From a bacterium (GTDB lineage Bacteria > UBP6 > UBA1177 > JAKLFG01): DNA of 60,288 bases. Location of the stretch: positions 1-60,288 of the forward strand of contig JAKLFG010000009.1 in assembly GCA_022711315.1 (NCBI GenBank), read 5' to 3'. The position numbers were made by a program, and so were the translations under genes. Of the stretch, positions 1 through 60,288 are shown one piece after another. Numbering within the stretch: position 1 is the stretch's first letter; every line of letters begins with the position of its first letter. A model generated the notes under the pieces. The model had not been told where the DNA came from. It did no database searches and worked only from the letters and a program-made list of their open reading frames with translations.

Positions 1-238
1 ACATGGCGACCGTCTTCGAGGCGAGCTGGAACAAGCCGGTGAGGGGACCGACCGAGAATATCAGCGGCGCCTCGGGAGCGTAGGGATCGATGCCGGCGGG
101 GCAGTGTTCATCGAGCAGTTTTATCGCCGCGCCGGTACCGCCGAGATACTGCGCGAAGAGTTCCGGTCGTTCGACCGTCTTGTAACTCTTCTTGGTCATG
201 TCGATGTAGAGGACCCTCGTCGGATAGGCGTGTGTCAT
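1..238 (-). CDS. aor: aldehyde:ferredoxin oxidoreductase, N-terminal part (runs off window)
   Basis: Only the first 79 residues are present; the gene continues past the left edge. The visible part matches the start of tungsten-dependent aldehyde:ferredoxin oxidoreductases: a short beta strand (VLYIDMT), the glycine-rich FAQYLGGTGAA segment, then PLIFSVGPLTG followed by a Ser-Lys. In the family these enzymes oxidise aldehydes to carboxylates in the cytoplasm, using a tungstopterin cofactor and reducing ferredoxin. The ATG at 236-238 overlaps the TGA of the upstream polyferredoxin gene by 4 bases (ATGA), so the two are co-transcribed and the ferredoxin is the likely electron partner. The cofactor-binding and cluster cysteines lie outside the window, so substrate class cannot be judged. 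Confidence 0.8.
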   Translation of the reverse strand, partial: MTHAYPTRVLYIDMTKKSYKTVERPELFAQYLGGTGAAIKLLDEHCPAGIDPYAPEAPLIFSVGPLTGLFQLASKTVAM

Positions 239-654
239 GGCCGCACCTCCTCTTTCTCGGCACCCTTCCGCAACTCAAGCACCCCGTGCGGACAGTATTT
301 CGCGCAGATGCCGCACTGGACGCAGATGAGCGGCTTCTGGGTCTCATTATTCCAGAATACCGCCTTGAGTATGCAGGCGTTCCGGCAGGCACCGCACCCG
401 ATGCATTTTTCCGCCTTTAGACGAACACCGCCTTCGGGCCGCATCTCAAGTGCATCGACCGGGCAGGCCCGGGCACACGGCGGATTCTTGCAGGAACGAC
501 AGACGATGACGGTGAACCCTTTCGACATACCGCCCGCCGATTTGACGCCGATGCAGGAATTCGACAGCCCGGCCACGCCACTGCGCCGCGAACAGGCGAA
601 CATGCACAACTGGCAGCCGACACAGCGCTGCGCATCGATCACTTTCAGTTTCAT
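235..654 (-). CDS. four-cluster [4Fe-4S] ferredoxin, partner of the AOR
   Basis: The protein has 139 residues and four cysteine motifs: CVGCQLCMFAC, a CxxCxxxPCxxxCP motif in the middle, CIGCGACRNAC and CVQCGICAKYCP. This pattern is typical of HycB/DmsB-like electron-transfer subunits binding four [4Fe-4S] clusters. It probably passes electrons from the aldehyde oxidoreductase encoded immediately downstream, with which it overlaps by 4 bases. The ORF can be extended to 744, but the ATG at 652-654 is preferred because AGGAGGG lies 9 bases upstream of it and the extra 30 residues show no similarity to ferredoxins. There is no Tat or Sec signal, so it should be cytoplasmic. Confidence 0.85.
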   Translation of the reverse strand: MKLKVIDAQRCVGCQLCMFACSRRSGVAGLSNSCIGVKSAGGMSKGFTVIVCRSCKNPPCARACPVDALEMRPEGGVRLKAEKCIGCGACRNACILKAVFWNNETQKPLICVQCGICAKYCPHGVLELRKGAEKEEVRP

Positions 655-715
655 CGGGATGTTTCCCTCCTGACAAAAACAAAGTAAGGAGCCGAGGACG
701 GGGTTATCGAGGAGA

Positions 716-744
716 AGCGTACGCTTTTTCCCGACCGTTGGCAA
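716..744 (-). promoter_or_regulatory. candidate promoter for the ferredoxin-AOR operon
   Basis: On the minus strand TTGCCA (744-739) and TACGCT (721-716) are separated by 17 bases, about 60 bases before the ferredoxin start. The -10 is a weak match. Confidence 0.35.
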
Positions 745-813
745 AAAATCCTTCGTTTTTCTTTCGCTCCCGCCCCTCAGGTAGACCCCAACCGAATTTT
801 GTAACGATAAAGT

Positions 814-842
814 TTGACAAGCCGTTTTGTTTGTACTAATGT
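814..842 (+). promoter_or_regulatory. candidate promoter for the HEAT-repeat protein
   Basis: A perfect TTGACA at 814-819 is followed after 17 bases by TAATGT at 837-842, in an AT-rich stretch about 45 bases before the start codon. The -10 matches poorly. Confidence 0.45.
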
Positions 843-887
843 AAAAACGCTTTGATTTACGATGTGAGGTCTGGAAGGAGGACCGGT

Positions 888-2402
888 ATGTGGTTTCGCC
901 GTTTGTGTTCGTCCGTGTTGTTCGTACTGATCTCGGTGCCGCTGTTCCTTTCGGCGGCAGAGGGCAACAAGTTCGATACCGCCCAATTCTTCCAATCGAT
1001 CCTTGAGGCGGACGCCGTTTTCATCGGGGAATACCTGCAGGGCGGTCAGACCAAGGCGCGTATCGCCAAGAAAAAGGATCTCTTCGGTTCGACCCCCGCC
1101 GACCTCGTGGTGACCGACATAGACAATCAAAAACACTGGCTTAAGTACCGTTTTGCTTATCAGCCCCGTACCCCCTATGTCTTCATCGTCAATAAGAAGG
1201 GCGATGCCTACATGATCCACCGCGACTCGGTCTCCATCCCCGTTATGAGCGACCGGGTCAACTTCTCTTTCAGCACCCCCTACTACAACAACTTCTGGCA
1301 ACTTTTCAACCTTGAACTGCTTGAGACCGTCATTCTCGCGGTCCGTGAAAAAGCGGCCGGAGAGATCCAGCCGGCCACCGAAGAGAAACTGCAGGGCCTG
1401 TTCAAGAGATACATAGCCGAGAAGGAGGTGAATTCCCTCAAGGCGCTTATCCCCGCCGCCGCCTACCTTTCGGTCCGGCTCGACGAGACGGAATATGCCA
1501 AGATCGTGGCGCAGGCCGACATGCTCGGGTGCATATCGGTCCGTTTCTCGGCGCAGGTCATGGGCGATCTCTTCTTCAAGAAACAGGTCCTCGCGAAGAT
1601 ACGCTCGTTGCCGCCCGACGCCCAGATAGCGGCCACCCGTAGCGCCGCCGCGACCGACGCCAAGGAGAGTATCCGCGAGCTCTCGGAACTCCTGAAGTCG
1701 GTCGAGACCTATACGCCGCCTTCGAGCGAATGCTTCCCGGAAGAATCTCCCGAATCCAACAAGAAGATATTCCTGCAGGCGGTCATCGAACTCGATACCC
1801 CCGAGACCGCCAAGATCATCTCGCGCGAACTCGCCACCGAAGACACCGCGTGGCTCTCAACGATACTTTCGACCCTCGCCGACTACGAGGGGGCCGATCT
1901 CGTCCAGTTGGCGCTCCGTGCCGCGGTGAATGAGCGCTCTTCCGAACGGAAACTGGAGTATGCCAATTATTTCGATCGGGTGAAGTCCAAGGAATCGGCC
2001 GCCGTCTTCATCAGCCTGTTCGATAAGAACGAGAACCTCTTCTGGAAAAAACTCATTCTTTCCACCATCGGCAAGTATGGCTATGAAGAATCGCTCCCCT
2101 TCCTCGTCAAGGTCATGCAGGAATCGCCGAACGAGGAGGTCCGCACCACCGCCGCCATGGCCGTCGGCTCGCTTGACAAGAAGGACGGCGTGCTCCCGCT
2201 TTACGAGTTCATCAAGCGCGAGAAATCGGTGCTCGCCAAATCGATAGCGGTCGACTCGATGGCGCAGATCGCCGACAAGAGCGTCCAGACCTACCTGAAG
2301 AAGATCATCACCGAGGAAGAGAACAAAAAGATCCGCGAGCAGGCGGCGAACGCGATGGAGGACAATCTGTTCATCCTCCGCTACGGCCGCAAGAAACAGT
2401 GA
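888..2402 (+). CDS. secreted HEAT-repeat protein
   Basis: A 504-residue protein with a Sec signal peptide (basic start, hydrophobic stretch of about 18 residues ending LFLSAAEG), so it is exported. From about residue 180 onward it consists of paired amphipathic helices, and the last 170 residues contain recognisable HEAT units such as LPFLVKVMQE...EVRTTAAMAVGSL. HEAT repeats build a curved scaffold for protein binding; no enzyme motif is visible. The ATG at 888 is chosen over an upstream one at 852 because GGAAGGAGGA sits just before it and the signal peptide begins there. The stop overlaps the GTG start of the downstream glycosylase gene (GTGA), suggesting translational coupling although the two functions look unrelated. 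Confidence 0.75.
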   Translation: MWFRRLCSSVLFVLISVPLFLSAAEGNKFDTAQFFQSILEADAVFIGEYLQGGQTKARIAKKKDLFGSTPADLVVTDIDNQKHWLKYRFAYQPRTPYVFIVNKKGDAYMIHRDSVSIPVMSDRVNFSFSTPYYNNFWQLFNLELLETVILAVREKAAGEIQPATEEKLQGLFKRYIAEKEVNSLKALIPAAAYLSVRLDETEYAKIVAQADMLGCISVRFSAQVMGDLFFKKQVLAKIRSLPPDAQIAATRSAAATDAKESIRELSELLKSVETYTPPSSECFPEESPESNKKIFLQAVIELDTPETAKIISRELATEDTAWLSTILSTLADYEGADLVQLALRAAVNERSSERKLEYANYFDRVKSKESAAVFISLFDKNENLFWKKLILSTIGKYGYEESLPFLVKVMQESPNEEVRTTAAMAVGSLDKKDGVLPLYEFIKREKSVLAKSIAVDSMAQIADKSVQTYLKKIITEEENKKIREQAANAMEDNLFILRYGRKKQ

Positions 2403-3154
2403 CCGATCCCCGTCAGCGCGTAGCCGAATACCTCAAGTGGCAGAATACCGTCAGCCCCTTTTTACTACCGAAGGAACTGCTCGTTAAGCGGCCCGTCGCC
2501 CCCGCGCCCGTCGCGCCTGTCGCGCCTGTCGCGTCGGCCGAACCTGTCGCGATTTCTTCGAATGACGGTCCCGCGACCGGTGACGGACCCGCGGCGGCGA
2601 TGACCGCCTTCGCCCGTGAGATCGCCGGCTGTCGTTCCTGCCGACTCGGCGAGACCCGCACCAACCTCGTCTTCGGTGACGGCGACCCGCACGCCCGCAT
2701 CATGTTCATCGGCGAGGGACCGGGCAGGGACGAGGATCTGCAGGGAGTGCCCTTCGTCGGGCGCGCCGGTCAATTGCTCACCAAGATCATCGAAAGCGGC
2801 ATGAAGATACCCCGCTCGTCGGTCTATATCGCCAACATCGTCAAGTGCCGCCCGCCCGAGAACCGGGTGCCCCACAAGGACGAGGCGGCGGCATGCATCG
2901 GGCACCTCAAGCGTCAGATAGCCATCGTGCGACCGGAGGCCATCGTGCTCCTCGGTAAAACGGCGCTTCAGTACCTGCTCGGCGAGGAGATGAGCATCAA
3001 CGAGGCGCGACAACAGGTGTTCCACTACGAAGGCATACGCGTCTTCGTCACCTATCACCCGTCGGCGTTACTGCGCAATCCCGACTACAAACGACCGACC
3101 TGGGAGGACATCAAAAAGGTGCTGGTGTTCCTCGGCCTGCCGGTCGAGAACTAG
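2399..3154 (+). CDS. family 4 uracil-DNA glycosylase
   Basis: Removes uracil from DNA to start base-excision repair of deaminated cytosine. The 251-residue protein has the family 4 signatures: the N-terminal cluster cysteines ([10 protein letters not shown]), the catalytic and uracil-pocket segment [20 protein letters not shown], the KCRPPENR loop with a further cysteine, and the HPSALLR DNA-contact motif. Family members carry a [4Fe-4S] cluster. Residues 25-50 form a Pro/Ala/Val-rich linker encoded by short GC-rich repeats, before the catalytic domain. The start is a GTG overlapping the previous stop. Its TAG shares the tetranucleotide CTAG with the stop of the convergent MATE gene. The enzyme is relevant to the ACGT deficit reported in the findings, since it repairs plain C deamination but not 5-methylcytosine deamination. 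Confidence 0.9.
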
Positions 3155-4509
3155 GTAACGATCTTTACCTTCAGCCAACCGTCCCGCCGGAAGAGAACGA
3201 GAAAGAAGGAGGCATTGAGCGCCATCGTCAGCGCGATGGTCGCCCAGATGCCGCCCGCGCCGAATCCGCAGGTAACAGCAAGGAACCACGCGAGCGGGAT
3301 GCGGGCCAAGGTGACGGGCAGACTCACCGTGAAACTCGGCCGCGTGTACCCGGCCCCCAGGAAGGCGCCGTCCTCAATGACGATGAGGAGCGACTGGAGC
3401 ACCTCGGCCGGCATGACGATGTAGATATAGGCGATCCCGAAGGCGACAAGCGCCGGCTCGTCGTTGAATATCGATACCAACCATGGCGCGAACGACATCG
3501 CGAACACCGTGTAAGCCACCGAAAGGATCGCGACGATACGCAGGGCGTACCGGGTCCCCTCTATCGCCCGGTCGGGCCGCCCGGCGCCGATGTTCTGCCC
3601 GACGAACGAGGATAGTCCCGTCGCGAGCCCGAAAGAGAAGAAGTATGCGATCGATTCCACGCGGTGACCGATCCCCATCGCCGCCACCGCCGCGTCGCCG
3701 AACCGGGCCGTCACATTGGCGAGAAAGAAATAGATGAAAGAGAACATCATGCCGGTCAAGGCGACGGGATAACCGAGGGACAGATAGCGCCGGAGCGGGA
3801 TCAGGCCGTCAGGGTCGACACTCCGGAAGGAGACCCAACCGCGCCGCCGCATCAGGAGCCAGAACCATACGCAGGCAACGAGATAAGAAATGATCGTCGC
3901 GTAGGCGGCGCCGCGCGTTTCGAGCCGGGGGAAAGGCCCCATGCCGAACATCAGCACGGGCGACAGCAGTATGTTCAGCACGAAGGTCGCCCCGTAGATG
4001 CGCACCGGCATGACGGTGTCACCGCGCGCGATCATGATGGAATGGAGCGAGAACAGGAGGAAGATGACGACGGTGAACATCGTCATCACCTCGAGGTACT
4101 GGACACCTGCCGTCGTGGCCACCGGCGACATGCCGACATAGGCGATGAGGTCCGGGATGATCGGATAGATGAGCACCGTGAGTATCGCGCCGGCACCGAC
4201 GGTGTAGAAAAGCGCCCTACCGGCGTTCGCCGCCGCGCGATCGTCACGCCCTTCCCCCGCGTTGCGCGAAACGCCGGCCGCGATGCCGGTCGTGATGAGA
4301 TGCGACAGGCCGTGTATCGCCCAGACGAGGAATACCGAGCCCGACACCCCGGCCAGATAATCGGGACCAAGTCTGCCGATCCAGAACATGTCGACGATGT
4401 TGTATCCCGCCTTGAGGATGTTGAGTATGATGACCGGCACGGCGAGCGCCAACAGGGTGGCGCGGACCGGTCCCGCAGTGATATCGAGCGGCAGGTCTCG
4501 GGTTCTCAT
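3151..4509 (-). CDS. MATE-family multidrug/sodium antiporter
   Basis: A 452-residue integral inner-membrane protein with about twelve hydrophobic segments in two homologous halves. The first half opens with the hallmark of the family (MatE domain: repositioning of the sheet-like LAVPVIILNILKAGYNIVDM, then the GRLGPDYLAGVS loop) and the second half repeats it around SLGYPVALTGMMFSF. These transporters exchange Na+ or H+ for cationic drugs or metabolites; the substrate here cannot be inferred. The gene is monocistronic with its own candidate promoter at 4540-4567. It ends convergently on the uracil glycosylase gene with overlapping stops. Confidence 0.9.
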   Translation of the reverse strand: MRTRDLPLDITAGPVRATLLALAVPVIILNILKAGYNIVDMFWIGRLGPDYLAGVSGSVFLVWAIHGLSHLITTGIAAGVSRNAGEGRDDRAAANAGRALFYTVGAGAILTVLIYPIIPDLIAYVGMSPVATTAGVQYLEVMTMFTVVIFLLFSLHSIMIARGDTVMPVRIYGATFVLNILLSPVLMFGMGPFPRLETRGAAYATIISYLVACVWFWLLMRRRGWVSFRSVDPDGLIPLRRYLSLGYPVALTGMMFSFIYFFLANVTARFGDAAVAAMGIGHRVESIAYFFSFGLATGLSSFVGQNIGAGRPDRAIEGTRYALRIVAILSVAYTVFAMSFAPWLVSIFNDEPALVAFGIAYIYIVMPAEVLQSLLIVIEDGAFLGAGYTRPSFTVSLPVTLARIPLAWFLAVTCGFGAGGIWATIALTMALNASFFLVLFRRDGWLKVKIVT

Positions 4510-4539
4510 GAACAGGCGCTCCGGAGAAAGGGTTGCGGC

Positions 4540-4567
4540 ATCCTAACTAAAAAGCGAACGAATTCAA
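4540..4567 (-). promoter_or_regulatory. candidate promoter for the MATE gene
   Basis: Minus strand TTGAAT (4567-4562) and TAGGAT (4545-4540) with a 16-base spacer, about 30 bases before the MATE start. Confidence 0.45.
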
Positions 4568-4604
4568 GAATAAAAACCTGTTTTGGCGACCGGCGTATAG
4601 ATTT

Positions 4605-4634
4605 TTGTGGAAATCGCGCCGCATCGCGTATATT
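4605..4634 (+). promoter_or_regulatory. candidate promoter for the coiled-coil protein
   Basis: TTGTGG (4605-4610) and TATATT (4629-4634) are 18 bases apart, about 48 bases upstream of the start codon. Confidence 0.4.
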
Positions 4635-4681
4635 CTTCCGCCGTTGACCCCAGAGAAGTAAAACACTGCGGAGGCGTTTCC

Positions 4682-6166
4682 ATGAAGCGGATCGTTTTTT
4701 CCTGCGCGATACTTGCCGTGATAGTGCTCTGCACCCCCGCGCTCGACGCGGCGAAGAAAAAGGGAAAGGCAAAAACGAAAAAGCCCGGCGCCGCGCTCGT
4801 GACCGGACCCAAGAAGTGCGACGAACTCGAAGCGGAATTCAAGCGAAAGGTGAACGACCTCAAGGCGAAATGGAAACTCAGCGACGAGGGACTCGACCGG
4901 TCGCTCGACGAGACCGAACGGAAACTGACCGACATGGACCGGAACGGCGCGGCGGAACTCCGGAAATACGCGGCGGAACTGGAAGGGCAGAAAAAGCAGG
5001 AACTCGACGCGGCGAAAAAGGACCACGAGAAAGCGATGGCACAGTTCGAGAAGAAGGACGACAGCGCCAAACGCTCCTTCGACATGGAGGCGGAGCGTCA
5101 TCGCCGTAAGATCGCCGACCTCGAACGGCGGAAGGCCGAGAGCCAGAAGGAAATGCAACGGATCGAATCGGTGCGCGACCGGCTGGAGGCGGAGCGGTCG
5201 ACCGAGGAACAGAGACTGCTCGCCGAGTATGAGAAGGTCAAACTGGCGGCTGAGGACGAGAGCCGCAAATACCGCAAGCAGGTCGAGGATGAATACCAGA
5301 AGAAATTCGACGAACTCAACGCGAAACTCGGCGAATGGGATGCCAAGGAGGCAGAGAAACGGAAGGAGACCGAGGGGTTCGACCGCCAGATAGAGGAATT
5401 CGCTATGCAGACGGCCCAGAAACTCGACGCGTTCCAGCAGGAGATCGAGAAGAAGCGGACCGAGGCGCAGGCGAAATTCAAAGAGGGAGAACTCGAAAAG
5501 GCCGAGATGGAACTCGACATGGCGCTCGCGCAGGAATCACAACGGCTCAACGCCGAGATAGAGAGATACCGCAAGGAGCGGCTCGAAAAGAAGAAGGAGA
5601 AGGAACAACAGGTGAAAGAGTTCCTCGCCACCAAGGATGACTTCAGGAAACGCAACGACCGCCTCATCCAGATGGCCCAGCAGTACCGCGATGCGCAGCT
5701 CGACAAACGGAAGGCCGAGGAGATGAAGGCGCAGGAGCGGTGGAACAACGAAAAGAAACGGCGCGATGAACGGTACGAGCGGCGCCTGCAGATGGAGTAC
5801 CGCGAGAAAAGGGACGCGCTCGTCAAGAAGCAGGACCAATTGTCGCTCGAGATAGAACAGGAGAAAAGCGCGCTCGTGACGCTCGAAGGCAAGTTCCGTC
5901 AGCAGACCGACAGCAAGGAGGCGGCCATAGAGAGCGAGAAGGGGCGCATCACGGAACGCTACAAGAAGACCGTCGCCAAGATACAGGACAAATATGACAT
6001 GATGGAGGTCGAGGAAAAACATACCCAAGAACTTGTGCGCGACCAACTCGAGGAGAAACGGGATTCACTCATCGCCACCCGCAACAAGAACAAGGCCGAC
6101 CGGCAGGAACTTCTCTACAAGATGAAGGATGACTACGGGGAGCAGAAGGGCTCCTGTGTGAAATAG
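4682..6166 (+). CDS. secreted long coiled-coil protein
   Basis: A 494-residue protein with a signal peptide (MKRIVFSC, hydrophobic core, TPALDAA) followed by a Lys-rich stretch. From about residue 45 to the end it is an almost unbroken coiled coil of Lys, Glu, Arg, Asp and Gln with heptad leucines. No enzymatic or binding motif is visible, and the composition resembles periplasmic or envelope-spanning rod proteins, but no family is recognised. Because the sequence is low in complexity, database matches to myosin-like proteins would not be informative. The ATG at 4682 follows GGAGG at a reasonable distance and coincides with the signal peptide start, so it is preferred over an in-frame start at 4607. 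It stands alone between divergent and co-directional neighbours with its own promoter. Confidence 0.65.
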   Translation: MKRIVFSCAILAVIVLCTPALDAAKKKGKAKTKKPGAALVTGPKKCDELEAEFKRKVNDLKAKWKLSDEGLDRSLDETERKLTDMDRNGAAELRKYAAELEGQKKQELDAAKKDHEKAMAQFEKKDDSAKRSFDMEAERHRRKIADLERRKAESQKEMQRIESVRDRLEAERSTEEQRLLAEYEKVKLAAEDESRKYRKQVEDEYQKKFDELNAKLGEWDAKEAEKRKETEGFDRQIEEFAMQTAQKLDAFQQEIEKKRTEAQAKFKEGELEKAEMELDMALAQESQRLNAEIERYRKERLEKKKEKEQQVKEFLATKDDFRKRNDRLIQMAQQYRDAQLDKRKAEEMKAQERWNNEKKRRDERYERRLQMEYREKRDALVKKQDQLSLEIEQEKSALVTLEGKFRQQTDSKEAAIESEKGRITERYKKTVAKIQDKYDMMEVEEKHTQELVRDQLEEKRDSLIATRNKNKADRQELLYKMKDDYGEQKGSCVK

Positions 6167-6206
6167 GGGTGCGGCTCCGCGGGGGTTCGCCGGAGAAAAA
6201 ATAAAG

Positions 6207-6234
6207 TTGACTTTGGCACTCTTCCCACTATAAT
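6207..6234 (+). promoter_or_regulatory. promoter of the rpsO-pnp-dut operon
   Basis: TTGACT (6207-6212), 16-base spacer, perfect TATAAT (6229-6234). It lies 54 bases before the rpsO start. Confidence 0.75.
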
Positions 6235-6288
6235 GCCGTTCGTACTTTGTTGTATTGATTGATTTTTCTGTTTCCAAGGAGAGAACAG

Positions 6289-6555
6289 ATGTTGGAAAGA
6301 GTCGCTAAGCAGGGCGTTATCACGAAGTTCAAGACACACGAGCAGGACACCGGATCCCCGGAGGTCCAGATCGCGCTTCTTACCACGCGCATCAACCAGC
6401 TGACCGAACATTTCAAGTTCCATAAAAAGGACAACCACGGCCGCCTCGGCCTGTTGAAAATGGTCGGTAAGCGGGCGAAACTCTTGAGATATCTCAAGGA
6501 CAACCATTTCACCCGCTACAGCGATCTGATAAAAGAACTCGGTCTCAGAAAGTAG
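6289..6555 (+). CDS. rpsO: 30S ribosomal protein S15
   Basis: An 88-residue protein, the normal length for S15, which binds 16S rRNA helices 20-22 early in 30S assembly. Conserved segments are visible: [17 protein letters not shown], the loop region with [13 protein letters not shown], and the C-terminal RRRLLxYL-like helix ([10 protein letters not shown]). The ATG at 6289 has AAGGAGAG just upstream; the reading frame is open further upstream but that part is unrelated. It is followed by pnp 57 bases later, the rpsO-pnp order conserved in many bacteria. Confidence 0.97.
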
Positions 6556-6612
6556 CGCACACTTTGTGTCCCGCTCACTATCCTGAACCACACGCAAAAC
6601 AATGAGGTGATC

Positions 6613-8877
6613 ATGAAGACCCATCATGTAGAGTCCGTCGTATTCGAGGGGACGCCCCTTTCACTGGAGACCGGCAAGTATGCGAAACAGGCGGATGGCG
6701 CCGTCTGGTGCCGCTACGGCAATTCGGTCCTGCTCGCGACCGCCGTCGCCGCGAAAGGCGATGTGTCGGCGGAACAGGATTTCTTCCCGCTGACCGTCGA
6801 TTATATCGAGAAATTCTACGCGGCGGGGCGGTTCCCCGGCGGCTTCCTCAAACGCGAAAGTCAGCCGAACACCGACGAGAAACTGGCGGCCCGCATCATC
6901 GACCGTCCGATACGCCCCCTGTTCCCCGACTGGTACCGGAGCGAGACGCAACTGCTGGTGAATCTTTTCTCGCATGACGAGAACTGCGACCCGCGCGTCA
7001 TCGCCATCACCGCCGCATCGGCGGCCCTCATGATATCCGATGTTCCCTTCCTCGGCCCCATCGGCGGGGTCCGCGTAGTGCTCAAGGACGGGGAGTACTT
7101 CATAAACCCGACCCCTCAGGTCCAGGAAGGAGCCCGGCTCAACATCGTCATGGCGGCCAATCGCGACTCGATACTCATGGTCGAGGGCGAGGCACGGGAA
7201 GCGACCGAGGACGAGATCGCCGAGGCGCTTGCCCGCGGCCACCGGGCGACCCTGCCGCTCATCGAGATGCAAGAGTCGCTCATGGCCAAGGTCGCGCCGG
7301 TCAAGCGACAGGATCCGCAGACCCCCGATGACGCGGCGCTGCGCAACTTCATCGAACTCTTCGCGGTCGACAAACTCAAGGATGCGCTTGCCATCCGTGA
7401 GAAACTCGCGCGCTATGAGGCGATAAAGGAGGTCAAGACCTCGGTGGGCGAACGGGTCGCCGAATCGCTCGCAGGCGGCGCTCAGTTCCTGAACGCGGAC
7501 GAGCCGGAGAAGGTCCATAACCGCGCGAAGGCCATATTCGAGGATATCCTTAAAAAGACCATGCGCCGCATGATCACCGAGGAGGGCCGTCGCATCGACG
7601 GTCGCGGCCCCGCGAACATCCGCCCGATCTGGATAGAGACCGGCGTCCTGCCGCAGGTCCACGGTTCGGCCATCTTCACGCGCGGCGAGACCCAGTCGCT
7701 CGGCACCATCACGCTCGGGGTCGGTTCCGACGAACAGCGGGTCGACACGGTGCTTGAGGAAACGCGCAAGACCTTCATGCTCCACTATAACTTCCCGCCG
7801 TTCTCGGTCGGCGAGGTCGGCCGCCTCCGGGCGCCGGGCCGTCGCGAGATCGGCCATGGCAATCTCGCCGAACGGGCGCTCAAATCCTTCGTGCCGCCCA
7901 AGGAGGAGTTCGCCTACACCGTCCGCGTCGTTTCCGAGATACTGGAGTCGAACGGCTCCTCATCGATGGCGAGCGTCTGCTCCGGCTGCCTTGCGCTCAT
8001 GGATGCCGGCGTACCTTTCAAGAAGCATGTCGCGGGCATCGCGATGGGTCTCATCAAGGAGGGTAACGATTACGCGATACTCTCCGACATCATGGGCGAT
8101 GAGGATCACCTTGGCGATATGGATTTCAAGGTCGCCGGCACCAAGGACGGCATCACCGCGATACAGATGGACATCAAGATCCACGGACTCCCGCAGGAGG
8201 TGATGCGGCGGGCCCTCGCTCAGGCGCGCGAAGGACGCATCCACATCATAGGCGAGATGGAAAAGGCCCTGCCCGAACACCGCGCGGAACTTTCGCCGCT
8301 CGCCCCGAAACTGGTCACCATCCACATCAACCCGGAACGGATACGCGACCTCATCGGCACCGGTGGCAAGAACATCAAATCGATCGTCGAGAAGACCGGC
8401 GCCGAGATCGAGGTCCAGCAGGACGGCTCGGTGCTCATCGCGGCCAAGGACGGCGCGGTGCTTGACGCGGCCATCGCGATGGTCAAGTCCTTCACCGACG
8501 AGCCCGAAAAAGGCAAGACCTACGAGGGCGTGGTCACCCGCATAGAGGATTACGGCGCGTTCGTCGAGGTCATGCCGGGTCAGACCGGTCTTCTCCATGT
8601 CAGTCGTATCGCCGACAAACGCATCGAGAATGTCAGCGATGTCCTCAAACTCGGCGACACGGTCCGCGTCATCGTCGTTGAACTCGAGGGGGCAGGCAAG
8701 TTCAAACTCAGCATGAAGCCCTCCGACTTCGAGCGCGACTTCACCAAGGACGACGGCGATGAGCCGCGCCGCGAACGGCGTCCCGACCGTGACCGTGGAC
8801 GCGGCGGTGACCGCGGCCGTGACCGTGACCGCAAACCGCACGGCGACCGCGACCGCAGACCGAAGAAAGATGACTGA
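6613..8877 (+). CDS. pnp: polyribonucleotide nucleotidyltransferase (PNPase)
   Basis: Phosphorolytic 3'-5' exoribonuclease of the RNA degradosome. All domains are present in order: first RNase PH fold (1-140), helical linker (to about 230), catalytic RNase PH fold (310-540) with the phosphate-site segment SDIMGDEDHLGDMDFKVAGT, a KH domain (560-610, LIGTGGKNIK in place of the common GPGGK) and an S1 domain (625-700). The last 45 residues form an unusual Arg/Gly/Asp-rich tail of RDRGRGGDRGRDRDR type, likely an RNA- or protein-binding extension. The ATG at 6613 is preferred over a GTG two codons earlier because GAGGTGA precedes it. The end overlaps the dut start by 8 bases. Confidence 0.97.
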   Translation: MKTHHVESVVFEGTPLSLETGKYAKQADGAVWCRYGNSVLLATAVAAKGDVSAEQDFFPLTVDYIEKFYAAGRFPGGFLKRESQPNTDEKLAARIIDRPIRPLFPDWYRSETQLLVNLFSHDENCDPRVIAITAASAALMISDVPFLGPIGGVRVVLKDGEYFINPTPQVQEGARLNIVMAANRDSILMVEGEAREATEDEIAEALARGHRATLPLIEMQESLMAKVAPVKRQDPQTPDDAALRNFIELFAVDKLKDALAIREKLARYEAIKEVKTSVGERVAESLAGGAQFLNADEPEKVHNRAKAIFEDILKKTMRRMITEEGRRIDGRGPANIRPIWIETGVLPQVHGSAIFTRGETQSLGTITLGVGSDEQRVDTVLEETRKTFMLHYNFPPFSVGEVGRLRAPGRREIGHGNLAERALKSFVPPKEEFAYTVRVVSEILESNGSSSMASVCSGCLALMDAGVPFKKHVAGIAMGLIKEGNDYAILSDIMGDEDHLGDMDFKVAGTKDGITAIQMDIKIHGLPQEVMRRALAQAREGRIHIIGEMEKALPEHRAELSPLAPKLVTIHINPERIRDLIGTGGKNIKSIVEKTGAEIEVQQDGSVLIAAKDGAVLDAAIAMVKSFTDEPEKGKTYEGVVTRIEDYGAFVEVMPGQTGLLHVSRIADKRIENVSDVLKLGDTVRVIVVELEGAGKFKLSMKPSDFERDFTKDDGDEPRRERRPDRDRGRGGDRGRDRDRKPHGDRDRRPKKDD

Positions 8878-9307
8878 CGGCATCACCGTCAAGATAACGG
8901 CCGCTCCCGGCCTCACGCTCCCCTCCTACCAGACCCCCGGCTCCTCCGGCGCCGATGTCCGCGCATCGATCGACACCGTCATCCCGCCGCGCGGCTGGGC
9001 CGCCGTCCCGACGGGACTCTTCTGCGAAATGCCCGACGGCTGGGAGATACAGGTCCGCTCGCGGTCGGGGCTCGCGCTCAAGGAAGGGATATTCGTGCTC
9101 AACTCGCCCGGCACCGTCGACAGCGACTACCGCGGCGAGATAAAGGTCATACTCGCCAACCTCTCGGATAAGGAATTCGTCGTAAAGGCGGGCGACCGCA
9201 TCGCGCAACTGGTGCTCGCCAAGGTTGAGCGAGCATCCTTCACGCGTGCCGATCGACTTTCCGGCACCGACCGCGGTGACGGCGGTTTCGGCCACACCGG
9301 CACTTAG
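8870..9307 (+). CDS. dut: deoxyuridine 5'-triphosphate nucleotidohydrolase (dUTPase)
   Basis: Hydrolyses dUTP to dUMP and pyrophosphate, keeping uracil out of DNA and supplying thymidylate synthesis. The 145-residue protein shows the five motifs of trimeric dUTPases: SSGADVRA, RSRSGLA, the GTVDSDYRGEI uracil-binding hairpin, GDRIAQLVL, and a C-terminal GDGGFGHTG in place of RGxGGFGSTG. The start ATG lies inside the end of pnp (8-base overlap), so translation is coupled. Together with the glycosylase at 2399 it gives the organism both prevention and repair of uracil in DNA. Confidence 0.95.
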   Translation: MTDGITVKITAAPGLTLPSYQTPGSSGADVRASIDTVIPPRGWAAVPTGLFCEMPDGWEIQVRSRSGLALKEGIFVLNSPGTVDSDYRGEIKVILANLSDKEFVVKAGDRIAQLVLAKVERASFTRADRLSGTDRGDGGFGHTGT

Positions 9308-9351
9308 CACAGGGCGCCCCCCCTTCCCTTCGACATCCGCTCACCGAAAAG

Positions 9352-9379
9352 TTGCTTTTTGGCCTAAACCCGCTAGAAT
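9352..9379 (+). promoter_or_regulatory. promoter of the PpiD-like gene
   Basis: TTGCTT (9352-9357), 16-base spacer, TAGAAT (9374-9379), 44 bases before the start codon. Confidence 0.6.
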
Positions 9380-9423
9380 GCCCCCTGCTTGATTGGTTAT
9401 TTAGAAAAGTCAAGAGGTTAGCT

Positions 9424-10668
9424 ATGTTCACCGACCTGCGCAAGAAAAGCGGTTCGCTCGTCATCTACCTGATGTTCGCCGCCATCATCGTCACCTTCGT
9501 CATCAGTTTCGGGCCCGGCGACCAGGGCTGTCGCGCCCAGCCGAACTGGGTGGTCATGGTCAACGGCGACACCATCACGCAATCGGAGTTCCGCTTCGTC
9601 TTCAACAATTATTATGACTTCTATCAGCGCATGATCCCCGATTTCAACGCCCAGAAGGCCAAGGAGATGAACCTCTCCAAATCGGCGCTCGACGGCCTCG
9701 TCGAGGTCGTATTGCTCGCCCAGCGGTCCGATGATCTCGGCTTTACGGTGACCGATGAGGAGATACGGCGCGAGATAACCGAGACGCCCTATTTCCAGAA
9801 AGGCGAATCGTTCGATCGCGACCAGTACACCCGGTTCGTCCAGTTCCAGATGGGGATGACGATCGCGGCCTACGAGGAAAAGGTGCGCCGCGACCTGCTC
9901 GCCGAGAAACTCCGCCGGTTCCTGACCGATTCGGCCGATGTCTCCGAAAGCGAGATCACGCAGGAATTCATCAACAACAATGAGTCGATAGACGCCCAGT
10001 TCCTCGTCATATCCGAGAGCCGCATGAAACCCGAGGCGCGCGAGAAGGTCGCGCAGTCGGTCACGGAAAAGGATATCACCGACCTGCTCGCCAAGGATGA
10101 GGCGCGCGCCAAGTCGTTTCTCGCCGACAACAAGGAGCGCTGGCGCAAGGAAGACGGCGCGGAGCGGCCATTCGACGAGGTGAAAAGCGACATCGCGCGC
10201 GAACTGCTCGTCAAGGACCGCATCGCCGCGCTCGTGAAGGCCGAGGCGGCCAAGGCGCTCTCGCTCTTCTCCGGCGGCACCTACAAGCCGGAACTCCTCA
10301 AAAAGGACTTCCCCGACTGGGACCTCGCCGTGCAGGAACAGGCGGCGATCAAACGGACGGCGCGCTATATCCCCGACATCGGCATATCGGCCGACCTCGT
10401 GAAACAACTCTTCTCCCTACCCGCCGTACCGGGCTATCTGTCGGCGCCGGTCATGGTGGACGACAAGGCGGTCATCGCGCTGGTGGCCAAGCACACGCCG
10501 GCCGACATGGCGAAGTTCGCCACCGAGAAAGAGACCATCCGGCGGAGCCTGCAGGGGGGCAAATCGCGCGAGATCGTATCCTCCTACACCAAGGCGCTGC
10601 TTGAGAAAGCGGCCGTCGAATACAACCACAACTGGATCTCCGCGTTCGGCACCGGCGAAGGTCAGTGA
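9424..10668 (+). CDS. membrane-anchored SurA/PpiD-like periplasmic chaperone
   Basis: A 414-residue protein whose start (MFTDLRKKSGSLVIYLMFA, then a membrane helix ending FGPGDQG) is the PpiD-type anchor. Residues 45-200 form the SurA-N chaperone domain (VVMVNGDTITQSEFRFVF, then helices carrying LVEVVLLAQRSDDLGFTVTDEEIRREI). This family assists folding of outer-membrane and secreted proteins at the periplasmic face of the inner membrane. I cannot see the parvulin active-site segment, so it may be a chaperone without prolyl isomerase activity. The ATG at 9424 follows AGAGG; an upstream in-frame ATG at 9352 lies inside the promoter. The stop overlaps a GTG of the next gene. Confidence 0.75.
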   Translation: MFTDLRKKSGSLVIYLMFAAIIVTFVISFGPGDQGCRAQPNWVVMVNGDTITQSEFRFVFNNYYDFYQRMIPDFNAQKAKEMNLSKSALDGLVEVVLLAQRSDDLGFTVTDEEIRREITETPYFQKGESFDRDQYTRFVQFQMGMTIAAYEEKVRRDLLAEKLRRFLTDSADVSESEITQEFINNNESIDAQFLVISESRMKPEAREKVAQSVTEKDITDLLAKDEARAKSFLADNKERWRKEDGAERPFDEVKSDIARELLVKDRIAALVKAEAAKALSLFSGGTYKPELLKKDFPDWDLAVQEQAAIKRTARYIPDIGISADLVKQLFSLPAVPGYLSAPVMVDDKAVIALVAKHTPADMAKFATEKETIRRSLQGGKSREIVSSYTKALLEKAAVEYNHNWISAFGTGEGQ

Positions 10669-11621
10669 CCGGGCGGCACGGCATGCCGACCTTCACCGCC
10701 GACAGACTTCTCCGCGTAGCAAGCGGGCTTCTGCTCGCCTCCTTCGTCGTGTTCGCCCTCATCGTCGTGGCGCGTGAACTGGCACGGTCGCGCGACCCGC
10801 TGAACCGGCTCGCCGCCGAACAATGCGTGACGCTCGCCGCCGCCGGCCGCGAGGCGCCCCCCGGCGCCGAGTTCCTCCCCGCCGTCCCCGCAAGCGAACA
10901 GGACCTCATGAAAAGCGGCGCCACCTGCCTCTTTTTCGACGGTGCGGTGCGCGACAACTCGCCGATCGCCACCGCGGTGTTCGAGCGGACACCGATCGCG
11001 GGGTGGGACCATCTCTTTATCGGTCCCCGCGGCGCGCTCATCATCCGCGACGAACGGGACTTCGCCGCCGAGGCGGCCGCTCTTCACGACTGTCTGCGCA
11101 ACGGCCGTTGCGACGCGGCACCGGAACACGACCCCACCCTGTCGCTCACCGTTTCGCTCGTGAAGCCCTCTGGTCAGCGACCGCTGACCGTATCTTTTTA
11201 CGACGAGACGCTCGGAGCGATACGCGCCAAACTGTCGGGGATCCTGCGCGAGATGGCGAGCGCGAAAAAACTCGACACCGCCGGGCTGACGCTGGAGACG
11301 GCGTTCCACCGGCACTACGCCCGCGTCATGGAGCCCGATGAGAAGAAGATATCCGCGCTCGCCGTAGCGGGCCGCGACGGGCTCATGATCGCCTCGCGCG
11401 GCGCCAAGATACGCCTCCTGCCGTGGGAATACGAAAAGAACCCGCTCCGCCGCCTCTCGACGAAAGGGGCGCAGTACGGACTTGAGAAAGAGGAATACAA
11501 AAAAGAGGTCGCATCGGTATTCATCTTCTCGACCGTCCGGTACCGCGAAACGGACGGGGCGATGACGCCCGTTGATACCACCCCGAAAGAGGAGAAGGAC
11601 CGTGACGCCGTCGAACAGTGA
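10665..11621 (+). CDS. membrane-anchored protein with AMMECR1-like C-terminus
   Basis: A 318-residue protein with one N-terminal membrane helix (residues 14-35, LLLASFVVFALIVVARELA) and an otherwise soluble, probably periplasmic, domain. The C-terminal third (DGLMIASRGAKIRLLPWEY, a downstream Leu/Lys-rich helix, then EVASVFIFSTVRY) resembles the end of AMMECR1/MEMO-partner proteins. That match is remote and rests on pattern only. The start may be the GTG at 10665 overlapping the previous stop, or the ATG at 10683. Its end overlaps the start of the YkgJ-like gene, so 9424-12156 reads as one operon. Confidence 0.45.
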   Translation: MTGRHGMPTFTADRLLRVASGLLLASFVVFALIVVARELARSRDPLNRLAAEQCVTLAAAGREAPPGAEFLPAVPASEQDLMKSGATCLFFDGAVRDNSPIATAVFERTPIAGWDHLFIGPRGALIIRDERDFAAEAAALHDCLRNGRCDAAPEHDPTLSLTVSLVKPSGQRPLTVSFYDETLGAIRAKLSGILREMASAKKLDTAGLTLETAFHRHYARVMEPDEKKISALAVAGRDGLMIASRGAKIRLLPWEYEKNPLRRLSTKGAQYGLEKEEYKKEVASVFIFSTVRYRETDGAMTPVDTTPKEEKDRDAVEQ

Positions 11622-12156
11622 CCGCTTCACCTGCCGCCGCTGCGGCGCCTGCTGTATCGGAGACGGCTCGGTGTTCCTCCTGCCCGACGATATCCGCGCG
11701 ATCGGCCGCCATCTCGGCATCTCCTTGCAGGAAACGGTGGACCGCTACACCGAGTTCCTCATACTCGAACTGCGCGACGAGGAGCAGGGGTATCTCTACC
11801 TCCCCTACCTGACGCTCCGCAAGAACGAGAAGAACGCCTGCCTCTTCCTGCGCGACAAACTCTGTTCCATAGAACCGGCGAAACCGGCGCAGTGCCGCGA
11901 GACCCCCTTTGTCGAGGAGTTCTTCACCGACGCCGAATGGCGCGAAACGCTCCGGCGCGACTGTCCGGCGCTCCGCGCGATGCCGCAAGGCGCCCTGCCG
12001 CGCCCCGAGGACTTCCCCGGCGCTCCGCTCCGGGAACGGGCATACCTCGACCTCCTGCGCGAGCACCGCTATTCGCTCGAGGAGATACTCGGCGTCACCC
12101 TTCCCGGCCCGCGGCTCGTCTCCGACACCGAGCAAGACACGCACTCCACCCGATAA
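11602..12156 (+). CDS. YkgJ-family cysteine cluster protein
   Basis: A 184-residue protein with CRRCGACC near the start and two further cysteines in the CLFL...LCSIEPAKPAQC block. This is the Cys pattern of the YkgJ/UPF0153 zinc- or iron-binding family, whose biochemical role is not settled. The GTG at 11602 is chosen because GAGGAGAAGG precedes it and the cysteine motif follows after nine residues; an in-frame TTG at 11572 has no ribosome binding site. It overlaps the preceding gene by 20 bases. Confidence 0.75.
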   Translation: MTPSNSDRFTCRRCGACCIGDGSVFLLPDDIRAIGRHLGISLQETVDRYTEFLILELRDEEQGYLYLPYLTLRKNEKNACLFLRDKLCSIEPAKPAQCRETPFVEEFFTDAEWRETLRRDCPALRAMPQGALPRPEDFPGAPLRERAYLDLLREHRYSLEEILGVTLPGPRLVSDTEQDTHSTR

Positions 12157-12178
12157 GATGGCGGGTTGGCATGACCGT

Positions 12179-12631
12179 ATGAAACAGGATCTGTATCGTA
12201 TGCGCCTCGAACATGCTGCTTCCCACATGATCGTTTGGGGGATGATAATCTCCCTTCTCGTCTCATGCGCTACCATGAAAAAACCGGAGGCCGAACCGGT
12301 CAACGATCCCTGCAAGAGTCTCTACCATGATGCGCTCTATGGCAAAAAAGAGGATCTAGCTGGCGCCATCCTGCTTCCCGGTGGATTGTTGCTCACCAGT
12401 TCTACCATTTATTTCATCCCGTTCGGGGCGATCAAACATGACGATGCCTTGCTGGGCTTTGGTTGGTTCGCCCTCATAGCAGGGCCTGCGGCAGTTATCG
12501 CGGGCATCGTAACGCTCATCGACGGCAATTCTCGCGTCAAGGAGTGGAACGAATCCTGTATGGCCCAAGCGAGCGATGATCGTTATTGCCTTCAATATCT
12601 CGGCACAACCCGTTCTTTGTCTTTCCCCTAA
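12179..12631 (+). CDS. predicted lipoprotein with two membrane-like segments
   Basis: A 150-residue protein with a lipoprotein signal (hydrophobic MIVWGMIISLLVSC, cysteine at about residue 28). Two hydrophobic segments follow (LLPGGLLLTSSTIYFIPFG and GWFALIAGPAAVIAGIVTLI), then a short polar tail. No family is recognised. The start is uncertain: the ATG at 12179 has no strong ribosome binding site, and internal ATGs at 12200 and 12227 would shorten the signal. Base composition is less GC-rich than the upstream operon, as is the next gene, so both may belong to an accessory pair. Confidence 0.5.
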   Translation: MKQDLYRMRLEHAASHMIVWGMIISLLVSCATMKKPEAEPVNDPCKSLYHDALYGKKEDLAGAILLPGGLLLTSSTIYFIPFGAIKHDDALLGFGWFALIAGPAAVIAGIVTLIDGNSRVKEWNESCMAQASDDRYCLQYLGTTRSLSFP

Positions 12632-12694
12632 TTGTGCGGATCTCGACCCGAACGAGTGAAACGCCGGGACGGCCTATTGCAAATGGAGGGTATC

Positions 12695-13366
12695 ATGAAA
12701 GGGCTGTTTGCTATGATCACTGTTTCGCTCGTATGGCTTATTGTAGCCTGTTCGACGGACGGTAAATATGAAACCTGTGACGGCGTCACGATAACGCCGG
12801 CCTCGACGAACATACAGGTGCGCGCGATAAACGATCCGTTTTATTGCAAGGAAATGGAAGAGATCTTTGATATCGATGCGGAAACCTATGTGAAGAGTTT
12901 TGTGGAAGGCGTATTTTTATTCACTCACGCCACTTCACTTTCTTCCGATTCCTCTACCTGTATAGAAATGGACGCTGCCGACATCCCGGCTTCTTATCCT
13001 GAAGACATCAAGATAGGCGCCCTCGTGAAATGCTTGATCGGCAAGGCACCCCGAAACGAGACCTGCGCAGATACTTTTGAATTGACCTTTGCCACGGAAG
13101 ACGGGGGCGAATTGATGATCCACCACCGTGTTGACCCACGGACATTGTCAGGATTCGCCGGTTTCTATAAAAAAGATCCTCTTTCCGACCCCATGACGCT
13201 TTTAGGCCCCGCTTTTCCCGCATGTTTCGAGAGTTCCGATGACGGCAACATATATGTCGGGAGCGAGTTCTCCTTGCCTCAAAGCGCGAGTGGCCTTATT
13301 CTCTATAAGTGGCTCGCTCCCCTTCCCCCATCCTTCCTGAATTTTTTTGACACCTCCCCGGTATAA
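12695..13366 (+). CDS. predicted lipoprotein of unknown function
   Basis: A 223-residue protein with a clear lipoprotein signal (MKGLFAMITVSLVWLIVAC, lipobox IVAC). The mature part contains eight or more cysteines at intervals (TCDGV, YCKEM, TCIEM, KCLIG, TCADT, ACFES), suggesting disulfides in the periplasm or at the surface. No domain is recognised. ATGGAGGG precedes the ATG at 12695, which decides this start over one at 12632. GC content is lower than in the flanking genes. Confidence 0.55.
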   Translation: MKGLFAMITVSLVWLIVACSTDGKYETCDGVTITPASTNIQVRAINDPFYCKEMEEIFDIDAETYVKSFVEGVFLFTHATSLSSDSSTCIEMDAADIPASYPEDIKIGALVKCLIGKAPRNETCADTFELTFATEDGGELMIHHRVDPRTLSGFAGFYKKDPLSDPMTLLGPAFPACFESSDDGNIYVGSEFSLPQSASGLILYKWLAPLPPSFLNFFDTSPV

Positions 13367-13405
13367 TGCTATGGTGGCGCGACACGCTTTGTAAGGGAGG
13401 AAGTC

Positions 13406-13831
13406 ATGCGGGTGGAACAGATCTCGGTCCTGTTGCGCAACGAGCCGGGTGTGCTCAGCAAGATACTCGAAAGTCTCGGGCGCGCTCAGGTCAACATACT
13501 GGGGCTCACCATCAACGAAACGGCGAATTTCGGCGAACTACGCATCGTCACCGACAAGACGGCGCAGGCCAAGGAGATACTCAAGGAGATGGCCGTTTCC
13601 TACAATGTGGTGAAGATCATCGTGGTGCGGCTCGACCACAAGCCGGGCGAACTGCTGAAGATCGCCCATCTGATGAGCCGCAACGATGTGAACATCGACT
13701 ACATCTACACCCTCGCCTCGGCCGACAAGGGGGCGCTCATCGCCATCAAGACCTGGAACATGGCCGAGACCGAACGGATACTTGAAGAGAACCATTTCGA
13801 GATGATCGATCTTGAGAAATTCGCGTTTTAA
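13406..13831 (+). CDS. tandem ACT-domain protein
   Basis: A 141-residue protein made of two ACT domains (residues 1-70 and 71-141). Each starts with the family pattern: LLRNEPGVLSKILESLG and LDHKPGELLKIAHLMSR. Stand-alone double-ACT proteins bind small molecules, usually amino acids, and act as allosteric or regulatory subunits. No catalytic domain is attached and no amino-acid biosynthesis gene adjoins, so the ligand is unknown. GGGAGGAAG precedes the ATG. A perfect TATAAT at 13362-13367 lies about 38 bases upstream, but I see no correctly spaced -35 for it. Confidence 0.8.
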   Translation: MRVEQISVLLRNEPGVLSKILESLGRAQVNILGLTINETANFGELRIVTDKTAQAKEILKEMAVSYNVVKIIVVRLDHKPGELLKIAHLMSRNDVNIDYIYTLASADKGALIAIKTWNMAETERILEENHFEMIDLEKFAF

Positions 13832-13862
13832 TCACTGCCCGGATATCCCGAAAGGAGGTCAT

Positions 13863-15605
13863 ATGCGTTCATGGACATGGCTGATACTGGCGTTCCTGTG
13901 CCTCCCGCTCCTTTCCCTGCAGGCGCAGGACACGGCGGAGGAAGAGGACGCGGAAAGCGAGGAAGAGGCCGAAGAGGAGGCCGCCGCTGCCGAACCGGCA
14001 CCGGCACCCGAACCGGCCCCGGCGCCTGAACCGGCCCCGGCCCCCGCTCCCGTCGAGCCCGCACCGGTGGAAGGCTCCGCGAAGGTGCTGCCGCCGAAGG
14101 GCGACGCTCCTGAAGAAGAGGCCGCCGTCGCGGTCGAGCCGCCCGCCGAACAGACCGACGGACTCAAGGTGAGCGGCGGCAAGCCGGTAAAGTTCTTCGA
14201 ACTCTACGGCTTTTTCAGCGTCAACCATATGTTCACTTACAATCTTTTCATGAACGGCAACAACCCCTACCTGCCGACCACTCCGCTCGCCAACGACGCC
14301 GAGCGCGGCGAGAAGATACTCTCGTGGGGCATGCTGAAACTGCACCTCGAACCGATCATCAATGTGTCGGAAACGATGGAGATACACACGAAACTCACCC
14401 TCATGGGGAGCCGGCTCATCGGCACCGACGACGCGGTGGCGCAGACGCAGGAGAACGGTCTGCTTCCCGGCACGCAGTGGGCGGTCGATCCGTCGATACG
14501 GGTCGAGGGGCTCTGGGGGACGCTTGATACCCCCATCGGCGAACTGCGCGTGGGACGGATGCCCTTCCACTGGGGACTCGGCATCCTTTATAATGACGCC
14601 AACCGCGTCGATACCGACACCCCGGGCGATTACCTCGACCGGATCCTGTTCCTCGTCCCGATCATGGGGTTCAAGATCATCCCCTTCTTCGACTACATCA
14701 GCGAGGGGACGATGGCCCGTTACAACGATCATTTCATCGATGCCTCGTCGCGTGACGACGGCTGGCAACTGGGCCTCATGTTCACGATGCAGGAGGACGA
14801 CCCGGCGGTGCTCGAGGAGAAACTGCTCAAGGAAAGCACCGTCTACGAGTTCGGCGCGCTCCTCATGTACGCGTGGAAAAGCGACGCATCGACGCTGATC
14901 GACGCCGGCACCGCCACCGAAAGATATGTGCTCACCGAACAGGATTCCCGCATATTCACCTTCGACATCTGGGGCAACCTGTACTACAAGAACTTCTCGC
15001 TGAAGGCCGAACTGGCGTTCCTCGACGGGAAACTGGGGCGCTACCAGACGGCCGATCTCGCCGGCCGCATCGATGCCCAGATGTTCGGCGCCGCGCTCGA
15101 GGCGCAATGGAAATACATCCCGCGCAAACTGCATTTCACCCTGCTGGGCGGCGTGGCCACCGGCGACAAGGCGAGCGGCGTGCAGGGAGACTCGGTGAAC
15201 CTGCCCGGGAACGCGATAGACGCGGCGCTCGGACTCGACACCAAGGTCGAGAATTTCCGGTTCCACCGCGACTACAACTTCAATTCGTTCATCTGGCGCG
15301 AGGTGCTCGGCCGGTTCACCTCCGGGTACTATGCGAGTTTCGATACCCGGTACTATTTCCTTGACGAGATCAGCATGAGCGGCGGCCTGACCTATTCGGG
15401 CGCGTGGTTCGCCAAGCAGACCCCCGGCGGCAAGGGAACGCCGCTCGCGATCGAGCCGTACCTCGGTGCCGCCTACGAGGGCGAGAGCGGGCTTCGCGCC
15501 GGGCTCACCTTCCAACTCGCGGTGCCGTTCGACGGGCTCAACACCGCGGCGCGCAACACCACCGTCCTGTTCGACATCCATACCTATATGGGCTTCGTGT
15601 TCTGA
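13863..15605 (+). CDS. outer-membrane beta-barrel protein with Pro/Ala/Glu-rich linker (TIGR04551-like)
   Basis: A 580-residue exported protein. After the signal peptide (ending LSLQAQ) comes an acidic stretch and a Pro-Ala-Glu repeat tract (PAPEPAPAPEP type, about 13989-14064), then from residue 115 alternating amphipathic strands with many aromatic residues, ending in a terminal strand closing on Phe. This looks like a porin-like barrel. The opening strand FFELYGFFSVNHMFTYNLFM resembles TIGR04551 proteins of myxobacteria, but this assignment is from memory of the pattern. GAAAGGAGG precedes the ATG. It starts 31 bases after the ACT gene. Confidence 0.6.
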   Translation: MRSWTWLILAFLCLPLLSLQAQDTAEEEDAESEEEAEEEAAAAEPAPAPEPAPAPEPAPAPAPVEPAPVEGSAKVLPPKGDAPEEEAAVAVEPPAEQTDGLKVSGGKPVKFFELYGFFSVNHMFTYNLFMNGNNPYLPTTPLANDAERGEKILSWGMLKLHLEPIINVSETMEIHTKLTLMGSRLIGTDDAVAQTQENGLLPGTQWAVDPSIRVEGLWGTLDTPIGELRVGRMPFHWGLGILYNDANRVDTDTPGDYLDRILFLVPIMGFKIIPFFDYISEGTMARYNDHFIDASSRDDGWQLGLMFTMQEDDPAVLEEKLLKESTVYEFGALLMYAWKSDASTLIDAGTATERYVLTEQDSRIFTFDIWGNLYYKNFSLKAELAFLDGKLGRYQTADLAGRIDAQMFGAALEAQWKYIPRKLHFTLLGGVATGDKASGVQGDSVNLPGNAIDAALGLDTKVENFRFHRDYNFNSFIWREVLGRFTSGYYASFDTRYYFLDEISMSGGLTYSGAWFAKQTPGGKGTPLAIEPYLGAAYEGESGLRAGLTFQLAVPFDGLNTAARNTTVLFDIHTYMGFVF

Positions 15606-15616
15606 TCAAAGGGATA

Positions 15617-16537
15617 TCAGCGCACCTGATAAGAAAGCGTCTTCGCCTCGGTGTCGAGTGTGGCGACGGCGCCAAGCAGGAAAGCCATGTTCCTCTCGCC
15701 GTGGCCGGCGGGAAAATTCGCTACGACCGGCACCGTGGCCGGCAGGCCGCTTGACCGCACGATCATCTCGGGATCGACGCTCCGTTCGGTCCGGCGGTCA
15801 TTGTAAGTGAAGTCCCCGAGCACGAGTCCCCGCACACCGGCGAACTTCCCGGCAAGTCGCAACTGCGTGATGAGCCGATCGACGCGATAAGGCACCTCGG
15901 CCACATCCTCGAGAAAGAGGATGCTTCCCTTGAGTTCGGGCTCCCACGGCGTACCGACGAGCGAGACAAGTGTCGAGAGGTTGCCCCCCTTCACCACCCC
16001 TTCGGCCTTCCCCTGCCGCACGGTGAGCATCTGCCGGGCCACGATATGGAACGCGTCGCTCTCTCCTGCGAGGAGGCGGATCGCCTGCCGTTGCGAGGAG
16101 CGTTCTATCTGGCCGAGCGTCGTGATATTCGGCCCGTGCACGGTCACGAATCCGCAACGATCCATCAGGAAGGAATGAATGGCCGTGGCATCGGAAAAAC
16201 CGATGAAGGGCTTGGGATGTTTCCGCAATTCGGCGATATGCGGGGTGAGAAGCGGCAACATCTGCAGGGCACCGTAACCGCCGCGGGCGGTCCAGACCGC
16301 TTCGGTCTCGGGATCGCGAAAGGCGTCGCGCATCTGGGCGACCCGCCGATCGGGGTCCCCGGCGAGATAGCCGGTCCGCGCGAACACCGCGTCGTCATAC
16401 ACCGGCCGCATACCGCGTCGCTCGAGAAAGGTGATGCCGGCGTTGAATAGCGCCGCATCGAAAGGCGACGAGGTCGCCACCACCCGCACTTTCCCGCCCG
16501 GCTCGACCGGCCTGAATCTTCTGATGGCCGCCGTCAT
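15617..16537 (-). CDS. ldcA: LD-carboxypeptidase (S66 family, LdcA/MccF-like)
   Basis: A 306-residue cytoplasmic serine peptidase of family S66, which removes the terminal D-Ala from murein tetrapeptides during peptidoglycan recycling; MccF members instead cleave peptide-nucleotide antibiotics. Visible are the RGGYGALQMLP oxyanion-loop region, the nucleophile in FIGFSDAT (Ser), the glutamate in FLEDVAEVPYR and the histidine in FPAGHGERNMAF. The start follows GGGAGGT. It is transcribed away from PFOR and convergent with the barrel-protein gene. A candidate extended -10 promoter lies at 16568-16576. Confidence 0.88.
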   Translation of the reverse strand: MTAAIRRFRPVEPGGKVRVVATSSPFDAALFNAGITFLERRGMRPVYDDAVFARTGYLAGDPDRRVAQMRDAFRDPETEAVWTARGGYGALQMLPLLTPHIAELRKHPKPFIGFSDATAIHSFLMDRCGFVTVHGPNITTLGQIERSSQRQAIRLLAGESDAFHIVARQMLTVRQGKAEGVVKGGNLSTLVSLVGTPWEPELKGSILFLEDVAEVPYRVDRLITQLRLAGKFAGVRGLVLGDFTYNDRRTERSVDPEMIVRSSGLPATVPVVANFPAGHGERNMAFLLGAVATLDTEAKTLSYQVR

Positions 16538-16567
16538 AACGGCACCTCCCTGTCACAGTCGCCCTAT

Positions 16568-16576
16568 TCTATAGCA
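16568..16576 (-). promoter_or_regulatory. candidate extended -10 promoter of ldcA
   Basis: On the minus strand TATAGA (16573-16568) is preceded by TGC (16576-16574), an extended -10. It sits in the ATATGCTATA context that recurs at 32364, 45775 and 47940. The -35 is poor. Confidence 0.4.
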
Positions 16577-16629
16577 TATTCGGAGGGTTTTTCCACATTA
16601 CACCGAAAAAAGAGGGGTATCCTAAAAAT

Positions 16630-16658
16630 TTGCAAACATACTCCCTTCGTGATATGAG
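16630..16658 (+). promoter_or_regulatory. candidate promoter of the PFOR gene
   Basis: TTGCAA (16630-16635), 17-base spacer, TATGAG (16653-16658), 39 bases before the start codon. Confidence 0.4.
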
Positions 16659-16697
16659 GCGCCGTACGCATAACCTTTTTCTCCATAGGAGGCATAC

Positions 16698-19600
16698 ATG
16701 TCCCAGAAGATCATGAAGGCCATCGACGGCAACATGGCGGCGACCCACGCAAGTTACGCACTGACGGAAGTTGCGGCCATCTACCCCATCACCCCCAGTT
16801 CCAACATGGGCGAATACGCCGATGAATGGGCGGCCTACGGGCGCGAGAACATCTTCGGTGAGAAGGTCATCGTGACCGAACTGCAGTCGGAAGGCGGCGC
16901 TTCGGGCGCGGTCCACGGCTCGCTCTCGGCCGGCGCGCTCACCACCACCTACACCGCGTCGCAGGGACTCCTGCTGATGATCCCCAACCTTTACAAGATC
17001 GCGGCCGAACTGCTGCCGGGCGTCTTCCATGTCTCGGCGCGCACCGTCGCGACCCACGCCCTGTCCATCTTCGGCGATCACAGCGATGTCATGGCCTGCC
17101 GCCAGACCGGCGTCTGCCTGCTGTCGTCCAACTCGGTGCAGGAGGCGCAAGATCTCGGGCTGGTCGCCCACCTGTCGGCCATCCGATCGAGCCTGCCGTT
17201 CATCCACTTCTTCGACGGCTTCCGCACGAGCCATGAAGTGAATAAGATCGCAATGATAGATTATGATGACATCAAGAGCGTCGTCGACCACGGCGCCATC
17301 GCCGCGTTCAAGGACCGCGCCCTTCGTCCCGAGCGACCGATATTGAAAGGTACCGCACAGAACCCCGACATCTTCTTCCAGGCCCGCGAGACCTGCAATC
17401 CGTACTACGACGCGGTGCCGCAGATCGTACAGGAAGAGATGGAAAAGGTGTTCTCCATCACCGGTCGCCGCTATAAACTGTTCGACTATGTCGGGCACCC
17501 CGAGGCGGAACGGATCATCATCGCGATGGGCTCCGGCTGCGAGACCATAGACGAGACCATCTGCCACCTGATGGAAAAGGGCGAGAAGGTGGGCGTGGTG
17601 AAAGTGCGTCTCTACCGTCCCTTCTCGGTCGAGCACCTGATGCAGGCATTGCCCCGCACCGTCAAGGCGATCGCGGTCCTCGACCGCACCAAGGAGCCGG
17701 GCTCCGAAGGCGAGCCGCTCTACAAGGATGTGGTCACCGCGCTCTACGAACAGGGCGACGACCTTATCGTGGTCGGCGGCCGCTACGGACTCTCTTCGAA
17801 GGAGTTCACCCCCGGCATGGTCAAGGCGGTCTTCGACAACCTCAAGGGCCGCTCGCCGAAGCATAATTTCACCGTCGGCATCACCGACGATGTGTCATTC
17901 ACCTCGCTGCCCTACGAGCCGCTCGACACCGTCCCGGCCGGCACCACGCAGGCGAAGTTCTGGGGCTTCGGCTCCGACGGCACCGTCGGCGCCAACAAGG
18001 ACGCCATCAAGATCATCGGCGACAACACCGATATGTTCGCGCAGGGCTATTTCCAATACGACTCGAAGAAGTCGGGCGGCGTCACGGTATCGCATCTCCG
18101 TTTCGGCAAGATGCCGATCCGGTCGACCTACCTGCTGACCGACGCCGACTATATCGCCTGCCACCGTCAGGCCTATGTCTACCTCTACGACCTCACCGAG
18201 GGACTCAAGCAGAACGGCACCTTCGTGCTGAACACCTCATGGTCGAAGGATGAACTGGAGGAGAAACTCCCGGCGGCGCTCAAGCGCGACATCGCGAAGA
18301 AGAACGCCAAGTTCTACATCATCGACGCGGTCAAGATCGCCGAAGAGGTCGGGCTCGGCGGCCGCATCAACATGGTCATGCAGACCGCCTTCTTCAAACT
18401 CGCCGGCGTCCTGCCGTTCGACAAGGCGATCACGCTCCTCAAAAAGGCGGTCGAGAAGACCTACGGCAGGAAGGGCGAGAAGGTCGTCAAAATGAATCAC
18501 GACGCGATCGACCGATCGGCCGCAGCGCTCCATGAGTTCAAATATGACGCGAAGAAGTGGGCTGACGCCCCCGACACCGAGATCGACATCAAGAAGGTCC
18601 ACGAGCCATACGCCGACGGCGAGGAGCAGTGGTTCGTCGAGACGGTCATCGGCAACATCGCCAAGATGAAGGGCGACCGCCTGCCGTCGTCGTGCTTCAA
18701 CGCCGATGGTTCGTTCCCGACCGCCACCACCAAGTTCGAGAAGCGCGGCGTCGCGATAAAACTGCCCAAATGGATCTCCGCCAACTGCATCTCCTGTAAC
18801 CAGTGTTCGTTCGTCTGCCCGCACGCCGCGATACGACCGGTACTGGTGAACGCCGAGGAAAAGGCGGGGGCTCCGAAGAGTTTCGAGACCATCAAACCCA
18901 AAGGCAAGGCGTTCGAGGGTTACGAGTACCGCATGCAGGTCTACCCGATGGACTGCCAGGGTTGCGGCAACTGCGCCGATGTCTGCCCCGCGCCCAAAAA
19001 GGCGCTCGACATGGTCTTCTTCGACGAGATAGCCGAGGTCGAGGCGCAGAACAATGACTTCTCGATCCATGTCCCGGTGCGTGATACTCTCATGAAGCCC
19101 GATACGGTGACCGGCTCGCAATATCGCCGACCGCTCTTCGAATTCTCGGGCGCCTGCGCCGGTTGCGGCGAGACGCCGTATGTGAAACTGCTCACCCAAC
19201 TGTTCGGCGATCGGATGGTCGTCTCCAATGCGACCGGCTGTTCGTCGATCTACGGCGGCACCGCACCGACGATACCCTACTGCACCAACAAGGATGGGTG
19301 CGGTCCGGCGTGGGCCAACTCCCTGTTCGAGGACAACGCCGAACACGGCTACGGCATGGCGATCGCGATACGCCAGAAACGGGAACGCATCGAGATGCTC
19401 ATGAAGCAACTGCTCGAACTCAAATGCGACTGCGGCGACGACTGCGACTGCGGCGACGAATGTCCGTGCGAACTGGCGCCCGAAACGAAGAAACTGTTCG
19501 AGGAATGGATCGCGAACAAGAAGAGCGCCGAGAAGACCCGCGAACTGGCGCCGAAACTCGAAGAGGCGCTCACCCGTGAGGCCTGTGACGATCCGCGGGT

Positions 19601-20285
19601 CGACGAACTGCTCGAGATGGCCGATTACTTCGTCAAGAAGTCGGTCTGGATCATCGGCGGCGACGGCTGGGCCTACGACATCGGCTACGGCGGGCTCGAC
19701 CATGTTCTCGCGTCGGGCGAGGATGTGAATGTCCTCGTGCTCGACACCGAGGTCTATTCGAACACCGGCGGTCAGGCATCGAAGGCGTCGCAGTTCGGGC
19801 AGGTGGCCAAATTCGCCGCCTCCGGCAAGAAGATGCGCAAGAAGGATCTCGGCCTGATATCAATGACCTACGGCTACATCTATGTCGCCTCGGTCGCGAT
19901 GGGAGCGAACCAGAACCAGACGCTCAAGGCGATGCTCGAGGCCGAACAGTACGACGGCCCCTCCATCGTCATCGCCTACAGCCCCTGCATCAACCACGGC
20001 ATCGACATGACCCACTCGCAGAAGGAGATGAAACTTGCGGTCGAGACCGGGCTGTGGCCGCTTTACCGCTATAATCCGACGCTCAAAAAGGAAGGGAAGA
20101 ACAACTTCCAACTCGACATGAAGGAGCCGACCCGCGATGTACAGGAGATCATCAACAGCGAGGTCCGCTTCAAAACACTCGAGAAGCAGTTCCCCGACGA
20201 GGCGAAGAAACTACACCAACTCCTGCGCGAGGACCTCAAGGATCGCTGGGAGCGTCTCAAGAAACTCGCCGAGCACGGGTTCTGA
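16698..20285 (+). CDS. nifJ: pyruvate:ferredoxin (flavodoxin) oxidoreductase, single-chain
   Basis: Converts pyruvate and CoA to acetyl-CoA and CO2, reducing ferredoxin; a core enzyme of anaerobic metabolism. The 1195-residue chain has all domains of the homodimeric enzyme: the pyrimidine-binding part (IYPITPSSNMGEYADEW), the gamma-like part, a two-cluster ferredoxin domain (CISCNQCSFVCP at about 697, CQGCGNCADVCP at about 753), the proximal-cluster cysteines (CAGCGETPY) and the thiamine-diphosphate fold (GDGWAYDIGYGG, then SNTGGQ). Between the last two, residues 910-924 read CDCGDDCDCGDECPC, a six-cysteine insertion not expected in the family. The ribosome binding site is AGGAGG. A strong terminator follows. 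Confidence 0.95.
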   Translation: MSQKIMKAIDGNMAATHASYALTEVAAIYPITPSSNMGEYADEWAAYGRENIFGEKVIVTELQSEGGASGAVHGSLSAGALTTTYTASQGLLLMIPNLYKIAAELLPGVFHVSARTVATHALSIFGDHSDVMACRQTGVCLLSSNSVQEAQDLGLVAHLSAIRSSLPFIHFFDGFRTSHEVNKIAMIDYDDIKSVVDHGAIAAFKDRALRPERPILKGTAQNPDIFFQARETCNPYYDAVPQIVQEEMEKVFSITGRRYKLFDYVGHPEAERIIIAMGSGCETIDETICHLMEKGEKVGVVKVRLYRPFSVEHLMQALPRTVKAIAVLDRTKEPGSEGEPLYKDVVTALYEQGDDLIVVGGRYGLSSKEFTPGMVKAVFDNLKGRSPKHNFTVGITDDVSFTSLPYEPLDTVPAGTTQAKFWGFGSDGTVGANKDAIKIIGDNTDMFAQGYFQYDSKKSGGVTVSHLRFGKMPIRSTYLLTDADYIACHRQAYVYLYDLTEGLKQNGTFVLNTSWSKDELEEKLPAALKRDIAKKNAKFYIIDAVKIAEEVGLGGRINMVMQTAFFKLAGVLPFDKAITLLKKAVEKTYGRKGEKVVKMNHDAIDRSAAALHEFKYDAKKWADAPDTEIDIKKVHEPYADGEEQWFVETVIGNIAKMKGDRLPSSCFNADGSFPTATTKFEKRGVAIKLPKWISANCISCNQCSFVCPHAAIRPVLVNAEEKAGAPKSFETIKPKGKAFEGYEYRMQVYPMDCQGCGNCADVCPAPKKALDMVFFDEIAEVEAQNNDFSIHVPVRDTLMKPDTVTGSQYRRPLFEFSGACAGCGETPYVKLLTQLFGDRMVVSNATGCSSIYGGTAPTIPYCTNKDGCGPAWANSLFEDNAEHGYGMAIAIRQKRERIEMLMKQLLELKCDCGDDCDCGDECPCELAPETKKLFEEWIANKKSAEKTRELAPKLEEALTREACDDPRVDELLEMADYFVKKSVWIIGGDGWAYDIGYGGLDHVLASGEDVNVLVLDTEVYSNTGGQASKASQFGQVAKFAASGKKMRKKDLGLISMTYGYIYVASVAMGANQNQTLKAMLEAEQYDGPSIVIAYSPCINHGIDMTHSQKEMKLAVETGLWPLYRYNPTLKKEGKNNFQLDMKEPTRDVQEIINSEVRFKTLEKQFPDEAKKLHQLLREDLKDRWERLKKLAEHGF
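19425..19469 (+). other. six-cysteine Cys-Asp insertion within PFOR
   Basis: Codes for residues 910-924, CDCGDDCDCGDECPC, two near-copies of CDCGDD/E plus CPC. It sits in the helical region between the domain carrying the proximal cluster and the thiamine-diphosphate motif, where family members normally have a cysteine-poor linker. Confidence 0.8.
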
Positions 20286-22021
20286 TGATCCGCGAACGGA
20301 TCGCCGAAATTCCAAGGCCCGCTGGGAACAGCGGGCCTTTTTTTGCGGCCGAGTGGCCCCATCATCTGTTGCTCATCCTCGTTTCCGGCTTCATCGCCTT
20401 TTACAAACTCTCTTTCGGCGACCTCTGGACCCATCTCGCGCAGGGTCGGTACATCCTCGAACACCGTACCGTACCATCCACCGATGTGTTCAGTTACACC
20501 TACTTCGGCAAGCCGTGGGCCAACTGGGAATGGCTTCACAACCTCATGACCGCCCTCTGCTGGGAACATCTCGGCCCCAACGGGCTGATACTGTTCCGCA
20601 TGCTTATCCTCTGCGGCATCGCGGTCGCCACCTACCACCTCCTGCGACGCATACTTCCCGCACCGCTCGGCGCTCTTGCGCTCACCGGCCTCTCTCTGGT
20701 CCTCTTGCAGCAACGGGTCGCCGATCGCCCCCATTTCTTTTCCTATCTCTGCCTCGCGCTTCTGCTCCTTTTTCTTTCGCGCCCCCGGAACGCGTGGCGC
20801 GGCCCCCTCATCGCCGCCTTCGTGCTGCTTATCGTCTGGCGTAACAGTCACCCGAGCTGGGTACTCGGCCTCGCGCTTCTCGCGACAGGGTACGGCGACA
20901 CCCTGCTATCGTCAAAGGACGGATCTTCGCGCCCTTCATGGCGCCTGCCGCTCCTTCTTTCCGTCGCCGCCATAGCCATATTCCTGCTCACGCCGATACC
21001 CATAGACCTGTCGGCCTACCTTTCGCTCCAGAGCGGAGAAGCGGATCTTCCGGAATGGAGGTCTCTCTTCTTCCTCGGCCCGGCGCTTCTCAGCGGCTAC
21101 TATATCCTGTTCTTCCTCTTTTCCGCGGGACTGATCGCCGCCGCCGCGATCCGGTTCAGGGAATGTCCGTGCTACACACTGCTTGCGGTCGCCGTGCTCG
21201 CGAACGCCTACTGGCATTTCCGCTTCATCCCCGAAGCGGTCCTGCTGGGCATGCCGCTCATCGCCGCGGCGCTCACGCGATCCCCGCTCCCGACGCCCTC
21301 CCCGCGCCGCGCCGTGCTATGGGCGATCCTTCTCTGCACCTTGACCGCCTTTGCCGCCGAACATTTCCGGGACGACTTCAACCGGAAACGGGGACTCGGC
21401 ATAGACGACACTATGGTGCCGCTTCACGCCGCCGACTTCATGAGGGAACACTCTCTCGGCGGCAATGTGTACGGACACTACTGGATATCCATGGACTTCC
21501 TGATGGGCTATCTCTACCCCGCCGTGAAGGTCGCCGTCGACATCCGCGTGCCGGGGCTCTACCCGTACGAGTTCGCCCGACGGTTCTGGGGCATCGAGTC
21601 GCTGAACGCCTTCCGCGCCGAGGTGGCTCCGCTACCGGTCGACCTTATCCTGCTCGGTCATCAGGAGACCCGCACCGCCGGCCACATGGATCGCGACCTC
21701 GAAAAGATGCTTCTCGACGAAGGTGCGGAACTCGTCTACTTCGACCGGTCGAGCGCCCTGTTCCGCACTCCCCGTATGGCGGATCGCGCGCTACGCCCTT
21801 TCACCGTACTCACCCGCTGGAACACCGACGCCAGCGCGCTGGAACGGATAGCGGGCGACCCGGCGCTCTTCGCGCGGACCGTCGAGGAACTGCGCATGCT
21901 CAAGGAACGGACCACCGGACGCGACGATTTCTACCGCGAGGTGCTGCAGGGGTTCTATGCCAAAGCGCCGCTCGGCGAAGAACAGCGGCACGCTCTTGAG
22001 GAACTTTACGGGGAAAGGTAG
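20285..22021 (+). CDS. polytopic membrane protein, GT-C-like
   Basis: A 578-residue protein with about ten membrane helices in residues 27-360 and a soluble C-terminal domain. The first loop carries FGDLWTHLAQGRYILEH and then FSYTYFGKPWANWEWLHN, the acidic-tryptophan pattern of a large family of multi-helix proteins related to lipid-linked sugar (GT-C) transferases. Substrate is unknown. The ATG at 20285 overlaps the PFOR stop, but codons 10-20 coincide with a perfect intrinsic terminator (20314-20344). Either the true start is a later codon such as TTG at 20369, or the hairpin acts as an attenuator. The conserved loop requires the helix beginning near residue 28, so the start cannot be much later. 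Confidence 0.6.
   Translation: MIRERIAEIPRPAGNSGPFFAAEWPHHLLLILVSGFIAFYKLSFGDLWTHLAQGRYILEHRTVPSTDVFSYTYFGKPWANWEWLHNLMTALCWEHLGPNGLILFRMLILCGIAVATYHLLRRILPAPLGALALTGLSLVLLQQRVADRPHFFSYLCLALLLLFLSRPRNAWRGPLIAAFVLLIVWRNSHPSWVLGLALLATGYGDTLLSSKDGSSRPSWRLPLLLSVAAIAIFLLTPIPIDLSAYLSLQSGEADLPEWRSLFFLGPALLSGYYILFFLFSAGLIAAAAIRFRECPCYTLLAVAVLANAYWHFRFIPEAVLLGMPLIAAALTRSPLPTPSPRRAVLWAILLCTLTAFAAEHFRDDFNRKRGLGIDDTMVPLHAADFMREHSLGGNVYGHYWISMDFLMGYLYPAVKVAVDIRVPGLYPYEFARRFWGIESLNAFRAEVAPLPVDLILLGHQETRTAGHMDRDLEKMLLDEGAELVYFDRSSALFRTPRMADRALRPFTVLTRWNTDASALERIAGDPALFARTVEELRMLKERTTGRDDFYREVLQGFYAKAPLGEEQRHALEELYGER
20314..20344 (+). terminator. intrinsic terminator after PFOR
   Basis: An 11-bp perfect stem (20314-20324 with 20329-20339), GGAA loop, and an uninterrupted T run (20338-20344). 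It begins 28 bases after the PFOR stop and lies inside the 5' end of the next reading frame. Confidence 0.92.
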
Positions 22022-22023
22022 CG

Positions 22024-23355
22024 TCAGCCCGAAGCGGCGGTCTTTTCCAGCAGGGCACGGATGTCGCGCAGCTGATCTTTGAATTTTTCTATCCGATCCC
22101 CCGTCAGCACCGGCGCGGCGATCATCTTGATGCGGAGCGGATTCACCCATTGCCCTTTCTGCCGGATGCCGAAATGGAGGTGTGACCCGGTGCTCCGACC
22201 GGTGTTACCGACGCGACCGATAAGTTGCCCTCCCTTCACCGGCGCCCCCTGCCGGACCCCTATCGCGCTGAGATGCAGGTAATAGGTCTCGGTCCCGTCG
22301 ATGTGCCGGAGGATGATCTTCTTTCCCGAATAGGGATCCTGCGCGGCGGTCGCCACGGTGCCGCTCGCCACCGCGTAGACCGGGTCGCCGACGCGCCCGC
22401 CGTAATCGACGCCGTTGTGCATCGATCGGCGACCGGTGATGGGGTGAATGCGGTACCCGAAGGTCGAGGTGACATGGATGCGGTCGACCGGCAGGCGCAT
22501 CCCGCTCGACGCGAGCGCCTTACCCTCGACGGTGTAGTGGGCGTTGTAGGCCGACTTCGGGTCAGACTCCTCGTACCAGAACGCCTCTCGGTGACCGGCG
22601 ACCTTTCCTTCGTAGGAGGCGTACAGCACCCGACCGCCCGGGATGCGCCGCCCTTCGGCGAACTCCTCCTCGACGAGTATCCGGTACCGGTCGCCGTTGC
22701 GGGCGTCGGTGTTGAACGATATCATCCCTTCGAGCGCGTTGTTGACCGCCTGCCGTATCCAGGTCGTCACATCATCGCGTTGGGCGAGCGAGGCGTTGAG
22801 CGTCCCCTGCATCTCCCCGCCGATGATGCGGCGCCGCGTCTCGGTCGGCAGGCGGGTATAGGAGTATTCGAACTTGCCAGTCGCGCCGCTCCGCACGAGA
22901 TTGTGGAAGGTGACGATGTTCGGGCTGTAGGTGAACCGCTGGACCTTCCCCTCGGCATCGAACCAGACGCGCAACGACTCGCCGGCGTATATCCTGCTGA
23001 AATCGATGTGGTCCCGGATGGCGTTGGTGATCTCGAGCACATTGGCGAGCGTCGTCCCCTGTATCGCGAGGAGCGAATCCTCGAACCCCTTGTAGGGGAG
23101 GATCCACCCTTCGCGGTAGTCGGGGAGAAGACTCTCGTCGGGATTAAGAGAGGCGTACCCTACGGACGCGCCGTCGGGATTCGGCGATAGCGTATCGACC
23201 TCTTCGTCCGGATCCTCGTCGTAACAGCCGGTCAGGTGGCCGACGATCCCGAGGAGCGCCAGCGTCGCGACCGCGGCCAGCAACAGAAAACGCCCCCGGC
23301 GATCGGTATCTTTCGCAAAGATGAAGCGGTCCTGCCGGCCGGGGTTTCGAAGCAT
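22024..23355 (-). CDS. M23-family peptidoglycan endopeptidase
   Basis: A 443-residue protein anchored by a hydrophobic segment with a cysteine at its end (LLGIVGHLTGC), so probably a lipoprotein or membrane-tethered. Residues 60-230 form an OapA/opacity-like region with substrate-loop sequences. The catalytic LytM domain (about 285-400) holds all zinc ligands: HNGVDY (first His and Asp), then HLHFG. It should cut peptide cross-links of murein from the periplasmic side. The ATG at 23353-23355 follows GAGG; a GTG two codons upstream is less likely. The gene ends two bases from the end of the convergent membrane-protein gene and has a good promoter at 23379-23407. Confidence 0.88.
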   Translation of the reverse strand: MLRNPGRQDRFIFAKDTDRRGRFLLLAAVATLALLGIVGHLTGCYDEDPDEEVDTLSPNPDGASVGYASLNPDESLLPDYREGWILPYKGFEDSLLAIQGTTLANVLEITNAIRDHIDFSRIYAGESLRVWFDAEGKVQRFTYSPNIVTFHNLVRSGATGKFEYSYTRLPTETRRRIIGGEMQGTLNASLAQRDDVTTWIRQAVNNALEGMISFNTDARNGDRYRILVEEEFAEGRRIPGGRVLYASYEGKVAGHREAFWYEESDPKSAYNAHYTVEGKALASSGMRLPVDRIHVTSTFGYRIHPITGRRSMHNGVDYGGRVGDPVYAVASGTVATAAQDPYSGKKIILRHIDGTETYYLHLSAIGVRQGAPVKGGQLIGRVGNTGRSTGSHLHFGIRQKGQWVNPLRIKMIAAPVLTGDRIEKFKDQLRDIRALLEKTAASG

Positions 23356-23378
23356 CGGCACCTCGTTTTTGTCGGCGC

Positions 23379-23407
23379 AGACTAACGCAAAGAGACCCTC
23401 TTGTCAA
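23379..23407 (-). promoter_or_regulatory. promoter of the M23 peptidase gene
   Basis: Minus strand TTGACA (23407-23402), 17-base spacer, TAGTCT (23384-23379), 24 bases before the start codon. Confidence 0.65.
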
Positions 23408-23426
23408 CCCGAGAGGGACCATTCCA

Positions 23427-23455
23427 TTGACTTTTTCTCAAAGGCCGCACACGAT
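23427..23455 (+). promoter_or_regulatory. weak candidate promoter of the dicarboxylate symporter
   Basis: TTGACT (23427-23432) is clear, but the hexamer 17 bases later (CACGAT, 23450-23455) is a poor -10. Confidence 0.3.
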
Positions 23456-23481
23456 GGAGTGTCGACCACAGGGAGGATCGC

Positions 23482-24702
23482 ATGTCACTGAAGAATATCT
23501 GGCGTATCGGGCTTGGCGGCTGGATACTTATCGCGATGCTCGCCGGCATCGCGGCGGGGGCACTCCTCGGCGACCGCGCGGCGGCCCTGCAACCGCTCGG
23601 CACACTGTTCATCCAACTCATCAAGATGCTCGTCATCCCACTCGTAGCGCTCTCCATCGTCACCGGCGCCGCCAGCGTCGGCAACACCGGCAAGGCGGGG
23701 AAGATCGGCATAGGCACCTTCGCCTACTACCTCGGCACGACCGCCATCGCCGTCTCGCTGGGACTCGCCTTCGGCCTCATCTTCGAACCGGGGGTCGGCA
23801 TCGAGACCGAAAGCATCCGGTCGCTCTTCTCGGATGAATACGCCGACAAGGGGACGGTCCCCGGCTTCTGGGAGACGGTCTACGGGTTCATCCCGCAGAA
23901 CCCCTTCGCCGCACTCTCGGGCGGCAACATCCTGCAGGTGCTTTTTTTCTGTCTTTTCTTCGGCTTCGGCCTCTCGGCGCTACCGGCGGCGAGAAAGGAG
24001 CCGCTCGTGGCGCTCCTTTCGAGCGGCACCGACATCCTCCTGTGGATGATCATGAAGGTGATGCTCCTCGCGCCGATCGGCGTCTTCGGACTCATGGCCG
24101 ACGCGGTCGGCACCTTCGGCTGGGAGATACTCGGGCGACTCGCTCTGCTCTTCGCGATCTATGTCGTCGCGCTCCTGATACAGACCTTCGGCCTTTACCC
24201 GGTCCTGATAAAACTGCTCAGTTCCTTTTCACCGTGGCGATTCGTCAAGACCATCGCCAAGGTACAGATGGTGGCGGTCTCCACCAGTTCGAGCATGGCG
24301 ACCCTGCCGGTCAACATGAGGATATGCGAAGAGGAACTGGGGCTCTCGCCGGCGACCACCTCCTTCGTCCTGCCGCTCGGCGCGACGATAAACATGGACG
24401 GCAACGCCATCTACTACGCGCTCGCCGCCGTCTTTTTCGCGCAACTCTTCGGCATCGATCTGACGGCGGCCCAGATGGTCGCCATCGTGCTCACCGCGAC
24501 GCTCGGCAGTATCGGTCAGGCAGGGGTGCCGGGGCCGTCGCTCATGGTGGTGGCGGTACTGATCGCCGCAGGGATACCGGTGACCGGACTGCCGCTTCTG
24601 TTCGGTGTCGACCGGTTGTTCGACATGTTGCGCACCGCCGTCAATGTGACCGGCGACGCCAGTTGCGCCGTCATCATGGACCGCTTCAGTAAGAACGCGT
24701 AG
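23482..24702 (+). CDS. dicarboxylate/glutamate:cation symporter (DAACS family)
   Basis: A 406-residue inner-membrane transporter of the GltPh/DctA fold, which takes up aspartate, glutamate or C4-dicarboxylates with Na+ or H+. The family marks are present: the serine-rich re-entrant hairpin TSSSMATLPVNM, the unwound TM7 motif ATINMDGNAIYY, and the HP2 segment GQAGVPGPSLM. Eight membrane helices plus two hairpins can be drawn. The Arg that selects acidic amino acids in TM8 (GVDRLFDMLRTAVNVTGD) is present. Monocistronic, with its 3' end facing the FeoB-like gene after 8 bases and no terminator visible in between. Confidence 0.92.
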   Translation: MSLKNIWRIGLGGWILIAMLAGIAAGALLGDRAAALQPLGTLFIQLIKMLVIPLVALSIVTGAASVGNTGKAGKIGIGTFAYYLGTTAIAVSLGLAFGLIFEPGVGIETESIRSLFSDEYADKGTVPGFWETVYGFIPQNPFAALSGGNILQVLFFCLFFGFGLSALPAARKEPLVALLSSGTDILLWMIMKVMLLAPIGVFGLMADAVGTFGWEILGRLALLFAIYVVALLIQTFGLYPVLIKLLSSFSPWRFVKTIAKVQMVAVSTSSSMATLPVNMRICEEELGLSPATTSFVLPLGATINMDGNAIYYALAAVFFAQLFGIDLTAAQMVAIVLTATLGSIGQAGVPGPSLMVVAVLIAAGIPVTGLPLLFGVDRLFDMLRTAVNVTGDASCAVIMDRFSKNA

Positions 24703-24710
24703 ATATACCT

Positions 24711-25961
24711 TCACCCGCCGATGAAGCGGGCCGCCTGATAAACTATGACCGCGGCGATATAGGCGAGGAGCGTCATCCCGACATACTGCACCGTCGCCCA
24801 TTTCCAACTGCCGGTCTCCGCCTTGACCGTCGCGAAAGTGGCTATGCAGGGGGCCGAGAAGAGGATGAACACGAGAAAGGCGAGCGCCGCCGCCGGCGGG
24901 TAGGTGTCGCGCAATTTTTCCGAAAGCCCCGACCCGATGATGCCGGTCCCCTCCTGCCGGAACAGTATCGCCGACTGCGACACGAACATCTCTTTAGCGG
25001 CGAGCGACGCGAGCGCGGCGTCGGCGACCCGCCAGTCGCCCCCCATCAGCGCAAAGGCCGGTTCGGTCGCCGCGCCGATACGACCGAGCAGCGACCCGCG
25101 CGCCTGCTGCTCGGACGACCCTTCGGTCCGCGGCCACGCCGAGAGCATGCCGAGCAGGATGCTCGCGATGAGTATCGTGGTCCCCGCCTTTTCGAGGAAG
25201 TGGCGCCCCCGTTCCCAGGTCGAGCGCAAAAGATCGCGCATCGGCGGCAGGGCGTAGGCGGGCAGTTCGACCGCGCACCCGCACCGGTCGCCCGGAAGCA
25301 CGGTCCGGCGCAGGAAGAGGGCGACAAGTATCGAAGTGAGCACGCCGACGAGATAGACGCCGAGCATCGCCGCCGCCTGCCACGCGAACGGGAAAAAGGC
25401 CGAAACGATGAGCAGATAGACCGGCAGTCGACCCGAACAACTGAGGAACGGCACCATCATGATGGCGGTCAGCCGTTCGCGCCGATCCTTGATGAGCCGC
25501 GTCGCCATGACCGCAGGGACCGAACAGCCGAACCCGAGCGCGAGCGGCAGGAAACAGCCGCCCGAGAGACCGATGCGGGCCATGAACCGGTCGAGTAGGC
25601 GGGCGCCGCGTGCCAGATAACCGCTCTGTTCGAAAAAAGCCATGCCGATGAAAAGTATGAAGAGGTTCGGCGTATAGGCGAGCACGCCGCCGACCCCCGC
25701 GATGGCGCTCGTCACGATCGCGAGCGAGAACGAATCGGCGCCGAATGGCCAGGCGTCGGCCACGAAAGCCGAAAGGTAAGCAAAGAGATGTTCAAGCAGT
25801 ATGGCGGCCGGACCGCCGATCGCGAAGACCAACTGCAGGAAAAGATAGACCACGAAGGCGAACAGCAGGAGCCCCCACCGCGGATGGAGCGCCCAGCGGT
25901 CCACACGACCCGACACCCGCGCCCCGGCGCTCGCGCCCTGTTCCCAGAACATCATGAACAT
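24711..25961 (-). CDS. feoB: FeoB-like ferrous iron permease lacking the GTPase domain
   Basis: A 416-residue membrane protein that aligns with the transport half of FeoB only. It starts at the first membrane helix (HPRWGLLLFAFVVYLFLQL) and contains the first Gate domain (GVGGVLAYTPNLFILF, EQSGYLARGARLLDR, GLSGGCFLPL, GFGCSVPA, then LSCSGRLPVY) and the second Gate domain (AAKEMFVSQSAI). The usual 270-residue N-terminal G-protein and GDI domains are absent: no P-loop precedes it, and the 160 bases upstream are a promoter region. FeoA is also missing. Its promoter spacer is a palindrome like a DtxR-family operator, facing the regulator gene at 26126. This supports a metal-uptake role, with the GTPase supplied from elsewhere or not used. 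Confidence 0.85.
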   Translation of the reverse strand: MFMMFWEQGASAGARVSGRVDRWALHPRWGLLLFAFVVYLFLQLVFAIGGPAAILLEHLFAYLSAFVADAWPFGADSFSLAIVTSAIAGVGGVLAYTPNLFILFIGMAFFEQSGYLARGARLLDRFMARIGLSGGCFLPLALGFGCSVPAVMATRLIKDRRERLTAIMMVPFLSCSGRLPVYLLIVSAFFPFAWQAAAMLGVYLVGVLTSILVALFLRRTVLPGDRCGCAVELPAYALPPMRDLLRSTWERGRHFLEKAGTTILIASILLGMLSAWPRTEGSSEQQARGSLLGRIGAATEPAFALMGGDWRVADAALASLAAKEMFVSQSAILFRQEGTGIIGSGLSEKLRDTYPPAAALAFLVFILFSAPCIATFATVKAETGSWKWATVQYVGMTLLAYIAAVIVYQAARFIGG

Positions 25962-26004
25962 CGGAAAGCGACCCTCGTAACGGAGAAATCTTTTCGCTTT
26001 TTTG

Positions 26005-26033
26005 AATATAGTTAGCAGAACCTAACTTGTCAA
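26005..26033 (-). promoter_or_regulatory. promoter of the FeoB-like gene
   Basis: Minus strand perfect TTGACA (26033-26028), 17-base spacer, TATATT (26010-26005), 44 bases before the start codon. The spacer is occupied by the palindrome at 26010-26027. Confidence 0.8.
26010..26027. promoter_or_regulatory. DtxR/MntR-type operator candidate in the feoB promoter
   Basis: AGTTAG (26010-26015) and CTAACT (26022-26027) are perfect inverted repeats around six bases. The TTAG and CCTAA arms resemble DtxR/IdeR-family boxes. Binding here would block RNA polymerase at the FeoB-like gene, as expected for metal repression. Confidence 0.7.
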
Positions 26034-26064
26034 GAACTTTTTTCGTCTTTCCTAATTTTTGTTG

Positions 26065-26092
26065 TTGACACGAGCGATTTGGGCATTATACT
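26065..26092 (+). promoter_or_regulatory. promoter of the DtxR/MntR-type regulator
   Basis: Perfect TTGACA (26065-26070), 16-base spacer, TATACT (26087-26092), 34 bases before the ATG. It diverges from the FeoB-like gene's promoter. Confidence 0.75.
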
Positions 26093-26098
26093 CATGCA

Positions 26099-26110
26099 AG
26101 GTCAACCTAA
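26099..26110. promoter_or_regulatory. second metalloregulator operator candidate
   Basis: AGGT (26099-26102) and ACCT (26105-26108) form a short inverted repeat, and ACCTAA at 26105-26110 repeats an arm of the feoB-side palindrome. It lies at the likely transcription start of the regulator gene, a position suited to autoregulation. Confidence 0.4.
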
Positions 26111-26125
26111 TGAGGGGAGGCGCGC

Positions 26126-26542
26126 ATGACCGAAATGGTATCGGGACTCACGGCGGTACAGGAGGACTATCTCGAGGCGATCTACCGCCTGACGGTCGAA
26201 CGGAAGGTGGCGCGCAACAAAGAGATCGCCGAGGCGCTCGGCGTCAAGACCGCCACGGTGACCGGCGCGGTCCAGCACCTCGCCGAACTCGGCTATGTGA
26301 ACTATGAAAGCCACGGCTATGTGACGCTTACGGCCATCGGCACGAAACTGGCGAAGGAACTGCTCGAGCGGCACGAACTCTTCTACGAGTTCTTCCACGA
26401 GATCCTCGGGCTCGAGGAAAAGGTTGCCGACGAGGTCGCCTGCCGTACCGAGCACCACATCACCGGCGAACCCTACCGCCGTTTCCGCAATCTCGTCGCC
26501 CATTTCCAGAAATGCCCGCATCCAGAAAAATACCAGAACTGA
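26126..26542 (+). CDS. DtxR/MntR-family metal-dependent transcriptional repressor
   Basis: A 138-residue protein of MntR size: winged helix (residues 5-75) plus helical dimerisation domain, with no C-terminal SH3-like domain. By alignment from memory with Bacillus MntR (D8, E11, H77, E99, E102, H103), the ligands here are D14, E17, H83, C106, E109 and H110. The CxxEH set is the DtxR/IdeR iron-sensor form, while the Asp at the first position is the MntR form, so the site is a hybrid. Divergence from the FeoB-like gene, with palindromes in the shared region, suggests iron-dependent repression of that permease and of itself. GGGGAGG precedes the ATG. Confidence 0.88.
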   Translation: MTEMVSGLTAVQEDYLEAIYRLTVERKVARNKEIAEALGVKTATVTGAVQHLAELGYVNYESHGYVTLTAIGTKLAKELLERHELFYEFFHEILGLEEKVADEVACRTEHHITGEPYRRFRNLVAHFQKCPHPEKYQN

Positions 26543-26555
26543 TCGGACGACCGCC

Positions 26556-27509
26556 ATGCAGATATTCGGCCCCGTTCCCTCGCGCCGGCTCGGCTGGAGT
26601 CTCGGCGTCAACACCCTGCCCGAGAAGATATGCTCCTATTCCTGCGCCTACTGTCAGGTCGGACTGACGGAACATTTCGATCGCGAGCGCCGTATCTACG
26701 CCGACCCGCAGGAGGTCGCGCGGGCGGTCGCCGAGAAGATCGCGAAGGTCGTCGCCAAGGGGGGAGCGGTCGATGTCGTCTCGTTCGTCCCCGACGGTGA
26801 ACCGACGCTCGATGCGGGACTCGGCGCGCAGATCGCGGCGGTCCGTTCGATGGGCAAGGTCGCCGTCATCACCAACGGCTCGCTCATGGATCGCGCCGAT
26901 GTGCGGCGCGACCTTGTGCAGGCCGACATCGTATCGGTCAAAATAGACACCGTCGATCCGGCCGCTTGGCGGAAGATCGACTGCCCGGCCACCGGACTCG
27001 AACTTCCCGCGATCCTCGACGGCATCCGCCTCTTTGCGAAGGAGTTCAAGGGAACCCTGCTCACCGAGACGATGCTCTTGGGCGGGGTGAACGATGATCC
27101 CGCACGACTCACCGCCACCGCGAGATTTATCGCGTCGCTTGGCCCCAAGAAGGCCTATATCCTCGTCCCGACCCGGCCTCCGGCGCGGCTCGACATCGCC
27201 TTGCCCTCGCCCGAGACCCTTGCCGCCGCGTGGCAGATATTCAGCGCCGCCCTGCCGCCCGATACCGCCGAGATGCTCACCGGCCACGAGGGGAACGCCT
27301 TCTCCTCGACCGGCGACGCGCGGGCCGACATACTCGCCATCACGGCGGTCCATCCGCTCCGCACCGAGAACATCGAGAGCATCCTCACGGCCGCCGGCGC
27401 TTCGTGGGCCGTCGTCGAGGCGCTCAAGAGCGAAGGGCTCGTGAACGAGGTCACCTTCGGCGCCGACCGCTTCATCGTCCGCACCCTCCATACCTTCACG
27501 AAAGGATGA
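26556..27509 (+). CDS. radical SAM protein
   Basis: A 317-residue enzyme with the radical SAM cluster motif in KICSYSCAYCQVG, preceded by the FGPVPSRRLGWSLGVN start that defines a known subfamily of uncharacterised radical SAM proteins. SAM-binding segments follow (VSFVPDGEPTLD, then VITNGSLM). The C-terminal 80 residues contain a winged-helix-like part (LTAAGASWAVVEALKSEGLV). The substrate is unknown. The ATG at 26556 lies 13 bases after the regulator stop and has only a weak GGA upstream, so it may depend on translational coupling. It could be part of the metal regulon. Confidence 0.8.
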   Translation: MQIFGPVPSRRLGWSLGVNTLPEKICSYSCAYCQVGLTEHFDRERRIYADPQEVARAVAEKIAKVVAKGGAVDVVSFVPDGEPTLDAGLGAQIAAVRSMGKVAVITNGSLMDRADVRRDLVQADIVSVKIDTVDPAAWRKIDCPATGLELPAILDGIRLFAKEFKGTLLTETMLLGGVNDDPARLTATARFIASLGPKKAYILVPTRPPARLDIALPSPETLAAAWQIFSAALPPDTAEMLTGHEGNAFSSTGDARADILAITAVHPLRTENIESILTAAGASWAVVEALKSEGLVNEVTFGADRFIVRTLHTFTKG

Positions 27510-27513
27510 ACCC

Positions 27514-28341
27514 ATGAAGAAACACCTGTTCAACATGTCGCTCGGCGCGGTGGTCATCATCGTCGCGGTCCTTATCGGCTGGCGTTACCACGCATACCTG
27601 CAATACCGCGAAACGGTGAAGGAGGAACTGGCGCGCCCCGACACGATAACCGAGAAGTTCGGCAAGGAACTGGCCACCGCCCCCGCTCCCGAGGCGACCC
27701 CTCCCTCACCGACCGACCTGACCACACCGCCCGCACCGCAGCCCGCCGCCGCACAAGGCTTAGGCGGACAAGCGGGGCTCAAGGAAACGACCGACGGCGC
27801 GTTCCAGGTCAAAAAAAGTTACACGGAGCACGGACGGCAGGTGGTGGTGAAAAGCGCCGGTGATGCCAAGGCCTACAAAAAGGCGGGGACGAAATTCGCG
27901 ATGGTCGAACCGAACTGGGAAGCGCCCTACAACCTCAATTATCAGGGGCTCCGCAAGGTGAATCTCTACCTGCGCCTCCATGACAAGTGGCCGCAGGAGG
28001 TCATCCAACAGTTGAACGGCGCGGCGGTGACGATATCGGGCATCGTGATGCCGACCGGCCCGGTGACGCAGGACGGCACCATGCTTGAATTCTGGCTCGC
28101 CAACCCAATCGTCGTGATGGCAGGCTGCGTCTTCTGCAATCCCCCCACCTTCGCCGATCTCCTGCATGTCGAGACGATGTCGGGCTTCAAGCCGCTCACG
28201 GTGAACCGCGAACAACTCTACACCGACACCGTGCCGGTCACCGTCACCGGGCGGCTCACCTTCGGCTACCGCAAGACGGGCGACGGCGTCGAGTCGCTGT
28301 TCCAGTTGGAGATGCGGGACTGGCGCATCATCGAACGGTAA
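27514..28341 (+). CDS. membrane-anchored protein with DUF3299-like domain
   Basis: A 275-residue protein with one N-terminal membrane helix (residues 7-24), a Pro/Ala/Thr-rich linker (50-85) and a periplasmic domain from about residue 140. The segment with VTISGIVMPTG, LEFWLANPIVVMAGCVFCNPP and later VTVTGRLTFGY resembles DUF3299/OB-like proteins, in which a Cys-containing loop followed by prolines is conserved. The function of that family is not known to me. It starts 4 bases after the radical SAM gene, so they form one operon with the regulator. Confidence 0.5.
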   Translation: MKKHLFNMSLGAVVIIVAVLIGWRYHAYLQYRETVKEELARPDTITEKFGKELATAPAPEATPPSPTDLTTPPAPQPAAAQGLGGQAGLKETTDGAFQVKKSYTEHGRQVVVKSAGDAKAYKKAGTKFAMVEPNWEAPYNLNYQGLRKVNLYLRLHDKWPQEVIQQLNGAAVTISGIVMPTGPVTQDGTMLEFWLANPIVVMAGCVFCNPPTFADLLHVETMSGFKPLTVNREQLYTDTVPVTVTGRLTFGYRKTGDGVESLFQLEMRDWRIIER

Positions 28342-28359
28342 GCGCGGTCACCGCCCGTA

Positions 28360-30726
28360 TCAATACTTTTCGTGCAGTTTTCTCTCGATGACATACAGGG
28401 CGATCTGACGCGCCCCTTCCTGCGTGTATCTGAATTTGGCCCGGAGGTTCTTTATCAGTTCGCGCACATCGCGCTGTATCCGGTCGTCGTACACCGCGAA
28501 GGCCGCGGTACCGAGATCGGTCACCGCGCGGCGGAAGTTATCGTTGGCGGCATACGGGGCGAGCGCATTCTCCCGCAGGGTGCGGGTGTAGCGATCAAAA
28601 AGCGTCCGGTACAGGGTCGTTTCACGGAGTTCCTTCCCTTCCACCTTCATCTCCTGCGTGACGGTCACCGTGACATATTCGGCGTGCGTCTCCTCGCGGA
28701 ACTCGGCGCGCCGCCTCTCCGACGCGTCGGTCCCGAGCAGGATCCCCTCGATACCGCGCAGGTACTCCTCGGTCACCGTGACGGTGTCGCCGGTCGCGGC
28801 GTTCTTTTCGACCGCGCCCATGTCGAAATTTATCGCGAACAGATAGTTCCGGACATCGCGTGATATCTGATCCTCATTGAAGAACGAGAGCGCCGTCCTC
28901 ACCTCCTGCAGCACGCCGTAATCGTACAGATCCTCGAGAGAATCGAGGAAATCGCCCGGTATCTCGTCGAACAGCGGCTCGCCCGGCTGCCGGAAGAAGC
29001 GTATCACCATGTCCATCGTGATGGGCGTGCCCGGCTCGCAGTAGCGGGTGAGCAGCTGCGCGAAGATATTGAGCGACTGGCGCCCCGAGAAGCCCTTGAA
29101 ACCTTCCTGTTCCGATTCGGCGAGCAGGTCGGTGCGCACCGCGCGGTCAAACCCGCGGACATCCTCCTCCGACAGCCACTCGGGGATATGCCCGGTGTAG
29201 AGATCCATCTTGAGCAGGAGCGCGTCGGCGTCCATGTACTTCCGGTAACGGTCGGTGTCGCCTATCCACGCGCGAATGGCCGGCGAATCCTTTTCGAGCC
29301 GGGAGGCCACCACGATCTTGGCGACATTGGTAAGCACGCCGGGCAGGAACAGGCGGTCTATCGCCTTGCCGAACTTGTTGCGGTAGACGGCGACCTCGGT
29401 GTTGTAGTCGAGTATGTACGGTATCCGCACCGTGATGATGCGATCCTGGAACGATTTGACATCCTGATAGTGCACCTTGTCCTCGGGATTCACGAGCCCG
29501 ACGAACAGCGACTTGACGCGCTCCTCGGTCAGATCGACCTTGTGCACCCCGTCGCTGATGATGCCGTGCAGGTCGCGCAACCGCTCGATGTTGTTCTCCT
29601 TGATGTCCATGAGCGCATAGACGCCGTTGTTGGTCTTGGCGAGCACCGAATAGAGGAACTCGACGCCGTCGTTCTTCAGCAGGTCGCTGATGAGCCGCTG
29701 GAGCCGCGGGTTGGTTATCGGCTTGCGGTACAGCGGGTCGCCCGGGTTGAAGATGGATATGCCGCTCCCGAACTGGCGGTTGAAATGCATCTGTCGGGCG
29801 CTGATCATGTTGAACACCTCGAGCGGGTCGCCGAGTATGTCAAGCAGGATGTCGTACAGCGACCGGCAGATGGCGCACGGGATGCCCTTGAACACCCACT
29901 CGTACTCCTTGCGGTGGAACAGTTTGTCCTTGAACGAGCCCTTCGCGATGAGTTCGTCGAGGAACTCGCGCCGGTAGGAACGCGGTATCTGCAGTATCGG
30001 GTGATCGCCGCTCGGGCACGAGAAGGTCAGGAACTTCTTCGGCAGGCGCGCGTCGAGATCGCGCAGGTCGTCGAGGCGTTCATGCAGTTCGTGGCTTTCG
30101 ACGCCGTCGGCGGCGCGGCGCAACGGACGCTCGATGTTCTGGTAGCCGCCGAGCCGCTCGATGTTCAGGCGCCAGTAGGTCTTGAAATAACTCCCCTCCG
30201 CGGTGCGGACATACTCCTCAAGCCGCTGGAGGATGGTGTTGAGAAAGGTGCTCTTGCCGCTGCCGGGGGGGCCTTCGAACAGGATGATGTGATTGTCCCG
30301 GAGCCCTTTCTTGAACCCGTTGACGAGCGTCATGAGCCGGTTGGCGAACAGGCGGTCGGCGAAGAAGGGGTTGTCGTGGCCCCGCACGAAGAGATCGGTG
30401 CAATCGTAGCCGGCGAACCCGACCGATTCGGGGTCGCCCGACCGCTCGTCCCGCGCCGACCGGACATACTGGTGCACCATGTCGTGGAACAATTGGAATA
30501 TGTCGCGGAACATCCGTTCGGGACGGTCGGCCGCGAGACGCAGGAACCGGTCGAAGGCCAGCGGTTCGCGCCGGTCGCGGTCGCGCAGGCGGGTGCCGAG
30601 ACTGATGAGCGCCCCGACCCGTTCGCGCGGCTCCTCACCGGGCACCTCGACGATATGATGCGCGTAGATGTCCTTGAGCCGTTTACGCGCCTGCTTCTCG
30701 CTTTTTTTGCGCTGGATGTCTTCCAT
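28360..30726 (-). CDS. PrkA-like AAA+ serine protein kinase family protein
   Basis: A 788-residue cytoplasmic protein. The AAA+ core is marked by a Walker A motif (EGPPGSGKST, residues 151-160), a Walker B-like stretch and the segment GVEFLYSVLAKTNNGVYAL, matching the PrkA/YeaG arrangement in which an AAA module precedes a C-terminal kinase-like domain. PrkA proteins act in stress and stationary-phase or sporulation control, often beside yeaH and spoVR, neither of which is here. The chain is about 140 residues longer than typical PrkA, with extra N-terminal sequence and cysteines (CPSGDH, CAIC). Assignment to the family is fair; kinase activity is uncertain. Confidence 0.6.
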   Translation of the reverse strand: MEDIQRKKSEKQARKRLKDIYAHHIVEVPGEEPRERVGALISLGTRLRDRDRREPLAFDRFLRLAADRPERMFRDIFQLFHDMVHQYVRSARDERSGDPESVGFAGYDCTDLFVRGHDNPFFADRLFANRLMTLVNGFKKGLRDNHIILFEGPPGSGKSTFLNTILQRLEEYVRTAEGSYFKTYWRLNIERLGGYQNIERPLRRAADGVESHELHERLDDLRDLDARLPKKFLTFSCPSGDHPILQIPRSYRREFLDELIAKGSFKDKLFHRKEYEWVFKGIPCAICRSLYDILLDILGDPLEVFNMISARQMHFNRQFGSGISIFNPGDPLYRKPITNPRLQRLISDLLKNDGVEFLYSVLAKTNNGVYALMDIKENNIERLRDLHGIISDGVHKVDLTEERVKSLFVGLVNPEDKVHYQDVKSFQDRIITVRIPYILDYNTEVAVYRNKFGKAIDRLFLPGVLTNVAKIVVASRLEKDSPAIRAWIGDTDRYRKYMDADALLLKMDLYTGHIPEWLSEEDVRGFDRAVRTDLLAESEQEGFKGFSGRQSLNIFAQLLTRYCEPGTPITMDMVIRFFRQPGEPLFDEIPGDFLDSLEDLYDYGVLQEVRTALSFFNEDQISRDVRNYLFAINFDMGAVEKNAATGDTVTVTEEYLRGIEGILLGTDASERRRAEFREETHAEYVTVTVTQEMKVEGKELRETTLYRTLFDRYTRTLRENALAPYAANDNFRRAVTDLGTAAFAVYDDRIQRDVRELIKNLRAKFRYTQEGARQIALYVIERKLHEKY

Positions 30727-30741
30727 GTCCCCCCGCGGGTC

Positions 30742-32325
30742 TTACGACTCGATGGTACCCGGTTCGTACTCCTCGTACTGCCACTGGAAGTTGTCGATGA
30801 GGACCGCCGAATTGTAGATGTAGTCGGAACTGCCCGACGGGCCGGTGTCCCATATCACGAAGCGCAGTTCGATGACCTCGCCCCCCTTGACATTGCCGCG
30901 GGTGGTCAGCCAGCCGGTGCCGCCGTAGGAGCCGAAACCGGTGCCCGCCAGTTCATCGGTGTTCACGCAGGTCGTGATGACCGTTCCGGCGTCGCTTGTC
31001 CCGTTGACGCACTGCTTGAAGAGCCCCGCCGGAGCGAGATTGACGCCGACCGGGTTGCCGTCGCCGTCCATCGCAAGGTTCTTGTCGGTCGGGTTGGCGA
31101 GTTCCGGGTTCTCGACCGGCGCGACATAGGTCGAATCGAGGAGGGTCAGGAAGAAGTCGTTGTAATCTGAGCAGACATATTTGACATATTCCTGCGAGAA
31201 GAAATAGACATTGACGCTGAACGACTTCGCCGCGGCGGGCACCCGGACCCGCAGTTTGAACATCACCGGGTCGTTGACCGAGCCGGCGGTGCCGGCGCCG
31301 CCGCAGACCGGGGCGGCCGGGAACACATTGCCGTTCAGCGTGAGCCAGTCGGCCGGCGCCGTGCTCTGGGCCATCTGCTTGCCGCCGAACTTGTCGCTGT
31401 CGAACGGGTTGGCGGCGAACCCGGTGGTGAGCATCGCCATCCTCGCGCCCGCCGTCGGGGTAAGCACCGAGCCGAACGAGGGGAAGATGCCGTGGCTCTG
31501 GGCATGCGGGGTCCCGGTGCCGCTCGGGAGCAGGAACTCGGCGCTGATGACGCCCCACGCCTCGCCCCCCTCGGTAGCGGTGGCGCACAGGCCGATGACC
31601 TTCGCGAAATCGATCGGGTCGGTCGAGGAGTCAAGCACGCTCGCGTCGCAGTCGTAGAGTCCTTCGTCCACCTCGTCGTTACAGTTATCGTCGAGCCCGT
31701 TGGGTATCTCGGGAGCGCCCGGGTAGACATTCTTCGGGTCGGGACAGCCCTCCTCGCCCTCGGTGGTGTAGCAGCAGTCGAGCCCGCCGCACTCGGTGAC
31801 ACCGTCCTTGTCCTGATCGAGATCGTCGGCGGTGCCGTTGCAATCCTGATCTACCTCGTCGCCACAGGTATCGTAGAGCGGCTTCACCTCACCCGAACAG
31901 GCGGTCCAGCCGGAGCCGTCCTCCTTGCAGAACCTCTTGCCCGCCTTGCAGGCGCCGACCCCTTCGGTCCCCTCGGGGCCGGTGTAGGGGCAGTCCTCCT
32001 GCGTCATCGGGACGCAGGCCATCCCGTCGGCGTCGATGTCCATGTCGATGTCGGGAACGAAGGTGTCGTCGTCGTCGGTCAGCGCGTCGTCCACCTCGCC
32101 GCCGTCATCGGTCCCGCCGCCGTCGTCCGGTTTGTCGGTATCGGTGTCGGCATCCTTGTCCGCGGGGATGTCGATGTCGCCGCTCACCTCCTCGCAGAGT
32201 CCGGTGCTCTCATTGCACGCCCACCCTTCCGGGCACTCCTCAAGGCATGCCGAGACCTTCTTTTCGTCGCAGGAGACCGCGACGAACGCCAGAACGAACA
32301 GAGCCAGCCACACAAGTCCTCTCAT
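30742..32325 (-). CDS. surface lipoprotein with MopE-type repeats and choice-of-anchor L domain
   Basis: A 527-residue lipoprotein (signal MRGLVWLALFVLAFVAVSC). After a small Cys-rich module comes an Asp/Thr-rich tether (DIDIPADKDADTDTDK and more). Residues 100-215 hold MopE-like metal-binding motifs (CGDEVDQDCNGTADDLDQD, NGLDDNCNDEVDEG), whose Asp-rich loops bind Ca2+ or copper in relatives. The remainder is a choice-of-anchor L domain (SVNVYFFSQEYVKYVC, YNDFFLTLLDS), a beta-sandwich common in secreted proteins of Myxococcota. A role in surface adhesion or metal binding is an inference. The start at 32325 is fixed by the lipoprotein signal. Confidence 0.75.
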   Translation of the reverse strand: MRGLVWLALFVLAFVAVSCDEKKVSACLEECPEGWACNESTGLCEEVSGDIDIPADKDADTDTDKPDDGGGTDDGGEVDDALTDDDDTFVPDIDMDIDADGMACVPMTQEDCPYTGPEGTEGVGACKAGKRFCKEDGSGWTACSGEVKPLYDTCGDEVDQDCNGTADDLDQDKDGVTECGGLDCCYTTEGEEGCPDPKNVYPGAPEIPNGLDDNCNDEVDEGLYDCDASVLDSSTDPIDFAKVIGLCATATEGGEAWGVISAEFLLPSGTGTPHAQSHGIFPSFGSVLTPTAGARMAMLTTGFAANPFDSDKFGGKQMAQSTAPADWLTLNGNVFPAAPVCGGAGTAGSVNDPVMFKLRVRVPAAAKSFSVNVYFFSQEYVKYVCSDYNDFFLTLLDSTYVAPVENPELANPTDKNLAMDGDGNPVGVNLAPAGLFKQCVNGTSDAGTVITTCVNTDELAGTGFGSYGGTGWLTTRGNVKGGEVIELRFVIWDTGPSGSSDYIYNSAVLIDNFQWQYEEYEPGTIES

Positions 32326-32363
32326 CGCGGTTCCCCACTGACAGTTAGCCGTAAAACGATGGT

Positions 32364-32392
32364 ATGGTAGCATATCTCTTTTCAAAACGCAA
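32364..32392 (-). promoter_or_regulatory. candidate promoter of the MopE-type lipoprotein
   Basis: Minus strand TTGCGT (32392-32387), 17-base spacer ending ATATGC, TACCAT (32369-32364). The architecture matches the promoters at 45775 and 47940, including the extended -10 TGC. Confidence 0.5.
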
Positions 32393-32413
32393 CCTGAAGC
32401 GTCCTCTCTTTTT

Positions 32414-34453
32414 TCAGGGCGCCGGCGTGGTCCCGCCGGTGAGAAAGAAGCGGACGATACGCTCCCGGTCAGGCACCGTATCGACCACCAGATGGCGCGT
32501 CTCCCATACCTGTTCGCGTATCGCGACCGTATCGACCGCGCCGCCGCCGGGCCCGCGGGCGCCGCCGATGAGCATCCGGCGCGGCGCGCAGGCCGAGATG
32601 AGGTCGCCGATGTCGGCGAGCCGCAGGATCGGCGCCGCGTGGAGCGCCATGCCGGGAACGGGAGCGGCGCCGGGCGTCATCGTGAGGGGCGTATCGGTCA
32701 GCGCCACCGGCGCCAGTTCGGCCGACAGGTTCGCCGCGAGCAGCGCCGCGAGCGTCGCTTCGGGCCCGTCGGCGTACAGGCCGATCGGCCCGGCGGCCAC
32801 CCGATCGGTCCGGTTCCGCAGGTAGGCCACCGCCGACAGGATGTCCTGCGCCCGCAAAAAGGCGAGCGGCACCCCGGCGACGAGCGCCGCCGCCGCCGTG
32901 CGCCGTTCCGGATCGGCGGTCAACGCCACGCCCAAAAAGTTCTCGGCGCTCCCGCGCCGCAGTTCCATCTCCAGCACGGCCAGCCCTTCCGACCGCAGCA
33001 CGGCGGCCAGCCGTCCCGCCGCCCCCGTTCCGGTCGCGACGATGACCGCTCGTGCCGGGAGGAACGGCCCCGTCAGACGGGCCGTCAGGACGGTGTCGGG
33101 CGCGGGGTAGAACGAGAGTTCCTCCTCTTTCATCTTTTCCACGGTCCGTTCTTCCCGTACCACCGCCTCATGGGTCGCCGGGCCGAACAGACCTTCTCCC
33201 GACAGGTCGCGCAGGAGTTCGGCAAGCCGGGTGGCGTAGGCGAGCGGCCCCTCCGTGTCGCGCATCGTGCGGATCGCCGCACGGATCGACGCCGCCTCGC
33301 GGGCGGCGAACGCGGCAAGCGCCCCGGCGGGGACCGGTTCGATACCGACGACCGTGTCGCGTTCGGACGGCGGGTCCTCCTCCTCGTCGAGGCGACCGGC
33401 GGGCAGGCCGTGGTCGCGCAGAAATTCGTACAGCACCGCGCGGTGCGACGGCAACAGCGGGCCGCTCCCGTCGGCGACAACAAGGTCGAGTTCCTCTTCG
33501 GCCCCGAGGAACCGGTAGGTCACGCGCCCCTTGCGCACCGTCTCGGTCGCCGCCGCCGTGCGGCGCCGGTCCTTCTTGCCGGCGACGACGAGGAGCGGAC
33601 GCGGCGCGACAAGACCCACCAGATGGTGCTGCTCGATATCACGGCGGGAGAAGAGCGTTACCCGTGAGAGTTCGGAAAGACGCTTTTCGCGTATCATCGC
33701 GCCGTGATCGTCGAGCGACAGGAGCAGGGCGCCGGCCGACAGGCGCGGATCGAGCGCGAGCGCGTAGAGCGCGGCGGTCCCGCCCTCCGCATGGCCGGCC
33801 GCCATGATGCGGCCGCCGTCGACCCCGGGGAACCCCCGGAGCCACCCGGCCGCCGCCAACACCTCACGCGTCGCGATGCCGGGGATGGTGATACCGAGCG
33901 AAAGCAGATCGACGATGCCCGGATCCCCCTCGGCCCGTTCGCCGACGCCCGGCAGATCGAGCAAGAACACCGCGATCCCGCTTGCGGCAAGCGTCGCGGC
34001 AAGCCGACGGTACGGGGCGTACCCTTTGCCGTTCCCATCGCCGGCGACGAACACGAGGGCCGGGAAGGGCTCCGGCGCACCGACGGGCAGATACAGGTTC
34101 GCCGGCGCCTCGAGCGGGCCGGCCGCGGTGACGACCAGCCGCCGGAACCGGTAGCGTTCGGTCACGATATCCTCGCCGACGGCACGGACGGCGGACTCCG
34201 TCGCGGAAAGATACTGCAGACCGATCGCCTCGGTCGCCTTCCGGCGGTACAGCGAGGCGGCCGCCTCGCGATCGGCGCGTTCCGCCGGTTCGGGGAGGGC
34301 GCCAGGCGGGCCCGCCGCCGCGAAGGCGTCTATCGTGCGGTCGGCGGTCCGCTCTCCGGGGAAGAAGAGCGGCGCGACGACGCCACGCGCAAGCAGGAGA
34401 ACGAAGATCAGGACCGTTGCCGATAACGCAGGAACGACGATCGCGCGTCTCAT
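32414..34453 (-). CDS. tandem alpha/beta-hydrolase-like protein, nucleophile missing
   Basis: A 679-residue protein with an N-terminal membrane helix (residues 3-22) and two alpha/beta-hydrolase-like halves. The first half resembles acetyl xylan esterase/dienelactone hydrolase proteins (PALVFVAGDGNGKGYAPYRR, FLLDLPGVGE, PRPLLVVAGKKD). At the nucleophile elbow the sequence is AAGHAEGGTAAL: residue 222 is Ala (codon at 33788-33790) where the family has Ser. The second half has the degenerate elbow LYADGPEATLAAL. The protein may be a binding or structural paralogue without esterase activity. The start ATG overlaps the stop of the upstream mannosyltransferase-like gene by 4 bases (ATGA). Confidence 0.6.
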   Translation of the reverse strand: MRRAIVVPALSATVLIFVLLLARGVVAPLFFPGERTADRTIDAFAAAGPPGALPEPAERADREAAASLYRRKATEAIGLQYLSATESAVRAVGEDIVTERYRFRRLVVTAAGPLEAPANLYLPVGAPEPFPALVFVAGDGNGKGYAPYRRLAATLAASGIAVFLLDLPGVGERAEGDPGIVDLLSLGITIPGIATREVLAAAGWLRGFPGVDGGRIMAAGHAEGGTAALYALALDPRLSAGALLLSLDDHGAMIREKRLSELSRVTLFSRRDIEQHHLVGLVAPRPLLVVAGKKDRRRTAAATETVRKGRVTYRFLGAEEELDLVVADGSGPLLPSHRAVLYEFLRDHGLPAGRLDEEEDPPSERDTVVGIEPVPAGALAAFAAREAASIRAAIRTMRDTEGPLAYATRLAELLRDLSGEGLFGPATHEAVVREERTVEKMKEEELSFYPAPDTVLTARLTGPFLPARAVIVATGTGAAGRLAAVLRSEGLAVLEMELRRGSAENFLGVALTADPERRTAAAALVAGVPLAFLRAQDILSAVAYLRNRTDRVAAGPIGLYADGPEATLAALLAANLSAELAPVALTDTPLTMTPGAAPVPGMALHAAPILRLADIGDLISACAPRRMLIGGARGPGGGAVDTVAIREQVWETRHLVVDTVPDRERIVRFFLTGGTTPAP

Positions 34454-35865
34454 GTCCGCCCGGAGAGCCGCTCCGGCAGTTTGAACAGGAACAGCAGATT
34501 GACGAGCACCACCGCCAGAGGCAGGAGCGCCAGAAGCACCCACGAATCGCGCGGCACGAAGTTATGGATGTCGAACAGGAGCGTGAGCGGGAACACCCAC
34601 ACGCCCCACCGGAGCCACACCCGCGGCGCACCCGCCGCGAACAGCGGCAGGACCGCGATGAAATACCAACTGTGGAACCGGAGCGAGGTGAAGCAGATGA
34701 CGAGCACCATGATCCGCAGGAAGACGAGGAAGGGCTCGTCCCGGCGCCGCGCGAGACGGATGATCTGCCACACCGTGACGGCCGCGACGGCGCCGAGCAA
34801 CACGGTCCGCAGGGCGGTCTGGAGCGTGGCCTCGTACGGGGCCAGCGCGGGGAACAGCAGGTTCAGCCCGTAGGGGATGAGATAGGGCAGGTTGTTCATC
34901 GGCTCCTCGGCGAGAAGCGGCTCATACAGCGCCCGCAGACTGGCGGCGCCGCCCCAGTACGGCACATACAGGAGCGCCGCGAGCAGGCCCGAAAGCAGCG
35001 CCGCGGCGACGATCGTCGTCACGGAGCGGCGGTTCACCCCCTCGTCGCGGTGCCACAGGAAGATCGCGAGCAGGAAGAGCGGCAGGAGATACAGTTTTAT
35101 CTGCACGCCGGCCGTCAGCAGGAGCGCCCCGAGTATCCACCGGCGGTAGAGGAGCGAAAGCAGTGCCCCGGCGAGGAACAGCACCGCGAACAGGTCGTTG
35201 TGCCCCTGCCCGACCCCCTGCGCCCACAGGAGCGGCGAGAGGAGGATGAAGGGGCCGGCGGCGGTGGTGGTGTTCCCGAACCGTTTGAGCAACAGGGCCA
35301 TAGCGTCGCAGAACAAGAAAAAGGCGCCAAGCGACAACAGTTTCCACGCGAACAGCCCGGCGATGGGCGACTGCCCGCCGACGAACGCGGCGAACTGCGC
35401 GAGCGACAGGGCGGCGGGCCCGTACTTGCAATACGGTCCTTCGGCCCAGATGGGCGGCACGAAGCGGTGGTATATCGACGCGGCGAGGTCGGCCACATCG
35501 GTGTAGGGATTGAAGCCGTTCAGCGGCGCCTGCCCGCAGGAGAGATAGATGTAGATGTCGTTCGAAAGGAGCGGCAGGCCGACGAGTGAAATGACCGCGA
35601 GCGCCTTGGCGAGCGTCAGGGTGCGGTCGAGCGTGAGCCCCAATGCATCGCACCGCAGGACCGCGTTGTAGTATCCGTAGGCGACGAGCAGCACCGCGGC
35701 AAAGAAAAGGATGCCGATGATCTCGGCGGCGGGACCGGGCGGAAAGACGACATCGAGCCCGATGGTACCGGCCGCCCGCCACCGGACGAACGACAGCGCC
35801 GATATCGTGACCGCCGCCGCGACGAGCGGCAGATGGACAAGCCGGTGGAGCGGGGTTATCTTCAC
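34450..35865 (-). CDS. polyprenyl-phosphate-mannose-type mannosyltransferase (GT87/MptB-like)
   Basis: A 471-residue inner-membrane protein with about twelve hydrophobic helices. The first periplasmic loop carries LLSNDIYIYLSCGQ followed by NGFNPYTDVADL, the Asp-containing pattern of GT-C mannosyltransferases such as MptA/MptB and GT87, in which the acidic residue is the catalytic base. These enzymes add mannose from a polyprenyl-phosphate donor to glycolipids or glycans. The acceptor here is unknown. It sits 10 bases after speE and overlaps the hydrolase-like gene, so all three are one operon from the promoter at 36754. Confidence 0.65.
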   Translation of the reverse strand: MKITPLHRLVHLPLVAAAVTISALSFVRWRAAGTIGLDVVFPPGPAAEIIGILFFAAVLLVAYGYYNAVLRCDALGLTLDRTLTLAKALAVISLVGLPLLSNDIYIYLSCGQAPLNGFNPYTDVADLAASIYHRFVPPIWAEGPYCKYGPAALSLAQFAAFVGGQSPIAGLFAWKLLSLGAFFLFCDAMALLLKRFGNTTTAAGPFILLSPLLWAQGVGQGHNDLFAVLFLAGALLSLLYRRWILGALLLTAGVQIKLYLLPLFLLAIFLWHRDEGVNRRSVTTIVAAALLSGLLAALLYVPYWGGAASLRALYEPLLAEEPMNNLPYLIPYGLNLLFPALAPYEATLQTALRTVLLGAVAAVTVWQIIRLARRRDEPFLVFLRIMVLVICFTSLRFHSWYFIAVLPLFAAGAPRVWLRWGVWVFPLTLLFDIHNFVPRDSWVLLALLPLAVVLVNLLFLFKLPERLSGRT

Positions 35866-35875
35866 GGCACGGCCG

Positions 35876-36709
35876 TCACTTGTTCTTCACGATGGCGCGG
35901 GCGAAGTTGGGGAGCGCGAGCGCGCCGCGGTGGATGTCGGGATTGTAGTAGCGGCTGTTCGCGGCGATCTTCGCGCTGCGCGCCGCGGCGAACTTTTCCA
36001 GCCGGTGGTCGTCGGAGGCGAACGAGATGGTCCAGAAGCCCGATGGATAGAGCGGTATCATCGCGATGTAGGTCTGGACATGCTTGAAGACCGCGCCCAT
36101 CGCGGCGGTCATGGAGCCCATCGTCTCCTCGAAGAACCACGGGCTCTCGCTCTGCGACACCATGATGCCGCCGGGGCGGAGCGCCTTTTTGACGAGCCGG
36201 TAGTAGTCCTCCTTGAAGAGCGCCACGCCGGGGCCGACCGGGTCGGACGAATCGGTGATGATGACATCGAAATAGTTCTCGTGCCGTTGCATGAAGGCGA
36301 ACCCGTCGGCGAAATGGCAGGTCACCCGCGGGTCGCGGAGGCCGGCCGTGGTCGAGGGGAAATATTTCTCGCAGACGCGGGTGACCCGCTCGTCTATCTC
36401 GCACAGCACCGCTTCCTTCACCGTATCGTGGCGCAGTATCTCGCGGATCGCGCCGCCGTCGCCGCCGCCGACCACGAGCACCCGTTCGGGCTTGGGATGG
36501 GTGCACAGCGGCATGTGGGTGATCATCTCGTGGTAGACGAACTCGTCCTTCTCGGAGAGCATCACGAGCCCGTCGAGCGTCAACAGGTTGCCGAAGAACT
36601 CGGTCTCGAACACCTCTATCTTCTGGAAGGCGCTCTGCTCCTCGTGCAGTTTTCGCTTCACCTTGAGTCCCAGCGAGGCACGGTCGTCATAATTCTCGTA
36701 AAACCACAT
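35876..36709 (-). CDS. speE: spermidine synthase
   Basis: Transfers an aminopropyl group from decarboxylated S-adenosylmethionine to putrescine. The 277-residue protein begins with the family's MWFYENYDD and has the signature VLVVGGGDGGAIREILRH, then LCEIDERV for cofactor binding, the catalytic-loop ITDSSDPVGPG and the substrate-pocket QSESPWF. Length is normal. It heads a three-gene operon (speE, mannosyltransferase-like, hydrolase-like). No S-adenosylmethionine decarboxylase gene is in the window. Confidence 0.95.
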   Translation of the reverse strand: MWFYENYDDRASLGLKVKRKLHEEQSAFQKIEVFETEFFGNLLTLDGLVMLSEKDEFVYHEMITHMPLCTHPKPERVLVVGGGDGGAIREILRHDTVKEAVLCEIDERVTRVCEKYFPSTTAGLRDPRVTCHFADGFAFMQRHENYFDVIITDSSDPVGPGVALFKEDYYRLVKKALRPGGIMVSQSESPWFFEETMGSMTAAMGAVFKHVQTYIAMIPLYPSGFWTISFASDDHRLEKFAAARSAKIAANSRYYNPDIHRGALALPNFARAIVKNK

Positions 36710-36753
36710 GACCGCCTCCGTAAAAAAAGGGGCGGGGGCCGGAAAAACAGGTC

Positions 36754-36782
36754 AGCATAGCGGAAACCGCCCCGTTTTGCAA
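36754..36782 (-). promoter_or_regulatory. promoter of the speE operon
   Basis: Minus strand TTGCAA (36782-36777), 17-base spacer, TATGCT (36759-36754), 45 bases before the speE start. Confidence 0.55.
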
Positions 36783-36869
36783 TTTCGTCGGGCACAAAAA
36801 AATTGTAATCCGCCCAAAGAAAGATACCGTACGCCCCGTGATCGGCGCGACCACCGACGGGAGACCACC

Positions 36870-38345
36870 ATGAAGATAGCCATGATATCCTCCGAATGCG
36901 TACCCTACGCGAAGACCGGCGGGCTCGCCGATGTCGTCGGCGCCCTGCCGCAGGCGCTCGCCGGACTCGGCCACGAGGTCGTCGTCATCCTGCCGCTCTA
37001 CGGCTGCATCGATAAGGAAAAGCACCGCCTGCGCCCCGGCATGGAGCAACTCGGCGTGTGGATGGGCAACACGCTCGAATGGTGCGCCGTGCATCAGGCG
37101 ACCGCCGAGGGCAAGGTCCCGGTCTATTTCATCGAGCACAACCGCTATTTCCAGCGTGACGGGCTGTACCATGACGCGTGGTTCAACGATTACCCCGACA
37201 ACCCGCGCCGGTTCGCCTTCTTCAGCCGCGCCGCCCTGCAACTCCTGCGCGACCTGTACTGGATGCCCGACATCGTCCACGCCCACGACTGGCAGGCGGC
37301 GACCGCCATGGCGTACCTCAAGGTCTGGCACTGGAACGACCCGCTGCTTTCCAAGGCGGCCGGCATCCTCACGATACACAACCTCGCCTATCAGGGGGTG
37401 TACGGCACCGAACATTACGACTACAGCGGGCTCCGGTGGGAGAATTTCAAACCCGATATCTTGGAGGACCACGGCCGCGTCAACTACCTCAAGGGCGGCA
37501 TCCACTTCGCCGACCGGGTCAACACGGTGAGCCCGACCTACGCGAAAGAGACCCTTTCCGGCCCGCTCTCCTGCGGATTGGCGCCTTTCCTGAGCGCCAA
37601 GGGGGACCGTTACCTCGGCATCCTCAACGGCGTCGACTACTCCCGCTGGTCGCCCGAGAGCGACCGCTACCTCCCCCGCCCCTACTCGGCCGACGACCTC
37701 GCCGGGAAGGCGGCGGCGAAGGAACTGCTCCAGCGCACGCTGGGACTCGCGGTCGACCCTGAGGTCCCGGTGATCGGCGTCGTCAGCCGGTTCGTCGCGC
37801 AGAAAGGGCTCGATGTGGTCGCGGCGGCGCTCGACCGCATACTCGCCGACATGGTGGTGCAGTTCGCCGTGCTCGGCGCGGGCGACAAGGGGCTTGAACA
37901 ATACTACGGCTCTCTGGCGGCGCGCTACCCCGGCCGCGTCGGCGCCTACATCGGCTACAGCGACGAACTGTCGCACCTCATCGAGGGGGGGAGCGATCTG
38001 TTCCTCATGCCGTCGCAGTACGAACCATGCGGGCTCAACCAGATATACTCGCTCCGCTACGGCACGCTTCCCGTCGTCCGGGCGACCGGCGGGCTCGACG
38101 ACACCGTCGAGCAGTACGACGAAAAGACCGGCGCCGGCACCGGCTTCAAGTTCCAGTACCTCTCGCCCGACGCGGTGTACGACACCGTCGGCTGGGCGGT
38201 GAGCACCTGGTACGACCGTCCCGCCCACTTCGCCGCGATGCGCCGCGCGGCGATGGCGAAGGATTTCAGTTGGGAAGAAAGCGCCAAGCGCTATCTCGAA
38301 CTCTACCGGCAGGCGCTCGCCGAAAAAGATCCCGAACGCTCTTAG
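36870..38345 (+). CDS. glgA: glycogen synthase (GT5, ADP-glucose type)
   Basis: Elongates alpha-1,4-glucan from ADP-glucose. The 491-residue protein has the GT5 hallmarks: MISSECVPYAKTGGLADVVG at the start (KTGGL binds the nucleotide sugar), DIVHAHDWQAA, the HNLAYQG segment, and in the second Rossmann domain SRFVAQKGLD and the acid/base-nucleotide motif MPSQYEPCGLNQIYSLRYGT. Length is normal. The ATG at 36870 follows GGGAG and opens directly into the conserved start; the upstream in-frame extension is not conserved. Its stop overlaps that of the convergent exonuclease gene. Confidence 0.95.
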   Translation: MKIAMISSECVPYAKTGGLADVVGALPQALAGLGHEVVVILPLYGCIDKEKHRLRPGMEQLGVWMGNTLEWCAVHQATAEGKVPVYFIEHNRYFQRDGLYHDAWFNDYPDNPRRFAFFSRAALQLLRDLYWMPDIVHAHDWQAATAMAYLKVWHWNDPLLSKAAGILTIHNLAYQGVYGTEHYDYSGLRWENFKPDILEDHGRVNYLKGGIHFADRVNTVSPTYAKETLSGPLSCGLAPFLSAKGDRYLGILNGVDYSRWSPESDRYLPRPYSADDLAGKAAAKELLQRTLGLAVDPEVPVIGVVSRFVAQKGLDVVAAALDRILADMVVQFAVLGAGDKGLEQYYGSLAARYPGRVGAYIGYSDELSHLIEGGSDLFLMPSQYEPCGLNQIYSLRYGTLPVVRATGGLDDTVEQYDEKTGAGTGFKFQYLSPDAVYDTVGWAVSTWYDRPAHFAAMRRAAMAKDFSWEESAKRYLELYRQALAEKDPERS

Positions 38346-38935
38346 ATCGCGACGACGACCCGCGCCCCCGGCGCCCGTTTCGCGGTGAGTTCCCTCAGTT
38401 GCCGTTCCAGTTGATTCCTTGAATCTATCGCCCAGAGATTCTCCAGTTTCAGGTACAACTGCAGGGTGACATAGGCATCGGCGAGCGCCCGGTGCATCGT
38501 CCCCAACTGCTTGAGGTTGAGGAAGTTCTTGAGCGTCGCGAGCCGGTAGTTGGGCGAGCCGAGGAACCGTTTGCGCGCGGCGGTCAGCGTATCGTAGTAT
38601 TGCAGTTCGCGCTGGATGCCGAGCAGGCCCATCTGCGCCTTGAGAAAGCCGCTGTCGAATTCGACATTGTGCATCACCACGAGGTCGTCGCCGATGAGGT
38701 CGAGCAGTTCGGGGACGGCGACATCGAGCGGGGCGGCGCTCGCCACCATCGAGTCGGTGATGCCGTGGACGCGCACCACCTCGGCCGGTATCGGGCGGCC
38801 GGGGTTGACCAGAGCGTCGTAGATGCCCACGATGGCGTGGTCGCGCCATTTGACCGCGCCGATCTCGACGATACGGTCCTCCTTGGCGAAGTCGAGCCCC
38901 GTCGTCTCGAAGTCGATGACCGTCACCGCATCCAC
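38342..38935 (-). CDS. DnaQ-like 3'-5' exonuclease (DEDDh)
   Basis: A 197-residue exonuclease with the five acidic/histidine ligands of the DEDDh fold: D8 and E10 in VIDFETTGLD, the Asp in MHNVEFDSGFL, and HRALADA near the C-terminus. Proteins of this size act as proofreading subunits of DNA polymerase III or as stand-alone DNases; no clamp-binding motif is obvious. It starts 16 bases after the stop of the lipoamide dehydrogenase gene, so it is the last gene of a three-gene operon. Confidence 0.88.
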   Translation of the reverse strand: MDAVTVIDFETTGLDFAKEDRIVEIGAVKWRDHAIVGIYDALVNPGRPIPAEVVRVHGITDSMVASAAPLDVAVPELLDLIGDDLVVMHNVEFDSGFLKAQMGLLGIQRELQYYDTLTAARKRFLGSPNYRLATLKNFLNLKQLGTMHRALADAYVTLQLYLKLENLWAIDSRNQLERQLRELTAKRAPGARVVVAI

Positions 38936-38951
38936 GGCCGTCTTTTCCCCG

Positions 38952-40322
38952 TTACTTGTGGATGACGCGGCCGAGCGCGTCGAGCACCGCCTCGAGCGAC
39001 GCCTCGCAGAGCGTCGGGTGCGGGTGGATGGCCTCGACGATATCCTCCGCCTTCGCCTTGAGACGCAGGGCGGGAAGGAATTCGCTGATGAGATCGGTCG
39101 CCCCGTGGCCGATGATGTGGGCGCCGAGCAGTTCGTGCGTGCCTTCGGCGATAAGCACCTTGACGAAGCCCGCGGTCGTCCCCGACGCCACCGCCTTGCC
39201 GTTCGCCGAGAAGGGGAAGCGGCCGACGGCGTAGGCGACGCCCAGTTCCTTCGCCTTCTCCTCGGTCAGCCCGACCGACGCGATGGACGGCTCGCAGAAG
39301 GTGCACCCGGGATTCTGCCGATAGTCTATGGGGTGGGGATGAAGCCCCGCGATATGTTCGGCCGCGTGGCTCCCCTCGTGTTCGGCGGTGTGGGCGAGCA
39401 TCGGCGTCGCGATGAGGTCGCCGATGGCGTACACGCCGGGGACCGCGGTCTCATAGTGTTCGTTCACCGGGATGAAGCCGCGCGGATCGGTCGGTATCCC
39501 CGCCGCACCCAGCCCGAGCGCGCCGCTGTCGGGACGGCGGCCGACCGCCGAGAGTATCTTTTCCACCGTGACGCTCTTGCCGCCCGCCAGCGTGACGAGC
39601 ATGCCGTCGGCTGTTTTCTCGGCCTTCTCGACGCAGGTGCCGGGGTAACACTTTATCTTCCGTTTGCGGAATTCCTTATACAAATCCTTGCTCACCTCGC
39701 CGTCCTCGAGCGGGACGAACCGGTCGAGCGCCTCGATGAGATGCGTTTCGACCCCGAACACCGAGAAGATGTAGGCGAACTCGACGCCGATGGCCCCCGC
39801 CCCGATGATCGCGATGCTTTTCGGCAACTTCTCGCAGAAGAGCGCGTGGTCGCTCGACCAGACGCCGTCGCCGTCCACCTTGATGTGCGGCAGGTCCTTC
39901 ACGGCCGACCCGGCGGCGATGATGATATGGTCGGCGGTGTAGCGGTCGTCCCCGACCGCCACCTCCTTCGGGCCGGTGAAGCGGGCCGCACCGCGGATGA
40001 CGCGGATGTTGTGCTTCTTGAACAGGAACTCGATCCCCTTGTTGTTCTTCGCGACCGCCCCCTTCGCGTGGGCCACCACCTCGCTCCAGTTGAAGGTCGG
40101 CTCGGCGTGAACGCCGAACCGGCACGCATCCTGCGCGTCCTCGAACGCCTCGGCGGCGCGGATGAGCGCCTTGGCCGGGATGCACCCCCAGTTGAGGCAG
40201 GTGCCGCCGAGCGTGCCGGTCTTTTCAATGACGACGGGCGCAAGGCCGAGTTGCGCGGCCCGTATCGCGGCGACATAGCCGCCCGGACCGGCACCGATGA
40301 TGAGCAGTTTCAGGTGTTCCAT
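38952..40322 (-). CDS. lpdA: dihydrolipoamide dehydrogenase
   Basis: FAD-dependent E3 enzyme that reoxidises dihydrolipoamide with NAD+. The 456-residue chain has the FAD motif LLIIGAGPGGYVAAIRAAQLG, the redox-active disulfide in GGTCLNWGCIPAK, the NAD motif IAIIGAGAIGVEFA, the second FAD motif YAIGDLIATPML and the catalytic HPHPTLCEA at the C-terminus. No 2-oxoacid dehydrogenase or glycine-cleavage gene adjoins it, so its partner complex is elsewhere. The ribosome binding site is weak. It lies 21 bases after the metallophosphoesterase gene. Confidence 0.95.
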   Translation of the reverse strand: MEHLKLLIIGAGPGGYVAAIRAAQLGLAPVVIEKTGTLGGTCLNWGCIPAKALIRAAEAFEDAQDACRFGVHAEPTFNWSEVVAHAKGAVAKNNKGIEFLFKKHNIRVIRGAARFTGPKEVAVGDDRYTADHIIIAAGSAVKDLPHIKVDGDGVWSSDHALFCEKLPKSIAIIGAGAIGVEFAYIFSVFGVETHLIEALDRFVPLEDGEVSKDLYKEFRKRKIKCYPGTCVEKAEKTADGMLVTLAGGKSVTVEKILSAVGRRPDSGALGLGAAGIPTDPRGFIPVNEHYETAVPGVYAIGDLIATPMLAHTAEHEGSHAAEHIAGLHPHPIDYRQNPGCTFCEPSIASVGLTEEKAKELGVAYAVGRFPFSANGKAVASGTTAGFVKVLIAEGTHELLGAHIIGHGATDLISEFLPALRLKAKAEDIVEAIHPHPTLCEASLEAVLDALGRVIHK

Positions 40323-40343
40323 GTCGGTGTCCGTTAGCAGAGG

Positions 40344-41480
40344 TTATTCAACTTTCCTGATGAGATCGACCACCACGATGTCGGGCGGCGCGAGCACCCG
40401 TATCGGCGGCCCCCAGGTCCCGGCGCCGCTCGACACGACGACGGTCCCGCCCTCTTTCTGCGGGTAGAGGCCGCCGCGCATCGGGAAGGGTATCGAGACG
40501 AAGAGCGAAAAAGGCCATATCTGCCCGTTGTGGGTGTGGCCCGAGAACTGAAGATCGAAGAGCCCCGCGATCTCCGGGTCGTCCTTCGGCTGATGCCGCA
40601 GGAATATCCGGTAGGGCTGGGACGGGAGCGACTCGAGCACCCGTTTCGCCGTCGGCGGCTCCTCGCCGAACCGCGCCGCGGCCGGGTCGTCCACCCCCGC
40701 GACGATGAAGGCGTTGTTGGCCCGCGTCTCGCCGCGGTTGCGCAGGAGCGTGAAGCCCGCCTTCTCTATCAGCGCGACCGAATGGTCGATGCCGTTGTAG
40801 AACTCGTGGTTGCCGGTCACCGCGTATTTGCCGAGCGGCGCTTCGAGCGCCCGCCACTTCGCGGCGATACCCTCTTCGTCCACCAGACCGCGGTCGAGGA
40901 AGTCGCCGGTCAGCACGATGAGATCGGGGCGCTGTTCCTTGATGAGCGCGGTGAGGCGGTCGGCGAATTCGACCCCGTGCAGTTGGCTGAAATGGACATC
41001 GCTCACCTGCACGATGCGTATCTTGGTGATGAACTCGGGCAGTTTCGCCGTCGTCACGGTATGGTGGCGCACCTGTATCCGCGACGCCTCGTGGAACCCG
41101 TAGGCGATGACCATGACGCTGAGCGCCGAGGCGGCGATAAAGAGCGCGCGACGCGGCAGGTCCTCTTCGGCGAAGCGCTTCACCGCGAAGGCGGCCAGTT
41201 CGAACGCGCCGCCCACGAACAGGTAATAGAACAGGAACCCGAGCCACACAAAGCCGATCCATGCGACGCCGCGGCACGGGAGCGTCCCGGCGAGCGCGCT
41301 GCTCGCGTGGTTCGCTATCGGGAACAGGTACATGAGCGCGAAAAAGGCGATGATGCCGCGTTTCGCCCAGACCGGCAGGACGAACGACTGATTCAGCCCG
41401 CGCCAGAAGAACCAGTGCAGGAGCGTATAGACCGAATAAAAAGCGACAAGGAACAGCGCGAAGAAAAGGACATTCTTCAT
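40344..41480 (-). CDS. membrane-anchored calcineurin-like metallophosphoesterase
   Basis: A 378-residue protein with four to five N-terminal membrane helices (residues 1-135) and a C-terminal metallophosphoesterase domain. The dinuclear metal ligands are visible in order: SDVHFSQ, LTGDFLDRG, TGNHEFYNG and SGHTHNGQ. This YkuE-like arrangement is found in phosphodiesterases acting on lipids or UDP-sugars such as UDP-diacylglucosamine. The substrate here is not determined. It is first in an operon with lpdA and the exonuclease. Confidence 0.85.
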   Translation of the reverse strand: MKNVLFFALFLVAFYSVYTLLHWFFWRGLNQSFVLPVWAKRGIIAFFALMYLFPIANHASSALAGTLPCRGVAWIGFVWLGFLFYYLFVGGAFELAAFAVKRFAEEDLPRRALFIAASALSVMVIAYGFHEASRIQVRHHTVTTAKLPEFITKIRIVQVSDVHFSQLHGVEFADRLTALIKEQRPDLIVLTGDFLDRGLVDEEGIAAKWRALEAPLGKYAVTGNHEFYNGIDHSVALIEKAGFTLLRNRGETRANNAFIVAGVDDPAAARFGEEPPTAKRVLESLPSQPYRIFLRHQPKDDPEIAGLFDLQFSGHTHNGQIWPFSLFVSIPFPMRGGLYPQKEGGTVVVSSGAGTWGPPIRVLAPPDIVVVDLIRKVE

Positions 41481-41579
41481 GGGTACCCGCCGTTAAAAAC
41501 AACACACCGGCGCATCCTACCGGTTTTCGGAACGGCAGTCAATTTATTCGGGGCGGCGCGCCGGCCGGATACCCCCCGC

Positions 41580-41607
41580 TTGACTTGCGCCCGTCCGGCA
41601 TTATAAC
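41580..41607 (+). promoter_or_regulatory. promoter of the CcdA-thioredoxin gene
   Basis: TTGACT (41580-41585), 16-base spacer, TATAAC (41602-41607), 29 bases before the start codon. Confidence 0.65.
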
Positions 41608-41636
41608 CATCAGAACTATCGGGAACGGAGAGGCCG

Positions 41637-42728
41637 ATGACCTTCTCGCTCTTCGCGCTGTTCACCGCCGGACTGGCGACCTTTTTCACCCCCTGCGTCC
41701 TGCCGCTGATACCGGTCTATCTCGCCGCGGTGGCGGGGATGGAGCGCCCCGGCGACCGTCCCTCCGGCGCGCGGCTGTTCCTGCGGGCCGCCGCCTTCTC
41801 GCTGGGCATCGTGCTCGTATTCGCCCTTTTCGGCGCGGCCGCCGCCGCGCTCGGCGGGCTCATCAAGACCTACAACCACTATCTCCTGCTGTTCGGCGGG
41901 GTGCTCGTGCTCCTGTTCGGGCTCAAGTTCCTCGGGCTCATCCAGATACCGCTCTTCGACCGCATCGCGCGGCTCGACGAATCGCGCTTCTCGTCGCGCC
42001 TCGGCCTCGTGAACGCCTTCGCGATGGGGCTTATCTTCGGCGCCGGCTGGTCCCCCTGCGTCGGCCCGATACTCGGCGCGGCGCTCACCTTCACCGCGAC
42101 CTCGGGCGCCTCGGCGATCACGGGGTCGTTCTACCTCGCCCTCTACGGGCTCGGGTTCACCGCCCCGTTCCTCCTGACCGCGCTGTTCGCCGACCATCTC
42201 CTGCCGCTTCTGCGACGCGCCAACCGGGGACTGCCGCTGTTCGAGAAACTGGTCGGGATACTGCTTGTCGCCGGGGCGATCTACCTCTTCGGCGAGGCGG
42301 TGGCCCCGCCGCCGCCCGCCGTTGCCGAGCCCGCGCCGCAGGCGAGACTCGAACGGTTCCCGCTCCCCGACGGGCTCCCGGCGCTGGTCGAATTCTACAG
42401 CGAGGAGTGCCCGATCTGCCGGAAGATGGAGCCGGTCATCCAGCGGATATTCGAGCGGTGCGACGGCAACAAGGTGACGCTCCGCAAGGTCGATATCTCC
42501 AAGCCGGAGAACCGCGCTTACGCCGCCGCCCACCGGATACTCGGCGTGCCGACCTTCATACTGTTCGATGTTGACCGTACCGAGGTGGCGCGGCTGGTCG
42601 GGCTTCAGACCGAGGAGGCGATCTATCAGGCGATAGCGACCCTGCGCGGCGAGGAGTGCGACGGCGTCGGGCTTCTCCCCCGCAGTGAGCCGGCCCCCGC
42701 CGCGGGGAGCGCCTGCGGGACGCGGTGA
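41637..42728 (+). CDS. DsbD-like CcdA-thioredoxin fusion
   Basis: A 363-residue inner-membrane protein that carries reducing equivalents from the cytoplasm across the membrane. The first 215 residues are a CcdA/DsbD-beta domain with six or so helices and the two redox cysteines in FFTPCVLPLIP and GWSPCVGPILG. A Pro/Ala linker follows, then a thioredoxin domain with FYSEECPICRKM and a cis-proline at GVPTF. Compared with DsbD it lacks the N-terminal alpha domain. Two further cysteines near the end (GEECDG, SACGTR) are unexplained. It probably supports periplasmic disulfide reduction or cytochrome c maturation. Confidence 0.85.
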   Translation: MTFSLFALFTAGLATFFTPCVLPLIPVYLAAVAGMERPGDRPSGARLFLRAAAFSLGIVLVFALFGAAAAALGGLIKTYNHYLLLFGGVLVLLFGLKFLGLIQIPLFDRIARLDESRFSSRLGLVNAFAMGLIFGAGWSPCVGPILGAALTFTATSGASAITGSFYLALYGLGFTAPFLLTALFADHLLPLLRRANRGLPLFEKLVGILLVAGAIYLFGEAVAPPPPAVAEPAPQARLERFPLPDGLPALVEFYSEECPICRKMEPVIQRIFERCDGNKVTLRKVDISKPENRAYAAAHRILGVPTFILFDVDRTEVARLVGLQTEEAIYQAIATLRGEECDGVGLLPRSEPAPAAGSACGTR

Positions 42729-42731
42729 GTT

Positions 42732-42938
42732 CTACTTCTTCTCTTCGGCGACCTTCACGCGGCAAGTGTTGACGCCGAACAGCGTGTACAGTCCGCAGGA
42801 CCCGACCAGTGCGGTGAGGACCGGGAGAAGGCCGAGCAGGCCCCACCATTCCTCGTAATACCAGCCGGCGATGAGGATGTCGAGCCCGAGCAGGATACGG
42901 ATGGTGCGATCGAAGGCGCCGACATTTCTGGGGAACAT
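42732..42938 (-). CDS. DUF2892 small inner-membrane protein
   Basis: A 68-residue protein with FPRNVGAFDRTIRILLG followed by two membrane helices and a GLYTLFGVNTCR motif. This is the YgaP-type DUF2892 domain, often attached or adjacent to rhodanese and sulfur-redox genes. The ATG at 42936-42938 follows GGAGG closely, which decides the start over 42992. It ends three bases from the convergent CcdA-thioredoxin gene; a shared thiol/sulfur role is possible but unproven. Confidence 0.85.
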   Translation of the reverse strand: MFPRNVGAFDRTIRILLGLDILIAGWYYEEWWGLLGLLPVLTALVGSCGLYTLFGVNTCRVKVAEEKK

Positions 42939-43058
42939 GGTTGCCTCCTTCCATGGTTGCGTGGACCGGTTGGAAGTATATCGGGGGGCCACACGGGAGT
43001 CAAGATATTAAATTCTTTACAGAAAAAGGAAATCAAGCGAAGGTATATTCCTGAACGG

Positions 43059-43086
43059 AAAAAAAAGCCCCCGCGGAAGCGGGGGC
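43059..43086 (-). terminator. intrinsic terminator after the Hsp20 gene
   Basis: An 8-bp GC-rich stem (43067-43074 with 43079-43086) with a GGAA loop, followed on the minus strand by eight Us (43066-43059). It starts 32 bases after the Hsp20 stop. The loop is the same as in the PFOR terminator. Confidence 0.88.
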
Positions 43087-43117
43087 CGTTTTGGGGGGTG
43101 GGAGGGTGGTGAAAAAT

Positions 43118-43561
43118 TCAGCGGATCGTTATCTTCCGCGGCTTTTTCTCCTCGCTCTTCGGGATGGTGAGCCGCAGGACGCCGTCGCGGAATTCGGCGT
43201 CGACCTTGTCGGTCGCCACCTGATCAGGCAGCGAGAAGTTGCGGCAGAACCCGCCGATGTACGATTCGCGCCGGTGGACATTCTTGCTCTTCTCCTCGCG
43301 CGTTTCCTTCTTTTCGCCCGAGATGGACAGCACATTGTTGCGGATCTCGATGTTCACTTGCTCCTTCGACATGCCCGGCAACTCCGCCTTGATGAGGTAT
43401 GCCTCATCGGTCTCCTCGATGTCGACCTTCGGCCAGCCCTCGCTCACGGCGTAGCCCAGCGCATTGTCGAACAGGTCGCTGAACAGGTCGCCGAACAGCC
43501 CGCCGTACTGGCGGCTCATCAGGTTCCGTTCGGGGTGCTCATACCTCTTGATCATCGACAT
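43118..43561 (-). CDS. small heat-shock protein (Hsp20/alpha-crystallin)
   Basis: A 147-residue ATP-independent holdase chaperone. The alpha-crystallin domain spans about residues 45-140 (PKVDIEETDEAYLIKAELPGM at its start, FRDGVLRLTIPK near its end), preceded by a short N-terminal arm with FGDLFSDLFDN. The C-terminal IxI-like motif is KITIR. The ATG at 43559-43561 follows GGAGGA and is preferred over one four codons upstream. The promoter has vegetative -35/-10 elements, and two direct CGTTCAC copies lie between promoter and gene. Confidence 0.93.
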   Translation of the reverse strand: MSMIKRYEHPERNLMSRQYGGLFGDLFSDLFDNALGYAVSEGWPKVDIEETDEAYLIKAELPGMSKEQVNIEIRNNVLSISGEKKETREEKSKNVHRRESYIGGFCRNFSLPDQVATDKVDAEFRDGVLRLTIPKSEEKKPRKITIR

Positions 43562-43595
43562 GGTCTCCTCCATTCAACAGGTTAAGGTCACTCAT

Positions 43596-43651
43596 CGTTC
43601 ACAAAGAACCGTTCACGACTTTTTAGATAGGCACGAGTTTTTTTCTGTCAA
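43596..43651 (-). promoter_or_regulatory. promoter and direct-repeat leader of the Hsp20 gene
   Basis: Minus strand TTGACA (43651-43646), 16-base spacer, TATCTA (43629-43624). In the leader, CGTTCAC occurs twice (43596-43602 and 43610-43616) 14 bases apart, with GAAC between them forming inverted pairs. The repeats could be an operator; I do not see a CIRCE element. Confidence 0.55.
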
Positions 43652-43661
43652 GGGGGCGGGG

Positions 43662-45041
43662 TCACTCCGGCAGGGTGATCTCCGAAATGAACATATCGAT
43701 GCCGCCCGCCGAAGCGTTGCCGTCGATGGAGCCGGCCGTATAGCCCGCGACGACGAGCCGCCCCTGCGGATCGAAGACCATACCGGCCGGACCGTCGTCC
43801 TGATCGCTCCCCCACTGCGACATCCAGAGCGGGACACCATCCTGCGAGAACTTGAGTAGCAGGATATCGCGCCCCACCGCGGCGGGGTTGTCGGGCGGCA
43901 CTCGTTGGGTCGTGCCGAGGAGATAGATGTTCCCCTTCTGGTCGGTGAGGATGTTATTCCCCGTGTCGTTGACCCCGGTGCCCCACGGGACCGTCCACTG
44001 CCATTCGACCGCCGCATTGAACTTGACCAGCAGGATCTCGCCGGCGACCGGCGCTCCGTCATAGTGGTCGGCATAGCCGATCGCGTAGATATCCCCCGCG
44101 GGGGAGGCGGCCACTTCCGTGCAGTACTCGGGGCTGGTGGTCGTTCGGCCCCACAGCAGGGCGCCATCGGTGTCGACGGCGGTCACGGCGCAATGGTTAT
44201 AGCGGTCGCGCGTGGCGGGATATTGTTCGACCCCCGCCAGCAGGATGGTGCCGTCGGGGGCGGTCGTAATGCCGTAAAAATGGTTGTAAGGCAGCAGTTC
44301 GGGCTTGCTCCATGCCTCGGTGCCGTCGGCGCCTCTCCGGGACAGCGCGTCCCCGGAAAGCACTATGAACCCCTCCACCCCATCGCCGGTCATGCCGGAG
44401 AACCGGTCGTCGACCGCCGTGCCCCACTGCCGCACCCCCACCGGCGTACCGTCGGTCTGCCAGGTCGCGATGAAAAGGTCGATCCCTCCCGCGCCGACGG
44501 CACCGTCGAATACGCCGTAGGTGACGCCGCCCACCGAGACCAGCCCCTCCTTCCCGGTCACGATACTATAGCCGTGATCGCCCAGCGCGGTGCCGAGTTC
44601 CCGGCTCCATGTGAGCGTTCCGTCCGGGGCGAACCGGATGAGAAAAAGGTCGCTCTCCCCGGCGTTCGCGCATCCCGGCAACGCGCCGCCGCTCGACCCG
44701 GCGACATAATAGCCGCCGCTCCCGTCGGCGGCAAGATCGACCAGATAGTCATCGGCGGGCGTGCCCCACTGCGTCGTTGTCCGTTCGAGCGTGATGAACG
44801 GATCGGCGTCGGGGGCGGTATCGGCTTCGGCGGCATCCTCCGCCGCTATCTCGTCCTTTTCGTCCGTTATGTCGTTTTCGTCCTTTTCCCCATCGCCGCC
44901 GCCGGAGCCGTCGGAGATGATGTCGTCGGTGTCGGCGATCGCCGCGTCACTGTCGGCGGGACCGGCGATGCTGTTGGCGCAGGCGGTGACAAAAAGAAGC
45001 GCGGCCACGGCAAGCGGTAACAACGCGGATGTCGGTCGCAT
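43662..45041 (-). CDS. lipoprotein with SBBP beta-propeller repeats
   Basis: A 459-residue lipoprotein (signal ending LLFVTAC). After an acidic, Asp-rich tether (about residues 30-80) come six or more SBBP-type repeats of about 55 residues, each with a WG/QWGT segment, an Asp-rich turn and a VAGYT or VGGVTYG strand (for example TQWGTPADDYLVDLAADG). These build a beta-propeller displayed at the cell surface. The ligand is unknown. GAGGTG precedes the ATG. Confidence 0.78.
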   Translation of the reverse strand: MRPTSALLPLAVAALLFVTACANSIAGPADSDAAIADTDDIISDGSGGGDGEKDENDITDEKDEIAAEDAAEADTAPDADPFITLERTTTQWGTPADDYLVDLAADGSGGYYVAGSSGGALPGCANAGESDLFLIRFAPDGTLTWSRELGTALGDHGYSIVTGKEGLVSVGGVTYGVFDGAVGAGGIDLFIATWQTDGTPVGVRQWGTAVDDRFSGMTGDGVEGFIVLSGDALSRRGADGTEAWSKPELLPYNHFYGITTAPDGTILLAGVEQYPATRDRYNHCAVTAVDTDGALLWGRTTTSPEYCTEVAASPAGDIYAIGYADHYDGAPVAGEILLVKFNAAVEWQWTVPWGTGVNDTGNNILTDQKGNIYLLGTTQRVPPDNPAAVGRDILLLKFSQDGVPLWMSQWGSDQDDGPAGMVFDPQGRLVVAGYTAGSIDGNASAGGIDMFISEITLPE

Positions 45042-45151
45042 GGGGCACCTCGGTCGCAGTTGAAAGGCACCTTAACAGACCAGCGGCGGCGAAGTAAAGT
45101 TTTGCGGCGGCACGATGTTTCAGGATGGGCGCGGATCGGGGCGGGGGCGAG

Positions 45152-45748
45152 TTATCTGCTGAACGGCTTCTCTTTACTGATGGCGTCCACCGCCTGACGC
45201 GCGAGTTCGCGGCACTGCTTGGTCACGATATCGTAGAATATCCCGTCGCGCACCTCGTCGGGCGGCGCGACCTCGGCGGCGATCGGCCGCGTCCCGTCCC
45301 ACGAACTGCGCCCCGTGGCGCTCTCCACCGTGAGCGTCCCGCTCATCTTGTAGGGCATCTGCCCCTGCTTGTGGCGTATCGCCTGCTGTTGTCCCGCATA
45401 GGTCTTGGTATCGACCGTCACCGTCGCGGTGATCGCGCCCAGTTCCCCCTTCCCCGCCTTCGGGCCGGTGGTCGGGTTCACCTTCGCCGGGGCGACGGCG
45501 CGGCGCACCTCGGCGAGCAGGGCGTCGTGCAGGTCGCCCTTCAGTTCGAGGCCGGTGGCGTCGAGCGTGAAGGTGTAACTGTCGGCCGCGTCGAATTCGG
45601 GCGTGGCGGCGACCGCCCCGCTCTTGGGCGGCGTTCCCCTGTTCTCGAAGCGGGCGTACTTCTCGTCGGCCGACGGGCTCATCATCTTGACGCCGATCCA
45701 GACGATGGTGAATACAACGGCGATGGCGATACCGACTTTCGCGTTCAT
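45152..45748 (-). CDS. membrane-anchored protein of unknown function
   Basis: A 198-residue protein with an N-terminal membrane helix (MNAKVGIAIAVVFTIVWIGV) and a soluble, probably periplasmic, domain with alternating strands (YTFTLDATGLELKG, ITATVTVDTKTYAG, MSGTLTVESATG). No family is recognised. GGGAGGGG precedes the ATG at 45746-45748, which is preferred over an in-frame start at 45763. Its promoter region is a near-duplicate of that of the gene at 47460. Confidence 0.6.
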   Translation of the reverse strand: MNAKVGIAIAVVFTIVWIGVKMMSPSADEKYARFENRGTPPKSGAVAATPEFDAADSYTFTLDATGLELKGDLHDALLAEVRRAVAPAKVNPTTGPKAGKGELGAITATVTVDTKTYAGQQQAIRHKQGQMPYKMSGTLTVESATGRSSWDGTRPIAAEVAPPDEVRDGIFYDIVTKQCRELARQAVDAISKEKPFSR

Positions 45749-45770
45749 GGTCCCCTCCCTCACTAGGTCG

Positions 45771-45813
45771 GGCTGTTATAGCATATATGTAAGGCGGTCG
45801 CAAATTCTGGCGG
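45771..45813 (-). promoter_or_regulatory. promoter copy A of a duplicated 43-bp upstream region
   Basis: Minus strand TTGCGA (45803-45798), 17-base spacer ending ATATGC (extended -10), TATAAC (45780-45775). The 43 bases match 47936-47978 at 39 positions. Confidence 0.65.
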
Positions 45814-45850
45814 ACGGTCTGGACCTCCTAATTAAATGGAGAAGATAAAT

Positions 45851-45876
45851 TCCTCGAAAAATATTAATTTCGAGGA
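45851..45876. promoter_or_regulatory. 26-bp inverted repeat upstream of the AAA_14 ATPase gene
   Basis: TCCTCGAAA (45851-45859) and TTTCGAGGA (45868-45876) are perfect arms around an AT-rich centre that is itself nearly symmetrical. There is no U run, so an operator is more likely than a terminator. Confidence 0.5.
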
Positions 45877-45893
45877 GTGCCAATCCTTAAAAA

Positions 45894-45921
45894 TTGACTT
45901 TTTTGAGGAATATGCTACCGT
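45894..45921 (+). promoter_or_regulatory. candidate promoter of the AAA_14 ATPase gene
   Basis: TTGACT (45894-45899), 16-base spacer ending ATATGC (extended -10), TACCGT (45916-45921), 29 bases before the ATG. Confidence 0.45.
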
Positions 45922-45950
45922 CCGAGAGGTTTTGAAGAGGGAGGCGCGAC

Positions 45951-47075
45951 ATGATACCACGACAGTACGATGACCTGGAACGGTACCTGCAACCGGGAAA
46001 GGTACTGGTCATCTACGGTCCCCGGCAGGTCGGCAAGACCACGCTGATACAGGAATATCTCCAAAGGACGGCGTGGAAACACCGATTCGCGTCGGGCGAA
46101 GATGCGCGACTGCGGGAGTTGTTCGCGGCTGAACGGCTCGACCTGTTCCTTGAATATGCCGCCGGCCATGAGCTCATCGTCATCGACGAAGCGCAGAAGG
46201 TGCCGGGGATCGGACTGGGGCTGAAGATGCTGATCGATGCCATGCCCGCATTACGCATCATCGCTACCGGCTCCTCGTCGTTCGAATTGGCGGGACAGGT
46301 GGGCGAGCCGTTGACCGGCCGCAAGCGGACCCTCACGCTCTATCCGGTGGCGCAGATGGAACTGTCGCGGATGCACAACCGGTTCGACCTGCGCGAGAAG
46401 CTGGAAGACTCGATCGTCTTCGGCGCCTATCCCGAGGTCGTAAGCGCCTCTTCGCGGGAGGAAAAGAGCCGCATCCTGCACGAACTGGCCGACTCCTATC
46501 TGCTCCGGGATGTCCTCGCGCTCGACAACATCAAGAACAGCCGGACGATCTTCGACCTCCTGCGCCTGCTCGCCCTACAGATAGGCGGCGAGGTGTCGCT
46601 TTCCGAGATCGGGACGCAGATAGGCATCAACTACAAGACGGTCGCCCGTTATATCGACATCCTTGAAAAGTCGTTCATCCTCTACCGGCTTCCGGGGATG
46701 GGAAAGAACCCGCGCACCGATCTGCGCAAGAAGAGTAAATATTTCTTCTTCGATACCGGCATACGCAATGCGCTCATCTCGAATCTCAATCCGCCGGCCC
46801 TGCGCGACGACGCGGGGCGGTTGTGGGAGAACTTCCTGTGCGTGGAACGGATGAAGCGGCAGGCCTACCACGAACAATTCGCGAACTTCTATTTCTGGCG
46901 GACGAACGCGCAGAAAGAGATCGATCTGATCGAGGAGCGCGACGGGAAGTTGTTCGGCTTTGAATTCAAGTGGGGAACGAAGGAGCCGAAGCCGCCGAAG
47001 GAATGGAAAGAATTCGGCCCCGATGCGTCATACACCGTCATCAGCCGCGAGAACTATCTCGACTTCGTGCTGTAA
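45951..47075 (+). CDS. AAA_14/DUF4143 ATPase
   Basis: A 374-residue protein of the archaeal-type ATPase family. The AAA_14 domain has Walker A YGPRQVGKTTLIQ and Walker B ELIVIDEAQKV, then a sensor segment IIATGSSSFEL. A winged helix follows (SLSEIGTQIGINYKTVARYIDILE), and the C-terminal DUF4143 domain has a PD-(D/E)XK-like end (NFYFWRTNAQKEIDLIEE, FGFEFKWG) with the acidic and lysine residues of that nuclease fold. These genes are common, patchily distributed and of unknown role, often counted as selfish or defence-linked. It has an AT-rich upstream region with a perfect-arm inverted repeat. Confidence 0.85.
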   Translation: MIPRQYDDLERYLQPGKVLVIYGPRQVGKTTLIQEYLQRTAWKHRFASGEDARLRELFAAERLDLFLEYAAGHELIVIDEAQKVPGIGLGLKMLIDAMPALRIIATGSSSFELAGQVGEPLTGRKRTLTLYPVAQMELSRMHNRFDLREKLEDSIVFGAYPEVVSASSREEKSRILHELADSYLLRDVLALDNIKNSRTIFDLLRLLALQIGGEVSLSEIGTQIGINYKTVARYIDILEKSFILYRLPGMGKNPRTDLRKKSKYFFFDTGIRNALISNLNPPALRDDAGRLWENFLCVERMKRQAYHEQFANFYFWRTNAQKEIDLIEERDGKLFGFEFKWGTKEPKPPKEWKEFGPDASYTVISRENYLDFVL

Positions 47076-47108
47076 GGCGATCCAACCCGGCCCGGTGGAC
47101 GATCGCCT
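47075..47108. other. hairpin between convergent genes
   Basis: AGGCGATC (47075-47082) pairs with GATCGCCT (47101-47108) around an 18-base GC-rich loop. It overlaps both stop regions. No T run follows on either strand. Confidence 0.4.
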
Positions 47109-47388
47109 AGTTCTCTTTCGTCATCCTCACCGCGCCGTGCGGACAGTATGGCACACAGGCGCCGCAGCCGGTGCATTTCGACGCGTCGATGGCGACCTTT
47201 TTCTTGCCCGCGCCGTCGAGAGAAAAGAATGAGGAGAGGGATTTCAGCAGACCCTCATCCTTGGCTTCTCCCTCCGCAGGGAGAAGCGCTTTCCGCTCGA
47301 CCGCCTTGGCGGGACAGATCTTCATCACCGGACAGAAGGGTGAGTTGTCGCACTTGCTCTGGTTGATGACCGCCTTCTTCTTCGCCAT
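47107..47388 (-). CDS. small ferredoxin with one standard and one atypical cluster motif
   Basis: A 93-residue protein. The C-terminal motif CTGCGACVPYCPHGAV is a standard [4Fe-4S] binding site. The N-terminal one is CDNSPFCPVMKICPAKAV, with only three cysteines in irregular spacing, and its fourth ligand would have to come from the tail cysteines or be absent. A 40-residue charged insert separates the two. The ATG at 47386-47388 follows GGAGG. It probably serves as an electron carrier for the ferredoxin-dependent enzymes encoded nearby, though no partner adjoins. Confidence 0.75.
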   Translation of the reverse strand: MAKKKAVINQSKCDNSPFCPVMKICPAKAVERKALLPAEGEAKDEGLLKSLSSFFSLDGAGKKKVAIDASKCTGCGACVPYCPHGAVRMTKEN

Positions 47389-47459
47389 GACCGCCTCCGC
47401 AGAAATGTTGCTAGCGGCAAGATATAGGCAGGAAAAGGGGAAAGTCAAGGGCTGATCGG

Positions 47460-47915
47460 TCAGCGGACACAGCGGACATGGACATGCGCCCCCTTGACTA
47501 TGGTGCTCACGCCGCCGTTGCCGAAGCCGACATACCACGCGAAGGTGTCGTAGTCGGAACGGGACGAGGAGGACCACAATCCCATGGTCTTGCCGTCTCC
47601 CAACGCCGAATATGTCGCGGCGCCGCCGTCACAAAAGCAATCGGCGGTCTCGCAATCGATCTCCAGACAATCGAGGTGGAACGCCGGACAGGCGCCGCCG
47701 TAGGTGCTACCGGGGCAGTTGATGATGATCTTCCGCAGTTCGTTGATGTTCGGCAGGCGGGCGCCCATGGCTTCGCAGTATTCCATAGCGGGCTCCCATC
47801 CCATCGATTCTTCACTCAGCGGGGTCCATTCGAGTCCTGCGTAGAAGTTACCGTCATCTTCAGCACACGCTACCGTCAGCATCAGCGCCGCGAGGAGCAA
47901 AAGGTATTTGGTCAT
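47460..47915 (-). CDS. DUF1566-type lipoprotein
   Basis: A 151-residue lipoprotein (MTKYLLLLAALMLTVAC, lipobox TVAC). The mature part has the DUF1566/Lcl pattern: W near the start (GLEWTPLSEESMGW), AMEYCEAMGARLPNINELRKII, then WSSSSRSDYDTFAWYVGFGNG. Cysteine-rich insert CLEIDCETADCFC in the middle suggests disulfides. Proteins with this fold are surface-displayed; ligands are unknown. GGAGGG precedes the ATG. Its promoter is the second copy of the duplicated 43-bp region. Confidence 0.75.
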   Translation of the reverse strand: MTKYLLLLAALMLTVACAEDDGNFYAGLEWTPLSEESMGWEPAMEYCEAMGARLPNINELRKIIINCPGSTYGGACPAFHLDCLEIDCETADCFCDGGAATYSALGDGKTMGLWSSSSRSDYDTFAWYVGFGNGGVSTIVKGAHVHVRCVR

Positions 47916-47935
47916 GGGGCCCTCCGGTCAGTTCG

Positions 47936-47978
47936 GGGTGTTATAGCATATATTTAAGGTGGTCGCAAATTCGGGCGG
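47936..47978 (-). promoter_or_regulatory. promoter copy B of a duplicated 43-bp upstream region
   Basis: Minus strand TTGCGA (47968-47963), 17-base spacer ending ATATGC, TATAAC (47945-47940), 25 bases before the lipoprotein start. See 45771-45813. Confidence 0.65.
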
Positions 47979-48015
47979 GAGGGAAAAGTTCAAGACTACG
48001 GTCAGGCAGAAGCGG

Positions 48016-48879
48016 TTATACCCACAGTTTTCTGTAGGTGCCTCCCTTTGTCGAAAACTCGACAAGACCGATGTCGCGAAGATGCTGTAATTGTTGTCTT
48101 ATTTTATCTTTCACGGTATGATTTTCTGGGTGGAGTTTGGCAAGATGCAGCTCGAAACCATATACTTCCTCCAAGGAAAAGGTCTGCTTAGGAATTCGAT
48201 TCAGGCACTCAAAGACATCCTTTTTCCAGCCTGACAATCCTGTCAAAATCAGGTCGGTACCGCCTTGAAAAACCTCGTCTTCAACCGCATCGGCGCGGAA
48301 CAAATCCCGCTCCATTTCATCCAAATAATCAATCTCGCGTGGTTCGGGGCGCTGGATGTTTTCAAGAATGCTTTCGGCATCTTTTACAATATCATTGGTT
48401 ATAGTTGCTGCCTCGGATGTGTCGCTCCTCAAGGTTTCGAGATATGAACCGATGTCTTCAATGAGTCGCTTTTCGCGGATGAGCATTCCCAGTTCAAGGT
48501 TGCGCACAAGGCCGCCGGGTGTCAGGTTGCCGGAGGTGATGATGGCGGCAAAGGAATCGAAAAGATAAACCTTCGAGTGAATACGCGGCAGGCTTTTCAG
48601 CGTCACATCACGAATGGAAAGGAGGTCCTTGAATGCTTCAATATCCGAGGCTCCACGTTCGAAATTGCGAAGTTTGAAACTCGTCAGACCAACGATTGAA
48701 AAATTAGATTTTCGAGCATCCCATATGGTCTTAATAGCCGCTTTTTTTATAAAGGGGCTGGCAAACATCAAGCGACTTTTAGTTTCCCCAATGAGATCTT
48801 TGAATTGGTCAATCCAAGGCGTCTGGATAAGTTCAAAATCTTGCAACACGGCAATGCTCCATTGATTGACACAGCGCAT
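48016..48879 (-). CDS. PLD-family restriction endonuclease candidate with DpnI-C-type winged helix
   Basis: A 287-residue protein. Residues 30-150 form a phospholipase-D nuclease domain with one HxK motif (H101, K103, then D108 in IHSKVYLFD), followed by TSGNLTPGGLVRNLELG with the conserved Asn and Glu. One such motif per chain means the active site forms in a dimer, as in BfiI and Nuc. Residues 218-287 match the C-terminal winged helix of DpnI and Dam-replacing proteins (GWKKDVFECL, FSLEEVYGFE, HPENH, KIRQQLQHLRDIGLVEF). It lies 29 bases behind a DpnA-like methyltransferase, so it is read as that system's endonuclease. AT-rich codons and the window's only ACGT (48655-48658) point to recent transfer. 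Confidence 0.8.
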   Translation of the reverse strand: MRCVNQWSIAVLQDFELIQTPWIDQFKDLIGETKSRLMFASPFIKKAAIKTIWDARKSNFSIVGLTSFKLRNFERGASDIEAFKDLLSIRDVTLKSLPRIHSKVYLFDSFAAIITSGNLTPGGLVRNLELGMLIREKRLIEDIGSYLETLRSDTSEAATITNDIVKDAESILENIQRPEPREIDYLDEMERDLFRADAVEDEVFQGGTDLILTGLSGWKKDVFECLNRIPKQTFSLEEVYGFELHLAKLHPENHTVKDKIRQQLQHLRDIGLVEFSTKGGTYRKLWV

Positions 48880-48908
48880 TGTAAGACGCCGTTTTTTCTT
48901 TTCAAGTT

Positions 48909-49778
48909 TTAAGAAAAAAGAGTCGGCTGTACTTCGACGGCATTATACCGCTTGATGGTGAGGTCGATATGCGCCTTGTCCAACTCCACGCCGATGTAAA
49001 TCCGACCACCGAGAACTTTGGTAGCGATTCCAGTGGTGCCACCGCCGTTGAACGGGTCGAGGACGATGTCGCCCGGTTTGGTCGAGGCGAGAACGATGCG
49101 CTTGAGAAGCGCCAACGGTTTCTGTGTCGGATGTTTGCCAAACTCTTTTTCTTCCGGCTTTGGCGTGCCGATGGCCCAGACCGACCGCATCTGCGTATTC
49201 TCTTTCTTGATGAAGTCGCCGTTGAAATGGCCGTTCTTCATCGCTTCGTAGTTGAAGTAGTGCTTCGCCTTCTTGTCCTTCCGCGCCCAAATCACCGTCT
49301 CATGCGACGCGGTGAAAAAGCGGCAACTGAGGTTCGGCGCGGCGTTCGGCTTGAACCACGCGATGTCGTTAAGTATGTGGAAGCCGAGTTTTTGAAGGAG
49401 GAATCCGCACTGGTAGATGCTGTGGTAGGTGCCGCTTATCCAAATCGTCCCCTCCGGTTTCAGGATGCGGCGGCAGGCGGAAATCCACGCCTCGTGGAAT
49501 TTGAGGTCTTCCTCAAAGCCTTTCGATTTGTCCCAGTGCCCTTTGTTGACGCTGACCATCCGACCGTTCTGGCAGGTGAAGCCGTTGTTGGAGAGCATGT
49601 AGGGCGGGTCGGCGAAAATCATATCGACATAGTTTTCGGGGAAGCGCGCCATCACTTCAAGCGCATCGTTCTGGTAGAGAATGAACCCTTCGGCGCTGAA
49701 GGCAGGAATGATCGGCGAAGTACTGAGCGCGTCTTTCGTGGACGATCCACGCCCGCTCAAATTTCTCTCCGACTTCAA
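48909..49778 (-). CDS. class beta DNA adenine methyltransferase (DpnA-like)
   Basis: Transfers a methyl group to adenine N6 (less likely cytosine N4). Motif IV DPPY (residues 57-60) precedes the target region, and the SAM motif DPFNGGGTTG (241-250) is near the end: class beta order. Conserved stretches (VDMIFADPPYMLSNNGF, GRMVSVNKGHWDK, APNLSCRFFTASHETVIWAR, KHPTQKPLALLKRI) recall M2.DpnII (DpnA), which acts on GATC. The start is uncertain: a TTG at 49776-49778 opens the frame, and the ATG at 49785 is out of frame. The promoter at 49802-49830 leaves almost no leader. It is the protecting partner of the nuclease 29 bases downstream. Confidence 0.88.
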   Translation of the reverse strand: MKSERNLSGRGSSTKDALSTSPIIPAFSAEGFILYQNDALEVMARFPENYVDMIFADPPYMLSNNGFTCQNGRMVSVNKGHWDKSKGFEEDLKFHEAWISACRRILKPEGTIWISGTYHSIYQCGFLLQKLGFHILNDIAWFKPNAAPNLSCRFFTASHETVIWARKDKKAKHYFNYEAMKNGHFNGDFIKKENTQMRSVWAIGTPKPEEKEFGKHPTQKPLALLKRIVLASTKPGDIVLDPFNGGGTTGIATKVLGGRIYIGVELDKAHIDLTIKRYNAVEVQPTLFS

Positions 49779-49785
49779 AAATCAT

Positions 49786-49875
49786 GATCAAAAACAAGCA
49801 GATACTAGATCAGAAGCATCAGGAGATCAACGAATTTTTTCGATCGGCAAGATCATCAATGAATTCTGATCGATC
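49786..49875. promoter_or_regulatory. cluster of seven GATC sites over the methyltransferase promoter
   Basis: GATC begins at 49786, 49808, 49825, 49842, 49851, 49868 and 49872. Two more, at 49710 and 49744, lie in the first codons of the gene. The -35 element contains one site and the -10 adjoins another. Confidence 0.8.
49802..49830 (-). promoter_or_regulatory. promoter of the restriction-modification operon
   Basis: Minus strand TTGATC (49830-49825), 17-base spacer, TAGTAT (49807-49802). Transcription would begin roughly 15-20 bases before the first usable start codon, so the messenger may be nearly leaderless. Confidence 0.6.
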
Positions 49876-49905
49876 GCTCCGGAATGAGAACTTTCTTCCA
49901 TCTCC

Positions 49906-49934
49906 TTGACTCCCCGCCCCCGCTCTGCTACCTC
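49906..49934 (+). promoter_or_regulatory. weak candidate promoter of the flavodoxin gene
   Basis: TTGACT (49906-49911), 17-base spacer, TACCTC (49929-49934). The -10 is poor. Confidence 0.35.
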
Positions 49935-49963
49935 TTGCCCCGGACCCCACGAAGGAGGACACC

Positions 49964-50488
49964 ATGAGGACCGCCGTCATCTACCGGTCAAAGACCGGAT
50001 TCGCCCGCAAATACGCGGAATGGATCGCTCAGGAACTTTCGGCCGATCTTTTCGATGCGTCGGACATCACCGCCGGGAAACTTGAGCCCTACGACGCCGT
50101 CGTGTACGGCGGCGGACTGTACGCCGTCGGCATCAACGGAGTATCGTTCATCACGAAGAACCTCGACCGACTCGCCGGGAAGAGGATCGCCGTCTTCGCC
50201 ACCGGCTCCTCGCCGCTGAAACAGAAGGTCATCGACGATGTGACCGCCCGCAACTTCACCCCGGCCCAGATGGAAAGGATCCGGTTCTTCTATCTACGCG
50301 GCGGCTTCGATATGGAGAAACTGCCGTGGCACCTGAAGATGGTAATGGGGCTGATGGGGTGGATGCTCCGCCGCAAGAAGGAACTGAACGAGGACGAGGC
50401 GGGCATGCTCGCGGCGATGGATACCCCCGCCGACTTCACCGACCGGAAGAACATCGAAGAACTCGTCCGCTACCTGCGGGAAGGGTGA
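49964..50488 (+). CDS. flavodoxin-domain protein (HemG/flavodoxin_5 type)
   Basis: A 174-residue protein with a flavodoxin fold: AVIYRSKTGFARKYAEWIA is the FMN phosphate loop, YDAVVYGGGLYAVGING the isoalloxazine loop, and KRIAVFATGSSP the third FMN-contacting strand. The C-terminal half (PWHLKMVMGLMGWMLRRK) is typical of the flavodoxin_5 group that includes HemG, the menaquinone-dependent protoporphyrinogen oxidase. No other haem gene adjoins, so a general flavodoxin-like reductase is also possible. GAAGGAGG precedes the ATG. Confidence 0.82.
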   Translation: MRTAVIYRSKTGFARKYAEWIAQELSADLFDASDITAGKLEPYDAVVYGGGLYAVGINGVSFITKNLDRLAGKRIAVFATGSSPLKQKVIDDVTARNFTPAQMERIRFFYLRGGFDMEKLPWHLKMVMGLMGWMLRRKKELNEDEAGMLAAMDTPADFTDRKNIEELVRYLREG

Positions 50489-50491
50489 GGC

Positions 50492-51727
50492 CTAATTCTC
50501 GTCGCAGGTGAGCCCGGCGAGCGTGCCGCACTCCATGTGCGCGGCCACGGCCGACCCGTCGCCCACATTCACATGAACGCCGCTGTACACATCGTCCATC
50601 TCGTCGGGGATGATGAATTCGGGTATCGTCACCCGGGCGCTCTCATAGGTGGTACTGCTGAACTCGAAGGAGGGGAGCACCTGATCCCAGGTGTTATTCT
50701 GCACGCCCAGCGTACCGGCCGGGACCATGCCGCAGAAGGTGCCGGTGCAGGTGACATTGCCGATGCTCGACATATTGTGGCCGCACCCGGCGCTGTCGAA
50801 CGCGTCGCCGCTGACCTGCGCGTCGGCGGAGGTCCAGTTCATCCGGTCGCTGCTCGGGGTGGTGGAGGTGCTCGTGTGGGCGCCGGGATAGTTCGGGACA
50901 TCGCAGGCGTTCCACGCGACGGTGGCGCCGGTCGCCTGACCGGTCGCGACCGCGACGCACTGCCGGTCGAGCGTGATCTGGTCGTTCTCGGGCAGGCAAT
51001 GGTCGGCGTTGAGCAGGCAACCGGAATCGGTCAGGGCGAGCAGGCCCGCCGAGTGATCGACATTGGTCGTCACATCGGTCCCCATCGTCGAGACGACGAA
51101 CTCTATCGGCAGGAAGTATTCGATGAGTTGGACGACCGGATCGACGGCGGGCGCGGTCCCCGCCTCGTTCGCGGTGAAACGGAGGCGGATATAGCCGCCG
51201 GGCCACGCGGTGGTGTCGTCGAACGGGCCCGACTTGGTGGAACCGCTCACATTGCGTCCCGCGTTCTCCATCACATTGCGCGAGCCGGTGCCGGTCTTCA
51301 CATTGTGGAAACGGCCGAGCGGGGTCGCGCCGTCGTAGAAGCGGTACACGACATCGCAGAAATACTCCTCGACCACATCGGTGTCGGGCGTGTCATCGGT
51401 GACGGTGTCATCGGTGATCATGTCGTCGGTGACGGTGTCATCGGTGACGGTGTCGTCGGTGACGGTGTCGTCGGTGACCGTGTCGTCGGTGACCGTGTCG
51501 TCGGTGATCGTGTCGTCGGTGACCGTGTTGTCGATGACGGTGTCATCGGTCACGGTGTCATCGGTGACGGTGTTGTCGGTGACGATATCGTCGGTCGTCG
51601 CCGTGTCGGCGTCGGACGGCGCGACATCGTCCGGCGTCGTCTTTTGGGTGTCGCTGTCGCAGGAGCCGAGCAGGAACAGGGCGCAGACAAGCGCGAAAAG
51701 GACCGTTCTGGCCGGGGAACTCATCAT
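50492..51727 (-). CDS. lipoprotein with a 15-bp tandem-repeat Thr/Asp tether
   Basis: A 411-residue lipoprotein (signal ending FLLGSC). Residues about 45-115 are a tether of about fourteen VTDDT pentapeptides encoded by a 15-bp tandem repeat. The rest is a secreted beta-rich domain with several cysteines (CLLNADHCLPEND, CAVA-like strands, FCGMVPAGTL) and no recognised family. AGGAGGT lies just before two adjacent ATGs (51727 and 51724); either may be used. The tether length is likely to vary between strains through repeat slippage. Confidence 0.65.
   Translation of the reverse strand: MMSSPARTVLFALVCALFLLGSCDSDTQKTTPDDVAPSDADTATTDDIVTDNTVTDDTVTDDTVIDNTVTDDTITDDTVTDDTVTDDTVTDDTVTDDTVTDDMITDDTVTDDTPDTDVVEEYFCDVVYRFYDGATPLGRFHNVKTGTGSRNVMENAGRNVSGSTKSGPFDDTTAWPGGYIRLRFTANEAGTAPAVDPVVQLIEYFLPIEFVVSTMGTDVTTNVDHSAGLLALTDSGCLLNADHCLPENDQITLDRQCVAVATGQATGATVAWNACDVPNYPGAHTSTSTTPSSDRMNWTSADAQVSGDAFDSAGCGHNMSSIGNVTCTGTFCGMVPAGTLGVQNNTWDQVLPSFEFSSTTYESARVTIPEFIIPDEMDDVYSGVHVNVGDGSAVAAHMECGTLAGLTCDEN
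51391..51600 (-). repeat. 15-bp tandem repeat coding for VTDDT units
   Basis: About fourteen units of a 15-base repeat with a few substitutions (ATC, GAT and AAC variants), all in frame within the lipoprotein gene. The unit length keeps the frame whatever the copy number. Confidence 0.9.
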
Positions 51728-51769
51728 GGTGACCTCCTCTTTTTTGTGATGGAACCTGACAGACGGGCG

Positions 51770-51798
51770 ACGATACCCCGAAGCCGGCCTCCTGACAA
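51770..51798 (-). promoter_or_regulatory. candidate promoter of the VTDDT lipoprotein
   Basis: Minus strand TTGTCA (51798-51793), 17-base spacer, TATCGT (51775-51770), about 43 bases before the start. Confidence 0.5.
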
Positions 51799-51947
51799 TG
51801 GCCGCGCGCCCTTCACGGGGAAAAAACATGGTGCGTTTCCGCACGCATGGAGCGCCCTCACGAAAAAATATCGGTCCCCGCGCAAATTTTATTTTACATC
51901 GCCGCCAGAACAGGTATCAAGGAAAAAACCTCCGGGAGGTGAGAGTC

Positions 51948-52628
51948 GTGGAGACCTATAAGCAAGAGTTCATACGGTTCATGCTCGACTGCGGCGTATT
52001 GCTGTTCGGCGACTTTACGACCAAGAGCGGCCGCAAGACCCCGTTCTTTGTCAACACCGGCAAGTACCGCACCGGCGCGCAGATCGCGCGGCTCGGCCGG
52101 TTCTACGCCGAGTCGATCATGGCGAACACCGGCGGCGATATCGATGTGCTCTTCGGCCCCGCGTACAAGGGCATCCCGCTTGCGGTCGCCGCGGCGTCGG
52201 CGCTCCACGCCGACCATAAGCGCGACATCGCGTTCTGCTTCAACCGCAAGGAGGCGAAGGACCACGGCGAGGGCGGCACGCTCATCGGCCACAAACTCGC
52301 GGCGGGCGATCGCGTGCTCATCATCGAGGATGTCGTGACCGCCGGGACATCGGTCGCCGAGACGGTGCCGATACTCACCGCGGCGGCGCCGGTGAAGTTG
52401 GCGGGGCTCGTGGTGTCGGTCGACCGGCAGGAGCGCGGCAAAGGGACCAAGACGGCGCTCGCCGAGATACGCGAGACCTACGGCATGAAGACCTTCGCCA
52501 TCGTCACGATGAGCGAAGTGGTCGCATACCTGCACGGCCGCGAGGTGAACGGCGCGATCGTCCTCACCGACGAGATAAAGAAGCGGATAGGAGAGTATTA
52601 TGCGCAGTACGGAAGCACCGAAGGGTAG
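51948..52628 (+). CDS. pyrE: orotate phosphoribosyltransferase
   Basis: Joins orotate to PRPP to make orotidine 5'-phosphate in pyrimidine synthesis. The 226-residue protein has the type I phosphoribosyltransferase signature VLIIEDVVTAGTS (PRPP site), the KSGRKTPFFVNTG orotate loop, FGPAYKGIPLA and the catalytic flexible-loop lysine region FNRKEAKDHGEGG. The GTG at 51948 is chosen because GGGAGGTGA precedes it; the open frame upstream is not conserved. It overlaps the PilZ gene by 29 bases if the latter starts at 52600. Confidence 0.95.
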   Translation: METYKQEFIRFMLDCGVLLFGDFTTKSGRKTPFFVNTGKYRTGAQIARLGRFYAESIMANTGGDIDVLFGPAYKGIPLAVAAASALHADHKRDIAFCFNRKEAKDHGEGGTLIGHKLAAGDRVLIIEDVVTAGTSVAETVPILTAAAPVKLAGLVVSVDRQERGKGTKTALAEIRETYGMKTFAIVTMSEVVAYLHGREVNGAIVLTDEIKKRIGEYYAQYGSTEG

Positions 52629-53031
52629 ACGGAACCTTGTGTTCTTTCTGGAGGACCTCATGAAGGAGCGGCGGCGCGGCGAGCGGTTCAAACTGAACGG
52701 CACGGCCGAGATAGCGCGGGACGGGAAAAAGAGCAAGGGGAAACTGCGCGACCTGTCCATCAACGGCGCCTTCATCGCGATACACAACGGCTTCGAGCCG
52801 TACGACGACATCGACATCGCGATAACGGTCCGCAGCGACCGCGAGAACCTCGCGGCGACGCTCAAGGGGGTGGTGAGCCGCAAGGACGCCGACGGCATCG
52901 GCGTGCAGTTCACCGGGATGGACATGAACTCCTTCCGCGTCATCCGCGACCTCGCGAAACTGTATGCCGAGGACCCGAAGAAGATAGAAAAGGAGATGAA
53001 GCGCCTGAACGGCACCTCGACCACCCGCTGA
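52600..53031 (+). CDS. PilZ-domain protein
   Basis: A 143-residue protein with a PilZ domain, the c-di-GMP receptor fold. The RxxxR motif is in ERRRGERFKLN and the second motif is DLSINGAFI (D/N-x-S-x-x-G); both are intact, so c-di-GMP binding is expected. Two starts are plausible: the ATG at 52600 with AGGAG upstream, overlapping pyrE, and the ATG at 52660 with GGAGG five bases upstream, which opens directly at the domain. The 52660 start gives a more typical PilZ protein. The output function (motility, secretion or exopolysaccharide) is unknown. Confidence 0.82.
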   Translation: MRSTEAPKGRRNLVFFLEDLMKERRRGERFKLNGTAEIARDGKKSKGKLRDLSINGAFIAIHNGFEPYDDIDIAITVRSDRENLAATLKGVVSRKDADGIGVQFTGMDMNSFRVIRDLAKLYAEDPKKIEKEMKRLNGTSTTR

Positions 53032-53063
53032 CACCGACCCCCAAAAAAATTTTTCGAAAGGTC

Positions 53064-53092
53064 TTGACAACCGGATGGCTTTCCCTCATAAT
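53064..53092 (+). promoter_or_regulatory. promoter of the TetR-pal operon
   Basis: Perfect TTGACA (53064-53069), 17-base spacer, CATAAT (53087-53092), 40 bases before the GTG start. Confidence 0.78.
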
Positions 53093-53099
53093 CGTTCTT

Positions 53100-53119
53100 G
53101 TTAGTAAACGCTAACTAAC
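53100..53119. promoter_or_regulatory. operator candidate of the TetR-family regulator
   Basis: GTTAGT (53100-53105) and ACTAAC (53114-53119) are perfect inverted arms around eight bases. The site starts at the expected transcription start, just after the -10, where TetR-family proteins commonly repress their own genes. Confidence 0.65.
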
Positions 53120-53132
53120 ATCAGGAGGCACC

Positions 53133-53729
53133 GTGCGACGCGATCATGCACACCGCCAGCGCGAGATAGTCGCGGCGGCGACCAAGGTCATATCGAAGGA
53201 AGGGCTCCGCGCGCTGACCGTCAAACGGCTCGCGGGCGAGATCGGGGTGACCGACGCGGCGATATACCGCCACTTCAAGAACAAGGAGGAGGTGCTCGCC
53301 GCGGTGCTCGCCGAGTTCTCGGCCCCTATGCGCGAGGTCCACGCCACCATCCTCGCGTCTGACCGGCCGAACATGGAGAAGATGGAGATGCTCTTCACCG
53401 AGAAATGTCTCCGGCTCTCCCGCCGCCCCGAGCACGCCCTGATCATGCGCTCCATCGCCGAGTTCCGCGGCGACCGGCGGCTCAACAAGCGGGCCACCGA
53501 CATGCTGTCGGCCTACCGCGACGAGGTCCTTTCGGTCATCCGGGCGGCGCAGGAGCGCGGCGAGATGAAACGCGACACCGCGCCGGAGCACCTGTACTAT
53601 CTCATCATCGGCGGCCTGCACGCGCTCGTCCAGCAGTGGGAGGCGTCGCGGCGATCGTTCGACCTGCGCGCGGAGGGGACGAACCTGTGGCGCGCCCTGA
53701 GCGGCCTGATACGAGACCGTCAACCATAG
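53133..53729 (+). CDS. TetR-family transcriptional regulator
   Basis: A 198-residue regulator. The N-terminal helix-turn-helix is typical (REIVAAATKVISKEGL, LTVKRLAGEIGVTDAAIYRHFKNKEEVLAAVL), and the C-terminal all-helical part binds an unknown ligand (AcrR/FadR-like subclass not clear). It begins with GTG after AGGAGG. The palindrome 14 bases before the start suggests autoregulation. Pal follows 17 bases after the stop and may be co-transcribed, which would be an unusual partner for a TetR protein. Confidence 0.92.
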   Translation: MRRDHAHRQREIVAAATKVISKEGLRALTVKRLAGEIGVTDAAIYRHFKNKEEVLAAVLAEFSAPMREVHATILASDRPNMEKMEMLFTEKCLRLSRRPEHALIMRSIAEFRGDRRLNKRATDMLSAYRDEVLSVIRAAQERGEMKRDTAPEHLYYLIIGGLHALVQQWEASRRSFDLRAEGTNLWRALSGLIRDRQP

Positions 53730-53746
53730 CATCGATGGAGGAGAAC

Positions 53747-54451
53747 ATGAAACGGTACCTGTGGCTTTTCATCGCCGTCGCGGCGACGGTGCTTGTCGCT
53801 TGCGCCGGCACCCCGAAGGATGAACGGGCGCGCGCCGAACAGGCGCTCCGTGACGCCGAGGTCGTGAAGAACTGCGACCCCGAGACCTACGCGACCGCGC
53901 TCGAACTGTTCAACGCCGCGCAGGCGGCCGAAAACGACAAGGACTACGCGAAGGCGAAGGAACTCTATCTCGCCGCCGAGGACAAGGTGAAGAGGTTCGC
54001 CGCCTACTACCGCGCCAACCCCGACAAATGCCTCGCGCAGAAGAAAAAGGAGAAAAAGGAGGCGGATGACGACGCGATCGTGTCGTCCGATCCCGATTCG
54101 CCCGACAACCCCGACATGCGACTGCCGGTGGTCTATTTCGCCCTCGACAGTTACGAACTCCGTCCCGACGACGCCGAGAAACTCAAGAATGTCGCCCGAT
54201 GGATGGGCAGGTTCGGCACCGTCGCGGTGCGGATAGAAGGCCACGCCGACGAACGCGGCTCGACCGACTACAACCTGTCGCTCGGCGAGCGGCGCGCGCA
54301 GGAGGTGCTCCGGTTCCTCCAGCGGCAGGGAATAGACGCGGGGCGGGTACGCACCCTCTCGTACGGTGAAGAGCAGCCGGTCGCGAACGGCAGCAACGAG
54401 GAGGCGTGGTCCCAGAACCGCCGCGCCGAAGTGGACAAGGCGAACCGCTAG
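53747..54451 (+). CDS. pal: Pal-like OmpA-domain lipoprotein
   Basis: A 234-residue lipoprotein (MKRYLWLFIAVAATVLVAC). Residues 30-100 form a helical DUF4398-type region rich in Ala and Lys (ALELFNAAQAAENDKDYAKA). The C-terminal 110 residues are an OmpA/Pal domain: VYFALDSYELRPDDAEKL and the peptidoglycan-binding IEGHADERGSTDYNLSLGERR. It anchors the outer membrane to murein. The extra N-terminal domain distinguishes it from the plain E. coli Pal. GGAGGAG precedes the ATG. The TAG shares CTAG with the stop of the convergent ruvX gene. Confidence 0.85.
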   Translation: MKRYLWLFIAVAATVLVACAGTPKDERARAEQALRDAEVVKNCDPETYATALELFNAAQAAENDKDYAKAKELYLAAEDKVKRFAAYYRANPDKCLAQKKKEKKEADDDAIVSSDPDSPDNPDMRLPVVYFALDSYELRPDDAEKLKNVARWMGRFGTVAVRIEGHADERGSTDYNLSLGERRAQEVLRFLQRQGIDAGRVRTLSYGEEQPVANGSNEEAWSQNRRAEVDKANR

Positions 54452-54885
54452 CCCCGCGACCTTACCCGTTCCAGATAACTTTCCAGTATCACCGCCGCGG
54501 CCGCCGCGTCGAGCCGGCCGCTCCGCTTGTCGGCGCGCCCTTTCGGCGCATGGGATATGGCGGCGCGGGCGGCGCGGGTCGAGAGCAGTTCGTTCTCGTG
54601 TTCCACCGGGACGCCGGGGAACGCCGCCTTCAGTTTTTTCTCGAACCCCTTCACGATCGGCAGGTTCTCGCTTTCCGAGCCGTCGGCCTTGAGCGGCCAG
54701 CCGACGACGAAACGCGCTATCTCATGACCTTTCAGCATCTCTCTCAGCGCGGCGATATCGTCAACTATCGCCTGTCCGCGCCGCACGGTCCCGAGCGGCG
54801 TCGCGAGGATGCCGAGCGGATCGGCGACCGCCACCCCTATCGTCTTCACGCCGATGTCGAGCGAAACGATGCGGCCCGCGGTCAT
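54448..54885 (-). CDS. ruvX: Holliday junction resolvase-like RuvX (YqgF)
   Basis: A 145-residue RNase H-fold protein. Markers are the opening IVSLDIGVKTIGVAVAD (first catalytic Asp), FVVGWPLKADGSE, and the terminal Asp in RSGRLDAAAAAVILESYL. In E. coli YqgF acts in 16S rRNA 5'-end processing, and mycobacterial RuvX resolves Holliday junctions. The start overlaps the TGA of the upstream gene (ATGA). Length is normal. Confidence 0.93.
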   Translation of the reverse strand: MTAGRIVSLDIGVKTIGVAVADPLGILATPLGTVRRGQAIVDDIAALREMLKGHEIARFVVGWPLKADGSESENLPIVKGFEKKLKAAFPGVPVEHENELLSTRAARAAISHAPKGRADKRSGRLDAAAAAVILESYLERVRSRG

Positions 54886-55715
54886 TGCTTGGCCGCGACC
54901 TTTTTGATCTCCTCCTCCACCACCTGCCGCATGAGTTGCGGCGCCTCTTCCCAGAAGTACTCCTTCATCACCTCGCGCAGTTCGCGCCGGATGATGGCGC
55001 GGATCACCTCGGGCATCGGCGAGCCCTCGGGGATGTCGATGTCGGCGGGAAGCACCTCGGCGACCACCCGCTCTTCGATCTTTTCGGCGAGGGAGAGTTC
55101 AGGGACAGAAGGGACAACAGGGACTGAAGGGACAGGAGCGGGGGAAGGGGGAACCGGCGGCGCTTCGACGACCGGCGGCGCCTCGACGACCGGCGGCGCT
55201 TCGACGACCGGCGGCGCCTCGACGACCGGCAACGCTTCGACGACCGGCGGCGCCTCGTCGGGCATGTCGGTGACGAATTCCGACGGATCGGGGTCGGCGA
55301 GTATCACCGGCTCCTCGTCGGCGTCGAATTCGTCCGACAGATCGACGCCGCCCGCCGGCGCATCCTCTGCGGTCAGCGACGGCTCCCACGCAAGCGCCGT
55401 CCCGAGCGCCTCGAACAGTTCGTCGCTCGAGAAGGGGCGCGGCAGGAACAGCGGCTCGGCGGACGCATCATCGTCCCGTTTCACCGCGCAGTATATGACC
55501 GGTATCGGAAGCGCGTGGAGCGCCTCGCGCATCTCGGGCGAAAGCGCCCGCCGGTCCATCAGCAGGACATCGGGCGACGACGATTCGATCGCCGGGAATA
55601 TCGCCTCCTCCTTGACCGCCTTGACGATGACCCACACGGTGCCGCGGAGCACCAGTTCAAAGGCGCGCATCAGCGTCCGCGAGGTCTCGAACACAAGCAC
55701 TTTCTTCCGTTCCAT
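54882..55715 (-). CDS. receiver-like protein with Pro-Val repeat linker
   Basis: A 277-residue protein. Residues 1-110 resemble a response-regulator receiver (KKVLVFETSRTLMRAFELVL, the phospho-site-like VLLMDRRALS, IPVIYCAVKR, LPRPFSSDELFEAL), with the acidic pocket and the Thr/Lys switch partly lost. The lysine of a normal receiver is replaced by the RPF pattern. An acidic stretch and six EAPPVV hexapeptides (55149-55256) follow, then a helical C-terminus (PEVIRAIIRRELREVMKEYF). This ending recalls FrzS/PleD-type fragments of myxobacteria, but no firm family is recognised. AAGGAGA precedes the ATG at 55713-55715. Confidence 0.55.
   Translation of the reverse strand: MERKKVLVFETSRTLMRAFELVLRGTVWVIVKAVKEEAIFPAIESSSPDVLLMDRRALSPEMREALHALPIPVIYCAVKRDDDASAEPLFLPRPFSSDELFEALGTALAWEPSLTAEDAPAGGVDLSDEFDADEEPVILADPDPSEFVTDMPDEAPPVVEALPVVEAPPVVEAPPVVEAPPVVEAPPVPPSPAPVPSVPVVPSVPELSLAEKIEERVVAEVLPADIDIPEGSPMPEVIRAIIRRELREVMKEYFWEEAPQLMRQVVEEEIKKVAAKQ
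55149..55256 (-). repeat. 18-bp tandem repeat coding for EAPPVV units
   Basis: Six in-frame units of 18 bases with few changes (one EALPVV, one EAPPVP). The unit keeps the reading frame, so copy-number change would alter only the linker length. Confidence 0.85.
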
Positions 55716-55731
55716 ACCTATCTCCTTCCGG

Positions 55732-56676
55732 TTATCCGCCGTTGTCGAGCGCCGCGACGACCGCCGCCATGTCGGCCGGGAGCGGCGCCTCGAAGCGCCA
55801 CGACCGCCCGCCGACCGTGAAGCCGAGTTCCCCGGCGTGCAGCATCTGGCGCGGATGGCGCGCGAGCAGGGCATCGATCGCCGGGCGACCGATCCTGCAC
55901 GGGCCGCCGTACAGTTCGTCGTTCAGTATCGGGTGGTTGAGATGTTTCAGGTGCATCCGTATCTGGTGGGTCCGCCCCGTTTCGAGGCGCAGTCTGAGAA
56001 GCGACACGCCGGGATAGGCGGCGACCGTCTCGTAGTGGGTGACCGCCGTCCGCTCCGCCCCCTCGACCGGCGCGAACCGGAGCCGGTTGTGCGGGTCGCG
56101 GGCGTGGCCGGTCCGCACCGTCCCGGCCGGTTCGACCGGATGGCCGCGGACGAGCGCCGTGTAGGATCGGACGATATCGTGGGCGGCGAACCGCTCGGCG
56201 AGTTCCTCGAGCGCGTCGGGACGGCGCGCGACGACGAGCAGGCCCGAGGTGTCCTTGTCGATGCGGTGCACGAGCCCCGGGCGGACACCGCCGCCGGTCG
56301 CGGCGCCGAGGTGGTGCATGATGCCGTTCATGAGCGTCCCCGACGGGTGGCCGGGCGCCGGGTGGACCACCAGCCCCGCCGGTTTGTTGACGACGAGGAA
56401 CAGGTCGTTCTCGAACACGATGTCGAGCGGCACCGGCTCGGGGGCGAGCGTCAACTCCTCGAGCGGCTCGATATCGGCCTCGATGAGGTCGCGCGCCGAG
56501 AAGCGCGTGAAGGAGTTCTGCGGTATCGCGCGGCCGTTCACGAGGATGTTCTGCCGACGGATGTTGCGCTGGACGCGGGTCCGCGACACGCCGAGCAGGT
56601 CGGCGAGCAGACGGTCGGCCCGTTCCGCGGCCGCCGCGGTGAGCGTGAAGGATATGAGCCCGTCGCACATCACCAT
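55732..56676 (-). CDS. rluD: RluA-family 23S rRNA pseudouridine synthase (RluD-like)
   Basis: A 314-residue enzyme that isomerises uridine in rRNA. It has an N-terminal S4 domain (RADRLLADLLGVSRTRVQRNIRRQNILVNG) and the catalytic domain with VNKPAGLVVHPAPGH, the active-site Asp in HRIDKDTSGLLVV, and LRLETGRTHQIRMHL. RluD acts on helix 69 of 23S rRNA, but the family's targets vary. Two adjacent ATGs (56676 and 56670) can start it; the second overlaps the upstream TGA. It lies 16 bases before the receiver-like gene. Confidence 0.9.
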   Translation of the reverse strand: MVMCDGLISFTLTAAAAERADRLLADLLGVSRTRVQRNIRRQNILVNGRAIPQNSFTRFSARDLIEADIEPLEELTLAPEPVPLDIVFENDLFLVVNKPAGLVVHPAPGHPSGTLMNGIMHHLGAATGGGVRPGLVHRIDKDTSGLLVVARRPDALEELAERFAAHDIVRSYTALVRGHPVEPAGTVRTGHARDPHNRLRFAPVEGAERTAVTHYETVAAYPGVSLLRLRLETGRTHQIRMHLKHLNHPILNDELYGGPCRIGRPAIDALLARHPRQMLHAGELGFTVGGRSWRFEAPLPADMAAVVAALDNGG

Positions 56677-56942
56677 AGCGGCGTCTTGAGCCCTCCTTTG
56701 GACTTTATCAGCAGATCGACCATCGCCATGTTGAAGAAGTTTGTCGAGTCGCACAGCCCCTTCTCGACGCGGGAACGGTAGTACAGTTCCCCCTCGTACA
56801 GTTCGTCGCGGAGCGATTCGAACAGGTTGTCCTCCATGAGCCCCTTCTCTATCTTCGGGCCGTTGTAGGCGAGTATGTCCGAGAGGACCACCCGCGCGAA
56901 CCGTCTCGCCTCCTCGGGCGTCCGGATGATGTCAGTCGCCAT
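56670..56942 (-). CDS. small conserved protein of unknown function
   Basis: A 90-residue, mostly helical protein: ARRFARVVLSDILAYNGPKIEKGL, then LRDELYEGELYYRSRV and a terminal Leu/Lys helix. Similar short proteins with the pattern LxDIxxYN...KIExG occur in deltaproteobacteria, but I know of no function. GGAGG precedes the ATG at 56940-56942. It is first in an operon reading toward rluD, the receiver-like gene and ruvX, with a promoter at 56988-57016. Confidence 0.7.
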   Translation of the reverse strand: MATDIIRTPEEARRFARVVLSDILAYNGPKIEKGLMEDNLFESLRDELYEGELYYRSRVEKGLCDSTNFFNMAMVDLLIKSKGGLKTPLW

Positions 56943-56987
56943 CGCCGTGCCTCCTGTGCCGTCCGTTCCTGACCGGTGAACGGGCCG

Positions 56988-57016
56988 ATTATACCCATTA
57001 TCCGGATATTTGCAAA
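56988..57016 (-). promoter_or_regulatory. promoter of the operon ending in ruvX
   Basis: Minus strand TTTGCA (57016-57011), 17-base spacer, perfect TATAAT (56993-56988), 46 bases before the start codon. Confidence 0.6.
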
Positions 57017-57038
57017 AAGATCCGGGCGCGTAAAATAA

Positions 57039-57067
57039 TTGACACGCTCCCTTTTTTTTGTTACACA
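57039..57067 (+). promoter_or_regulatory. candidate promoter of the PEGA-domain protein
   Basis: Perfect TTGACA (57039-57044), 17-base spacer, TACACA (57062-57067), 48 bases before the start codon. The -10 is weak. Confidence 0.4.
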
Positions 57068-57114
57068 ACCGGCAACTATTTTGAATGATCGGCCCTGCGC
57101 CGGGAGGACCCACG

Positions 57115-58656
57115 ATGAAACAGTTGACGGCGACCATGCTCGCGGGAGTGTTCTTCTTCTCCTCGATGACCGGTATGGGTCAGTGGTCGTTCACCGCTTC
57201 TCTGCACGCGAAGAGTTTCGACCTCGAGGACGAGGACGATCTCGATGACGAGAACAAGGACGAGGATTTCGAAGATACGCCCAAGGAGGAAAAGAAAAAG
57301 GAGAGTTCCTCTTCCGGTTCCGGCGATCTTGATGACATAGACGCGCTGATGAGCGACGAACCCGTGAAGAAGAAACCGGCGGAGAGTTCGTCGGACGACC
57401 TCGACGACGAGGCACCGGCCGACGGCCGTTCGCTCGCCTTCTTCTATTTCTTCGCCGACAGTACCGCCGAGAAAAAGGCCGCCGACATCGTCCGTTTCAC
57501 CGGCCAATACCTCAAGGAACGGTCGGAGTACCGGTTCTTCGAGACCGAAGCGCGGCTGTTCAATGACTTCTCGTACCGCAAACTGACCGACGATATCCCC
57601 AAGATCGAGAAACTGCTCGAGGAAGGCAAGACGCTCTACGAGGACGCCGAGGTGGAGGAGGCGCTCAGCAAATTCAACGGCGCGCTCAACCTGCTCGAGA
57701 AACGGATAGATTCCCTGCACGACTATACGCTCCTCGCCAACGCCCTGTTCGATGTCGGCTGTTCGTGGAAGATGCTCGAAGAGGACGACAAGGCGAAGGA
57801 GCATTTCCTCAAACTGCTCGCGATAAGCCCCGACCACGAGGCGGGCGATTGGATAGACGACGACACCCGCGATTTCTTCGACAGCGTGAAAAGCAAGGTC
57901 ATGGTACAGCCGCTCGGCGAACTCTCGATGACGAGCGAGCCGGCGGGCGCCACCGTCTACCTCGACGGCAAGATCGCCGGCATGACCCCGCTGAAACTCG
58001 ACGGCGTCACGGTCGGGAAACACTACTGGCGCATACACAAGAACGGGTACCGCGACATCGGCGGCATCGTGAATGTCCGCGAGGAGAGCGCCGCCAAGGT
58101 GAAAGAGACGCTCGCGGCGGCCGACGGCGCCGAAGCGATAGCGGAATGGGAACGGATGGCGCCGAGCGCTTTCGGAAGCGCCGCCATGATGAAAAAGGCG
58201 GTCGATATCGGCAAAGCGGCGAAACTGGACCGCATGTTCCTCCTGCAGACCCGCGTCGAGACCTCCGAAGAGGAAGGGACCATGGTGAAGGTGGAACTGC
58301 GCATGGTGAACCCGGCCAAGGCGGCCTTCAAGGAGGAGCGGGCGTCGTTCTCGCTCCCGTCGAGCGGCGACATGTCACGCTCCGAGGACCTGCGCACCGC
58401 GCTCGAGAACCTGTTCAGCGACGACTACGGCTATAACCCGGTCTCCTCGATAGTCTCCGGTTCGCTCGGCGAGGATGACGACGGCGGCGAGGACGACGGC
58501 GGCGTGGCCACCAAATGGTGGTTCTGGACCATCATCGGCACCGTGGTCGCCGGCGGCGTCACGACCGGGTGCCTGCTCGCCATACCCGGCTCTCCCGTCT
58601 ACCTCGGCAAAAAGAGCGACGGCGGCGCGACCATGACGATACACTTCGGCCAATAA
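57115..58656 (+). CDS. exported PEGA-domain protein with acidic N-terminus
   Basis: A 513-residue protein with a signal peptide (to about residue 30), a strongly acidic/serine-rich region (35-105), a helical TPR-like part (VEEALSKFNGALNLLEKR), a PEGA domain (LSMTSEPAGATVYLDGKIAGMTP) and a C-terminal membrane segment (WWFWTIIGTVVAGGVTTG). PEGA domains bind surface glycan or protein partners. The overall plan recalls envelope proteins of Myxococcota that have a tetratricopeptide-PEGA core. GGGAGG precedes the ATG at 57115. Confidence 0.72.
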   Translation: MKQLTATMLAGVFFFSSMTGMGQWSFTASLHAKSFDLEDEDDLDDENKDEDFEDTPKEEKKKESSSSGSGDLDDIDALMSDEPVKKKPAESSSDDLDDEAPADGRSLAFFYFFADSTAEKKAADIVRFTGQYLKERSEYRFFETEARLFNDFSYRKLTDDIPKIEKLLEEGKTLYEDAEVEEALSKFNGALNLLEKRIDSLHDYTLLANALFDVGCSWKMLEEDDKAKEHFLKLLAISPDHEAGDWIDDDTRDFFDSVKSKVMVQPLGELSMTSEPAGATVYLDGKIAGMTPLKLDGVTVGKHYWRIHKNGYRDIGGIVNVREESAAKVKETLAAADGAEAIAEWERMAPSAFGSAAMMKKAVDIGKAAKLDRMFLLQTRVETSEEEGTMVKVELRMVNPAKAAFKEERASFSLPSSGDMSRSEDLRTALENLFSDDYGYNPVSSIVSGSLGEDDDGGEDDGGVATKWWFWTIIGTVVAGGVTTGCLLAIPGSPVYLGKKSDGGATMTIHFGQ

Positions 58657-58666
58657 GGAGTCCCCG

Positions 58667-58855
58667 ATGTCATCAACACCCAAAAAGACCCATCCGCTCG
58701 CGGAGACCGATACCCGCATACTCGAACGGAAACTCCGCAAGGGCGAGATAACCCGCGAAGAGTTCGAGAAGATGCTCGCCTCGTTGCCCGACAGCGGCGA
58801 CCATGTCGAACTGGACGAACAGAAGATCGCCTCGATCATCGCCAAAAAGGACTGA
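58667..58855 (+). CDS. small charged protein of unknown function
   Basis: A 62-residue protein, charged and helical (RILERKLRKGEITREEFEKML). AAGGAG stands before the ATG. It lies 10 bases after the PEGA gene and 19 bases before the DUF1844 gene, in the same transcript. The KGEITREEFEKML core is of SHOCT type, a short oligomerisation motif, but here it stands without a partner domain. Confidence 0.6.
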   Translation: MSSTPKKTHPLAETDTRILERKLRKGEITREEFEKMLASLPDSGDHVELDEQKIASIIAKKD

Positions 58856-58874
58856 CCGATACCCGGGAGGCCCC

Positions 58875-59180
58875 ATGCCGATACCGCGCGTCGCCGAACT
58901 TGAAGAGGTCCTCACCCCTACCTTCCTCAGTCTCGTCTCCTCGATGTATTCGGCGGTGCTCTACAGTCTCGGCGAACTTAAACTGCACGGCGCCCCCGAC
59001 ACGGCGCCGAATCTCGACATGGCCCGGTTCAATATCGGGCTGCTCGAGATCCTGCGCGAGAAAAGCGTCGGGAACCTGAGCGCGGAGGAGGCGCGGTTCC
59101 TTGACGACACCATCGCCAACGCGCAGGCGTTCCTCGACAAGCACACCGACGGCGCCTCGCCCAATGCGGCGACCAGTTGA
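58875..59180 (+). CDS. DUF1844 protein
   Basis: A 101-residue helical protein with LTPTFLSLVSSMYSAVLYSLG, then the conserved NLDMARFNIGLLEILREK and LSAEEARFLDDTI. This is the DUF1844 pattern, widespread in diderm bacteria and of unknown function. GGGAGG precedes the ATG at 58875. Its end overlaps the start of the inositol-phosphatase gene by 17 bases. Confidence 0.82.
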   Translation: MPIPRVAELEEVLTPTFLSLVSSMYSAVLYSLGELKLHGAPDTAPNLDMARFNIGLLEILREKSVGNLSAEEARFLDDTIANAQAFLDKHTDGASPNAATS

Positions 59181-59955
59181 GGCGGCCGTCCGCGAGGCGG
59201 GCCGCATCCTTGCTACCTATTTCCGCAATGATACGCTTACCCACGAGTTCAAATCGCCACGCGACATGGTCAGCGAGGCCGACCGCCACGCCGAACGATA
59301 CCTCATGGCCGAACTGGCCAAGATCGACGACATCCCGTTCCTGAGCGAGGAATACCACCCGCGCACGGCGCTTTCTACGGGGCCGCTCTGGATCATCGAT
59401 CCGCTCGACGGCACCACCAATTTCCTCGCCGGCATCCCCTTCTACACCGTCGCGGTCGCCCACTGGGACGGCGCGAAGGTCGACACCGCCGTCTGCTATA
59501 TCCCGCCGCTGGACGAGCTGTACCACGCCGAGGTCGGGCGCGGGGCGTTCCTCAACGACGCGCCGATACGGGTGAGCGACACCACCGATCCGGCCCATGC
59601 GGTCGGTGCGGTCGGGTTCGCCGACATCACCAAGGGACTGCCGCACGATACGCTCGGCGTATTCACCAGCGTCATCCGCAAGACCCGCGCCCTGCGGCGG
59701 CTCGGCTCGGCGGCTGCCGACCTGTTGTATGTGGCGCGCGGCGGGTTCGACCTCTTCTGGGAATGCGGCCTTGCGCCGTGGGATGTTGCGGCGGCGAGCC
59801 TCATCGTCACCGAGGCGGGCGGCATCGTGACCGACTTCGAGGGGGGCGACGACTACATCGCCGGCGGCACCGTCATCGCCGCCAATCGAGCCCTCTATCC
59901 CTTCATCCGCGACGAGGTGCGCCGCAACTTCGGGCCGCGACAGGACCATCGATAA
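59164..59955 (+). CDS. suhB: inositol-1-monophosphatase family protein
   Basis: A 263-residue Mg2+-dependent phosphatase. The metal-binding motifs are present: FLSEEYH (Glu), WIIDPLDGTTNF, and the C-terminal WDVAAASLIVTEAGG. Family members act on inositol phosphates, fructose-1,6-bisphosphate or 3'-phosphoadenosine 5'-phosphate; E. coli SuhB also joins the rRNA antitermination complex. The substrate here cannot be fixed. It overlaps the DUF1844 gene and lies 19 bases before the FG-GAP gene. Confidence 0.9.
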   Translation: MRRPVEAAVREAGRILATYFRNDTLTHEFKSPRDMVSEADRHAERYLMAELAKIDDIPFLSEEYHPRTALSTGPLWIIDPLDGTTNFLAGIPFYTVAVAHWDGAKVDTAVCYIPPLDELYHAEVGRGAFLNDAPIRVSDTTDPAHAVGAVGFADITKGLPHDTLGVFTSVIRKTRALRRLGSAAADLLYVARGGFDLFWECGLAPWDVAAASLIVTEAGGIVTDFEGGDDYIAGGTVIAANRALYPFIRDEVRRNFGPRQDHR

Positions 59956-59974
59956 CCGATAACGGAGCATGACC

Positions 59975-60288
59975 ATGGGACGCATCGACCTTTCCCTGTT
60001 CCTTCTCTTGATCGCCCTCCTCCCTCTTTCCTGTGAAAAAGGGGCGGGGATCCCCGCGACCGGACCGATGACCGGCGTTAAGCCGCTCTACGACCAGACG
60101 GCCGACCACGCATACCTGTCGGGACAGGCAGGCGCCCAGGCCGGCTATGCGGTCGCATCGGCGGGCGATGTGAACGGCGACGGCTACGACGATCTCATCG
60201 TCGGCGCCCATTACTACGACAACGGCCAGACCGACGAAGGGGCGGTCTTTATCTTCCACGGCTCGGCCTCCGGCCTCAGCACGACCCC
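59975..60288 (+). CDS. FG-GAP repeat lipoprotein, N-terminal part (runs off window)
   Basis: The visible 104 residues have a lipoprotein signal (LSLFLLLIALLPLSC) and the first FG-GAP repeat (AGYAVASAGDVNGDGYDDLIVGAH, with Ca2+-binding DVNGDGYDD). Such proteins form integrin-like beta-propellers on the cell surface. The remainder is beyond the right edge. GGAG lies 7 bases before the ATG at 59975; an ATG two codons earlier (59969) is also possible. Confidence 0.8.
   Translation, partial: MGRIDLSLFLLLIALLPLSCEKGAGIPATGPMTGVKPLYDQTADHAYLSGQAGAQAGYAVASAGDVNGDGYDDLIVGAHYYDNGQTDEGAVFIFHGSASGLSTT

Follow-up and report, generated by a model that had tools for sequence, protein, structure and literature searches.

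The window, by which we mean the whole 60,288-nucleotide stretch of DNA analyzed here, contains on its minus strand a cassette of two genes. One gene is predicted to encode a DpnA-type adenine methyltransferase and the other a PLD nuclease with a C-terminal winged helix (PLD-wH). The promoter region of the methyltransferase gene is crowded with GATC sites. A second locus that carries both genes (L012) is found in a genome of the same family from another genus (G007) and was used for comparison throughout. The features of the cassette are as follows:

48016-48849, minus strand: PLD nuclease with a C-terminal DpnI-type winged helix, likely start GTG 48849 (PF17726, 3e-24; PLDc_2, 2.1e-9)
48878-48905, minus strand: predicted nuclease promoter TTGAAA-N16-TACAAT, 10/12 consensus matches, GATC-free (TTGCAA-N16-TACAAT at the same place in L012)
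48909-49760, minus strand: DpnA-type beta-class adenine methyltransferase (PF01555, 2.7e-58; DpnA relatives)
49767-49770, minus strand: likely ribosome-binding site GGAG of the methyltransferase, identical in L012
49786-49875, no strand assigned: GATC cluster, all sites but 49808 kept in L012
49802-49807, minus strand: predicted -10 hexamer TAGTAT, directly 3' of GATC 49808-49811, kept in L012 although the spacer is not
49825-49830, minus strand: predicted -35 hexamer TTGATC, containing GATC 49825, kept in L012 with the same 17-bp spacing
49826-49836, minus strand: direct repeat 2, AATTCGTTGAT, 29 bp from repeat 1 and overlapping the -35 hexamer
49855-49865, minus strand: direct repeat 1, AATTCATTGAT, a possible operator half-site, identical in L012

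Read along the minus strand, the elements are AATTCATTGAT, AATTCGTTGAT, the -35 hexamer, a 17-bp spacer, the -10 hexamer, a leader with GATC 49786, GGAG, and TTG 49760. The methyltransferase likely starts at this TTG (49760-49758), which lies behind GGAG (49770-49767). The start codons and promoters were read from the sequence, and consensus matches this strong also occur by chance; TTGATC-N17-TAGTAT is a weak promoter (4/6 and 4/6 matches) that is absent from the list of an automatic scan with a threshold of 9/12. What speaks for the predicted promoters and start codons is their conservation in L012, not their consensus score. An initial annotation had placed one GATC within the -35 element and another beside the -10, and we recovered both (TTGATC at 49830-49825; 49808-49811 beside TAGTAT at 49807-49802). 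It had also placed two sites in the first codons. Two further GATCs do occur at the start of the gene, at 49744 and 49710, but both are outside the 90 bp of the cluster. With TTG 49760 as the start codon, GATC 49786 therefore falls in the leader and not in codons.

GATC starts at 49786, 49808, 49825, 49842, 49851, 49868, and 49872, and our recount thus gave exactly the seven sites in 90 bp that had been annotated. The earlier estimate that less than one is expected at this base composition also held. The promoter block (49779-49885, 107 bp) is 38% GC versus 62% for the window, and mononucleotide shuffling of this block gave 0.36 expected GATCs with a maximum of 4; seven was reached in none of 20,000 shuffles. 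Dinucleotide-preserving shuffling gave 2.6 expected GATCs (P(>=7) = 0.0019); the expectation is this high since the dinucleotide counts are shaped by the GATCs. At the genome-wide rate, which averages 0.46 GATC per 86 bp, one would expect 0.13 clusters per 2.67 Mb with seven sites in 90 bp. In the 1.39 Mb of the genome that was read (52%, with 7,477 GATCs), the segment beginning at 49786 was the only 90-bp segment with seven. Segments with five or six GATCs elsewhere in the same 1.39 Mb were located inside open frames of 181-696 codons; many are 9-bp coding repeats, and their GC content is 54-61% where listed. Unrelated intergenic DNA of equal GATC density, which would have refuted the idea of the initial annotation, was not found in this 52% of the genome. 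The source genome is mildly GATC-poor (observed/expected, O/E, of 0.71), and a genus mate without the cassette has an O/E of 0.73. Genomes with and without the cassette did not differ in GATC avoidance in this pair or in a second one (0.77 vs 0.79), leading us to drop avoidance as a sign of restriction.

Comparison with L012 showed that the methyltransferases are about 91% identical and the nucleases 73% identical. With dN/dS of about 0.12 (methyltransferase) and about 0.09 (nuclease), both genes have evidently been kept functional. The L012 promoter keeps both hexamers, their spacing, both repeats (for repeat 2, both sequence and spacing are unchanged), and six of the seven GATCs; its spacer is altered and the equivalent of GATC 49808 is lost. 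Conservation was observed at 25 of 28 GATC columns versus 47 of 62 surrounding columns (Fisher P = 0.11), and retention of six of seven sites has a P of 0.01 under random placement and was matched in 12 of 90 positions of a circular-shift control. These values (P 0.01-0.13) are only suggestive of GATCs being more conserved than their surroundings. A search with the promoter DNA across 28 genomes of the phylum gave a match beyond chance in G007 only. The initial annotation had also called for comparison of upstream regions among homologous systems. L012 has most of the cluster. Upstream of the remaining DpnA-type operons that we checked there is 0-1 GATC each, so the cluster is not a general DpnA feature. 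An Lcl_C-domain lipoprotein gene lies 3' of the nuclease gene at both loci (47460-47915 and L012 4910-5449), and the upstream flanks differ. Across 48016-49763, dS relative to L012 is fourfold apart between the neighboring genes (0.52 for the methyltransferase and 2.0 for the nuclease), a difference that would fit a separate exchange of the methyltransferase together with its promoter.

The beta-class motifs of the methyltransferase are intact (FADPPY, LDPFNGGGTTG). The protein is 48-52% identical (44-52% when one alignment row is taken per DpnA) to DpnA from Dam-DpnA-DpnII operons (L019, L020, L022, L023); these comparators come from the Lactococcus plasmid pSRQ700, a Staphylococcus plasmid, a Lactiplantibacillus plasmid, and a viral contig. 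It is 59% identical, over the matched stretch, to a DpnA-type enzyme adjoining a MutH-like nuclease. The motif PNLSCRxFT is common to the methyltransferase and the DpnA proteins and is absent from the CcrM-type protein L036. This motif, the missing CcrM C-terminal extension, and an identity of 39% to L036 disfavor a CcrM-like GANTC specificity. The identity to DpnA and the shared motif support the earlier description of this enzyme as DpnA-like, and its target is likely GATC. An 8-residue insertion around NGHFNGDF, in the probable recognition region, may alter this motif. Single-stranded DNA is the substrate of pneumococcal DpnA (PMC3573125), and the promoter, being duplex DNA, may therefore be a poor substrate for a DpnA-type enzyme. 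At another locus, L035 (519-2087), a DpnA-type methyltransferase is found with a MutH-like nuclease, and the same genome has a partial PLD-wH gene.

The nuclease has an intact HKD-type motif, HxKx4D (HSKVYLFD...TSGN), in its PLD domain, and its winged helix (KxKIRQQLQ) retains K229 and R231, which are among the DpnI contacts (PMC4117772). An AlphaFold model of the nuclease is weak overall (pLDDT 63) and good for the winged helix, with DpnI as the top fold match. Winged helices of PF17726-type nucleases sense Gm6ATC (PMC11037411), and this nuclease most likely recognizes Gm6ATC. In the same survey, for 87% of winged-helix fusions none of the three genes to the left or to the right encoded a methyltransferase, PLD-wH proteins resisted purification, and toxicity of the PLD-wH protein Aba4572I extended to Dam- cells and was lower in Dam+ cells (PMC11037411); the toxicity in Dam- cells leaves methyl-dependence of the PLD-wH subfamily unproven. 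Type IV PLD-wH enzymes mostly stand alone, but an intact methyltransferase adjoins the nuclease both here and in L012. The predicted nuclease promoter is directly behind the end of the methyltransferase gene (48909) and is followed by GGAG and then GTG 48849. This promoter is separate from that of the methyltransferase and, therefore, the two genes can be transcribed independently.

Relatives of the nuclease have repeatedly outlived DpnA. L013 (3684-5388) contains an N-terminal stub of DpnA, an intact PLD-wH gene, and a C-terminal stub of DpnII, an arrangement that resembles a natural swap of DpnII for a DpnI-type enzyme. An 18-residue DpnA stub is ahead of the nuclease in L014, the DpnI-type drg of N. 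gonorrhoeae adjoins a broken DpnA, and L016, L084, and L085 have a PLD-wH nuclease with no adjoining methyltransferase. In L086 the nuclease is accompanied by an SPPY methyltransferase and a BglII-like nuclease. The repeated retention of the nuclease where DpnA was lost argues, short of proof, against a protective methyltransferase and for methyl-dependence of the nuclease. The initial annotation had proposed that promoter methylation could hold the nuclease back until host DNA is protected. This fits poorly with a winged-helix family that senses methylated GATC, survival of the nuclease beside a wrecked DpnA, and a nuclease promoter free of GATC, so methylation would more likely arm the nuclease than disarm it, by creating targets for it. 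Given a conserved promoter that belongs to the nuclease alone and a domain that reads methylation, we set aside a delay within a single operon. Relatives in viruses included one DpnII operon (L019) and one winged-helix fragment (L033); a viral search with the nuclease as the single query gave no match, and a phage search gave a winged-helix match only. The DpnI-type nuclease in L088 (5852-6829) has two winged-helix domains in tandem.

We tentatively favor a reading in which the GATC cluster is a methylation-sensing promoter that imposes negative feedback on the methyltransferase inside an epigenetic-conflict cassette. While the GATCs are unmethylated, RNA polymerase would use TTGATC-N17-TAGTAT. 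The methyltransferase would then methylate GATC, and the densest cluster, including the -35 hexamer, would be methylated early, causing methyltransferase transcription to drop. The nuclease would be made independently from its own GATC-free promoter, and the feedback would hold the methyltransferase low such that the cell's own chromosome is not marked for cutting. Three parts of this reading are inferred: that the modified motif is GATC, that its methylation acts on transcription, and that the nuclease depends on methylation. In LlaDII and AhdI, methyltransferases are known to feed back on their own promoters (PMC12707154), and CfrBI is a further precedent. The initial suggestion that promoter methylation tunes this methyltransferase thus stands as far as the sites on a conserved promoter and the LlaDII and AhdI precedents are concerned, but the feedback itself is a proposal for this locus.

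If the feedback reading is true, one cassette can house both a GATC methyltransferase and a nuclease that reads Gm6ATC. Such pairs are normally mutually exclusive, as with DpnI versus DpnII and drg versus dam. A survey of these nucleases left writer/reader conflicts open and proposed tight expression control (PMC11037411); the GATC-cluster promoter is a concrete candidate for this control and would be a compact, testable methylation-sensing promoter. We consider it quite unlikely that the cassette is a complete two-gene conflict module, in which the DpnA-type enzyme writes Gm6ATC, the adjoining PLD-wH nuclease destroys it, and the cluster promoter nearly silences the writer. In such a module, if the writer were released, as might happen upon infection or when single-stranded DNA enters the cell, the marked DNA would be cut as a write-then-cut or suicide defense.

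The cassette has similarities to several known systems. As in LlaDII and AhdI, where promoter methylation affects the methyltransferase gene only, the methyltransferase promoter contains probable target sites of the enzyme itself, with the GATC target here assigned by homology. Unlike those systems, seven GATCs are spread over the promoter, the nuclease is a PLD-wH protein of a methyl-reading family, and the regulation is proposed. In Pectobacterium, PcaRCI silences the methyl-dependent PcaRCII via promoter methylation (PMC8989522), and there, too, a methyltransferase cohabits with a nuclease that attacks its mark and promoter methylation is the way out. In that case a single site silences the nuclease promoter, whereas here the sites are on the methyltransferase promoter, the nuclease promoter is GATC-free, and both genes are in one cassette. 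The PLD-wH type IV enzymes Aba4572I and CbaI (PMC11037411) have the same domain architecture, and Aba4572I also adjoins a methyltransferase; the adjoining methyltransferase here differs in being DpnA-type with a GATC-rich promoter. The DpnII systems (DpnM-DpnA-DpnB) share the DpnA-type methyltransferase, but the cassette has no Dam (DpnM) or DpnII nuclease, and the DpnII operons checked lack an upstream cluster.

Both readings of the nuclease share the same cis mechanism. If the nuclease cuts unmethylated GATC, the promoter would provide ordinary autoregulation like that of LlaDII and AhdI, and the cassette would be a classical type II restriction-modification system protected by the DpnA-type enzyme. 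Consistent with this, neither gene is disrupted in the two genera and both are under purifying selection, and Aba4572I, with its toxicity in Dam- cells that is lower in Dam+ cells, is beside a methyltransferase predicted for CGATCG (PMC11037411). We nonetheless regard a type II system as rather unlikely given the DpnI Gm6ATC contacts retained in the winged helix, the nucleases kept after loss of DpnA or with no adjoining methyltransferase (L016, L084, L085), and the failure of GATC O/E to separate genomes with the cassette from those without it.

Another explanation is that the cluster is functionless, having arrived with an AT-rich, horizontally acquired promoter and persisting by shared ancestry. 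The cassette is known from two loci only, and promoter identity to L012 (80%) is close to the identity at fourfold sites of the methyltransferase (75%), so that the promoter has diverged about as much as these sites. Against this are the rarity of such clusters (0.13 expected per genome, and one seen in 52% of this genome) and the retention of the hexamers and six sites in L012 despite an altered spacer. On balance we view a functionless cluster as unlikely.

It is also quite doubtful that the GATCs are part of the site of a transcription factor that binds the repeats AATTCRTTGAT, with methylation either blocking binding to give bistability, as for opvAB and agn43, or being irrelevant. The two 11-bp repeats, 29 bp apart, are kept in L012 and the second overlaps the -35 hexamer, but these direct repeats were spotted by eye, GATCs 49786, 49808, 49842, and 49872 are outside them, and the cassette has no regulator gene. 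The GATC cluster at the promoter is a trait shared with Dam-OxyR switches such as the phase-variable operon opvAB, which has four promoter GATCs under the control of Dam and OxyR (PMC3350482). Unlike opvAB, which needs both proteins, no Dam (PF02086) was found in the source genome (83% complete), nor was it found in G007.

Finally, the initial annotation had raised the nuclease's winged helix as a possible reader. It would then bind the methylated cluster and repress or cut the methyltransferase promoter; we consider this improbable because a chromosomal cut at the nuclease's own gene would be costly, and transcriptional regulation by a winged-helix nuclease is not known to us. In its favor are the DpnI-type reader domain, the six GATC sites conserved in L012, and the preference of related winged-helix nucleases for closely spaced pairs of methylated sites (PMC11037411).

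Two other observations concern the surrounding DNA. A lipoprotein-like gene (50492-51844) contains many DDTVT repeats, with near-identical short units at 51381-51600. In 1.33 Mb of the source genome, ACGT is nearly absent (60 vs 3,282 expected), and AGCT (367 vs 2,191 expected) and CTAG (256 vs 1,153) are also in short supply. The single ACGT of the window falls within the nuclease gene (48655), consistent with recent acquisition.
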